A stretch of DNA of 38,349 bases from Bdellovibrionales bacterium. GTDB lineage: Bacteria; Bdellovibrionota; UBA1018; CAIMNF01. The notes below the pieces were generated by a model. The model was not told the origin of the DNA. It ran no database searches and saw only the letters and a list, made by a program, of their open reading frames with translations. A program made the translations under genes and the position numbers. The DNA is taken from the NCBI GenBank assembly GCA_018969905.1, contig JAGWXK010000012.1:1-38349 (forward strand), given 5' to 3'. How positions within the stretch are numbered: the first letter of the stretch is position 1; each line of letters starts with the position of its first letter. Shown here one piece after another: positions 1 through 38,349 of the stretch.

Positions 1-219
1 GGCTTTCAAGATGGTCTTTGCTTCATTGTTCAAGGTAAAGGTGTCATATCCGAAATAAACCGTCTGAAGCCCCATTGCCTTCCCGGAATCAGAGTCCCCC
101 ATGGTTTCATCCGCATTTGCAGCGGACGGAAGGGATGCTTCCTCCTGAGCCGGTTTTTTGGAACACGCCGAAAACGCCAATGTAACTGCAACAAGCACGA
201 ACGCCCACTTCTTCATCAT
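1..219 (-). CDS. pal: Pal/OmpA-family peptidoglycan-associated lipoprotein, N-terminal part (cut by window edge)
   Basis: Reading from the ATG at 219, 73 codons stay open to the window edge. The N-terminus is a lipoprotein signal (basic MMKKW, hydrophobic stretch, then FSAC with Cys19), followed by a Ser/Ala/Asp-rich linker and the segment LQTVYFGYDTFTLNNEAKTI. That segment is the first strand and helix of an OmpA-like peptidoglycan-binding domain as found in Pal. Pal tethers the outer membrane to peptidoglycan within the Tol-Pal complex. AAGGAG lies 8 nt before the start. The gene upstream on the same strand is ribD, ending 31 bp away, not tolB as in classical tol-pal operons, so another OmpA-family lipoprotein cannot be excluded. 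The C-terminal binding residues lie outside the window. Confidence 0.82.
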   Translation of the reverse strand, partial: MMKKWAFVLVAVTLAFSACSKKPAQEEASLPSAANADETMGDSDSGKAMGLQTVYFGYDTFTLNNEAKTILKA

Positions 220-250
220 CTTTTGATCTCCTTGGTTTTACAGCGTTTAT

Positions 251-1420
251 TTAAACCTCTTTTATCCATTCGTGCAAGAGATCCCCATGAAATTCTTCCT
301 GAGTTTGAAGACTCCAATCACCCCCTGGCAACCAATTCACACGATCGGCCTCCAAAGCATCCTGAAAGTTTCGGCTCCCCACAAACCGATGTACCACAGT
401 AAAAAGGTCGTGTTTGAAGAGTTCACTCAACAGGCGCCCCCCACCCTCCACCATGATGCTCTGGAGTGGGCGCGGAAACTCTGATGCCTCAAGCACTTGG
501 CGAAACACCAACCATAGGTCCGGGGAATCCACAGCCACCGGCACAGAAATCACCCCGGGGACAGGAACATTTCCTGCTGCACGGATCTCCGGTTCGCAGA
601 CAAGCGTCCGAAACCCCTCCCTTTTCTCAGCCGGAAGGTGGAGCGTCCTTCCTTTGGGGTCAAACACGAACCTCTCGGGATTCCGATGAATTGGACCCGC
701 GCAATCCCGCACGGTAAGACGGGGTTGATCCAGAAGAAAGGTGCGGGCTCCGACTACGATCGCATCATACTTCTGTCGAAGCCAGTGGGTATGGGCTCGG
801 GATTCAGGTCGGGAAATCCACTTCGAGTTCCCCTCGGCATCGCAAAGGTGTCCGGAAGGAGTTTGCGCCCATTTGGCGGCCCAGATCGGACGGCCTGTTT
901 TTTTGTTGATGAAAAAATTCAAATTCCAGGCGCGCGACTCCGACCCCAGAATTCCGACCTCGACCACTTTGCCTGCAGCGCGCAGACGGCGGATGCCTTC
1001 TCCATTCACACGAAGGTCCGGATCCGGAACGGCAATCATGATTTTTGGAATCGGGGATTTAAGGAAAAGCTCCACACACGGGGGCTGGAACCCTTCATGA
1101 GAGCAAGGCTCAAGAGTCACATAAGCCACCGAATCACGAAGGTCTGCCGCGGGGTCCAAATGCGAAAAAGCCACGCGTTCGGCGTGCTCCTTTCTCCAGG
1201 CCTGCGTACTCCCGCGACCAATGACCTGTTGATTCTGAATCAGCACACAACCGACCGCCGGATTGGGTTGGGAGAGCCCGATTGATTCCATGGATTGCAG
1301 CAGTGCCTGCTCCATCCAGTACTCATCTGTTCCAAAAGGAAAAGATGGCGCGGGCTGGGGCTCAAGGGTTCGCGCAATTCTGCCCCCGATTCCAAATCCT
1401 TTTCTGAGCTGTGGTTTCAT
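251..1420 (-). CDS. ribD: Bifunctional riboflavin biosynthesis protein RibD (deaminase/reductase)
   Basis: RibD deaminates and then reduces the pyrimidine intermediate of riboflavin synthesis in the cytosol. The N-terminal half has the zinc deaminase signature: HAERVAF, then LEPCSHEGFQPPC, where the usual GRTPPC is changed to GFQPPC. Before it stands NPAVGCVLI. The C-terminal half is the reductase (KWAQTPSGHLCDAEGNSKWIS, DAIVVGARTFLLDQPRLTVR, MVEGGGRLLSELF). The open frame runs up to a TTG at 1462. I list the first ATG (1420), but no Shine-Dalgarno supports it. Homology to usual RibD proteins begins near DEYWMEQAL (residue about 33 from 1420), so the start could be further in. ssb is divergent and close by. 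No other rib genes are in the window, so ribD appears separated from the rest of the pathway. Confidence 0.93.
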   Translation of the reverse strand: MKPQLRKGFGIGGRIARTLEPQPAPSFPFGTDEYWMEQALLQSMESIGLSQPNPAVGCVLIQNQQVIGRGSTQAWRKEHAERVAFSHLDPAADLRDSVAYVTLEPCSHEGFQPPCVELFLKSPIPKIMIAVPDPDLRVNGEGIRRLRAAGKVVEVGILGSESRAWNLNFFINKKTGRPIWAAKWAQTPSGHLCDAEGNSKWISRPESRAHTHWLRQKYDAIVVGARTFLLDQPRLTVRDCAGPIHRNPERFVFDPKGRTLHLPAEKREGFRTLVCEPEIRAAGNVPVPGVISVPVAVDSPDLWLVFRQVLEASEFPRPLQSIMVEGGGRLLSELFKHDLFTVVHRFVGSRNFQDALEADRVNWLPGGDWSLQTQEEFHGDLLHEWIKEV

Positions 1421-1479
1421 TGGCACAACAATGGCAATGCTTCCGGCTGAAAACAACCTCAAAATAGAAAGGAACCTTT

Positions 1480-1872
1480 ATGAGGGACATCAATCGAGTC
1501 ATGCTGTTAGGACGCTTGGGCAACGACCCAATCTTGCGTTTCACAAAAAACGGTACTCCGGTAAGCCAGTTCAGTCTGGCCACTGAGACCTGGCACCGCT
1601 CCCGAAACGAGAGCGAGACCACCTGGCACCGAATCGTTACCTGGGGCAAGCCCGCCGAAAAAGTGAACGAGGAGCTCAAAAAAGGAATGGCCGTATTTTT
1701 GGAGGGAGGAATCCGAGTCCGAAAATACGAGGATCAAGAAGGAGAAATCCATTACATCCACGAGATCCATGCAGACCGTGTTAACTTCCTCCACAAAAAG
1801 ACGAAATACAAGGAAAACGCCGAAGCAGTTGCGGAAGATTCTGTGGTCACCATTGAGGAGGCTCCGAACTGA
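1480..1872 (+). CDS. ssb: Single-stranded DNA-binding protein, short form without acidic C-terminal tip
   Basis: The 130-residue protein has the OB-fold SSB domain. It begins RDINRVMLLGRLGNDPILRFT and continues with FSLATETWHR, TTWHRIVTWGKPAEKV and GMAVFLEGGIRVRKYEDQEG, ending the fold near residue 105. SSB coats single-stranded DNA in replication and repair. AAGGA stands 6 nt before the ATG. The C-terminus is only about 25 residues and ends IEEAPN. The Asp/Pro-rich tail ending in DDDIPF, through which canonical SSB recruits partners, is absent. It may be an accessory SSB paralogue, or this lineage may use a different tail. It is a single gene, divergent from ribD and convergent with the next gene. 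Confidence 0.88.
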   Translation: MRDINRVMLLGRLGNDPILRFTKNGTPVSQFSLATETWHRSRNESETTWHRIVTWGKPAEKVNEELKKGMAVFLEGGIRVRKYEDQEGEIHYIHEIHADRVNFLHKKTKYKENAEAVAEDSVVTIEEAPN

Positions 1873-1892
1873 TCGACTTCCAGAGACCTGAA

Positions 1893-2300
1893 TCAATTTG
1901 CAAGACGAACAAGGTCTCCAATCATGATGGACTGGGGCAAGAGCGCGGGCTCTTGCTCCAGGGAGACAAACCGATCCATTCTGGCGATCGCAGTTTTTTC
2001 ATCGGTGTGGATCACCTTGATTCTTCCAACTGGAACCACATGCTCTCCTGCCAGCTTTTCGGTGACATTGTCAAAACTCGAAATTTTCCGATATACATCA
2101 AGGACACTGCCCTTCCGAAGCCCTTGGAGCGCACCCATGTTGATGAAGATTTCTTTCGGTGGCGGTCGGTCCGATTCACCAAGATCAATCGCACGAAACA
2201 CTTCGTAAACGCTGTACTCCGCAGCAGAGGCGCAATTGCCGATACCCCAAAAAATGCCGATTGTGATTCCGAGGAGCTTTTTCAGTTTCAACGAACCCAT
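1893..2300 (-). CDS. Exported protein with FlgT-C-like beta domain, function unknown
   Basis: 135 residues with a clear Sec signal peptide: basic MGSLKLKK, a hydrophobic core, and cleavage after CASA before AEYS. The mature part contains PKEIFINMGALQGLRKGSVLDVYRK, then VGRIKVIHTDEKTAIARM and IMIGDLVRLAN. This resembles the small beta-barrel found at the C-terminus of FlgT and in many short exported proteins of deltaproteobacteria-like lineages (strand, 'G..G..VLDVYR', 'VGRI.V..v....A.ar'). I recognise the fold pattern but not a specific function. GGAG lies 7 nt before the ATG, supporting this start. It ends 20 bp from the convergent ssb gene. It is likely periplasmic. Confidence 0.75.
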   Translation of the reverse strand: MGSLKLKKLLGITIGIFWGIGNCASAAEYSVYEVFRAIDLGESDRPPPKEIFINMGALQGLRKGSVLDVYRKISSFDNVTEKLAGEHVVPVGRIKVIHTDEKTAIARMDRFVSLEQEPALLPQSIMIGDLVRLAN

Positions 2301-2394
2301 TTTCCGTCTCCATGGAAGAAAACCACTCTCTTCCTTGCCATCCTATCGGGTCAACGGGGACACATCTTTAGCCGAAAAGTGCGCCATTTTTATG

Positions 2395-3108
2395 TCAAAA
2401 TTCCGGCGCACCCGCCAGAGCATCCCGCTTCCGAATCCGTTCCAACTCGGCCTCATAAATCGGAGTGATCTGATGATCAACAATCCAGTCCCGGGCAGCC
2501 TGCGTGGTTATGACGAGTCCGAGGCGATCGGCCGTTTTGGACAAAAGCTGTTCCATATCGGATCTCATTTTGGAGCGAAAACATCCCTCTACCGCCTGGG
2601 TAAAAACCGAATTTTCAGAAAATCCGCATGATTGAAGTAAATCACCCACACTTCCGCGGGCAGATATCTCAATCCCGGACAAAAGTCCCTGATAGAAGGT
2701 CCTGACCTGCTCAAGAACCTTCTGATGGGAATTCGATTCCAAAAAAACACTCTTCCAACTTTTCTCTTCCGGCTGCGAAATACGATCGGATTCCGAGGCT
2801 CGCATCACATCATCAAACCCATCCCCAATCCGTTCAGCAAAGCATGAATCCGGCGTTGCCCCTCTTGAACACTCCAAAAGGATCGTTCGCAAAGGAATCC
2901 TCTCGAGCGCTTCCTTAGTCTTATGGTCCGTAAATGGAACGTTCCTCGAGATTGCAACGCTTTGAGCGACCTCAATGCTTTCAGAACGATACCGCATCCA
3001 CTCCTGATCGTCCGTGCGTTCGGAAAGAACAGGGGCACACCCGGAAAGAATCGAGGCTTGAAGAGCGAGCAAACTTCGAATGCCAAAAGAGCAAAACCCA
3101 TTGGCCAT
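2395..3108 (-). CDS. Hypothetical lipoprotein
   Basis: From the ATG at 3108 the protein begins MANGFCSFGIRSLLALQASILSGC, a lipoprotein signal with lipobox LSGC and Cys24; about 237 residues in all. The reading frame continues upstream to a GTG at 3186, 8 bp after the preceding stop, but that extension would bury the signal peptide. I therefore prefer 3108 although no strong Shine-Dalgarno is visible. The mature part is mainly helical and charged, with four cysteines (in LLECSRGATPDSCFAERI, LQSCGF and EGCF). I do not recognise a family. It follows the solute-binding lipoprotein on the same strand and probably shares its transcript. Confidence 0.6.
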   Translation of the reverse strand: MANGFCSFGIRSLLALQASILSGCAPVLSERTDDQEWMRYRSESIEVAQSVAISRNVPFTDHKTKEALERIPLRTILLECSRGATPDSCFAERIGDGFDDVMRASESDRISQPEEKSWKSVFLESNSHQKVLEQVRTFYQGLLSGIEISARGSVGDLLQSCGFSENSVFTQAVEGCFRSKMRSDMEQLLSKTADRLGLVITTQAARDWIVDHQITPIYEAELERIRKRDALAGAPEF

Positions 3109-3194
3109 GTGGTCTGTTTCGACAAAAAGAGGGCGGATCTTTATCAAATCTTTACAGGCTATGCCGACGGGTCGAAAATGACACACTCATTTTT

Positions 3195-4964
3195 CTAATC
3201 GACTCCCACACGCAAATACTTGTATTTGTTTTGAATCATCAGGATCGTATGGTGATTCTTCACCCGCGACTGACGCAAAAGATGGACCTTGAGGAAATAT
3301 CCATATGCCCACGGCACCTCTTCCTGAATCAAAACCTCGGCTTGTCGAACCCACTCAGCCCTGGCCTTCTGTCCAGCGGGGGTTGATGCGATTTTTTTGT
3401 ATAGCTCATCAAAGCTTGGATTTTCCCAATTCGAGTCGTTCGGACCTGGCGAGCGATTCGGTCCGTAGAGCATCTGATAGCCGTTCTCCACATCCGGATA
3501 ATCGAAATTCCAACCTCCCAACGACAACTGCATGGTTCCCGACTTCGCTTTCTCAAGAAATGTGGAAAAAGAATTCAGGACGGGATTCACCCGAATCCCG
3601 ATCGCACCCAACTGCCGTACAAACATCTCTCCCATCTGTTCATAGCGCTGCTCTGTCCCCCTGAAATCGAAATTCAAAACAGGCAAGCCCTTTCCGTCAG
3701 GATACCCCGCCTTCGCAAGAAGTTGTCGGGCGCGCTCCAGGTTAAAATCATATTTGACTGTCGCATTCGGAGTTCGGTCCAACAGACCGAGGGGTCCGAC
3801 CTGATCCTGTGGGATTCCCCGACCTTTTTCGAAGGTATCAATCCACTCGAAACGATCGATCGCGCTTGAAATCGCCTGTCGAAGATACTTGTTTTGAAGA
3901 AACTTGTCTTTGAGATTGAAAATCACAAAATGCACTGCGAGGGAATTCTCGGGGTCCAGCTGCACCCCTTCTTTAGCCAGATCCTCACGGACCTCACCGG
4001 AGCCGACAATCAAGGTGCGGGAGGACTCTTTCATCAACTCAAGAAGGTCAATTTCCTTTTTCAAAAATCGACTGATTCGAGTGGCTTCCTCGCGAATGAT
4101 TTCAAAGGAAACGCCCTCCAAAAAGGGTATCGGCTTCGCCGCATCCGCAAGCAAGCCTCTTGCCCGGAGTGCGTCGGATGCAACCACCGGAAAGACTCCT
4201 TTGAAATTGGGATTTTTTGAAATCAAAATCCGCACACCCGGCTCCCAAATCTTCAGAAGAAACGCCCCCGTCCCGATCGGATGATCACGTAGATTTCCAT
4301 CGTGATCGGCATAAGCCTCAACCGCTTCTTTCGCAACGGGTGCCGTGAAAGTCATGGCAAGAATGTAATTCAAAAGGGGGTATGGCCTTGTGAACTTGAA
4401 TTGAAGGGTGTGGTCATCAGGCGCAGTAAGGCCTTCAATGGGCGCATCAAAGGCTTTCTTGAAATCCTCACCCTTCAGGCTGTGTAGATTTTTCTCGAAC
4501 TCATCAAATCCAACAATTTTTTCCTGAAAGATCCAGGCACCCTGGGATTGAAGCGACGGAATCGCGAGCCGTTTGAAGGCAAAAATAAAGTCGTCTGCCT
4601 TAAGCTCTCGACCCTTTCCACCATTCGAGCGAAAACAGGGATCGTCCTGGAACTTAATTCCCTTTCGAATACTCACGCGAGCCGAAAGTCCGTCCTTTGA
4701 GTACTCAGGCATGCCGGCGGCAAGAAGGGGTTCGAGCACCATGTTCTCGTCAAGATACTTGTATTGAAGAAGAGACTCCATGATGTTGGGAAGAATGTCC
4801 AAACTCACGTCGTCATAGGCGTTTGCAGGATCCAAAGTCTTCAGATCCTCCTTCACCGGAACCCGAAGAATAAAATCACGGGCTGCATCTTTCCTGGTAC
4901 ACGATACACTACCCCAGACGAGGTGAAGCGCAAGAAGTGTGTAAAGGACGGAACGAACTCCCAC
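3195..4964 (-). CDS. Peptide/nickel-type ABC solute-binding lipoprotein (SBP_bac_5 family)
   Basis: A 589-residue extracytoplasmic solute-binding protein of the OppA/DppA type. Family features are LRVPVKEDLKTLDPANAYDD at the mature start, LLQYKYLDENMVLEPLLA, GMPEYSKDGLSARVSIRKGI, DDFIFAFKRLA, HPIGTGAFLLKIWEPG, YLRQAISSAIDR and LNFDFRGTEQRYEQMGEMFV. The frame is open far into alaS, but the start is almost certainly the GTG at 4964. It follows the alaS stop by 4 nt, has GGAG 8 nt upstream, and opens a lipoprotein signal ending GSVSC (Cys22). Oligopeptide permeases normally have permease and ATPase genes alongside; none is present here. It therefore either serves a transporter encoded elsewhere or acts as a stand-alone sensor. 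It is translationally coupled to alaS. Confidence 0.88.
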   Translation of the reverse strand: MGVRSVLYTLLALHLVWGSVSCTRKDAARDFILRVPVKEDLKTLDPANAYDDVSLDILPNIMESLLQYKYLDENMVLEPLLAAGMPEYSKDGLSARVSIRKGIKFQDDPCFRSNGGKGRELKADDFIFAFKRLAIPSLQSQGAWIFQEKIVGFDEFEKNLHSLKGEDFKKAFDAPIEGLTAPDDHTLQFKFTRPYPLLNYILAMTFTAPVAKEAVEAYADHDGNLRDHPIGTGAFLLKIWEPGVRILISKNPNFKGVFPVVASDALRARGLLADAAKPIPFLEGVSFEIIREEATRISRFLKKEIDLLELMKESSRTLIVGSGEVREDLAKEGVQLDPENSLAVHFVIFNLKDKFLQNKYLRQAISSAIDRFEWIDTFEKGRGIPQDQVGPLGLLDRTPNATVKYDFNLERARQLLAKAGYPDGKGLPVLNFDFRGTEQRYEQMGEMFVRQLGAIGIRVNPVLNSFSTFLEKAKSGTMQLSLGGWNFDYPDVENGYQMLYGPNRSPGPNDSNWENPSFDELYKKIASTPAGQKARAEWVRQAEVLIQEEVPWAYGYFLKVHLLRQSRVKNHHTILMIQNKYKYLRVGVD

Positions 4965-4968
4965 TCCC

Positions 4969-7638
4969 TTATCTCCCGAGCTTCTCGAGCACGATTCCTT
5001 TTGCCGCATCAATTGCGGCCTGAAGCTGATCCACCCTGGTGCCCCCGGCTTGGGCAAAATCAGGCTTACCGCCGCCTTTTCCACCAAACTTGTCGGCAGA
5101 CCCCTTGATGATCTCACCCGCATGAACGCCGCTCACCTTCGACCCCACCGCAACGACAAGATATGGCTTCTCGCCATTCTCATTCACTTCGCGGATCCCG
5201 AGAATGGAAACACTGGCGGGCTCTTTTTGTTTCAGGCGATCCGCCATCTCGCGAAGCTTCTTCATCCCATCGGATGCGGACTCGACCACACCCGCGATCA
5301 CTTTCACACCCGATGATTCTTTTGCGGTCTTCAGCAGCTCTTCAATTTCGGCTCCCTGCTGGGACGCCTGGAGCTTCTCGATTTGTTTTCGAAGTTCGCG
5401 CTGCTCCTCCACCATCCGGTCGATCTTGTTTCCAATCTCATCCACCGAAGAGGCCTTCACCTGGTCGCGCAGGGTTTTCAGTTTTTGATCCTGATCGCGA
5501 AGGTACTGAAATGCGCCCTTTGAAGTGTAGGCGATGATCCTGCGAACGCCTGCCGCAATGCCGGCCTCGGATGCGATCTTGAACAAATGGATATCCGAGC
5601 TTTGATCGACGTGGGTTCCACCGCAAAGTTCGGTTGAATAGTCACCGACCGACACAACCCTGACCGCGTCTCCGTACTTTTCGCCAAAGAATGCGATTGC
5701 TCCCGCCTGAATCGCTTGGTCCTTGTTCATGACCTGTTTTTTGACCGCATCTCCTCGCCAGATTTTTTCATTGATGAGGTTCTCGACTTTTTGAAGCTCT
5801 TCCGGCGCAAGGGCCTGAAAGTGAGAAAAGTCAAAACGCAGAAGCTCCGGCGTGACCAAGGATCCGGCCTGCTTCACATGATTGCCAAGCACCGAACGAA
5901 GCGCCCACTGAAGCATGTGAGTAGCCGTATGGTTCCGCGCCGTGAGCGAACGAGTATCCGATTCGACGGTTTGTACCACTCGATCGCCCACTTTCAGGAT
6001 CCCGCGCTTTGGCTTAAGATACGCCACAATCAGTTCAGGCACCGGTCGCTGAACATCAAGGACTTCAGCCTCGAAATCGCCCTTCTCGGAACGCACGCGT
6101 CCGCGATCACCGGTTTGCCCGCCTGATTCTCCATAAAAAGGAGTTTTTGAGAACACCGCGAGAGTGAGCAGGGATCCATCTGCGGCCTGGGATGGAATCA
6201 CCGCAAGGGTCTCGCCCGTGGCCTCCAGGTGTTCATAGCCCACAAACTCGGGGAGCTTTCCTGCTTTCTTCAGCTGATCCGAAAGCTGGTACCACTCGGC
6301 CGAGAGCACCTCGTCTCCCGTGCCCTTCCAGTGCTTGCGCGATTCCTCGCGCTGCTTTTCCATGTGGGTCTCAAAGGCCTTTTCATCGACTGTGATTCCC
6401 CGCTCCTCGCAAATGGTGCGGGTCAAATCGAGTGGAAACCCGAAAGTATCGTAAAGAGTGAAGGCAACAGCACCCGAGAGGGTTTTCTTATCTCCAAGTT
6501 TTTTCAATTCTTCATCAAGAAGTCCAAGGCCGCGATCGAGCGTCTTGAAGAATTGTTCTTCTTCCGCCATCACCGCGCGTTCAATGAATGCACGCTTGTC
6601 GGTCAGATCCGGGAAGGCCTCTTTCATCTGGTCGATCACGAAACCGCAGCACTGGTGAAGGAAGGGGCCCGAGAAGCCTAGCTTCCTGCCGTGACGGATT
6701 GCGCGTCTCATGATCCGACGAAGAACATAGCCGCGGCCTTCGTTGGATGGCATCACACCATCTGAAATCAGAAAGGTCGTTGCCCGCGCATGATCGGCGA
6801 TCACTCGGAAGGAGAACACCGATTCGTCCTTGGTTTTTGGAAGGTAGGGCTTAGCCGCAAGTTTTGAGATTTTGCCAATGATGTCGACGAAGATGTCGGT
6901 GTCGTAATTGGTGTCGACATCTTGCAGGATCGACGCCAATCGCTCAAGACCCGCACCCGTATCGACCGAAGGTTTTGGGAGCGGATTCAGTTTGCCGCTT
7001 GCGTCGCGGTCGTACTGCATGAACACGAGGTTCCAGAACTCCATGAAGCGATCACAATCGCAGCCCATCTTACAGGTGGGCTTACCGCAGCCGTACTTCT
7101 CGCCTCGATCAATGAAGAGCTCCGTACAAGGACCACACGGACCCGTATCGCCCATGGCCCAGAAGTTGTCTTTTTCGCCGAAGCGATAAATCCGATCAAG
7201 CGGCACACCTTCCTGCTTGTGCCAGATTTCGGCAGCCTCATCATCGGTTTCAAAAACAGTCACATACAGGCGGTCTTTCGGGAGCTTTAGTTCCTTGGTG
7301 ACAAGCTCCCAGGCAAAATGAATGGCTTCTTTTTTGAAGTAATCCCCGAAAGAAAAATTCCCGAGCATTTCAAAAAAAGTATGGTGGCGCGCAGTGAAGC
7401 CCACATTCTCAAGATCGTTGTGCTTGCCACCGGCACGAACACATTTCTGAGAGGAAGAGGCTCGAGTGTAGGGACGCGGATCTTTTCCAAGAAACACATC
7501 CTTGAACTGGACCATGCCGGCGGTGGTGAACATCAAGGTCGGGTCGTTCGAGGGAACGAGCGAGGAACTGTCCACCACGGTGTGGCCGTTTTTCTTGAAA
7601 TAATCTAGGAAGATCTTACGGATTTGTGCGCCTGTCAT
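4969..7638 (-). CDS. alaS: Alanyl-tRNA synthetase
   Basis: Full-length AlaRS, 889 residues, the usual bacterial length. The class II catalytic core occupies residues 1 to about 240 (MFTTAGMVQFKDVFLG, TRASSSQKCVRAGGKHNDLENVG, NFSFGDYFK, DTGAGLERL). The editing domain has HTATH at 570-574 and CGGTH at 672-676, whose His and Cys residues bind zinc. The C-terminal C-Ala region ends in a Gly-rich GGKGGGKPDFAQAGG motif. A Cys-rich insert near residues 184-195 (CGKPTCKMGCDC) is a known variant in many bacteria. It charges tRNA-Ala and clears mischarged Ser/Gly. There is no convincing Shine-Dalgarno; a -10-like TAAGTT ends 9 nt before the ATG. The downstream binding-protein gene starts 4 nt after the stop. 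Confidence 0.98.
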   Translation of the reverse strand: MTGAQIRKIFLDYFKKNGHTVVDSSSLVPSNDPTLMFTTAGMVQFKDVFLGKDPRPYTRASSSQKCVRAGGKHNDLENVGFTARHHTFFEMLGNFSFGDYFKKEAIHFAWELVTKELKLPKDRLYVTVFETDDEAAEIWHKQEGVPLDRIYRFGEKDNFWAMGDTGPCGPCTELFIDRGEKYGCGKPTCKMGCDCDRFMEFWNLVFMQYDRDASGKLNPLPKPSVDTGAGLERLASILQDVDTNYDTDIFVDIIGKISKLAAKPYLPKTKDESVFSFRVIADHARATTFLISDGVMPSNEGRGYVLRRIMRRAIRHGRKLGFSGPFLHQCCGFVIDQMKEAFPDLTDKRAFIERAVMAEEEQFFKTLDRGLGLLDEELKKLGDKKTLSGAVAFTLYDTFGFPLDLTRTICEERGITVDEKAFETHMEKQREESRKHWKGTGDEVLSAEWYQLSDQLKKAGKLPEFVGYEHLEATGETLAVIPSQAADGSLLTLAVFSKTPFYGESGGQTGDRGRVRSEKGDFEAEVLDVQRPVPELIVAYLKPKRGILKVGDRVVQTVESDTRSLTARNHTATHMLQWALRSVLGNHVKQAGSLVTPELLRFDFSHFQALAPEELQKVENLINEKIWRGDAVKKQVMNKDQAIQAGAIAFFGEKYGDAVRVVSVGDYSTELCGGTHVDQSSDIHLFKIASEAGIAAGVRRIIAYTSKGAFQYLRDQDQKLKTLRDQVKASSVDEIGNKIDRMVEEQRELRKQIEKLQASQQGAEIEELLKTAKESSGVKVIAGVVESASDGMKKLREMADRLKQKEPASVSILGIREVNENGEKPYLVVAVGSKVSGVHAGEIIKGSADKFGGKGGGKPDFAQAGGTRVDQLQAAIDAAKGIVLEKLGR

Positions 7639-7647
7639 AAGGCAATC

Positions 7648-7676
7648 AACTTACTGGAGCCCTTCGGTCGGGGCAA
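7648..7676 (-). promoter_or_regulatory. Candidate promoter for alaS, leaderless-type
   Basis: Read on the minus strand: TTGCCC (7671-7676), a 17-bp spacer, TAAGTT (7648-7653), then 9 nt to the alaS ATG. A start site about 7 nt after the -10 box would leave almost no 5' leader, matching the absence of a Shine-Dalgarno. The -10 match is modest. Confidence 0.4.
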
Positions 7677-7711
7677 GCATTTTGGGCTAAATGGTTTTCC
7701 TTGAGGAAGCC

Positions 7712-7740
7712 TTGCCCATTGCTCCCAGGTTGGTTAGACT
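7712..7740 (+). promoter_or_regulatory. Candidate promoter for the Mpo1-like gene, leaderless-type
   Basis: TTGCCC (7712-7717), a 17-bp spacer, TAGACT (7735-7740), then 6 nt to the ATG at 7747. Transcription would begin at or next to the A of the ATG. No Shine-Dalgarno precedes that ATG. Confidence 0.5.
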
Positions 7741-7746
7741 TGGCTC

Positions 7747-8214
7747 ATGACCACTCTTCCTACATCCGCTCTCATGATTTATTTCAAGGACTACGAACAG
7801 TATCACCGCACCAAAGGAAACAAGCTTACCCATTTTGTGGGAATCCCTGCAGTGATGTTTAGCCTCCTTGGACTGCTGTCGCATGTGGTTCTTTGGAGCC
7901 CCTCCGCTGACAGTCTTTTCCCGATCGACCTGGGAGTCATCCTGCTCCTTGCAGGCGCTGCATTTTCCCTCAAGGTGGATTGGAAGCTTGGAATTCCTTT
8001 CACCTTATTCTGCTACGCAAACTATCTTTGGGCGAGGCACCTCCCCTTGAACCTTCTCGTGGCAATTCAGGTCGTAGGATGGGTGTTCCAGCTTCTCGGG
8101 CATTTTATCTATGAAAAGAAGTCACCCGCATTCCTGACTTCCCTGGAACACATCTTCATCGGACCCATGTGGATTTTTTCATGGGTCATCGGCTACTACA
8201 AGCCAAGCACATGA
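7747..8214 (+). CDS. Mpo1-like / DUF962 membrane protein (putative 2-hydroxy fatty acid dioxygenase)
   Basis: 155 residues with the DUF962/Mpo1 hallmarks: DYEQYHRTKGNKLTHFVGIP near the N-terminus and GWVFQLLGHFIYEKKSPA near residue 120, carrying the conserved histidines expected to bind Fe(II). About four hydrophobic segments (residues 32-50, 59-75, 80-95 and 100-120) place it in the inner membrane. Yeast Mpo1 alpha-oxidises 2-hydroxy fatty acids; the bacterial role is unproven, so the function is by family only. The ATG at 7747 has no Shine-Dalgarno but sits at the predicted transcription start; the alternative is the ATG at 7774 (MIYFKDYE). Its stop overlaps the next start as ATGA, coupling the two genes. 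Confidence 0.85.
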   Translation: MTTLPTSALMIYFKDYEQYHRTKGNKLTHFVGIPAVMFSLLGLLSHVVLWSPSADSLFPIDLGVILLLAGAAFSLKVDWKLGIPFTLFCYANYLWARHLPLNLLVAIQVVGWVFQLLGHFIYEKKSPAFLTSLEHIFIGPMWIFSWVIGYYKPST

Positions 8215-9167
8215 CTTGGAATGGCCTCACCTTGATCCTATCGCTTGCATTTGCTTCCGGATGCGAGTTTGGTTTTTTTTCCAAAGACAAGCCCAAAAGC
8301 TCAGTCCCGGTTTTCAACGAGGATTTGGCATTTGAGCACACTCTTCAGTACGAAAAACTCGGCCCACCCGTGCCCGGAACCAAAGAAAGCACCGCAACCG
8401 GAGATTGGATCATTGCCACACTTAAATCCACAGGCGCAGAGGTGGTAGAGCAAAAAACGAGCGCCCGCACCCATGATGGACATCAGATCCCGATTCGAAA
8501 CATTCTGGGCCGCCTGAATCCCGATGCAAAGACCCGCTATTTGCTCTCTGCTCATTGGGATGCACGCCCCTACGCAGATCAAGAGACGGATCCGAAATTG
8601 AAAAAACTGCCCGTCCCTGCCGTAAATGATGGTGGAAGCGGGGTCGTTGTGCTTTTGGGAATTGCAAAGGCGCTGCAAGGGGCATCGATTCCCTTTGGCG
8701 TGGATTTTTTGTTTTTGGACGCGGAGGACTGGGGCACCCCGAGCATTCCAAAAAGCTATTGCCTGGGCACTCAGTATTTTGCCGCAAATCCGATTCCCAA
8801 GGGCTACAAGCCCCGCTTTGGGATCAACTTCGACATGGTAGGCAGAATTGGCGCGACCTTTCCCATGGAAGTTTATTCCGTACAGCGTGCAGGTAACGTG
8901 ATTGAAAAAATCCAAAAAGCAGCGCTCAAGCTTGGGTATCAGGATTATTTTCCAAAATCCTACATTGGCCCCGTGGTCGATGATCACATTTATCTAAGCG
9001 ATGGCTTGGGCGTGCCGGTCGCGGACCTGATCCACATGACCGAGGAAGGCCGATTTCCACCCGAGTGGCACACCCGTCGCGACACTTCGGAATTCATTTC
9101 GCGCACGACGCTCAAGATCGTGGGTCAGACCGTGATTCAGGTGCTTTGGGATGAGGAGTGGGAATAA
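8211..9167 (+). CDS. Secreted M28-family glutaminyl-peptide cyclotransferase-like lipoprotein
   Basis: 318 residues starting at the ATG that overlaps the preceding stop (ATGA). That start gives a lipoprotein signal ending FASGC with Cys18. The body follows the M28 glutaminyl cyclase pattern: LLSAHWDARPYADQ (His115), PAVNDGGSGVVVLL (Asp140), FLFLDAEDWG (Glu172/Asp173), CLGTQYFAANP, FGINFDMVG (Asp208), VVDDHIYL and PEWHTRRDT (His287). The zinc ligands and the general base are all in place. Enzymes of this type convert N-terminal Gln to pyroglutamate on exported proteins; a plain M28 aminopeptidase is the alternative. It is anchored at the cell envelope. A longer frame starting at 8169 would disrupt the signal peptide and is not favoured. 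Confidence 0.87.
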   Translation: MTWNGLTLILSLAFASGCEFGFFSKDKPKSSVPVFNEDLAFEHTLQYEKLGPPVPGTKESTATGDWIIATLKSTGAEVVEQKTSARTHDGHQIPIRNILGRLNPDAKTRYLLSAHWDARPYADQETDPKLKKLPVPAVNDGGSGVVVLLGIAKALQGASIPFGVDFLFLDAEDWGTPSIPKSYCLGTQYFAANPIPKGYKPRFGINFDMVGRIGATFPMEVYSVQRAGNVIEKIQKAALKLGYQDYFPKSYIGPVVDDHIYLSDGLGVPVADLIHMTEEGRFPPEWHTRRDTSEFISRTTLKIVGQTVIQVLWDEEWE

Positions 9168-9222
9168 AAATGCCTCATCAAAGTCAGTTTGCTCGGCACT
9201 AAATCCTTCGGGAGGTAAGGGA

Positions 9223-9543
9223 TCAATTTCCCATCGCCCCTTGAGGAACCGTCAGAGCCCCACTGGTAAAACCAGACTGAAATTCGGCCGGAAGCTGAGA
9301 AAGCACTGACGGTGGAACCGGTACCCCAATCCGATTACAAATGCTTCCTCCGTTAGAGTCACCACAGTCCAATATACTTTTCTTTCCACAACGCTCAATT
9401 GTCACGGTACCCGAACAAATCCCGATGAGGCCCGTACATACGTACTGACCAGGACGAATTAATCTACAAGCCGGTCTGGCCTCCGAAATTTCGTTAAATA
9501 AGATTCCAACAAAAACAAGAATTATAAAGAACCCAGACTTCAT
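9223..9543 (-). CDS. Small secreted six-cysteine protein, function unknown
   Basis: 106 residues with a Sec signal peptide (MKSGFFIILVFVGILFNEISEA, cleavage likely before RPAC). The mature protein is about 84 residues and has six cysteines (PACRL, YVCTG, GICSG, ERCGK, LDCGD, SICNR), enough for three disulfides. AGGAG lies 6 nt before the ATG, and a plausible promoter lies about 37 bp upstream. I recognise no family. Base composition seems somewhat more A/T-rich than its neighbours, which may hint at recent acquisition, but the gene is short. It is a monocistronic unit between the M28 gene and the small gene at 9686. Confidence 0.7.
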   Translation of the reverse strand: MKSGFFIILVFVGILFNEISEARPACRLIRPGQYVCTGLIGICSGTVTIERCGKKSILDCGDSNGGSICNRIGVPVPPSVLSQLPAEFQSGFTSGALTVPQGAMGN

Positions 9544-9579
9544 TCGTTTCTCCTATTTCCTCACATCAACCACACCTTA

Positions 9580-9608
9580 ATATTATTCGTCGTCGCCGCC
9601 CACCGCAA
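9580..9608 (-). promoter_or_regulatory. Candidate promoter for the six-cysteine protein gene
   Basis: Minus strand: TTGCGG (9603-9608), a 17-bp spacer and TAATAT (9580-9585), each matching four of six consensus positions. It would give a leader of about 30 nt that contains the AGGAG Shine-Dalgarno. Confidence 0.4.
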
Positions 9609-9685
9609 GATGTGTACTTTTGGACATACCAGGAATGTTTTTCGTCTAAAACCCTACAGTACCTCACCATGAAGCGTGACTCGCC

Positions 9686-9940
9686 CTACCCCGCCTTCGA
9701 CAAAAACTCCTCAGGGTAAAGCGACTCCACAATGTCATGAGGCAGAACGCAGCAGACGAGCTCATGGTACTCGGTGGGCTTCAAGCCTTCGACCTTTGCA
9801 GCCTTTCCGATCTGATCAATGCGGTTCTTCAGTGCCGGGTAATCGACCGCCCCTTTTTCATGCTCACACTCGAGATACGCTTCGGTAATGGAATCGGCAA
9901 ATTGCCGCTTTAAATCTTCAATGAAATCTTCGCGATCCAT
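9686..9940 (-). CDS. Small acidic cytosolic protein, function unknown
   Basis: 84 residues, MDREDFIEDLKRQFADSITE at the N-terminus, with a charged helical pattern throughout and LVCCVLPHDIVESLYPEEFL near the C-terminus. There is no signal peptide or membrane segment. The composition and periodicity look like a genuine protein rather than a shadow frame, and nothing on the opposite strand competes. I recognise no domain. No good Shine-Dalgarno is visible before the ATG at 9940. It is divergent from glyS, whose start lies 129 bp away. Confidence 0.6.
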   Translation of the reverse strand: MDREDFIEDLKRQFADSITEAYLECEHEKGAVDYPALKNRIDQIGKAAKVEGLKPTEYHELVCCVLPHDIVESLYPEEFLSKAG

Positions 9941-10055
9941 ACCAGGGCCCGCCTTTTACCAGTAGTTCTGTTAAGTTTACCATGACCGGATTTGGCCCTT
10001 AAAGTGTGTCCCAGATGACCAATTCTCGTCCCTTTTCCAAACCCCTGCCCTGTGC

Positions 10056-10061
10056 TAGCCT
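10056..10061 (+). promoter_or_regulatory. Candidate -10 element for glyS, leaderless-type
   Basis: TAGCCT, preceded by TGTGC (extended -10 character), ends 7 nt before the ATG at 10069. No clear -35 box is seen. The spacing matches other first-gene starts in this window. Confidence 0.35.
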
Positions 10062-10068
10062 CGCCTTC

Positions 10069-11436
10069 ATGAGCGAAACACCAAACATTACAGCAGGCAA
10101 AGTCGAATCCAAAGAACTCGAGAGCTTTCAAGACCTCGTGTCCCTGTGCAAACGCCGGGGCTTTATTTTTCCTTCCTCTGAAATCTATGGCGGGATCGGT
10201 TCCTGCTGGGACTACGGACCGCTCGGAGTGCAGTTAAAACTCAACATCAAGGATTCCTGGTGGCGAGCCATGACCGATCGGGATGACGTCGAGGGCATCG
10301 ATGCCTCGATCCTCATGCACCCAAGAACCTGGGAAGCATCCGGGCACGTCGAAGGGTTTGTGGATCCGCTGGTCGATTGCAAAACCTGCAAGGGTCGGTT
10401 TCGTGCGGACAAACTCGAGCATGCAAACTGCGGCAAGAAGAGCTCGCTCAGACCCGGCCAACATGGCGAATGCCAGCTCACCGAACCCCGTCAGTTCAAT
10501 TTGATGTTCAAGACCTTCATGGGTCCGCTCGAAGACTCCGCGAGTGTCGTGTACCTCCGCCCCGAAACGGCGCAGGGGATTTTCGTAAACTTTGAAAACG
10601 TCCAACAGAGCTCACGCCAAAAGGTTCCTTTCGGGATCGCGCAAATCGGAAAAGCCTTCCGAAACGAGATCACCCCAGGGAACTTCATTTTCCGAACCCG
10701 CGAGTTCGAGCAAATGGAAATGCAATTCTTCGTGAAGCCCGGATCCGACATGGAGTGGTTTGAAAAGTGGAAGGAAACCCGCATCAACTGGCACCTTGCA
10801 AACGGACTTCGCAGATCAAAGCTTCGCTTTCATCAGCATGGACCGGGCGAGCTCGCCCACTATGCGCGCGCGGCCTTTGATGTGGAATATCAGTTTCCGA
10901 TCGGCTGGCAGGAAATCGAGGGGATCCACAACCGCTCTGATTTCGACCTAAAACGCCATCAAGAGTTCTCGGGCAAGAAATGCGAATACTTCGATGAGGC
11001 GGCCAAAGAAAAGTACATTCCTTACGTGATTGAAACCTCAGTGGGTTGTGATCGAGCCCTTCTTGCGACCCTTTGTGATGCCTATCGCCTTGAGGGCGAA
11101 CGAACCGTGCTGAAGCTTCATCCGAATCTTGCCCCCTACAAGGTGGCCGTGTTCCCTCTCATGAAAAAACCGGAACTCATGGAGCTGACCGATAAGGTGT
11201 ACGCGAATCTGAAGAAACACTTCCGTGCAACCTACGATGAGGGCGGAACCATCGGAAAGCGCTATCGCAGACAGGATGAGATCGGGACACCCTTCTGTGT
11301 GACCATCGATTACGATGGGCTCACAGATCAAACCGTCACCATCCGGGAGCGCGATGGCATGACCCAGGAGCGGATTCCTGCAGAGAAACTTGTGGCTTAC
11401 ATCACGGATAAGATGGCTGCCTGGAAGTCCGAGTAA
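10069..11436 (+). CDS. glyS: Glycyl-tRNA synthetase, single-chain (alpha2) type
   Basis: 455 residues starting at the ATG at 10069. The class II core has [67 protein letters not shown] and [19 protein letters not shown] Cys-containing insertion follows residue 100 ([15 protein letters not shown]). The C-terminal anticodon-binding domain begins near [14 protein letters not shown]. This is the homodimeric form that needs no separate alpha/beta subunits. It attaches glycine to tRNA-Gly in the cytosol. The frame is open to a GTG at 10006, but similarity starts after 10069. There is no Shine-Dalgarno. It ends at a strong bidirectional terminator. Confidence 0.97.
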
Positions 11437-11469
11437 GCCCGCTGGCAAAAAGGGAACTAGAACGAGACA

Positions 11470-11510
11470 AAAAAAGAGGCCACGCTCCCGAAGGAGCATG
11501 GCCTTTTTTT
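11470..11510. terminator. Bidirectional intrinsic terminator between glyS and the convergent gene
   Basis: The stem pairs GGCCACGCTCC (11478-11488) with GGAGCATGGCC (11493-11503) around a CGAA loop, with one C/A mismatch. It is preceded by an A-run and followed by seven T residues, so it can terminate transcription from both strands. Confidence 0.9.
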
Positions 11511-11536
11511 CAGACAGATCCCGTAAGGATCAAACT

Positions 11537-12358
11537 TTACTTCCGGCGATGCACCATCCAACGAACTGGTGCAGTAAGCACCCGGTTGATTGCGATTCCG
11601 GTCTTCAGGCCCGCTTCAGAAATTCCCTCGAAGATCTCGGCTGGCTTTTCGTCGGTGATTTCACAAAACTTTTCGGTGTGCGGACTCTTGAATTCGCCAT
11701 AGCGTCCACAGATCAGGTGAATGGTTGCCACGATGGGGATCGTGCCCATCATGAGGAGCGGAAATTGGAGTCCAAGCATCATGACTTGAGTATAGAGAGT
11801 CGCTCCATGGGTGATGAATCTCCCGGTGAACCCAACAACGTTCAGGGCCTTGCTTTTGCCCTCACCTGCAATAATCCCCTGAACTAGTGGGCCCGTGAAT
11901 ACAATCGGAGCAACAAAGAGGTCAATGAGCCCAAGCCCTGCGTATCCGATCCCTTGGGCGATTACACGTGGTACCACCATGAGACTTCGAAGAAGTTTGC
12001 GTTTTACATGAGGATCGGCAGCCTGAGCCCTGATCTCATCGCTCAGTGCTGAAAGTCGATTGAGCGTTTGCGGATCGATGGCTTGCCCATTTACCGAGCG
12101 ATCGCGCACCAGTTGATCGAGCTGCGCTGCCTGGAGTTCAAGATCCAATCGAACTTCTTCAGGGGTCATGGCCTTTAGGTTTTGAATTTGTGCAGCCTGG
12201 TATTCTTCAAACTGTTCAGCTCCGACCAAGGTGCCACCGAGTGACTCCACACTTCTTTGATCTTCAGAGACCTGAAAAGCCGGGGTTGCGCGTGCCATCG
12301 GGGCTGCCGTCATTTGAAGTGCGATCAGGGCGGTGAGGAGAATTCGTTTTGTGTTCAT
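11537..12358 (-). CDS. Exported membrane-associated protein, function unknown
   Basis: 273 residues from the ATG at 12358, supported by AAGGA 8 nt upstream. Longer in-frame starts exist but lack such a site. The N-terminus MNTKRILLTALIALQMTAAPMARA is a Sec signal peptide with cleavage before TPAFQ. Residues about 40-120 are Gln/Glu/Leu-rich and helical (YQAAQIQNLKAMTPEEVRLDL, AAQLDQLVRDR). They are followed by hydrophobic stretches (GLGLIDLFVAPIVFTGPLVQ and MMLGLQFPLLMMGTIPIVATI). Two cysteines flank a hydrophilic loop (LICGRYGEF, EKFCEITDE). No family is recognised. It is a single-gene unit between the envelope operon end and the glyS terminator. Confidence 0.7.
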   Translation of the reverse strand: MNTKRILLTALIALQMTAAPMARATPAFQVSEDQRSVESLGGTLVGAEQFEEYQAAQIQNLKAMTPEEVRLDLELQAAQLDQLVRDRSVNGQAIDPQTLNRLSALSDEIRAQAADPHVKRKLLRSLMVVPRVIAQGIGYAGLGLIDLFVAPIVFTGPLVQGIIAGEGKSKALNVVGFTGRFITHGATLYTQVMMLGLQFPLLMMGTIPIVATIHLICGRYGEFKSPHTEKFCEITDEKPAEIFEGISEAGLKTGIAINRVLTAPVRWMVHRRK

Positions 12359-12399
12359 GATTAAAATCCTTTTCATTGAAGTTTTTCTCAATGAAAGGC

Positions 12400-12428
12400 G
12401 TTGTACATGGCGCAAAACCAAAGGGCAA
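12400..12428 (-). promoter_or_regulatory. Candidate promoter for the exported membrane protein gene
   Basis: Minus strand: TTGCCC (12423-12428), a 17-bp spacer and TACAAC (12400-12405). This gives a leader of about 35 nt holding the AAGGA site before the ATG at 12358. Confidence 0.4.
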
Positions 12429-12473
12429 GCGCTTTTTTAAACAAATTTAGTTTTATTATTCAACTAATGTTAA

Positions 12474-13631
12474 TCAACTAACCGGATCGGCCCGGCGCCG
12501 GCAGGCGCGCTCATAAATCTCATGCATTCGCTCGGTTCTTAGGTGCCGATCGTAATTCTCCCGCGCAAACTGAACCGATCGTTGCCCCATGATTTTGAGC
12601 TCTTCGGGGTCATCAAGCATCATCCGAAGCTTTCTCTGTAAATCAAAGGAATCCCCGGAACGCATTACAAGACCCCCTTGGGAGTTTCCAGTCCACTCAT
12701 TTGAGTCAGGACCCGCCGCACAGATAATGGGAGTCCCCATGGCAAGAGACTCAATGGCCTGAAGCCCGAACATCGCCTTGCTTGAAGGCAAAACATAAAC
12801 ATCCAAGGAACCAAGCACTTTGGGAATCGATTCTTCTGCGGGCGCAAGGATGATCTGGTCCTGAAGTTGAAACTGGTTGATCAGATCAATCAAATCTTCA
12901 TTCCCCTCGTGCTCAAATCCTACGATCACGAATTTTGTGCGTGATGCGAGCTCTTCGTTTCTGAGAAATGATGCCGCCGCCTTGATAAAGGCCGCCTGTG
13001 CCTTGGTATATTCGCGAGATGCGATCATTCCAACAATGTAAATATTCGGATCTATACCCCATTTTTGACGTAAAATCTTAAAATCAAAATGATTCGGGTT
13101 GAAAATATTGAAATCAAGCCCCGGATGAACAACCCGAATTCGATTCGCAAGAACCGGACGCATACTCGCAACTCTCTTTTTCAGGGTGGAGGTTGGGACC
13201 AGAATGGCATCAATTCGGGAGTAAAACAGACTCTGAAAGAAATGCCGGAGACGTTTTTTTACCTTTGGCCCTTCACTTACCACCACGGGAACCCGAGGGT
13301 ACTTCAGCATCCAGGGAAGAATGCTTCCCAGATGGTCCGCACCATAGCAATGCAGGAGGCCGACTCCTCCGGAAATCTCTCTCGAAAGAAGTTCGCGAAA
13401 CTCGCGGTCGAAATTCCGGCGAGGTGGCTCGGGGAGAGCAAGGACATTTTCTCGTTGCAGGAGCCGAAGACGCTGATGAATCTCGGAATTTTCAATGCAG
13501 ATCGCTCTCCACTTCATCTCGCGGGCGTGGAGCTCAAAAACATCTTCGACGGCAAGTTGCTCATCATCGCCGAACTCGGATGTCAAGAAAAGAAATAAAA
13601 CCGTAGGAAGCTCACCCCATAAGGAATCCAT
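12474..13631 (-). CDS. GT4-family (GT-B fold) glycosyltransferase
   Basis: 385 residues. The C-terminal nucleotide-sugar domain is clear: RIRVVHPGLDFNIFNPNHF, VGMIASREYTKAQAAFIKAA, VIVGFEHEGNEDLIDLI, VYVLPSSKAMFGLQAIESLA, MGTPIICAAGPDSNEWTG, and FARENYDRHLRTERMHEIYE at the end. The family EX7E motif is incomplete: the first Glu is Ala (AMFGLQAIE) while the second Glu is kept. AGGAGGT stands 5 nt before the ATG, and the start lies inside the end of waaF (20-bp overlap). It probably adds a sugar to lipopolysaccharide core or another envelope glycan, by context. The substrate is unknown. It is the last gene of the envelope run. Confidence 0.85.
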   Translation of the reverse strand: MDSLWGELPTVLFLFLTSEFGDDEQLAVEDVFELHAREMKWRAICIENSEIHQRLRLLQRENVLALPEPPRRNFDREFRELLSREISGGVGLLHCYGADHLGSILPWMLKYPRVPVVVSEGPKVKKRLRHFFQSLFYSRIDAILVPTSTLKKRVASMRPVLANRIRVVHPGLDFNIFNPNHFDFKILRQKWGIDPNIYIVGMIASREYTKAQAAFIKAAASFLRNEELASRTKFVIVGFEHEGNEDLIDLINQFQLQDQIILAPAEESIPKVLGSLDVYVLPSSKAMFGLQAIESLAMGTPIICAAGPDSNEWTGNSQGGLVMRSGDSFDLQRKLRMMLDDPEELKIMGQRSVQFARENYDRHLRTERMHEIYERACRRRADPVS

Positions 13632-14655
13632 TTTCCACCTCCTCGAAAATCACCTCTCCGGTGATTCCCTGCAAACATTGATTGAGCCTTGAATCCTGAA
13701 AACGACATTGGTTCCTCTCACAGGGCCAACAGGGCACAGGATTTGACTTCATCCTGACCGGACCAGGACCGATTGGAAGCGTTCGGGCGGGGTCTCCCGC
13801 ACCCCAGACAATCTGTACCCGGCTTCCGCAAAGAGCTGCCACATGAGCAAGGCCGGAGTCATTGCAAACCGTAAAACTCGCACCACGAAACAACTTCCAA
13901 TGGGCGGCAACCCAGCCCCTGGCGGTATAGTCCTCGATTGGCACACCTCTGCGAAGTAACTCCTTTGCCAGCTCCTTTTCCGCGCGCCCCCCTACCACGA
14001 CAGCCTTCATCCTGTAGCGTGAAATCATGATTTCAATGAAAGTCTCAAAGTGTTGAATGCTCCAACGTCTTGAATCAGCGTTGGATCCAGGGGCAATGAC
14101 AAAGTATGGATCAAATGGTGGTTCTATGGGAACCACCTCGGGCCAATGGGCATAGGGATCAAAATCCCTTTCCGGCCCCTTGATCCAATATTGGTCTGCC
14201 TCATAGTTCGGAAGCCCCTCGGGAGACAAAAGGCGCAGATAAGCGCGGGACCGATGGAAGTCCGTCCCGCGGTCGAAGGGAATCACCTGATTGAGCAAGA
14301 AGCCCCTTCCATCCGCTGAATAGCCTCGGCGCAGGTCCGCTCCTGCCAATTTCAAAAGAAGTGCGGATCCAAAAGAATTCGGGAGCGTGATTCCTAGATC
14401 CCACGGTCCCGCTGCCTTGATTTCAGCTGAAAATCGCAACAGGGTTTTCGCCGCCATCCAAAAAGAATCCTGCCGGGTTCTGGGCAAAATCCGAACTTCA
14501 TCAATCAAACCCTTGAACTGTATGTCCCTGACCCACTCGGTACAAACGACCGTGATCCAAGCCTGAGGATACTTCATCCTGAGATGCCGGAAAAACGGAT
14601 ATGCAAGGATTTGATCCCCGATCCAATTCGGGGCACGAACGAGGATTCGATTCAT
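13612..14655 (-). CDS. waaF: Heptosyltransferase II-type GT9 glycosyltransferase
   Basis: 347 residues. The WaaF pattern is clear: MNRILVRAPNWIGDQILAYP, LGITLPNSFGSALLLKLAGA, RRGYSADGRGFLLNQVIPF, YFVIAPGSNADSRRWSIQHF, CNDSGLAHVAALCGSRVQIVWG and NPVPCWPCERNQCRFQ. It transfers a heptose to the inner core of lipopolysaccharide at the cytosolic face of the inner membrane. The start overlaps the preceding stop as ATGA, and the next glycosyltransferase starts within its 3' end, so translation is coupled on both sides. Heptosyltransferase I versus II cannot be settled from sequence alone; LPNSF and the start motif favour II. Confidence 0.87.
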   Translation of the reverse strand: MNRILVRAPNWIGDQILAYPFFRHLRMKYPQAWITVVCTEWVRDIQFKGLIDEVRILPRTRQDSFWMAAKTLLRFSAEIKAAGPWDLGITLPNSFGSALLLKLAGADLRRGYSADGRGFLLNQVIPFDRGTDFHRSRAYLRLLSPEGLPNYEADQYWIKGPERDFDPYAHWPEVVPIEPPFDPYFVIAPGSNADSRRWSIQHFETFIEIMISRYRMKAVVVGGRAEKELAKELLRRGVPIEDYTARGWVAAHWKLFRGASFTVCNDSGLAHVAALCGSRVQIVWGAGDPARTLPIGPGPVRMKSNPVPCWPCERNQCRFQDSRLNQCLQGITGEVIFEEVENGFLMG

Positions 14656-15632
14656 AAGATCTTGTCGAGCGCGACCGCAAAAGAGCCAACCTTGAGCTTG
14701 GTTTCCACTCGAAGAAGATACCGATGCTCATCGACGGAAATCCACACTGTATTGTCGCGATTTTTCAATTCACCTTGTTCGTAGTTTGCCAGTTCATAAA
14801 CCCGGGCATCTCGATTCTTCCCCCCCGCATAAATGGTCTCGGTACGCAGATACCGGATCACGCTTTCCCAGGGTTTTCCATCCATTACAAAAGGCATCCG
14901 ATATTCACCCCCGGGAGCATCGGGGAGGGGCGCGACACGCAGAAAAAAAAGTGCAGAAAGGGGATCCTGAGAGAAGGGTTTGATCGTATAATTCTCCTTT
15001 TGCTCCTTGAAACCCTTTTCCACGTGGTCAACGCGATTCCAATACATGCTCTTATTTTTTTCCTGATCATAAAGTTCGATCACTTTTCTGGTTTGCTTGG
15101 ATTCATCCAGGTTCATCGTGAACCGATGTGAAAAAAATCCGTCGAAATCCCAAAACGATTCAATCGTATCGTTCACCCGGTATACGAGTTCAAAAAAACT
15201 CAAGGTCTTTGCCTTCGCACGCAAGGGATAAACCTTTCGATCTCCGATTTGCTTCAAAGGTAAGATCTCGGTTTGAAAGGTCGCCGCGGTAACCCCGAGG
15301 TAACGAAGGTCGTAACTCAGGCACTCCCCCACCTGAAAAGGCATGGGCTCGATTCGGCGAATCATCGGTACCTTGACAACCGGTTCAACGAGACTCTTAG
15401 CCTTATTCTTTCGTTTTGCCTTTTCCTTCGATGCTGATGGCGCCGGAGCAGGCGAAGGTGTCGCAGAGGGATCATCGATTTCCTTGATCTCGAATTGGGT
15501 CGCCACGTCAGGCGAGATCTCCTTACCAAGATCACCCTCATCAAACTTACGAAGGCTTGAAGTGGAACACGCAGAAAGAACGGCACATGCGTACAGCACC
15601 CATCGACGTCGGGCAATGAACTTGAGCATCAT
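14652..15632 (-). CDS. DUF3108 lipoprotein
   Basis: 326 residues starting MMLKFIARRRWVLYACAVLSAC, a lipoprotein signal with lipobox LSAC and Cys22. A low-complexity linker rich in Pro/Ala/Ser and then Lys follows (residues about 50-85). The DUF3108 domain spans the rest: VGECLSYDLRYLGVTAATFQ, YRVNDTIESFWDFDGFFSH, FTMNLDESKQTRKVIELYDQ and RYLLRVETKLKVGSFAVAL. Proteins of this family are periplasmic beta-structures of unsettled function. An outer-envelope role fits its place between lipid A and core genes. A TAGGCT element 7 nt before the ATG suggests a promoter inside the operon. The stop overlaps the waaF start. Confidence 0.83.
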   Translation of the reverse strand: MMLKFIARRRWVLYACAVLSACSTSSLRKFDEGDLGKEISPDVATQFEIKEIDDPSATPSPAPAPSASKEKAKRKNKAKSLVEPVVKVPMIRRIEPMPFQVGECLSYDLRYLGVTAATFQTEILPLKQIGDRKVYPLRAKAKTLSFFELVYRVNDTIESFWDFDGFFSHRFTMNLDESKQTRKVIELYDQEKNKSMYWNRVDHVEKGFKEQKENYTIKPFSQDPLSALFFLRVAPLPDAPGGEYRMPFVMDGKPWESVIRYLRTETIYAGGKNRDARVYELANYEQGELKNRDNTVWISVDEHRYLLRVETKLKVGSFAVALDKIL

Positions 15633-15639
15633 CTTAAAC

Positions 15640-15669
15640 AGCCTACGGCGTTGTGCCCCTTATTGTAAA
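15640..15669 (-). promoter_or_regulatory. Candidate internal promoter before the DUF3108 gene, leaderless-type
   Basis: Minus strand: TTTACA (15664-15669; five of six consensus positions), an 18-bp spacer, TAGGCT (15640-15645), then 7 nt to the ATG at 15632. It overlaps the end of the lpxB/lpxK gene. No Shine-Dalgarno precedes the ATG. Confidence 0.5.
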
Positions 15670-17744
15670 CCTTCAAAAAGCTCCATGAAGAATGGATCTT
15701 TTTTCAGATTCCGGCTCAAAATGATACATTGATTCCGGTGCGGAGGAGCAATCTTAACCGCATCCTTCGGAGTAACCGCAATGCGGGCCCCCTCGGATTC
15801 GGCCGCCTGAAGAAGCTTAAAAAAGTCCTCGGGATCGGGATGGAAATGATCTCTCGCGGCAATGATCCTCTTGAATCGAACTCCCCGCTGCTCATAAAAT
15901 CCGATAAGCTCGGCCGGATCCGCAATTGCAGTCCACAACCAAAGCTGGCCCGGGGGAATGGCGGAAACGCTCCAATCCAGTCTCCTGACGTGCGGAAAGC
16001 GACTGGTTGGAGATCCCTTGAGCTGAATCAAAAAATCCGCTTTTGATGCCTCGGAGTCAAAGTCCCGATAAGGCATTTCCATTCGGGAAACGTCGGTCAC
16101 CAGGAGCACTGTCCGATCCGTCTTGAATCCGAGATTCTGATAGCCGTCATCTGCAATGATCAGATCAACACCCGCCTTAAGCAATTCTTGAGCCGCCCTC
16201 AGCCGATTCGAGGAAAGAACGACTGCCGCCCCAGGAACAGCCATCTTGATTTCCAAAGCCTCATCTCCAGTCTCATGGGCATCATCGCCTGCCTCAACCC
16301 ATTTCAAACTCCGGGACCTTCGTCTTCCGTAGCCTCTCGAAATCACACCGACTCGAAAGCCTCGTTCAATCGCCTCACGGGCGATTCCAATCACCATGGG
16401 GGTCTTTCCCGCGCCTCCGGCCTGAAGATTTCCGACAAGAATCGATCTCACAGGCAGGATTGCCGGACTGATTCCGCTCAGGAATCGCATCCAACGACGG
16501 GTCCGATTCAGGGTCGACCAAATGAAGGAAAGAGCACCGATAAAACCACTCACTTTCCGGGTCGGAGGACAAGAGGGGTGGAGTTCAACCCAATCAGAGA
16601 TTCGCTCTGCAATTCTGAGCGAGACTTCACCGTCCGGAACAAGTGAAGCTCGAAGCTGCTCGCCCTTTCGAACCAACTCCTGCAGGGTCTCGGGTTGATC
16701 CACCAAACGATGAAGCGCGGTAGCGAGAAGATCGGGCATGGCATCCGCACCCAAATACTCCGGAAAAACAGATCTTGAACGTTCCTTGATTCCCAAGAGA
16801 ATATTGGGAAGCCCCACCGGACCGGAATATCTGACGAATTTTTTGAAAATCCATTCACTCAAAGGATTCATTCGGTAGAAAATCACCGGTACACATCCCA
16901 ACACCGCTGCCTCCAGGGTCGAGGTTCCGGATTTGATGAGGCCGATTGAGTTCCGCGAAAGCACCTCGGCCGAACCGGAAGGGACCAACCGGTAGTGCAC
17001 CCGATCCGTGGAAACCAGCTCACGACTGAAAACCTGTTCCGCCATCCCCGGAGGAATCGGAACCTCGGCATGTACCCGCTTTCCGGTAAGTTGTGAAAGC
17101 TCGGATAGTGCGGGGCCCACAATCGGAAGGTGCGACTTGAGTTCAGCGTCGCGACTTCCAGGCAGAACCGCCACCCTCACTTCATCGTCGGACATCAGCT
17201 CATCTTTGGAAGTCGCTTTTGAAACCAGATCCGCAATGAGTGGATTTCCCTCAAAGATCACTGGAATTCCGCGAGTCTGGTAAAATGCCTTCTCAAACGG
17301 AAAAATCACCCAGACTCCGCTATAAAGCTCTTTGATCCTTTTGACCCGGCCGGACCTCCAGACCCAGACCTTTGGCGGGATCCCGCAAATCCGAAGAGTT
17401 CCCCTGAACCAGGAACGGGTTTTCAATCTCTTCATCAGAGAAAAATGAAAATCAGGGTAATCAACGGTGAGAATGATGTCAGGTGGGTGGTGATCCAGAT
17501 GCTCAATGACCCGGTTCATGGTCCTCTTGAGAAAAAAAATCTTCGAGATGACTTCAACGAAACCCATGGCCCGCATCGACTCCGTCTTTTCAATCGCATG
17601 GAACCCCGGAATGCTCCGAAGAGCCGGCCCACCGATTCCAAAAATTTCGAATGTTTTTTCGTGGTGAAGTCCGAGGAAAGCACGCAGGACTTTTTCTGCC
17701 TGGAGATCGGACGAGATTTCCGCCGCAGAGACGAAGATCCTCAT
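15660..17744 (-). CDS. lpxB-lpxK: LpxB-LpxK fusion: lipid A disaccharide synthase joined to tetraacyldisaccharide 4'-kinase
   Basis: One uninterrupted 694-residue frame covers two enzymes of lipid A synthesis. Residues 1 to about 385 are LpxB: MRIFVSAAEISSDLQAEK (a diverged AGExSGD motif), IILTVDYPDFHFSLMKRL, FEGNPLIADLV, VAVLPGSRDAELKSHLPIV and GLIKSGTSTLEAAVLGCVPV. Residues about 395-694 are LpxK: a hydrophobic N-helix (GFIGALSFIWSTLN), the P-loop VGNLQAGGAGKTPMVI, VISRGYGRR, GDEALE, LIIADDGYQNLGFKTD and VTPKDAVKIAPP. LpxB makes the disaccharide and LpxK phosphorylates it, with LpxK being membrane-associated. The start ATG overlaps the lpxA stop (ATGA); an in-frame TTG 9 nt earlier is less likely. 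Splitting by a sequencing error is not suggested, because the linker reads smoothly in one frame. Confidence 0.93.
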   Translation of the reverse strand: MRIFVSAAEISSDLQAEKVLRAFLGLHHEKTFEIFGIGGPALRSIPGFHAIEKTESMRAMGFVEVISKIFFLKRTMNRVIEHLDHHPPDIILTVDYPDFHFSLMKRLKTRSWFRGTLRICGIPPKVWVWRSGRVKRIKELYSGVWVIFPFEKAFYQTRGIPVIFEGNPLIADLVSKATSKDELMSDDEVRVAVLPGSRDAELKSHLPIVGPALSELSQLTGKRVHAEVPIPPGMAEQVFSRELVSTDRVHYRLVPSGSAEVLSRNSIGLIKSGTSTLEAAVLGCVPVIFYRMNPLSEWIFKKFVRYSGPVGLPNILLGIKERSRSVFPEYLGADAMPDLLATALHRLVDQPETLQELVRKGEQLRASLVPDGEVSLRIAERISDWVELHPSCPPTRKVSGFIGALSFIWSTLNRTRRWMRFLSGISPAILPVRSILVGNLQAGGAGKTPMVIGIAREAIERGFRVGVISRGYGRRRSRSLKWVEAGDDAHETGDEALEIKMAVPGAAVVLSSNRLRAAQELLKAGVDLIIADDGYQNLGFKTDRTVLLVTDVSRMEMPYRDFDSEASKADFLIQLKGSPTSRFPHVRRLDWSVSAIPPGQLWLWTAIADPAELIGFYEQRGVRFKRIIAARDHFHPDPEDFFKLLQAAESEGARIAVTPKDAVKIAPPHRNQCIILSRNLKKDPFFMELFEGLQ

Positions 17745-18520
17745 TTCACGCAACCGCTCTCACTTTTCCGAATGAATTGAACAAGTCGCTGAATCTCGGG
17801 AATCTCGCCGAACTGACTTTCAATCTCAAGAAGACACTGCTCTTTCATCACATCCGGACGCTTCCAGAGTTTCAGTGACTCATTGATGGCAGAGATGGTT
17901 TCGTTCTTGAAGCCCCGGCGCCTGAGCCCGATGATGTTGGCCCCTTTCAGCTCCACCGGCCGCGCTCCCACAACAACGGTGAAAGGCGTTACATCGCGGT
18001 CGATCACCGAACAGCCGCCGATGTAGGAATAAGCGCCGATGCGGATGAACTGGATGATCCCGGTCATGCCGCCCACATTCGCATAATCCTCTACGGTCAC
18101 ATGACCCGCAAGATTCGCGGAGTTTGCAATGATCGCATGATTTCCGATCACCACATCGTGCCCAAGATGAACATAGGCCATGAGAAGATTGTGGCTGCCG
18201 ACCTCGGTCTTTCCGATTCCCTGGGTCGTTCCGAGATTCAGCGTCACACTCTCACGAAAGACATTGTGATCCCCGATGATGAGCTCGGTACGCTCGCCCT
18301 TGTATTTCAGATCCTGCGGGATCGCACCGATCGAGCCAAACTGGAAGAATTCATTGTTCTTTCCGATCGTGGTCCACCCATCGACCACCACATGACTCAG
18401 GAACCGGGTTCCTTCGCCAACTTTTACATTGGGCCCGATGATGCAATAAGGACCGACTTCCACTGTGGAATGGAGTTCCGCTCCGGGATGGATGATCGCC
18501 GTTGGATGAATCTTCGCCAT
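17741..18520 (-). CDS. lpxA: UDP-N-acetylglucosamine acyltransferase LpxA
   Basis: 259 residues forming the left-handed beta-helix of hexapeptide repeats (MAKIHPTAIIHPGAELHSTV onward), followed by the helical C-terminus (IIGLRRRGFKNETISAINES). The catalytic His stands in MAYVHLGHDVVIGN. LKYKGERTELIIGDHNVFRE and GGMTGIIQFIRIGAYSYIGG are diagnostic. It performs the first acylation of lipid A synthesis in the cytosol. Two ATGs are adjacent. AAGGAGG lies 5 nt before the second (18520) but only 2 nt before the first (18523), so I choose the second. The site overlaps the fabZ stop codon. The 3' end overlaps the lpxB-lpxK start. Confidence 0.97.
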   Translation of the reverse strand: MAKIHPTAIIHPGAELHSTVEVGPYCIIGPNVKVGEGTRFLSHVVVDGWTTIGKNNEFFQFGSIGAIPQDLKYKGERTELIIGDHNVFRESVTLNLGTTQGIGKTEVGSHNLLMAYVHLGHDVVIGNHAIIANSANLAGHVTVEDYANVGGMTGIIQFIRIGAYSYIGGCSVIDRDVTPFTVVVGARPVELKGANIIGLRRRGFKNETISAINESLKLWKRPDVMKEQCLLEIESQFGEIPEIQRLVQFIRKSESGCVK

Positions 18521-18525
18521 CATTC

Positions 18526-18532
18526 CCTCCTT
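18526..18532 (-). promoter_or_regulatory. Shine-Dalgarno that decides the lpxA start
   Basis: AAGGAGG on the minus strand overlaps the fabZ stop codon. Its spacing favours the ATG at 18520 (5 nt) over that at 18523 (2 nt). Confidence 0.75.
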
Positions 18533-19040
18533 AGGAATTCACAACCAGATTGGCCATGAGATTGGCCTCAGCTACGAGCTTTCCCTCGACATAGGCCTTG
18601 CAAGCAAACGCCCACATCGTGCTCCTGCAAAGGCTCACTTCGGTTTCAAAACGAATGGTGTCTCCGGGCACCACCGGAACACGGAACCGTGCACCATCCA
18701 CTCCAACCAGAAAACAGCGGAAGCCATCCCGCTCCTCGGCGGTTTTTTTCATGTAGGTCGGATAAAACGCAAAACTTGCGACCTGAGCCATCGCCTCAAT
18801 GATCTGAACGCCAGGCATGATCGGCATGTTCGGGAAATGGCCGGTAAAATACGGCTCGTTCACCGAAACATTCTTGATCCCCACCACTTTGATCCCGACC
18901 TTGGTCTTCGGATTGTCATCATCGAGCGCTCCGGGGCCGGTGATCTCAAGAATCCTGTCCACCATCAGAAATGGATACCGATGTGGCAAAAAAGCCTGGA
19001 TCTCCCGCTGCTCCAAGCGGTAACTCTTTGTCTCACTCAT
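18531..19040 (-). CDS. fabZ: 3-hydroxyacyl-ACP dehydratase FabZ
   Basis: 169 residues of hotdog fold. Signature segments are [17 protein letters not shown] and [20 protein letters not shown], followed by MAQVASF; the latter carry the catalytic His and Glu. It dehydrates 3-hydroxyacyl-ACP in fatty acid elongation and competes with LpxA/LpxD for the same acyl donors, which explains its place between lpxD and lpxA. The start overlaps the lpxD stop by 4 bp (ATGA), and the stop overlaps the lpxA ribosome site. A loop of about 12 extra residues ([20 protein letters not shown]) follows the first motif. Length is slightly above the 150 typical for FabZ. Confidence 0.96.
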
Positions 19041-20122
19041 TTTTTCTTTCCTCGTTCCTTTAATAGTTTTTGCTGGATCGCAAGGATTCTCAGCTGTTCT
19101 GACTGGGGACGCGCCGGCATTCCGGCCAACACCGAGTGCGGCGGAAAGTCCTTTGCGGCTCCGGCATATGCGGTGAGAATCGAATACTCCCCAAGATTCA
19201 CCTTGTTCCCAAGTCCCGCCTGGGCACCCAGGATGGAGAACTTACCGACGGTGGAACTTCCGGCGACTCCGGAACATCCGCAAAGGATGGCTCCTTCACA
19301 AAGCTCTACGTTGTGTCCGACCTGAACCTGATTGTCGATCTTCACCTTTGAGTGAATCACGGTATCGCCAAGCGTCCCGCGGTCAATCGTAGAGTTCGCG
19401 CCCACTTCGACATCATTCCCGATCACCACGCGCCCCAGGTGATAGATCTTCTGATGATCCACCGTGAGTTTGGTTGTCGGGTCCACCTTCGGCGCATAGC
19501 CAAAACCATCAGCTCCGATCACCGCCCCCGCATGAAGCCGGCAACGCTCTCCGATGACGGTTTTTTCGTAGATCACGACGTTTGGAAAAAGAACTGAATC
19601 AGAACCGACTTTTGCGCTCGGACCCACAAACACATTCGGATAGATCGTGACCCGATCCGCAATCTCCACACCGGCCTCAATCACCACATGCGCGCCTATC
19701 GAGACTCTCGAGCCGATCTTCGCAGAGGGATGAAGAATCGCACTGGGGTGAATCCTGGATTCGGCGGGTGCCGACTGATGATCGTGAGTGGATGCAGTCT
19801 TTGAAACCTCGCGTGTGACCTTGGCCATGGCGGAATACGGATCCGCACACGCGATAAATCTTGAGGTTTTCCATTGCGGAAGACCGGAAGCCCGAAGGGG
19901 TGCGACAAATGCATCACCCGTGATGATGAGCCCCGCCCGGGTAACCCTGAGCTCTGACTCATAGTCCTTCGAAAAAAAGAAGGCCACATCCTCAGGACTT
20001 GCATCCTTCAAGGTGGTGAGGCGCCGATAACTGGGCGTCGGGCCCGATTGCGGAAATTCACCTTCTCCGGAATTGACCACCCGTCCTTCCGACCACTGTA
20101 AGACTTCATCGAGCGTAAACAT
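19037..20122 (-). CDS. lpxD: UDP-3-O-acylglucosamine N-acyltransferase LpxD
   Basis: 361 residues. The N-terminal uridine-binding domain (residues 1-110: [31 protein letters not shown]) leads into hexapeptide repeats ([20 protein letters not shown] onward). The catalytic His is in [14 protein letters not shown], with [10 protein letters not shown] and [20 protein letters not shown] as family marks. It adds the N-linked acyl chain in lipid A synthesis. A short C-terminal helix ([20 protein letters not shown]) closes the trimer. It follows skp by 29 bp and overlaps fabZ by 4 bp. No strong Shine-Dalgarno is seen. lpxC and lpxH/lpxI are not in the window. Confidence 0.96.
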
Positions 20123-20151
20123 AGATAACAGGTACCGCGCAAAACCGCGGA

Positions 20152-20673
20152 TTAATTCAAGGACTTCAGAACTTCTTCGGTGATGTCGAGTTTTTCATCA
20201 GAATACATCACAATCTGAGGATTGCTCTCGATCACGAGACTGAGCTCCTTTTTCTTCGCGATCTCAGATACCTTCTCACGAATCTTGCGAATGATCGGCT
20301 CGCTCATCTCTTGCTCTTTTTTCTGAATATCAGCCTGGGAGCGTTGGAGATTTTCCTGATACTTCATGAACTTCTCTTGCAGCTTTTGCTGCTGCTCCTT
20401 GCGGGCAGATTCGCTGAGTGCTGCCTGTTTCTTCTGGAATTCTTCCTGGGCCTTTTTCAGTGCGGCTTCCTGGTCTTGAAGTTCCTTTTTCTTTTTATTG
20501 AAGGCACCTTCCAGTTCTGATTTCGCCTTTTTGCCTGACTCGGATGCCTGAATGCACTTCTGCATGTCGATGACGCCGACTTTGAACTCTCCGGCCCGGG
20601 CAAGCCCTGCGTTCAAAATGAGGCTGCAAGCGATGAAAATGAAGGTAGCGATCTTGTTCATGTGTGAATCCAT
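20152..20673 (-). CDS. skp: OmpH/Skp-family periplasmic chaperone
   Basis: 173 residues. The signal peptide is [23 protein letters not shown], preceded by four residues if the first ATG is used. The mature part opens [20 protein letters not shown] and continues as a long Lys/Gln/Glu coiled coil (residues about 50-130), as in the tentacles of Skp. It then closes with [20 protein letters not shown] and [11 protein letters not shown]. Skp holds unfolded outer-membrane proteins during transit to BamA, its upstream neighbour. Two starts are possible, ATG at 20673 or ATG at 20661; an AAAGG is too close to the first and too far from the second. Placement between bamA and lpxD is the classic order. 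Confidence 0.93.
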
Positions 20674-20700
20674 GCCTTTCTTTGGTGGAGAGAGCTTAAC

Positions 20701-23028
20701 CTAAAATGGCTGGCCGATAAAGAAAATGAATGAAGGGCTCGCCTCGATTTGGTTGGTTGTGGCAATTCGCCGCTGACCGACCGGGAACCCCCACTCAAAG
20801 CGCAATGGACCAAGGGGCGAGAACCAACGGATCCCGAAACCATAGTTCTGGCGGAGCTCAAAGCTCTGACCCGAGTCAAAAAACGGCACCCCCCCGAAGG
20901 AATTCCCCACATCGTAAAACAAAACCCATTTAATTCCGGCCTCCTTGATCAGTGGGTGCTCCAGTTCGAAGAGAGAATAAAACTGGGATACCCCTCCAAG
21001 CTTTTCGATTGAACCATCCGGGTAGGCGGTGACGGGAGAGAGACTGAAGGCATCAAAGCCCCTCATGTTCCAAGGGCCCCCAAGAAAGAACTTCTCTGCA
21101 GGTGGAATCCCGCGGCCACCGGTATTCATCAGAGCACCAAACTCTGTGCTGTTCTTGAATACAAAGTTTCCGACAAAATTATTGTAGTAGCGATTGTTCA
21201 GGATGATCTTGGCGAAATTCTTCACGCCCCCGAGGCCAGCAATTTCAAGCGAGCCGCTCTGATAGTTTCCGTCGGTCGTTTCAAAACGATTATTCCGCTT
21301 ATCTCGAACCACGCTAAAGACAAGACTCGAGAGAATCCCCTTGTCAAGTGCGTCATCGGCCCGAAGGGCGGGAAGAGTTGGATTTGCAATGCGGTTGTTG
21401 TTTTGGATGTCGGCATAGTTCGCGAGAACCCTGAGTTGCTCGAATTTATAGGTCACAAAAGCCTGCACGTAATCACTGAGCGGATACCCCGCACGAAGAT
21501 TGACCCCGGACCTTCTGATCAAATATCGATCAGGAATCGGTGAGTTCGCCATGAAAATATCAAACCCAGCGCTCCAATTGGTATCAAGGGCGTAGGGATC
21601 AAGGAAGGAGAGCGAGAAACTTCGAACGAGATCTTCCTTTCCCCATTGGGTTTCGAAACTAAGGTTCTGACCCCTTCCAAAAAGATTGATCTCCTGGATC
21701 CTCCCTTGAAAAAAGAAACCCTGAACGGAACTGTAGCCTGCCCCAAGGGTGACGCTTCCGGTAGAGCGTTCCTTGACCTGGATCTCGATATCAACCACAT
21801 CATCACGACCCTTGCGCGGAACCTGATTGAATTGGGTTTCGCCCGGAGCAAAAAATCCGAGTCGCTCAACCCGCTCCTTTGAGATCCTTAGATTCGAGCC
21901 ACTGTAAAGTTCTCCCTCGTAAATCCGAAGCTCCCGCCGGATAACCTTGTCATAGGTCTTGGAATTCCCCACTACACGGATCTCGCCGAAATGAACAAGG
22001 TTCCCCTTTTCGAATGAATAATCCATCGAAACAGTCCTCGCCTCATCGTTGAATTCCATTCGGGGAACCACGTTCACAAAAGCATATCCAAGATCCTGAT
22101 ACTTTTCCGTGAGGCGTTGGATGTCGGCATTTCGGCCGGAAATGGTGAAGACCTGCCCCTCCTTCAGTTTGATTTCGTTCTGGAGCTCATCCTTCGGGAA
22201 CAGGAGATCTCCCGAGAAATCATAGGAACCGATCGAATATTGCTCGCCCTCATCCAGATAAGTGGAAATGTAAACATACTTTTTGTCTTCACTAATCGTG
22301 ACCACCGGATTTTCGTGGCGGAACTTGAGATAGCCGTTCTCAAGATAGTAGTAGGTCAGACGCTGAAGATCGGTCTTGAAGGATGCCTCCTTGAAAGACC
22401 CTCCGCTCGAAAGAAAGCTTACGGAATCGCCTTCCTTTGTCTCTGCAAACAGCCCCTTCAACTTCTCAGTTCCGAACTTTTTGTTGTTGAGAAAGGTGAT
22501 CCGCTTGATCTCCACCTTTTCATAGTCCGAAATCTTGTAGACAAGCTTGACCTCCCCGTCCTTGTCCGGACGAGTTTCATAAGAAATCCTGGCAAGAAAA
22601 TACCCCTTGTCCTCGTACTGTTTTTGCAGAATCTCGAGATCAGCCTGAACCTTGTTCACATCCAAAATGGACCACTTCTTGACCTTGATGGCCTCCTCAA
22701 GATCCGAAGTGCTGATCTTTTCGTTTCCCTCGAACAAAACCTCATTGATCAGGGGTCGCTCCCTGAACTCCAGCCGCAGCCCCACCCCATCGGACCTCTC
22801 GTCACGAATGATCTCTATCTCGTCAAAGTAGCCCATTCCGTACAGGACTTCGATGTCGCTTCGAATTTTTTCGGAGGAGTACTCGGTTCCGGGTTTGGAG
22901 GAAATTTTTTCAAGAACCGCATCCCGCTCGATCCTCTTTAGACCAACCGTTTCCACCCCGACCACTGGCGCGGCACTGGCCTGAGCGAACACAATACTTG
23001 ATGCAATTACTACGAGCAGGACTTTCAC
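20701..23028 (-). CDS. bamA: Outer membrane protein assembly factor BamA
   Basis: 775 residues starting at a GTG. The signal peptide MKVLLVVIASSIVFAQASA is cleaved before APVVG. Residues about 20-420 form POTRA repeats (VGLKRIERDAVLEKISSKPG, RERPLINEVLFEGNEKISTS, FGEIRVVGNSKTYDKVIRRE). Residues about 430-775 form the 16-strand barrel, with the conserved NMRGFDAFSLSPV (L6 RGF motif) and a C-terminal strand ending in Phe (SFIFFIGQPF). It inserts beta-barrel proteins into the outer membrane. It lies 16 bp after lolD and just before skp, matching the pairing of lipoprotein and barrel export. The Shine-Dalgarno is weak. Confidence 0.96.
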   Translation of the reverse strand: MKVLLVVIASSIVFAQASAAPVVGVETVGLKRIERDAVLEKISSKPGTEYSSEKIRSDIEVLYGMGYFDEIEIIRDERSDGVGLRLEFRERPLINEVLFEGNEKISTSDLEEAIKVKKWSILDVNKVQADLEILQKQYEDKGYFLARISYETRPDKDGEVKLVYKISDYEKVEIKRITFLNNKKFGTEKLKGLFAETKEGDSVSFLSSGGSFKEASFKTDLQRLTYYYLENGYLKFRHENPVVTISEDKKYVYISTYLDEGEQYSIGSYDFSGDLLFPKDELQNEIKLKEGQVFTISGRNADIQRLTEKYQDLGYAFVNVVPRMEFNDEARTVSMDYSFEKGNLVHFGEIRVVGNSKTYDKVIRRELRIYEGELYSGSNLRISKERVERLGFFAPGETQFNQVPRKGRDDVVDIEIQVKERSTGSVTLGAGYSSVQGFFFQGRIQEINLFGRGQNLSFETQWGKEDLVRSFSLSFLDPYALDTNWSAGFDIFMANSPIPDRYLIRRSGVNLRAGYPLSDYVQAFVTYKFEQLRVLANYADIQNNNRIANPTLPALRADDALDKGILSSLVFSVVRDKRNNRFETTDGNYQSGSLEIAGLGGVKNFAKIILNNRYYNNFVGNFVFKNSTEFGALMNTGGRGIPPAEKFFLGGPWNMRGFDAFSLSPVTAYPDGSIEKLGGVSQFYSLFELEHPLIKEAGIKWVLFYDVGNSFGGVPFFDSGQSFELRQNYGFGIRWFSPLGPLRFEWGFPVGQRRIATTNQIEASPSFIFFIGQPF

Positions 23029-23044
23029 GAGTGATTCTTCAGTA

Positions 23045-23731
23045 TCACGAACTCATGATTTTTCCATCTTTCATCACGAGAACCCGCTTCATCCGATTGG
23101 CCACTTCCTGGTCATGGGTAACGATCAGAATGGCGATTCCAAACTCCCGATTGAGGTCCAAAAGAAGGTCAATGACCCGCCTGCTGTTCTCAGAATCCAG
23201 ATTCCCAGTCATCTCGTCTCCAAGAAGGAGTTTTGGCTTGAGGATTACCGCCCTCGCGATTGCCACCCTTTGCTGCTCACCGCCGGAAAGCTCTCCCGGC
23301 TTGTGATGGAGTCGTTCCCCGAGGCCTGTATATCTGAGGAGCTCTGATGCGCGTTTTGCCGCCTCATCGCGGTTCATGCCGGAAATAAGGGCCGGCATCA
23401 TGACGTTTTCAAGGGCTGAAAACTCGGGAAGCAAATAATGAAACTGAAAAACAAATCCCAGATTTCGATTGCGGAAGTCCGAAAGCTCTTCATCCGACAT
23501 CTTCCAGACATTCAGATTTTTCGGACCAAAATAAAGATCTCCATGAGTCGGACGATCCAGAGCGCCCAGCATGTGCAGGAGAGTGGATTTCCCGGCCCCC
23601 GAGGATCCCATGATGGCCACACAATCTCCGGCGACCAGATCCAAAGTGACTCCCTTTACGACTGAAATGCGTTCTTTTCCCTTTTTGAACTCCCGGTGCA
23701 GGTTTTTAGCCCTCAAAATCACGTCGTCCAT
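23045..23731 (-). CDS. lolD: Lipoprotein-releasing ABC transporter ATPase LolD
   Basis: 228 residues from the ATG at 23731, supported by GGAGG 7 nt upstream; the longer frame is the lolC coding region read in another frame. ABC ATPase motifs are Walker A GSSGAGKST, Q-loop FVFQFHYLLPEFSALENVMM, signature LSGGEQQRVAIARA, Walker B with LLLGDEMTGNLDS, and H-loop VTHD. The Walker B region has GDEMTGNLD where most LolD proteins have ADEPTGNLD. It powers release of lipoproteins from the inner membrane for LolA. It starts 13 bp inside the end of the permease gene, coupling the two. Confidence 0.95.
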   Translation of the reverse strand: MDDVILRAKNLHREFKKGKERISVVKGVTLDLVAGDCVAIMGSSGAGKSTLLHMLGALDRPTHGDLYFGPKNLNVWKMSDEELSDFRNRNLGFVFQFHYLLPEFSALENVMMPALISGMNRDEAAKRASELLRYTGLGERLHHKPGELSGGEQQRVAIARAVILKPKLLLGDEMTGNLDSENSRRVIDLLLDLNREFGIAILIVTHDQEVANRMKRVLVMKDGKIMSS

Positions 23732-24966
23732 CGTAGACCCTCCACTGGATTGCGCCTTGCGATCCGGGCGGCAGGCCCCACGGTCGCAAGAAAACAGATT
23801 ACAAATGCCATCACGCCGATGGCGCACCACTCCGTCCATCGGATGATCACCGGAAGATATTCCAGGTGATACACTTCCGCGGGGAGGTCGATAAACCGGT
23901 TTTGACGCAAAATCAAAATGGAAATGGTCCCGAGGATCACTCCTGCCACCGTTCCAGCGAGTCCAAGTGCCGAGCCGATCATTGCGAACAAAATGAAGTG
24001 ATCTCGCCTTCTCACCCCCAGCACCCGAAGGATGGAGATCTCCTTCTCCTTCTCATACACCATCATCAAGAGCGCACTGATTACATTGAAGGCCGCCACA
24101 ACCATGATTGCCGTAAGCAACACCGCAATCACTGCTTTTTCAAGCTTGATCGCATAAAGAAGGTTCCGATTGAGTTGGCTCCAGTCGCGCACCCGGTAGG
24201 GAAACCCGAAATGTTGGGACAACTCTGCGCCAACTGCCTGAGCGGTTGTCGGATTTTTCAGTTTGATTCGAAACGAGGTAATGAAGTCCTGATCCTCGCC
24301 GTAAACCAGGCGCTGCACCGAGACCAAGGGAGCGTAGGCATACTTGGAATCGTAGTCATACATCCCCAAGTGCACGATTCCCACGATCTTGAAATCCTGA
24401 ACCCTAGGTGCACCGAATCCTTGGTCCTCATCCTCCTCCATGCTGGAGAAAGGAATGATCACCCGGATTGCCTCTCCTACTTTCACTCCGAGTTTTTCGG
24501 CCAGAGCCGAACCAAGAAGGATCTCTCCCTCGTTCACCGGCAAAGAACCCCCCGCATTCAAGCGCTCACCGACAGAAATCACCGGCGCCCAGGTATTGAG
24601 ATCCACTCCCTCAAGGACTCCTCCCGCAACTCCGTCCGGACCGTGAAACATGACCTCGCTCACAAAAGAGCCGGTCATGGCCTCGATCCCCGGTGCGAAT
24701 TCGCGGATCTTTTTCTCAAGCGCCTCTCGGTCGCGGATGGGACTTGCGCGGGTGTAAAACAAAACCTCGCCCTGGGTGCCGGTGATTACCCGGGAGAGTT
24801 CGTTTTCAAAGCCATTCACGACACTTGTAACGACCAAGAGGGCAAGGACTCCGACGCTGACGCCCACAATGGAGATGATCGTGATGAAAGAAAGAAAATT
24901 TCCTCGACTCTTCGAAAGCAAAAAACGAACCGCGATTTCAAGGGAGAGTTTCAGGCGAGATTTCAA
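23719..24966 (-). CDS. lolC: Lipoprotein-releasing ABC permease LolC/LolE family
   Basis: 415 residues. A cytosolic N-terminus (LEIAVRFLLSKSRGNFLSFI) leads to TM1 (residues about 23-48), then a large periplasmic domain (residues 50-265). Three C-terminal TM segments follow (VIAVLLTAIMVVAAFNVISA, MIGSALGLAGTVAGVILGTI, WCAIGVMAFVICFLATVGPA). The end PAARIARRNPVEGLRWTT is typical of LolC/E. Only one permease gene is present with lolD, so a homodimer (LolF-like) or a second gene elsewhere is expected. The start is a TTG with GAGG 8 nt upstream; no ATG is available nearby. It follows trxB by 29 bp. Confidence 0.93.
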   Translation of the reverse strand: MKSRLKLSLEIAVRFLLSKSRGNFLSFITIISIVGVSVGVLALLVVTSVVNGFENELSRVITGTQGEVLFYTRASPIRDREALEKKIREFAPGIEAMTGSFVSEVMFHGPDGVAGGVLEGVDLNTWAPVISVGERLNAGGSLPVNEGEILLGSALAEKLGVKVGEAIRVIIPFSSMEEDEDQGFGAPRVQDFKIVGIVHLGMYDYDSKYAYAPLVSVQRLVYGEDQDFITSFRIKLKNPTTAQAVGAELSQHFGFPYRVRDWSQLNRNLLYAIKLEKAVIAVLLTAIMVVAAFNVISALLMMVYEKEKEISILRVLGVRRRDHFILFAMIGSALGLAGTVAGVILGTISILILRQNRFIDLPAEVYHLEYLPVIIRWTEWCAIGVMAFVICFLATVGPAARIARRNPVEGLRWTT

Positions 24967-24995
24967 GACCGTCCCCTCTGTGTAGTTGCGGTCGC

Positions 24996-25982
24996 TTAAT
25001 GCGAACCCGCGTGCTCACTTTCAAGCCATCGCTCGGCATCGATTGCAGCCATGCAACCGGTTCCCGCAGCAGTGATCGCCTGACGATACACATGATCCGC
25101 CACGTCCCCCGCAGCAAAGACTCCGGGAATTTCGGTGCGGGTTGAACCCGGCTGAATGATGAGGTATTCGGCATCCGTGGTTTTCAGCTGGCCTTTGAAT
25201 AACTTGGTGTTTGGCTGATGCCCGATGGCGACAAAGAATCCTGTCACGGGAAGTTCGCTGATCGCGCCTGTCTTCAGATTCTTGAGCTTGAGCCCGACCA
25301 CCTCATCTTGCCCCAGAACATCCTCAACTGCAGTGTCATAGATCACTTTGATCTTCGGATTTTTGAGCACACGATCCTGCATCACCTTGGAGGCACGGAA
25401 CACGTCCCGCCTGTGAATGAGGGTCACGGATTTCGCAAAACGAGTGAGGAAGTTCGCTTCTTCCATTGCGGTGTCACCACCGCCCACAACCGCGATGTCC
25501 TGATTTCGGAAAAAGAATCCGTCACACGTGGCGCATGCCGACACCCCGCGGCCCATCAAGCGAATTTCATTCTTAAGCCCGAGAAGTTTCGCCGAAGCTC
25601 CGGTCGCGATCACAAGCGCGCGAGTCTTCACTTCGGTTCCATCGGCAAGCGACAAAGTGAAGGGGCGCTTTTGCAGATCGACCCTTTGGACATCCCCCAC
25701 TTTGAAGCGGGTTCCGAATCGCTCCGCTTGGGCCCGAAACGATTGCATGAGCTCAGGCCCCTGAACTCCGTGAGGGAATCCCGGATAATTCTCAACTTCG
25801 CTGGTAATCGTGAGCTGTCCGCCTGGCTGAGCACCTTCCACACAAAGTGGCGCAAGGTTTGCTCGCGCAGCATACACGGCGGCAGTGAGACCGGCGGGCC
25901 CGGTTCCCAGGATTACCAAATTCTCAATCCCATCCGCCGGAGCGGAGGTGGTGGACGAGGACGATGCAGCAGCTTGGCCCAT
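24996..25982 (-). CDS. trxB: Thioredoxin reductase
   Basis: 328 residues. The FAD-binding ILGTGPAGLTAAVYAARANL stands near residue 25, the redox pair CATC at 150-153 (SACATCDGFFFRNQDIAVVG), the NADPH-binding VVGGGDTAMEEANFL, then IHRRDVFRASKVMQDR, and the FAD motif PGVFAAGDVADHVYRQAITA near the C-terminus. It reduces thioredoxin with NADPH in the cytosol. A Ser/Ala-rich N-terminal extension of about 18 residues precedes the fold. GAGGGG lies 7 nt before the ATG. No thioredoxin gene is adjacent. It is transcribed with the lol genes and probably with the 59-residue ORF 30 bp upstream. Confidence 0.97.
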   Translation of the reverse strand: MGQAAASSSSTTSAPADGIENLVILGTGPAGLTAAVYAARANLAPLCVEGAQPGGQLTITSEVENYPGFPHGVQGPELMQSFRAQAERFGTRFKVGDVQRVDLQKRPFTLSLADGTEVKTRALVIATGASAKLLGLKNEIRLMGRGVSACATCDGFFFRNQDIAVVGGGDTAMEEANFLTRFAKSVTLIHRRDVFRASKVMQDRVLKNPKIKVIYDTAVEDVLGQDEVVGLKLKNLKTGAISELPVTGFFVAIGHQPNTKLFKGQLKTTDAEYLIIQPGSTRTEIPGVFAAGDVADHVYRQAITAAGTGCMAAIDAERWLESEHAGSH

Positions 25983-26012
25983 GGTGATTCCCCTCAGCTA
26001 GAATTGTCGGAC

Positions 26013-26192
26013 TTACTGACCCTGTTCGTTCAGCTCATCAAGACTGATGTAGGCCGCGTTCTCAGCATCATCGGGAAGCGACTCAACAAAAGTCTTCGCT
26101 TCCTTGTCGGTCACCACATTGCGAACAAGATTTCTCTCGAGCATGCGGACATCAAATTTTTTCTCGTGAATGGCTTCGTGAAGTAATGACAT
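26013..26192 (-). CDS. Small 59-residue protein upstream of trxB, function unknown
   Basis: An ATG at 26192 opens 59 codons ending at a TAA at 26013. The protein starts MSLLHEAIHEKKFDVRMLER and ends YISLDELNEQGQ, with middle segments NLVRNVVTDKEAKTFVESLP and DDAENAA. It is charged, soluble and helical, with amino-acid use like a real cytosolic protein. It ends 30 bp before trxB on the same strand. No Shine-Dalgarno is visible, but a TTGACT-17-TAAACC promoter candidate ends 9 nt before the ATG, as for other first genes here. I recognise no family. It fills most of what would otherwise be a 310-bp gap. Confidence 0.6.
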   Translation of the reverse strand: MSLLHEAIHEKKFDVRMLERNLVRNVVTDKEAKTFVESLPDDAENAAYISLDELNEQGQ

Positions 26193-26201
26193 AGACAGAA
26201 G

Positions 26202-26230
26202 GGTTTACGTGAAAAGCGCTTCAAAGTCAA
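26202..26230 (-). promoter_or_regulatory. Candidate promoter for the small ORF-trxB-lol-bam-lpx run
   Basis: Minus strand: TTGACT (26225-26230; five of six), a 17-bp spacer, TAAACC (26202-26207; three of six), then 9 nt to the ATG at 26192. Confidence 0.4.
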
Positions 26231-26292
26231 AGAAATAGCCCGCTTTCTGCAAGCTCGCCCCGTTCCTGCCGAGCGAACCCGATCCGGGCTTT

Positions 26293-27105
26293 TCATGGGG
26301 AGCTGAAGGATTTCGGTTTAACCGCGCGAGTGGCCAAAAAGCAGGGAATCAGTCGATTCAAGGCCCCCGTGGCCTCGGCATCTTCTCCCCAAAAATCCTC
26401 ATACATGTCGACCAAATGAAATCCCGCCCGCAGCTGCCCGCCGATTTGCTGCTCCAGGGTATGACCGAAACAGAGGGGCTCATTTTTGTCGGTGTATCTC
26501 CGCCGCTCTTCCTCGGTCAGTGAGGTCAGATCAGAGTACGGAATGGCATACTTAAGCTGAGCCACCCCCTTGGCATCCAGATCAGGATCGACCGAATAAA
26601 GAATCGGATTCACAAAGCCCGCAATCATTTCGCCTCCGGGCTTAAGCACTCGAAATGCCTCATCCCAAACCGGTTGGATGTTTTCAACAAAAGTGTTGGA
26701 GCAGGGATGAAAGATGAAGTCGAAGCTTGCATCCGGAAAACGGGAGAGATCCCTCATGTCGCCACGTTCTGCTTGGATCGTGAGTCCTGCGCTCGAAGCG
26801 GTGACCCGATCCTGCTCGAGCTGACGCTCGGATAAATCGAAAACCGTTACATCGGCCCCCGCTGCTGCAAAAATCGGAGTTTGTTGGCCGCCCCCGGATG
26901 CCAAGTTCAGGATTTTCACGCCATCCATTCGACCTTCACGCGCCGGAAACCAGTTCATGGGAACATGCTTTGCAGGGGTAAGGAGAACACTCCACATCCC
27001 CTTTCTGGCATCCTCCATTTGCTGCGAGCTTACGGGGACGGTCCAGCGGTTCCTGATCGCAACCTGATGGTTCCACGCTTTGCGATTGTACTCGGTTGGA
27101 TCCAT
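26293..27105 (-). CDS. Class I SAM-dependent methyltransferase
   Basis: 270 residues. The SAM-binding fold is shown by KILNLASGGGQQTPIFAAAG (motif I), VTVFDLSERQLEQDR, IQAERGDMRDLSRFPDASFD and EAFRVLKPGGEMIAGFVNP. This is a UbiE/Methyltransf_11 type enzyme, probably on a small molecule; the substrate is not evident. The N-terminal region (YNRKAWNHQVAIRNRWTVPV) recurs in this subfamily. AAGGTGA lies 6 nt before the ATG. It follows the rhomboid gene by 20 bp and likely shares its transcript with the epimerase gene further upstream. It is cytosolic. Confidence 0.85.
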   Translation of the reverse strand: MDPTEYNRKAWNHQVAIRNRWTVPVSSQQMEDARKGMWSVLLTPAKHVPMNWFPAREGRMDGVKILNLASGGGQQTPIFAAAGADVTVFDLSERQLEQDRVTASSAGLTIQAERGDMRDLSRFPDASFDFIFHPCSNTFVENIQPVWDEAFRVLKPGGEMIAGFVNPILYSVDPDLDAKGVAQLKYAIPYSDLTSLTEEERRRYTDKNEPLCFGHTLEQQIGGQLRAGFHLVDMYEDFWGEDAEATGALNRLIPCFLATRAVKPKSFSSP

Positions 27106-27125
27106 TGTATTTCACCTTCCCTGGC

Positions 27126-27842
27126 TCAATGCCAGGTCTTGGGCCCATTCCGATCGTCATCCTCCGGAGGATTGTCTTTCACCAGGCGCAGGTGGGATGC
27201 AGATTTCTTCTTTTTTGGCGATGCCCCCCGGGTTAACTGAAACCCCTTGGCCTGAAGCCACAAAAACAAGAATCCCGCCCCCATTCCGGAAAGATGGGCG
27301 ATCGCACCCAGGCCCCCTTGATTCGAAGAGAATGCCGCCTGCAGAAACTCGATGCCCGCAAGAATCCAGATGAACTGACTTGCCCTCATCGGAAACAGCA
27401 TCATGAAAAACATCTGCCGATCCGGAAACAGGATTCCGTACGCAAGCAGTAACCCATAAATCCCGCCTGAGGCTCCAACCATGGGAATGGAAAGATAAAG
27501 GGGATTTGAAATCAAGAACTGCACGAACAGGTAAAAAAGCCCTGCCATGGTGGCGCAGTAAAAATAATAAAGAAGCATCTTGCGACGCCCCCACACCGCT
27601 TCAATATCCGAGCCAACAAAGGCCAGTACCAAAAGATTCAAAATGAGGTGCATGACATCCGCATGAAGAAAACTATAGGTGAAAAGCTGCCAGATCTTCC
27701 CTCCGAGAATCGCATTCGGAATCAAGCCAAACCAGGCATTGAACGGAAACCCAAGAAACTGGGTCAAAGACTGTTGAAAGACGAAGATCACAACATAAAC
27801 GATCAACAAACGTTTCAGGGTTTCGCTGATTCTAATGGGCAT
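27126..27842 (-). CDS. Rhomboid-family intramembrane serine protease
   Basis: 238 residues from the ATG at 27842, with GGAG 7 nt upstream. Six hydrophobic segments are visible. The catalytic Ser is in GASGGIYG (Ser125) and the catalytic His in GAIAHLSGMGAG (His183). HLILNLLVL (His65, Asn69) supplies the oxyanion residues, and WQLFTYSFLHAD is typical. It cleaves transmembrane segments in the inner membrane; the substrate is unknown. A Lys-rich then acidic cytosolic tail of about 45 residues follows the last helix. The start lies inside the end of the epimerase gene (11-bp overlap), so translation is coupled. Confidence 0.93.
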   Translation of the reverse strand: MPIRISETLKRLLIVYVVIFVFQQSLTQFLGFPFNAWFGLIPNAILGGKIWQLFTYSFLHADVMHLILNLLVLAFVGSDIEAVWGRRKMLLYYFYCATMAGLFYLFVQFLISNPLYLSIPMVGASGGIYGLLLAYGILFPDRQMFFMMLFPMRASQFIWILAGIEFLQAAFSSNQGGLGAIAHLSGMGAGFLFLWLQAKGFQLTRGASPKKKKSASHLRLVKDNPPEDDDRNGPKTWH

Positions 27843-28260
27843 GGGTCGACTCCATAAGCTCAATCAAAACCCCACCCGCAGTGGCCGGATGAATGAAATT
27901 GATCCGCATGTTCTGCGCACCTTTTTTGGGAACCTCAAAGGTGAATCGAAAGCCCTCTTGCTTCAGGGTCTCGCAAAGTGAATCGAGCTTTCCGGATTCG
28001 ACCTGAAACGACAGGTGATGAATGCCAGGGCCTCTTTTTCCGATAAAGCGTGCAACAGATCCAGCCGGATCCACGACCTCGAGCAACTCCAAGTGCGGAG
28101 GCTCGCCCTGGAGGTTGAAAAAATGTACATTCACACCTTGATCCGGAACCATTTCGCTGATTCCCCGACCGATGCCCAAAATCCGAAAGAGCTTTTCCAA
28201 GGGAGAGCTTCCTGCTTCGGTGGCTATGCCGATGTGATTGAGAGTGATTTGAATAGACAT
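27832..28260 (-). CDS. mce: Methylmalonyl-CoA epimerase / glyoxalase-family protein
   Basis: 142 residues, two VOC beta-alpha-beta modules. Diagnostic are ITLNHIGIATEAGSSPLEKL, HLELLEVVDPAGSVARFIGK, RGPGIHHLSFQVE, NMRINFIHPATAGGVLIELM. The metal ligands are His in LNHIG, His in HHLSF and Glu in LIEL. It racemises methylmalonyl-CoA in propionate and odd-chain metabolism. No mutase is nearby, so another VOC function remains possible. The start is taken at 28260 (MSIQITLNHI). There is no Shine-Dalgarno, but TAGGCT ends 7 nt upstream. It is the first gene of an epimerase-rhomboid-methyltransferase unit. Confidence 0.87.
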   Translation of the reverse strand: MSIQITLNHIGIATEAGSSPLEKLFRILGIGRGISEMVPDQGVNVHFFNLQGEPPHLELLEVVDPAGSVARFIGKRGPGIHHLSFQVESGKLDSLCETLKQEGFRFTFEVPKKGAQNMRINFIHPATAGGVLIELMESTHAH

Positions 28261-28267
28261 GCCAGAG

Positions 28268-28296
28268 AGCCTAGCGAAAAAAAAAGGAGCCGTCAT
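28268..28296 (-). promoter_or_regulatory. Candidate promoter for the epimerase gene, leaderless-type
   Basis: Minus strand: ATGACG (28291-28296; four of six), a 17-bp spacer containing a nine-T run, TAGGCT (28268-28273), then 7 nt to the ATG at 28260. Confidence 0.5.
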
Positions 28297-28594
28297 CACC
28301 TCGCTGTACCCGGATTGACCTCCTCAGTCTGTGGTCTCTCCGAATTAGATGAAACGGCCCCCAGTCAAGTGCCTATGCCTTTGGTACCCACCAAAGCACC
28401 TCCAGCCTAGACGATATCCCTATCGGCTACACCAAGTGGAACTTGAGTGTTTTTTTTTATCACTGCAATGCAATGAAATTATGGGCAAAAACTCCATCTC
28501 TCCGACCCAAACTCCTTGGCTGTCGAGTGGCAAAATGAGAGTCATTCAATATTGGATTGACTCAGTCGGAAATGAGCTGTAAGATCCGCCCGCC
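28297..28594. other. Non-coding stretch upstream of the epimerase gene
   Basis: I see no convincing gene on either strand here. It holds a small hairpin (28379-28396), a run of nine T residues after an A-rich-poor segment near 28450, and the short repeat TGCAATGCAATG near 28465-28476. It may contain plus-strand promoter sequence for the following genes. Confidence 0.4.
28379..28396. repeat. Short perfect inverted repeat
   Basis: CTTTGGT and ACCAAAG arms of 7 bp surround an ACCC loop. No T-run follows, so it is not an obvious terminator. Confidence 0.4.
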
Positions 28595-28795
28595 ATGGCA
28601 GCAACCGAACGAGTTCTGATCCTTAGACCAAAACCAGATGCTTCCCGCGAAAAACGGGATGCTTTTGAGTCTTTTGGATTGAGAATCAGGGTTCGGACCA
28701 CCACTGCCTCACTGTCGGATTATCCTGACTGGAACCTGGATGAGCTTCGCGTGCAGGATCGGGATCGCCTGGTCACAGACGGGTCCTGTTCCTGA
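28595..28795 (+). CDS. Possible small protein, unknown
   Basis: A 66-codon frame from an ATG at 28595 (MAATERVLILRPKPDASREK) ends at 28795. It is charged and soluble with no recognised domain and no Shine-Dalgarno. It lies in an otherwise empty region before the TRL lipoprotein gene. It may be real or chance; I rate it low. Confidence 0.25.
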   Translation: MAATERVLILRPKPDASREKRDAFESFGLRIRVRTTTASLSDYPDWNLDELRVQDRDRLVTDGSCS

Positions 28796-28839
28796 CAAAC
28801 CTGTGGCCCACAACCGAAAGTTTTGCTCAAATGGGGTGC

Positions 28840-29169
28840 ATGACTCACCTTACTGCTCCATTTAGAGCTGCGCTCCTGCCGATGACGTTTTCCTTGCTTT
28901 CCTCCTGCGCCACTCCCGCTTCCCACACGGGAATGGGATTGATTCGAACCAATCATTACGAGGGCGTTCTGGTGACCGCCAATCCCGCAGGAAAAAAACG
29001 AGGAATGGCCTGCACGGAAAACTATTTCGGTCTCGTCACAACGGGGGATGCCACACTTTCCGCGGCAATGAAAGACGGTGCAATCACAACCGTCAGCTCT
29101 GTAGATCACCATTATGAGAGCACGCTCGGTGTTTTTGGAAAAGTTTGTACGATCGTCACGGGAAATTAG
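28840..29169 (+). CDS. TRL-family lipoprotein
   Basis: 109 residues from the ATG at 28840; a start at 28831 would add three residues. The N-terminus ends in LLSSC (Cys22), a lipobox. The rest fits the TRL (tRNA-associated locus-like) family of small bacterial lipoproteins: MGLIRTNHYEGVLVTANPAG, KRGMACTENYFGLVTTGDAT, LSAAMKDGAITTVSSVDHHY and LGVFGKVCTIVTGN. The function of the family is not established. The two cysteines in MACTEN and KVCTIV are conserved in position. It is convergent with the RDD gene. There is no clear Shine-Dalgarno. Confidence 0.78.
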   Translation: MTHLTAPFRAALLPMTFSLLSSCATPASHTGMGLIRTNHYEGVLVTANPAGKKRGMACTENYFGLVTTGDATLSAAMKDGAITTVSSVDHHYESTLGVFGKVCTIVTGN

Positions 29170-29186
29170 ATTTTGAAACCATGAAT

Positions 29187-29209
29187 GAAGGCCGGCTCAC
29201 GCAGCCTTC
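29187..29209. repeat. Weak inverted repeat between convergent genes
   Basis: GAAGGC and GCCTTC (6-bp arms, 11-nt loop) lie at the junction of the convergent TRL and RDD genes. It overlaps the RDD stop codon and has no adjacent T-run, so terminator function is uncertain. Confidence 0.25.
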
Positions 29210-29808
29210 TTCCGCTCGTTTTTCCCTTTCAGAGGAAGCTGAATCACCGTTGCAGAAGGACGTTCCGCTTGGGCATTGGAAATGATCATCATCTGCAGAG
29301 CGGTCTCCGGATCGAGAGCCTCTTCCATGGGTTCGATTTCAAGAGAAGCGGACTCAAAGGAAGGAACCACATCCGTGTCCGCAAGGACATCATGCAGGGT
29401 TCGTTGTTCAGGATGGAAAAATGCATAAAGATAGCCCCCTCCAAAAATTGAGAATGATCCCATGGAAAGAAGCCACCTCCCGGTCACCTTTGACCAGGTG
29501 AGGGCGGTTCCGGAAGAAATGAGCTCAAGTTTGAACAGTTTTTTCCCAACAGATGCGCGCGAAATGCCCTGAATCGGCACCCGATTCAAAAACGAAACCC
29601 CAAGAGCCCAAAACACGAATCCAATTCCGAATCCGCTCTTGATCGAGCTTTGCATCATCTGCGGATTCACGTTTTGGTTCATCACGGTAACCAAAGCAGC
29701 AACCATGGCACCAAAATAGGATCCGAGCAGGCCTCCGGTGAATTCCATAACAAAATCAACCAGTGAGGCCCCAAGTTTTCTCAACATCTCGGTTCGGCGG
29801 GTGCTCAT
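29197..29808 (-). CDS. RDD-family membrane protein
   Basis: 203 residues. The RDD pattern is visible: R..GASLVDFVMEFTGGLLGS (first helix with Asp), GISRASVGKKLFKLELISSG, LTWSKVTGRWLLSMGSFSIF and RTLHDVLADTDVVP. Three or four hydrophobic segments span residues about 20-150. An acidic then basic cytosolic tail ends in KGKNERKKAA. RDD proteins are inner-membrane proteins, some implicated in ion transport, but most lack a known function. No Shine-Dalgarno is seen. A TTAGTTGATTAA sequence 17 bp upstream also occurs near 12470. Confidence 0.82.
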   Translation of the reverse strand: MSTRRTEMLRKLGASLVDFVMEFTGGLLGSYFGAMVAALVTVMNQNVNPQMMQSSIKSGFGIGFVFWALGVSFLNRVPIQGISRASVGKKLFKLELISSGTALTWSKVTGRWLLSMGSFSIFGGGYLYAFFHPEQRTLHDVLADTDVVPSFESASLEIEPMEEALDPETALQMMIISNAQAERPSATVIQLPLKGKNERKKAA

Positions 29809-29885
29809 AAAACACTATCGGAACATTAGTTGATTAAATTGAGCGGTTTTTAATTTTTTCCTCGTTCCGCTGAAAAGAGGACTCC

Positions 29886-31121
29886 CTATCGGAGCTTCCA
29901 GCGGTCAAACCGAGTCAAAAGCAGAAGGCCTGGTGCCATCAGGGAAATCGCAATCAAAAAATACATCTCCCATCCCACGTGCTCCGCAAGGTAGCCGCTC
30001 GGAGGACCCGCTAACACCCGGGTCAAAGCCATCAGACTCGTGAGAAGAGCGTATTGCGTTGCCGTGAACTTGGGATTGCAGAGCATCATGAGAAATGCAG
30101 AATATGCGGCAGTCCCCATGCCACTCAATAAGTTTTCGGTAGTGATTGCGGCAACCATCAAGGGATAATTCTTTCCAAAGTGTGCCAAGGCTACAAAGGT
30201 CAGATTTCCAAGGCCCTGCAGAATCCCGAAGGTCCAGAGTGATTTCTTGACCCCAAGACGGGTCATCACAATTCCTCCGGCAAAAGTCCCAACCAGGGTC
30301 GCAATCATTCCGACCCCTTTGTTCACAACCCCGATATCGGTTTTGGAAAATCCGAGCTGAAGCATGAACGTTGTTGTAAATGCAAGAGCAACCACAACAT
30401 CCATCTTGTAAAGGATGATGAAAGCAAGAACCTCGTACGATCCCTTTCGTTTGAAAAAATCCACCAAGGGCAGCACCACTGCCTCCGCCAGGGACCGGGG
30501 AGGTGTCTCGCGAATTTCCGGCTCGGGCGCAAGAAACACTGTGGTAAGTGCGCCAATTCCCATCGAAAGCGCCATCCAGAAATATACCCTGCTCCACGGC
30601 ATTCGATCCGCAAGAATCAAGGCGAACGCACCACTCAAGATCATCGCAATCCGATAGCCCATGGTATATGTCCCAGCTCCAAGTCCGTACTCCTCCGGTT
30701 TCAGGACCTCGGTGCGCCATGCATCCACCACGATGTCCTGACTTGCACTGAAAAATGCCACCAAGAATGCAATCACCGCCATTTGTACCGGGGAGATGGC
30801 AGGATGGGTGACCGCCATTCCAACAATTCCGAGGATCAACAGGATTTGCGTGATCAAAATCCACCCTCTTCGACGCCCAAAGAAAGGCGGAACATATCGG
30901 TCCATCACCGCGGACCAAAGAAACTTGAGGGTGTATGGTGTTCCAACCAGCGAAAAAATTCCGATCGTGGTCAGGTCAACTTTTTCCTGTGTAAGCCAGG
31001 CCTGAAGAGTGCTTCCAGTCAAAGCAAGTGGAATTCCCGAAGAAAATCCAAGGATCAGGGTCACACCCATCCGTCGATTTCCAAGTACATGAAGAAGATT
31101 CCTGAAAAATGAGTCCTGCAT
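29886..31121 (-). CDS. ampG: AmpG-family muropeptide permease (MFS)
   Basis: 411 residues with about 12 hydrophobic segments. The AmpG signature is strong: LILGFSSGIPLALTGSTLQA, IGIFSLVGTPYTLKFLWSAV, MDRYVPPFFGRRRGWI, ASQDIVVDAWRTEVL and GAGTYTMGYRIAMILSGAFA. The protein imports GlcNAc-anhydro-muropeptides from the periplasm for peptidoglycan recycling. No ampD, nagZ, beta-lactamase or AmpR gene is adjacent, so the role here is probably recycling or, in a predatory lineage, uptake of prey wall fragments (inference). No Shine-Dalgarno; a TACGGT element ends 6 nt before the ATG. Confidence 0.92.
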   Translation of the reverse strand: MQDSFFRNLLHVLGNRRMGVTLILGFSSGIPLALTGSTLQAWLTQEKVDLTTIGIFSLVGTPYTLKFLWSAVMDRYVPPFFGRRRGWILITQILLILGIVGMAVTHPAISPVQMAVIAFLVAFFSASQDIVVDAWRTEVLKPEEYGLGAGTYTMGYRIAMILSGAFALILADRMPWSRVYFWMALSMGIGALTTVFLAPEPEIRETPPRSLAEAVVLPLVDFFKRKGSYEVLAFIILYKMDVVVALAFTTTFMLQLGFSKTDIGVVNKGVGMIATLVGTFAGGIVMTRLGVKKSLWTFGILQGLGNLTFVALAHFGKNYPLMVAAITTENLLSGMGTAAYSAFLMMLCNPKFTATQYALLTSLMALTRVLAGPPSGYLAEHVGWEMYFLIAISLMAPGLLLLTRFDRWKLR

Positions 31122-31127
31122 GGAAGA

Positions 31128-31133
31128 ACCGTA
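31128..31133 (-). promoter_or_regulatory. Candidate -10 element for ampG, leaderless-type
   Basis: TACGGT on the minus strand ends 6 nt before the ATG at 31121. The -35 region 17 bp further up (GTGAGT) is poor. Confidence 0.3.
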
Positions 31134-31156
31134 TCACAACCTGGACCGCCACTCAC

Positions 31157-31612
31157 TCATGAGGATCGGTTTCGAAGGGTGCTGAAAAAGTCCTTCAGGA
31201 CTTTCGAGCATTCAGCCATGGGAGAATAAATCACTTCAAAACGATGATTCAATTTCGGGTGATCGTGAACCCCGAAACCAAGGCAAATGGCTCCGCCTTT
31301 TTCATCTTTTGCTCCATAAACCACTTTTCGAACCCGGGCCTGCTGACAGGCCGCCAGGCACATGGGACATGGCTCCAAGGTCACATAAAGATCACAATCC
31401 ACAAGCCTCCATGACCCCAAAGCCTGCGATGCACCCCGAATGGCCTCCATTTCAGCATGTCCCAGAGGATCCTGCATGGCCTCCCTTGAGTTGGATCCCC
31501 GTCCCACGATTTTTCCCTCGTGAACCAACACGGCACCCACGGGAACTTCCCCTCGGGATCCGGCCTCAATGGCAAGCCTCAGCGCTTCAAGAAGGTAAGG
31601 CTGTGTTTCCAC
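31157..31612 (-). CDS. tadA: tRNA-specific adenosine deaminase TadA
   Basis: 151 residues from a GTG with AAAGGAG 7 nt upstream. The zinc deaminase residues are present in GHAEMEAIRGA and LEPCPMCLAACQQARVRKVV. GEVPVGAVLVHEGKIVGRG and GAKDEKGGAI match TadA. It converts A34 of tRNA-Arg to inosine and is normally essential. The 3' part of the PilZ gene overlaps its start by 26 bp. It is followed by ampG after 35 bp on the same strand. A guanine deaminase is a less likely alternative. Confidence 0.93.
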   Translation of the reverse strand: METQPYLLEALRLAIEAGSRGEVPVGAVLVHEGKIVGRGSNSREAMQDPLGHAEMEAIRGASQALGSWRLVDCDLYVTLEPCPMCLAACQQARVRKVVYGAKDEKGGAICLGFGVHDHPKLNHRFEVIYSPMAECSKVLKDFFSTLRNRSS

Positions 31613-32321
31613 CCGAAGACTCCTTTTGCTGATTGAAATACTTGATGAGAACCCTGACTTTTCTTCTCAGGGCCCTGTCGAACTCCCCGAACTGGATCCC
31701 AATTCCTTTTGGATGGGTGACGGTGCTCTTTGCATTCCAAACCACCTTTCCGGAAAGCACCAGTTCCTGTCCATACGCATTGATTCGGACCTGGATCGGA
31801 TCATGAAGACGGAAATCCAATGGCGTTTTGATGAAGCATCCGCGTGGATTCAAATCCAGAAGCTGCCCTTTGGAGGCGGGAACACCGCTCTGGGTCGGAG
31901 TCAGATCCACGGCAAGGTGGTGGATCCCGGCGATTCCACTCTCCCACCAATTGATCTTTGGAAAGAGATAAGGAACCCTGATCTCCCGTGAGACGATCCG
32001 CAAAAGCAAGTACTGGAGGGTCATTACCAAAACAAAGGCAAATCCTTTGAAATCCGAATTGCTGTGATTGACCAAAATGAGCGCATTGAAATAGGCAGCA
32101 AGCACTTGAGCAATGCCGAAAGTGTACCAAGCCCAATGATGAAACGAGCGTAGACCGATTCCACTCATCACCCAGAACAGCGAGGCGAGGTAAAAGAGGG
32201 GTGAAAGAGCGATTGACACCACTCCCCGAATCGGTAGCTGAAACACCAACGCGGAAAGAAGTGGATGAAGGATCGGAAACCCCACCATGAAAATCGTTAA
32301 GATGCGAAGAGTGCGTGACAT
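31587..32321 (-). CDS. Membrane protein with degenerate C-terminal PilZ domain
   Basis: 244 residues from the ATG at 32321 (AGGA 6 nt upstream); longer in-frame starts exist. Residues about 5-125 hold four hydrophobic segments (ILTIFMVGFPILHPLLSALV, VVSIALSPLFYLASLFWVMS, WAWYTFGIAQVLAAYFNALI, GFAFVLVMTLQYLLLRIV). Residues about 155-235 form a PilZ-like beta-barrel (GQLLDLNPRGCFIKTPLDFR, LVLSGKVVWNAKSTVTHPKG, IGIQFGEFD). PilZ domains bind cyclic di-GMP through RxxxR and [D/N]xSxxG. Here the second motif is DLNPRG (Ser replaced by Asn) and no RxxxR is visible, so ligand binding is doubtful. It overlaps tadA. Confidence 0.8.
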   Translation of the reverse strand: MSRTLRILTIFMVGFPILHPLLSALVFQLPIRGVVSIALSPLFYLASLFWVMSGIGLRSFHHWAWYTFGIAQVLAAYFNALILVNHSNSDFKGFAFVLVMTLQYLLLRIVSREIRVPYLFPKINWWESGIAGIHHLAVDLTPTQSGVPASKGQLLDLNPRGCFIKTPLDFRLHDPIQVRINAYGQELVLSGKVVWNAKSTVTHPKGIGIQFGEFDRALRRKVRVLIKYFNQQKESSGGNTALPS

Positions 32322-32352
32322 CACCATTCCTGTCGCATTTTGGAGCATCTCT

Positions 32353-32381
32353 TTGACGGAGTCACGGGAATTTCGTAGGCT
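32353..32381 (+). promoter_or_regulatory. Strong candidate promoter for the methyltransferase-rsgA unit, leaderless-type
   Basis: TTGACG (32353-32358; five of six), a 17-bp spacer, TAGGCT (32376-32381), then exactly 6 nt to the GTG at 32388. Transcription would begin at the start codon. Confidence 0.6.
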
Positions 32382-32387
32382 CACGGG

Positions 32388-33107
32388 GTGTACACGGCTG
32401 GGACCCACAGCATTTTCCGGTTCTTGTTTCGCTTTTACCCCATGGTCGTGCTCCTGCTGGCCGCACTCCCCGGCTCAGGAATGGCGGAATCAACCACCGG
32501 AGTCCCGTCACCTGATTTAGCAACGTTTGAGGCGATTACAGGAGAAAGCCCGGAGGAAGACCACTCCGCCTGGGACCGTTTTTATAAAAAAAAGAACCAC
32601 GCCTTTGGCAAAGAGGCAATCGGGTTTCTCAAGGAAAACATAAAGATTCTTCCGAAGGGTCGTGCGTTCGTTCCTGCCATGGGAGAAGGAAGGAACGCGA
32701 TCTTTCTGGCCCGACACGGCTTCCGGGTCGAGGGGGTTGATCTCTCACAAGTTGCCGTTGACCGTGCCCTTCAGGAGGCGAAAGCAAAGAAAACGTTTAT
32801 CAAGGGCATCGTCGGAGATCTATTCGAATTTCCTTATCCAAAAGAAGCCTATGATTTCATCCTCGTCTCGCTTTTTTATTCCGAGCGCCTGCTCCCAAAA
32901 TTGAAGAATGCATTGAAAAAAGGCGGTTACATCATGATTTATCTCAAGAGGGATACAGGCAGACAGTCCACGAGCCTTGTGCCTGATGACTTTGCAGTGA
33001 AAGCTGGCGCTCTTAAGGCCGCTCTGGTTGATTTTGAAACCCTGATCTATCGTGAATTTATTGAACAAAACATGGATATGATTGCAATCCTCGCGAGGAA
33101 AAAATGA
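32388..33107 (+). CDS. SAM-dependent methyltransferase with N-terminal signal-like segment
   Basis: 239 residues from a GTG that sits at the predicted transcription start; the alternative is the ATG at 32442. The N-terminus has basic residues and then MVVLLLAALPGSGMA, a good Sec signal with cleavage before ESTTG. The rest is a TehB/thiopurine-type methyltransferase: DHSAWDRFYKKKNHAFGKEA, RAFVPAMGEGRNAIFLARHG (motif I), FRVEGVDLSQVAVDRALQEA, IVGDLFEFPYPKEAYDFILV and LKKGGYIMIYLKRD. An exported SAM enzyme would lack its cofactor in the periplasm, so the segment may instead be a membrane anchor. It overlaps rsgA by 4 bp (ATGA). Confidence 0.8.
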   Translation: MYTAGTHSIFRFLFRFYPMVVLLLAALPGSGMAESTTGVPSPDLATFEAITGESPEEDHSAWDRFYKKKNHAFGKEAIGFLKENIKILPKGRAFVPAMGEGRNAIFLARHGFRVEGVDLSQVAVDRALQEAKAKKTFIKGIVGDLFEFPYPKEAYDFILVSLFYSERLLPKLKNALKKGGYIMIYLKRDTGRQSTSLVPDDFAVKAGALKAALVDFETLIYREFIEQNMDMIAILARKK

Positions 33108-33973
33108 GCAGCACGGGAGTCATCAGTGAAGTCTTCCCGAAAATGGCCAACGTCATTCTGGATGAGGATGAAACCCGAAAAGTACTGTGCAGTTATCGAA
33201 GAGGTCAGATTGTAGATCGGGATTCCGAGTGGAGGGAGCGCTCACCGGTTGCGCCTGGAGATCGTGTCACCGTTCACCTGTACGGATCCAAAGACGGTGT
33301 CATTGAAGAGGTAGCCCCGAGAAGGAATTTCATCTCCAGAAGGGCACCGGGACGGGAGGGCAAAATCATGCACACCATTGCTGCAAATCTCGATTTTGTG
33401 GTGATCACCTCAAGCCTGCATCAGCCGGATTTTTCTCCGGGCCTGGTGGATCGATTCCTGATTGCAACCACAGCCTCGCAAATTACCCCACTCATTGTGA
33501 TCAACAAGATGGACCTCGCGAGTCCGGGTGAATACCCCTGGAAGCTTTACGAGGACCTCGGCTATCGCTGCTTCCCGGTCTCTTCATCCACCGGGGAGGG
33601 CCTGAATGCCTTGAAAGAAACCCTTCGCGGAAAGACCTCGGTCTTCTGTGGTCATTCCGGTGTCGGAAAGACCTCCATGCTATCGGAGCTTTTCGGGGAT
33701 TCGGTCGGAAAAACCGGTGCTGTGAGCGGAGCCACAGGCAAGGGGAAGCATACTACAACCGTGTCAAAATTGATCACTGCCGGAGAGAACACTCGCTTTA
33801 TCGATACTCCGGGGATCAAGGAGTTCGGACTTCTACATGTAAGCCCGAAAGAGCTCATTCAGTACTTTCCCGAGCTCTACGAACTTCAACTGAGGCATGA
33901 GCCATATGAGCATCTTCCGAGATTCGAGAGCTACCTGAGGATCAAGGCTGCTCTCGAATCAGAAGGAAGATAA
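33104..33973 (+). CDS. rsgA: Ribosome small-subunit-dependent GTPase RsgA lacking the zinc knuckle
   Basis: 289 residues. An OB-like N-domain (GRQIVDRD-type segment, VAPGDRVTVHLYGSKDGVIE, RRNFISRRAPGREGKIMHTI) precedes a circularly permuted GTPase: G4 INKMD near residue 130, then G1 GHSGVGKTS near 185, TGKGKHTTT (G2), and G3 DTPG. RsgA helps mature the 30S subunit. Canonical members end in a zinc domain with three Cys and one His, followed by YESYLK. Here the region reads LQLRHEPYEHLPRFESYLRI, with the Cys residues gone and about 13 residues deleted, while HEP and RFESYLRI remain. The start overlaps the methyltransferase stop. Confidence 0.9.
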   Translation: MSSTGVISEVFPKMANVILDEDETRKVLCSYRRGQIVDRDSEWRERSPVAPGDRVTVHLYGSKDGVIEEVAPRRNFISRRAPGREGKIMHTIAANLDFVVITSSLHQPDFSPGLVDRFLIATTASQITPLIVINKMDLASPGEYPWKLYEDLGYRCFPVSSSTGEGLNALKETLRGKTSVFCGHSGVGKTSMLSELFGDSVGKTGAVSGATGKGKHTTTVSKLITAGENTRFIDTPGIKEFGLLHVSPKELIQYFPELYELQLRHEPYEHLPRFESYLRIKAALESEGR

Positions 33974-33979
33974 CCTTCT
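33961..33979. repeat. Small inverted repeat between convergent rsgA and acyl-CoA dehydrogenase genes
   Basis: AGAAGG and CCTTCT (6-bp arms, 7-nt loop) span the rsgA stop codon. There is no T-run, so terminator function is unproven. Confidence 0.25.
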
Positions 33980-33996
33980 CACAACTCTCAACCGGA

Positions 33997-35142
33997 TTAG
34001 CGGCGCTCAAAGATCTCTTTTGCGATGATGAGGCGCTGGATCTGAGAGGTGCCTTCGTAGATCTGATAGATTTTTGCATCACGCATCAGTTTTTCCACAG
34101 GATATTCCTTGGAGTATCCATAGCCCCCGAACACTTGCACTGCATCGGTCGCAACCTTCATCGCCATGTCGGCGGCAAAGGCTTTTGCGAAAGCTGCAAA
34201 CTTGGTGTTCCTGCGGCCCTGATCGATTTCCCAACCTGCTCGCCAGACGAGATAGCGGGCAGCTTCAATGTCTTTTGCCATGTCCGCGATCATGAAGCTT
34301 ACAGCCTGATAACCTGCGATCGGGGTTCCAAAAGTCTTCCTTGTCGTTGCATAATTGATTGATTCGTCCATCGCACGCCGGGCAAGGCCGACTGCCCCGG
34401 CTGCAACCACGGGGCGGGTGTGGTCAAACGCACTCATGGCGATTTTAAATCCATCCCCTTCGTTTCCAAGGCGGTATTTCGAAGGAATCTTCACGTCTTC
34501 AAACGTGAGCCCACGAGTGTCGGACGCGCGCTGCCCAAGATTGTCTTCCTTACGGCCGACAGTGATGCCCGGAGTCTCACGAGGTACAAGAAAGCCCGTC
34601 ATTCCTTTGTGTTTCAAGGATGGATCGGTGTATGCGAGCACAAAATACCAACTGGCCACACTCGCATTCGTAATCCACATTTTTGCACCATTGATCACGT
34701 AGTCATCGCCCACTTTTTTTGCCGTCGTGGTGATCCCGGCTACATCGGACCCCGCCCCAGGCTCGGTCACGCAATAGGCTGCGTATTTTGGCTCGGAAGT
34801 CAGCATCCCAAGGAATTGCTTCTTTTGGGCATCATTTCCGGCAACCATCACGGGTGCTGACGCAAGGGCGTTTGCCTCCATTGCGGTTGCGATCCCGGTA
34901 CATCCGTACGCGAGTTCCTCGGTGATGATGATCCCATCAAGGACTCCGAGCCCAAGGCCGCCGTACTCCTGGCTGATGTGTGTATTCATGAGTCCAAGCT
35001 CCCAAGCCTTTTTTGTCACCTCATAGGGGAATTCACCCGTATGATCATGGTGCTCGGCCTTGGGGATCATCTCGTCTTTTGCGAATTTACGCGCAAGTTC
35101 CTGAAGTTGCTTTTGCTCATCTGAAAGTTCAAAACTGATCAT
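33997..35142 (-). CDS. Acyl-CoA dehydrogenase
   Basis: 381 residues from the ATG at 35142, with AAAGGA 10 nt upstream. The family features run in order: [78 protein letters not shown], the FAD/dimer region [40 protein letters not shown] and [11 protein letters not shown] with the catalytic Glu363. The Glu position matches short/medium-chain enzymes. It introduces the first double bond in fatty acyl-CoA breakdown, passing electrons to ETF. No other beta-oxidation gene is nearby. A perfect 9-bp inverted repeat lies about 85 bp upstream. Confidence 0.95.
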
Positions 35143-35177
35143 GGGATTCCGGTCCTTTCGTGGATTTAACCTTGGGT

Positions 35178-35183
35178 AGTGTA
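35178..35183 (-). promoter_or_regulatory. Candidate -10 element for the acyl-CoA dehydrogenase gene
   Basis: TACACT on the minus strand, four of six consensus, about 35 nt before the ATG at 35142. The -35 region (TTTCC) is weak. The resulting leader includes AAAGGA. Confidence 0.3.
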
Positions 35184-35225
35184 CCAAGAAATGAGGGCAC
35201 GGAAAGCAGATAAAGTTTTTGGACT

Positions 35226-35254
35226 GATTGTTTTGCGTTGCAGCGAAAACAATC
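35226..35254. repeat. Perfect 9-bp inverted repeat upstream of the acyl-CoA dehydrogenase gene
   Basis: GATTGTTTT (35226-35234) and AAAACAATC (35246-35254) surround an 11-nt GC-rich centre. It lies between the CBS gene stop and the dehydrogenase promoter candidate. It could be an operator (TetR/FadR-like regulators of fatty acid genes bind such palindromes) or a weak terminator of the upstream operon. Confidence 0.5.
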
Positions 35255-35258
35255 CGCA

Positions 35259-36068
35259 CTAAAGGCTTTTTTCCATTTGTCTCAAATACTCAAGCAGATT
35301 TATCGGTTTCGGAAAAACATGGATTACAGAACCCTGGGAGAGCTGTTTCAAAGCAAGAACGTTCCTCGAGTCCTGCATCAGAGGATCATAGACAACAAAA
35401 ACAGGGGGTCGTTTTTTCTCACCTAGAACCATTTTGAGAACCTTCACCCACCCGTCCGCCGGGAAATGATCAAGATCAATCACAAACAGATCGGAGGAAA
35501 GCACATCAGGAACAACAAGTGATGGATCAAGACCGGAAACCTCGAAGTCCTGTTCATGAAACACAAGATTCACATGACTCTCCAGAAGTTTTCTTTGAAG
35601 TTCCTTTTCGGAACGCTCACGCGCAAGAACCAGAACCCGTCTTGAAGAAAACTGATCGAGAATGGCTTTTTGCTTCCGCTCCGCGACGAATCCCTTGAAG
35701 AGATCGCGCATGGAAATCACTCCCGCCACGTGTTGGCGCCCATCCTCGGAATCATAAACGATCGGCACATGACGAAAGTTATGCTTGATCATGACCTCTG
35801 ATGCACGATCGATCTCAAGAACATTCAGGGTGACCATCTTTTTGGTCATGATTGTGGCAATGGACTTGTCCCAAGCCGAATTTTTCTCAATGTCGGCCAC
35901 CCATTTCAACAAATCGCGCTCAGTGAAAATCCCTTCAAGTTGATGCGGGGGAGAGTAGGAGTTGATCAGCACCGATCCCACATTGTGCTCCTTCATGATT
36001 CGAAGGGCTTCCCGGATCGTAGTGTCGGAGTTCACGCTGATCGCGGGAGAAGGACGGAGATTTTCCAT
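35259..36068 (-). CDS. CBS-domain-pair protein with C-terminal receiver-like domain
   Basis: 269 residues from the ATG at 36068, with GGGAG 7 nt upstream. Two CBS motifs span residues about 5-130 ([44 protein letters not shown]; then [43 protein letters not shown]). CBS pairs usually bind adenine nucleotides. Residues about 145-265 look like a degenerate response-regulator receiver: [35 protein letters not shown] with an Asp at the usual site, and [15 protein letters not shown] with the conserved Lys-Pro. No kinase is nearby. The ATG lies 1 nt after the msrBA stop, indicating coupled translation. Confidence 0.82.
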
Positions 36069-36069
36069 C

Positions 36070-37140
36070 TCAAAACTCCCGGTAGTAGTGGCAGGTGTAG
36101 CCGTCCGGATTCTTGACAAGATAATCCTGGTGATACTCTTCGGCCGGATAAAATTTTTGAGCCTCCACCACTTCGGTCACAATGGGCCTTTTCCATTTGC
36201 CTGAATCGTTCCACTCCTTGATCTTTTTCATGGCAACTTCTTTTTGGGCAGCTGTCTTGTAGAGGATCGCAGATCTGTATTGGCTCCCAATGTCGTTTCC
36301 CTGCTGATTTTTGGTAGTGGGGTCGTGAAGCGTGAAGAAAAGGTCGAGTAGTTTCTCGACACCGAGGATTCTCGGATCAAAAACCACGCGAACCGATTCC
36401 GCATGTCCAGTAGCGCCCTTCTTTACATTCTCGTACACCGGATTTTCCGTGACTCCGCCGGCATACCCCACTTCGGTATCGATCACCCCCGGAAGCTTAC
36501 GGATCAGGTCCTGAACACCCCAAAAACATCCCCCCGCAAGAAGGATCTCCTGAAGCTCCCCCTTTTTCATTCGCTCCATCCGCTTCTTCCTCTCCGACTC
36601 AAGGGTCTCGCTAGAAAAGAGGTCCTTGTATTTGCCATAACCCTCTTTTTCAAGATTGAGTGCACTCACGAATCGAAGAGAAGCGGAGTTGATGCAAAAC
36701 CGCTTTTTCGTCGGAGCCGGTCCATCATCGAAAACATGCCCAAGGTGGGAATTCGCCTTTTTTGACTTTACCTCCGTCCGGGAGAGCCCATGGGACTTGT
36801 CCTCGGAGAGGGAGAGATACTTGTCTTCGATCGGTCTCGTGAAACTCGGCCAGCCGGTGCCGGAATCAAATTTGTCTTTGGAGCTGAAGAGCGGCGTGCC
36901 GTCAACAATGTCGACATAAATTCCGGCATCGTGGTTATCCCAGTACGCATTGCGGAAAGGATTCTCCGTGGCACATTGCTGGGTGACCGCAATCTGCTCG
37001 GAACTCAGGTGCTTCAGGATTTTTTTCTCACTCATCTTTTTTCCCTCCCTACTCTCTTTGATGCTCGCGTCCAGCGCAGTGAGCGTGCACCCGGGCAGCA
37101 AAAGAAAAAGCGCCAAAACCCGGGAAGCAAGGCCGATCAT
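36070..37140 (-). CDS. msrBA: MsrB-MsrA fusion, predicted lipoprotein
   Basis: 356 residues. The N-terminus is a lipoprotein signal, LALFLLLPGC with Cys18. MsrB spans about 36-160: FRNAYWDNHDAGIYVDIVDG, FDSGTGWPSF, SHLGHVFDDGPAPTKKRFCI with catalytic Cys149. It lacks the zinc CxxC pairs. MsrA spans about 197-350: AGGCFWGVQDL with Cys205, VGYAGG, TGHAESVRVVFD, EYHQDYL. Together they reduce both epimers of methionine sulfoxide. The start ATG shares one base with the gpx stop (TAATG). An internal ATG at 37035 has GGAGG 8 nt upstream and would yield a cytosolic form. The most likely location of the full form is the periplasm. Confidence 0.93.
   Translation of the reverse strand: MIGLASRVLALFLLLPGCTLTALDASIKESREGKKMSEKKILKHLSSEQIAVTQQCATENPFRNAYWDNHDAGIYVDIVDGTPLFSSKDKFDSGTGWPSFTRPIEDKYLSLSEDKSHGLSRTEVKSKKANSHLGHVFDDGPAPTKKRFCINSASLRFVSALNLEKEGYGKYKDLFSSETLESERKKRMERMKKGELQEILLAGGCFWGVQDLIRKLPGVIDTEVGYAGGVTENPVYENVKKGATGHAESVRVVFDPRILGVEKLLDLFFTLHDPTTKNQQGNDIGSQYRSAILYKTAAQKEVAMKKIKEWNDSGKWKRPIVTEVVEAQKFYPAEEYHQDYLVKNPDGYTCHYYREF
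37044..37048 (-). promoter_or_regulatory. Internal Shine-Dalgarno within msrBA
   Basis: GGAGG on the minus strand, 8 nt before an in-frame ATG at 37035 (MSEKKILKHLSSEQ), exactly where the MsrB domain begins and after the lipoprotein signal. It could drive a second, cytosolic product. Confidence 0.5.
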
Positions 37141-37724
37141 TACTTGAGGGCTCCCTCGATTGCCTTCACAACCTCGGGACTCTCTGGAGTCACACTGGAG
37201 CGGAAACGGGCAATCACCTTGCCTTCTTTTGAAATCAAAAACTTCTCGAAGTTCCAACCCACTTCGCTCGGGCCACGAACGTTCCCGGGCTCATTCTTGA
37301 TGAGCCAGTCATAGAGCGGCTGCTTCATGGAACCTGAAACGGGATTCTTCTCAAAAAGCGGAAAACTCACCTTGTACTTTGTTTCGCAGAAGCTCTTGAT
37401 GTCCTTGGCGCTGCCCGGCTCCTGAGCACCAAAGTCATTGCTTGGGAACGCGAGCACCTCAAAACCTTTTGGTTGATATCGTTGATAGATGGTTTGCAGT
37501 CCCTGATACTGCGGGGTGTAGCCACATTTCGAAGCGGTGTTCACTACAAGCAACACCTTCCCCTTGTAGGCCGAGAAATTAACCGGGACTCCTGCAAGCG
37601 TATTCGCCTTGAAATCATGAAATGAGGTTGGACCGGTTGCAGCGAAGGAACCGGCGAACGGAATGCCGGAAAAAACAGAGAGGAAAAGAACCAAAAGTCT
37701 ACGGGAAATTGATTTGTGTTTCAT
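37140..37724 (-). CDS. Periplasmic glutathione peroxidase-family protein
   Basis: 194 residues. A signal peptide (basic MKHKSISRR, hydrophobic core, cleavage near GSFA) precedes a GPx fold: KVLLVVNTASKCGYTPQYQG with peroxidatic Cys67, LAFPSNDFGAQEPGSAKDIK, SFCETKYKVSFPLFEKNPVS with a likely resolving Cys113, and VGWNFEKFLISKEGKVIARF. The Gln and Trp/Asn of the catalytic tetrad are present. Such two-Cys enzymes usually work with thioredoxin-like donors rather than glutathione. Export suggests detoxification of peroxides in the periplasm. It heads the unit gpx-msrBA-CBS, and TAGGTT ends 6 nt before the ATG. Confidence 0.92.
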   Translation of the reverse strand: MKHKSISRRLLVLFLSVFSGIPFAGSFAATGPTSFHDFKANTLAGVPVNFSAYKGKVLLVVNTASKCGYTPQYQGLQTIYQRYQPKGFEVLAFPSNDFGAQEPGSAKDIKSFCETKYKVSFPLFEKNPVSGSMKQPLYDWLIKNEPGNVRGPSEVGWNFEKFLISKEGKVIARFRSSVTPESPEVVKAIEGALK

Positions 37725-37730
37725 GGGTCG

Positions 37731-37736
37731 AACCTA
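37731..37736 (-). promoter_or_regulatory. Candidate -10 element for the gpx-msrBA-CBS unit, leaderless-type
   Basis: TAGGTT on the minus strand ends 6 nt before the ATG at 37724. No good -35 box is seen, and the preceding gene ends only 10 bp further up, so read-through is also possible. Confidence 0.3.
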
Positions 37737-37745
37737 CCCCAAAAC

Positions 37746-38349
37746 TCAGATCAGTGGAACGGCATTCATCCCGAGTTCCTCCTTGATTTTTTTTGCAAGA
37801 GCGGTGGATGCAAGAGGTTGTCCGTGGTTGAGAATGATTTGATCGGGCTTTTTTGTGGAACTCCGCACCCAGGCTACCAGATCATTCGAGTCGGCATGGG
37901 CAGAGAGAGAATCAATGGATTCAATTTGTGCATTCACCGGATAGGGTTCGTGGTGAATCCGCAGGGCCCCCTCCTTCTTTCCCTGATTCTTCAAAAACCA
38001 TCCCTTGGTGCCTTCCGCCTGGTATCCGACAAACAAAATCACATTTTTCGGATCAGGCAGGCGGGTCTTCAGATGGTGCAAAATCCGGCCCCCCTGAAGC
38101 ATCCCCGAAGCCGAGAGAATGATGAGTGGCCCTTTTCTCTTGGTAAGCTCGATGGATTCTTGGGAGCTTCGGGTCCACTCGAACCGATGCGGGAAGAAAT
38201 TCCGTTGCTTTCGCTCAAAGCTGATGTTCGGAGGGTGATCCTCGGGATGCCCAAGATAGATCGCCGTGGCATCCTCGGCCATGGGAGAATCTAGAATCAC
38301 CGGGATTTGCGGAATTCTTCCCTGATCCTCCAGCATGCGGATTAAATAA
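37746..38349 (-). CDS. Beta-CASP metallo-beta-lactamase ribonuclease, C-terminal part (cut by window edge)
   Basis: The frame is open through the right edge, reading ...YLIRMLEDQGRIPQIPVILD; the internal ATG at 38336 is not the true start. About 200 residues are present: IPVILDSPMAEDATAIYLGH, GPLIILSASGMLQGGRILHH, PDPKNVILFVGYQAEGTKGW, ESIDSLSAHADSNDLVAWVR and PDQIILNHGQPLASTALAKK. This is the beta-CASP region and last MBL motifs (the SAHAD and NHG residues) of CPSF73-like RNA exo/endonucleases such as YsgA/RNase J relatives. The N-terminal HxHxDH metal site lies outside the window. It precedes gpx by 21 bp. Confidence 0.9.
   Translation of the reverse strand, partial: YLIRMLEDQGRIPQIPVILDSPMAEDATAIYLGHPEDHPPNISFERKQRNFFPHRFEWTRSSQESIELTKRKGPLIILSASGMLQGGRILHHLKTRLPDPKNVILFVGYQAEGTKGWFLKNQGKKEGALRIHHEPYPVNAQIESIDSLSAHADSNDLVAWVRSSTKKPDQIILNHGQPLASTALAKKIKEELGMNAVPLI

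Follow-up and report, generated by a model that had tools for sequence, protein, structure and literature searches.

A gene on the forward strand of the 38,349 nt stretch of Bdellovibrionales DNA analysed here (the window, one contig of a 2.73 Mb draft genome in 180 contigs) begins with GTG at position 32388, only 6 nt after a TAGGCT hexamer that itself lies 17 bp downstream of TTGACG, and this raises the question of whether its message has a leader at all. The usual start point of a sigma-70 promoter with six or seven bases between the -10 box and the start codon is the first base of that codon, and such a message is therefore without a leader. The initial annotation proposed leaderless transcription of this kind for many genes of the window, and three features of the sequence argue for it: a peak of -10 boxes at a gap of 6-7 nt before start codons, a peak of -35 matches at a 17 bp spacer, and the conservation of -10 boxes and start codons amid diverged bases. 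We consider it very probable that ordinary sigma-70-type promoters are here set so that the mRNA begins with the start codon, or with at most two bases ahead of it, and is leaderless.

The promoter in this arrangement would consist of TTGAC, a spacer of 17-18 bp and TANNNT with a mild preference for TAGGCT or TAGACT, and RNA polymerase would begin transcription on the A or G of the start codon or at most two bases ahead of it. An mRNA of this kind has therefore no room for a Shine-Dalgarno (SD) sequence. As in Actinobacteria and Deinococcota, intact 70S ribosomes carrying initiator tRNA would presumably translate it; both where transcription starts and how the message is translated are what we infer. 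Approximately 14-21% of the unit-first genes in the clade would use this arrangement, with operon-internal genes using SD sites, and a further promoter upstream, giving a message with a leader, may coexist with the one at gap 6-7.

Samples and methods

The closest relatives of the source are metagenome-assembled 'Bdellovibrionales bacterium' genomes whose site names resemble those of reservoirs and lakes, pointing to freshwater; the amino-acid identity of the transporter encoded at 31121 is 94% and 91% in the closest genomes and 72-74% in more distant cousins. The DNA sampled comprised approximately 0.70 Mb of the source's own genome, 0.40 Mb of a sister genome and 0.33 Mb of three cousins, with 0.40 Mb of Bdellovibrio bacteriovorus for comparison and 250 kb each of Escherichia coli K-12 and Deinococcus deserti plasmid 1 as negative and positive controls respectively. 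Gene starts in these samples were called with a purpose-written, non-standard ab initio caller, which missed tadA.

A counting test tallied, for every gap between 0 and 40, the genes with TANNNT at that distance from a plausible start. In addition, a mixture model assigned starts to SD, -10 or neither class, with the -10 gap free between 0 and 35 nt and the start picked jointly with coding potential. A free -10 matrix was rejected owing to its drift to A-rich motifs in first genes, and following this drift the ends of the -10 box were fixed in the final model and the gap alone was left free. Among genes lying 31-100 nt after a neighbour, the free-matrix model recovered TAGGAT at gaps 6-7 unaided.

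Promoters of the window

All eight of the elements listed in the initial annotation (-35, spacer, -10 and gap, as far as quoted) are present in the window with the spacings that it gave, and the sister genome has every one of the eight -10 boxes in front of the corresponding start, several of the spacers and flanks having diverged. At 32388 the -35 TTGACG (32353-32358, plus strand) and the -10 TAGGCT (32376-32381, plus strand) are identical in three species, and the gene that follows (32388-33107, plus strand) encodes a methyltransferase domain (Pfam). They belong to a block of approximately 45 nt (32340-32382), reaching from before the -35 to the first base after the -10, that is identical in the source, its sister and the genome L003; all three species retain GTG at gap 6, while the intervening bases and the signal-peptide-like N terminus diverge. 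The same block also falls inside the reading frame of a divergent PilZ-domain gene (31587-32408, minus strand), to which its conservation may be partly owed, and it may also be a shared divergent promoter or operator.

The promoter TTGCCC-17-TAGACT (7712-7740, plus strand) lies 6 nt before the ATG of an Mpo1-like gene (Pfam) at 7747, and in the sister genome its -35 and -10 are kept and its spacer has diverged. ATGACG-17-TAGGCT (28268-28296, minus strand) precedes the ATG at 28260 of a glyoxalase-family gene (Pfam) by 7 nt, the bases after the -10 having diverged between the two genomes. Approximately 58 nt upstream of this start (28268-28330, minus strand), including a T run, are identical in the sister up to the -10, and this stretch could be a terminator or a regulatory element. 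Class II aminoacyl-tRNA synthetase (Pfam) is encoded from an ATG at 10069, 7 nt after TAGCCT (10056-10061, plus strand).

The initial annotation placed these promoters at the first genes of transcription units, which holds for five of the eight; the genes at 15632, 31121 and 37724 are not unit-first by position, a co-directional gene ending 27, 35 and 21 nt upstream, respectively. Each of these three instead carries a promoter of its own within a gene cluster, in or overlapping the short intergenic space. At 15632, a DUF3108 gene (Pfam), the promoter TTTACA-18-TAGGCT (15640-15669, minus strand; 7 nt before the ATG) overlaps the end of the upstream gene. The gene ending upstream of 31121 is tadA, and the MFS/AmpG-like transporter at 31121 is preceded at 6 nt by TACGGT (31128-31133, minus strand); TANNNT is found exactly 6 nt before its ATG in six genomes, down to cousins with 72% protein identity. 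The glutathione peroxidase family gene at 37724 has TAGGTT (37731-37736, minus strand) 6 nt before its ATG, and its homologue in the sister genome has TAGGAT at gap 7.

The leaderless label fits the cases at gap 6-7 but not, in the strict sense, the alanyl-tRNA synthetase gene (alaS) at 7638, where TTGCCC-17-TAAGTT (7648-7676, minus strand) lies 9 nt before the ATG and a leader of about 2 nt is predicted. A second, smaller peak of TANNNT is seen at gap 9 in the clade samples (13 cases, that of 7638 being one example), and none of the 13 is accounted for by a near-cognate start at gap 6; this points to a subclass whose leaders are about 2 nt long.

Seven of the 40 tabulated starts of the window have TANNNT at 6-7 nt, against 0.68 expected from the average for a pair of other gaps (Poisson P = 8e-6). 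None of these seven genes carries an SD sequence, as had been claimed, and a check of the sequence confirms the SD sites described for lpxA, the glycosyltransferase gene, lolD, tadA and trxB. Some of the 40 starts were supplied in the initial annotation, and the genome samples are therefore the cleaner test.

Position and architecture of the -10 boxes

In the genome samples, counts of TANNNT split by operon position and set against shuffled sequence give the sharp peak at 6-7 nt that leaderless transcription had been expected to leave; it applies to first genes without an SD and is seen independently in the three clade samples. Observed and expected numbers of genes at this gap are 37 and 17.2 in the source's own genome (P = 2e-5), 27 and 9.6 in the sister (P = 3e-6) and 31 and 9.0 in the cousins (P = 8e-9); the excess in the B. 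bacteriovorus sample (24 against 20.4) is not significant. The mixture model places 13.8%, 16.9% and 21.0% of unit-first genes of the three samples in the gap 6-7 class, percentages that are rough in absolute terms because strict TANNNT was demanded, and on the same rough scale the class takes in 15.1% of genes 31-100 nt after a neighbour and 4.8% of internal genes. For first genes of B. bacteriovorus, E. coli and D. deserti plasmid 1 the corresponding estimates are 5.5%, 2.7% and 13.1%, and shuffling of the upstream sequences reduces the class to 1.9% (maximum 4.1%). Approximately 43% of the first genes have an SD-led start, as do 76% of the internal ones. The leaderless signature is thus that of a minority of first genes, and part of the approximately 5% among internal genes is due to chance or wrong starts.

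The -35 region had no role in picking the -10 boxes. Matches to TTGACA nevertheless peak at a 17 bp spacer, with a mean of 2.76 of six positions against about 1.5 at most other spacings, and matches of at least four of six are found in 28% of cases at this spacer, with a shoulder at 18 bp, as against mostly 0-6% elsewhere; the boxes are therefore sigma-70-type promoters. This peak is left unexplained if the TANNNT excess simply reflects composition or in-frame stops just upstream of ORFs, a very improbable account which, although TAG and TAA are stop codons and gaps 6 and 9 place them in frame, also has to contend with an equal peak at the out-of-frame gap 7, the lack of one at gaps 3, 12 and 15, the inclusion of TAC and TAT boxes and the loss of the peak on shuffling. 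In-frame stops as the source of the TAG and TAA boxes were ruled out by the gap-7 peak together with the -35 spacing.

For the occurrence of SD sequences, starts were set by coding potential and codon type alone, with no motif. An SD core was found at 8 of 75 starts (11%) with TANNNT at gap 6-7, compared with 185 of 597 other first or near-first starts (31%; P = 1e-4) and 174 of 348 internal starts (50%; P = 7e-11). By our own estimate a search for three tetramers over 13 nt has a chance hit rate of approximately 11%, and the frequency of SD cores at gap 6-7 starts is about this level.

Alternative explanations

The best-surviving alternative, which we nevertheless regard as improbable, is that the start codons have been mis-assigned, the true starts lying downstream so that normal promoters, short leaders and SD sequences would be restored. 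The calls were made ab initio, and in several of the genes additional in-frame start codons follow; the first in-frame methionine after the GTG at 32388 falls within the stretch resembling a signal peptide. Against this, no ATG is shared there among the three species that keep the gap-6 GTG, and at 7747 the first codons already vary between species mainly at third positions. Downstream starts would moreover give no sharp peak at 6-7 nt, nor do they sit well with the codons found at that spacing: among 77 selected starts there are 68 ATG, nine GTG and no TTG, a strong preference for ATG. Counting against the leaderless reading, a pyrimidine at -1, expected to promote initiation precisely on the start codon, is no commoner at the selected starts than at SD starts.

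Somewhat less probable again is that the promoters are real but that transcription starts further downstream of the -10, or that the RNA is processed, so that the mRNA would begin inside the gene or be poorly translated, as with decay or regulatory promoters. Such promoters do not account for the joint conservation of spacing and start codon, which extends to essential genes such as those for aminoacyl-tRNA synthetases. The leaderless reading is favoured further by conservation at its spacing: between the source's own genome and its sister, TANNNT is kept in 16 of 18 cases at gap 6-7 and in 70 of 108 at gaps 10-45 (P = 0.03), and within the cousins the corresponding figures are 26 of 26 and 70 of 90 (P = 0.004).

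Relation to known leaderless systems

The mechanism proposed here, leaderless transcription from sigma-70-type promoters, is already known; what would be new is a lineage with substantial leaderless expression, commoner than expectations based on E. coli. In Deinococcota, leaderless genes have a -10 motif adjoining the ORF (PMC12340547, PMC3160421), and the two groups share a TANNNT box some 6-7 nt ahead of the start codon, the lack of an SD and an optional -35 at 17-18 bp. By the same yardstick, 13% of first genes of D. deserti plasmid 1 and 14-21% in the present clade are of this type, although in the latter the -10 leans to TAGGCT or TAGACT and a -35 is often present. Whereas 5' ends and reporters have been tested in Deinococcota, the architecture, spacing, SD depletion, start-codon preference, conservation and spread described here are read from the sequence. 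Actinobacteria such as Mycobacterium tuberculosis likewise have the -10 directly before ATG or GTG, with SD-led genes alongside, but belong to another phylum, and their leaderless starts have been mapped experimentally (PMC3898074).

Relatives of Bdellovibrio were formerly classed with the delta-proteobacteria. In that group, the nearest of the older taxa, leaderless genes were predicted in eight of 33 genomes with a mean of 15.8% (Zheng et al. 2011; PMC3160421), a prediction of the same type and a similar share, made in a main text in which no Bdellovibrio is named (PMC3160421); the present lineage is known here from metagenome-assembled genomes only. According to GeneMarkS-2, 21.6% of bacterial species are predicted to use leaderless genes (PMC9581028), and with the delta-proteobacterial predictions (PMC3160421) this softens the view that frequent use in this type of Gram-negative would be notable. 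The nearest organism with mapped starts is B. bacteriovorus, in whose genome the leaderless-type signal is weaker; the map gave a FliA-type consensus, TTAAG-N16-CCGATA, for attack-phase promoters, and leaderless mRNAs are absent from the text of that paper (PMC3627812). We found no report of leaderless use in the Bdellovibrio group in the literature searched, most subscription papers being outside the search.

A Gram-negative lineage related to predatory bacteria would join the groups that rely appreciably on leaderless messages, and gene callers that consider only SD sequences will misplace starts in it. The response to some antibiotics that target initiation also differs for leaderless messages (PMC9581028).

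Spread across the phylum

To follow the signature in whole genomes we used the pattern TTGAC-N17..19-TANNNT-N6,7-ATG, with the same pattern at gap 12-13 as a spacing control. The counts at the two gaps are 17 and 4 in the window's genome, 200 and 53 in twelve genomes of the genus, and 634 and 179 in 40 relatives, 39 of which show the same direction. In a sample of the phylum they are 461 and 137 in the window's own order and 953 and 395 in 84 genomes of other classes, where the families range from 1.2-fold upward; B. bacteriovorus has 12 and 2, and five alpha- and gamma-proteobacteria combined have 6 and 4. A reversed-pattern control (953 against 712) would have the rest of the phylum almost unenriched, and it was set aside because it is composition-dependent, the spacing control giving 953 against 395. 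The leaderless-type signature is therefore not private to the genus but graded across the phylum, with a signal that is weaker in the phylum at large, and because of this gradation close relatives could be compared to trace how leaderless use was gained or lost. A tentative proposal, which we hold somewhat more doubtful than probable, is that leaderless initiation is ancient in Bdellovibrio-like bacteria and common to the whole phylum, that it is most pronounced in the window's order, where its frequency would be about that in D. deserti plasmid 1, and that the transcript map made for the model predator missed it.

Individual genomes with a pronounced excess at gap 6-7 over gap 12-13 include a Deltaproteobacteria LBMAG bin (G058, bin1; 16 against 1) and a Myxococcales metagenome-assembled genome (G056; 10 against 2). 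The element TTGAC-N18-TATTATTCTAGAA-(N)TATGGAAATG recurs across families of the order (for example at G001:C1:610137-610180 and G034:C1:575886-575929); it has a palindrome, TTCTA..TAGAA, surrounding the -10 and immediately preceding ATG, and resembles a leaderless gene whose -10 is covered by an operator. Several genomes of the genus also share a strongly conserved promoter, TTGACTCGCCCTTTCATTCTCAGTAGCCTTTTC..TAACAAATG, that lies 12 nt before ATG (for example at G000:C24:22140-22183, G007:C2:186666-186709 and G014:C183:734-777).
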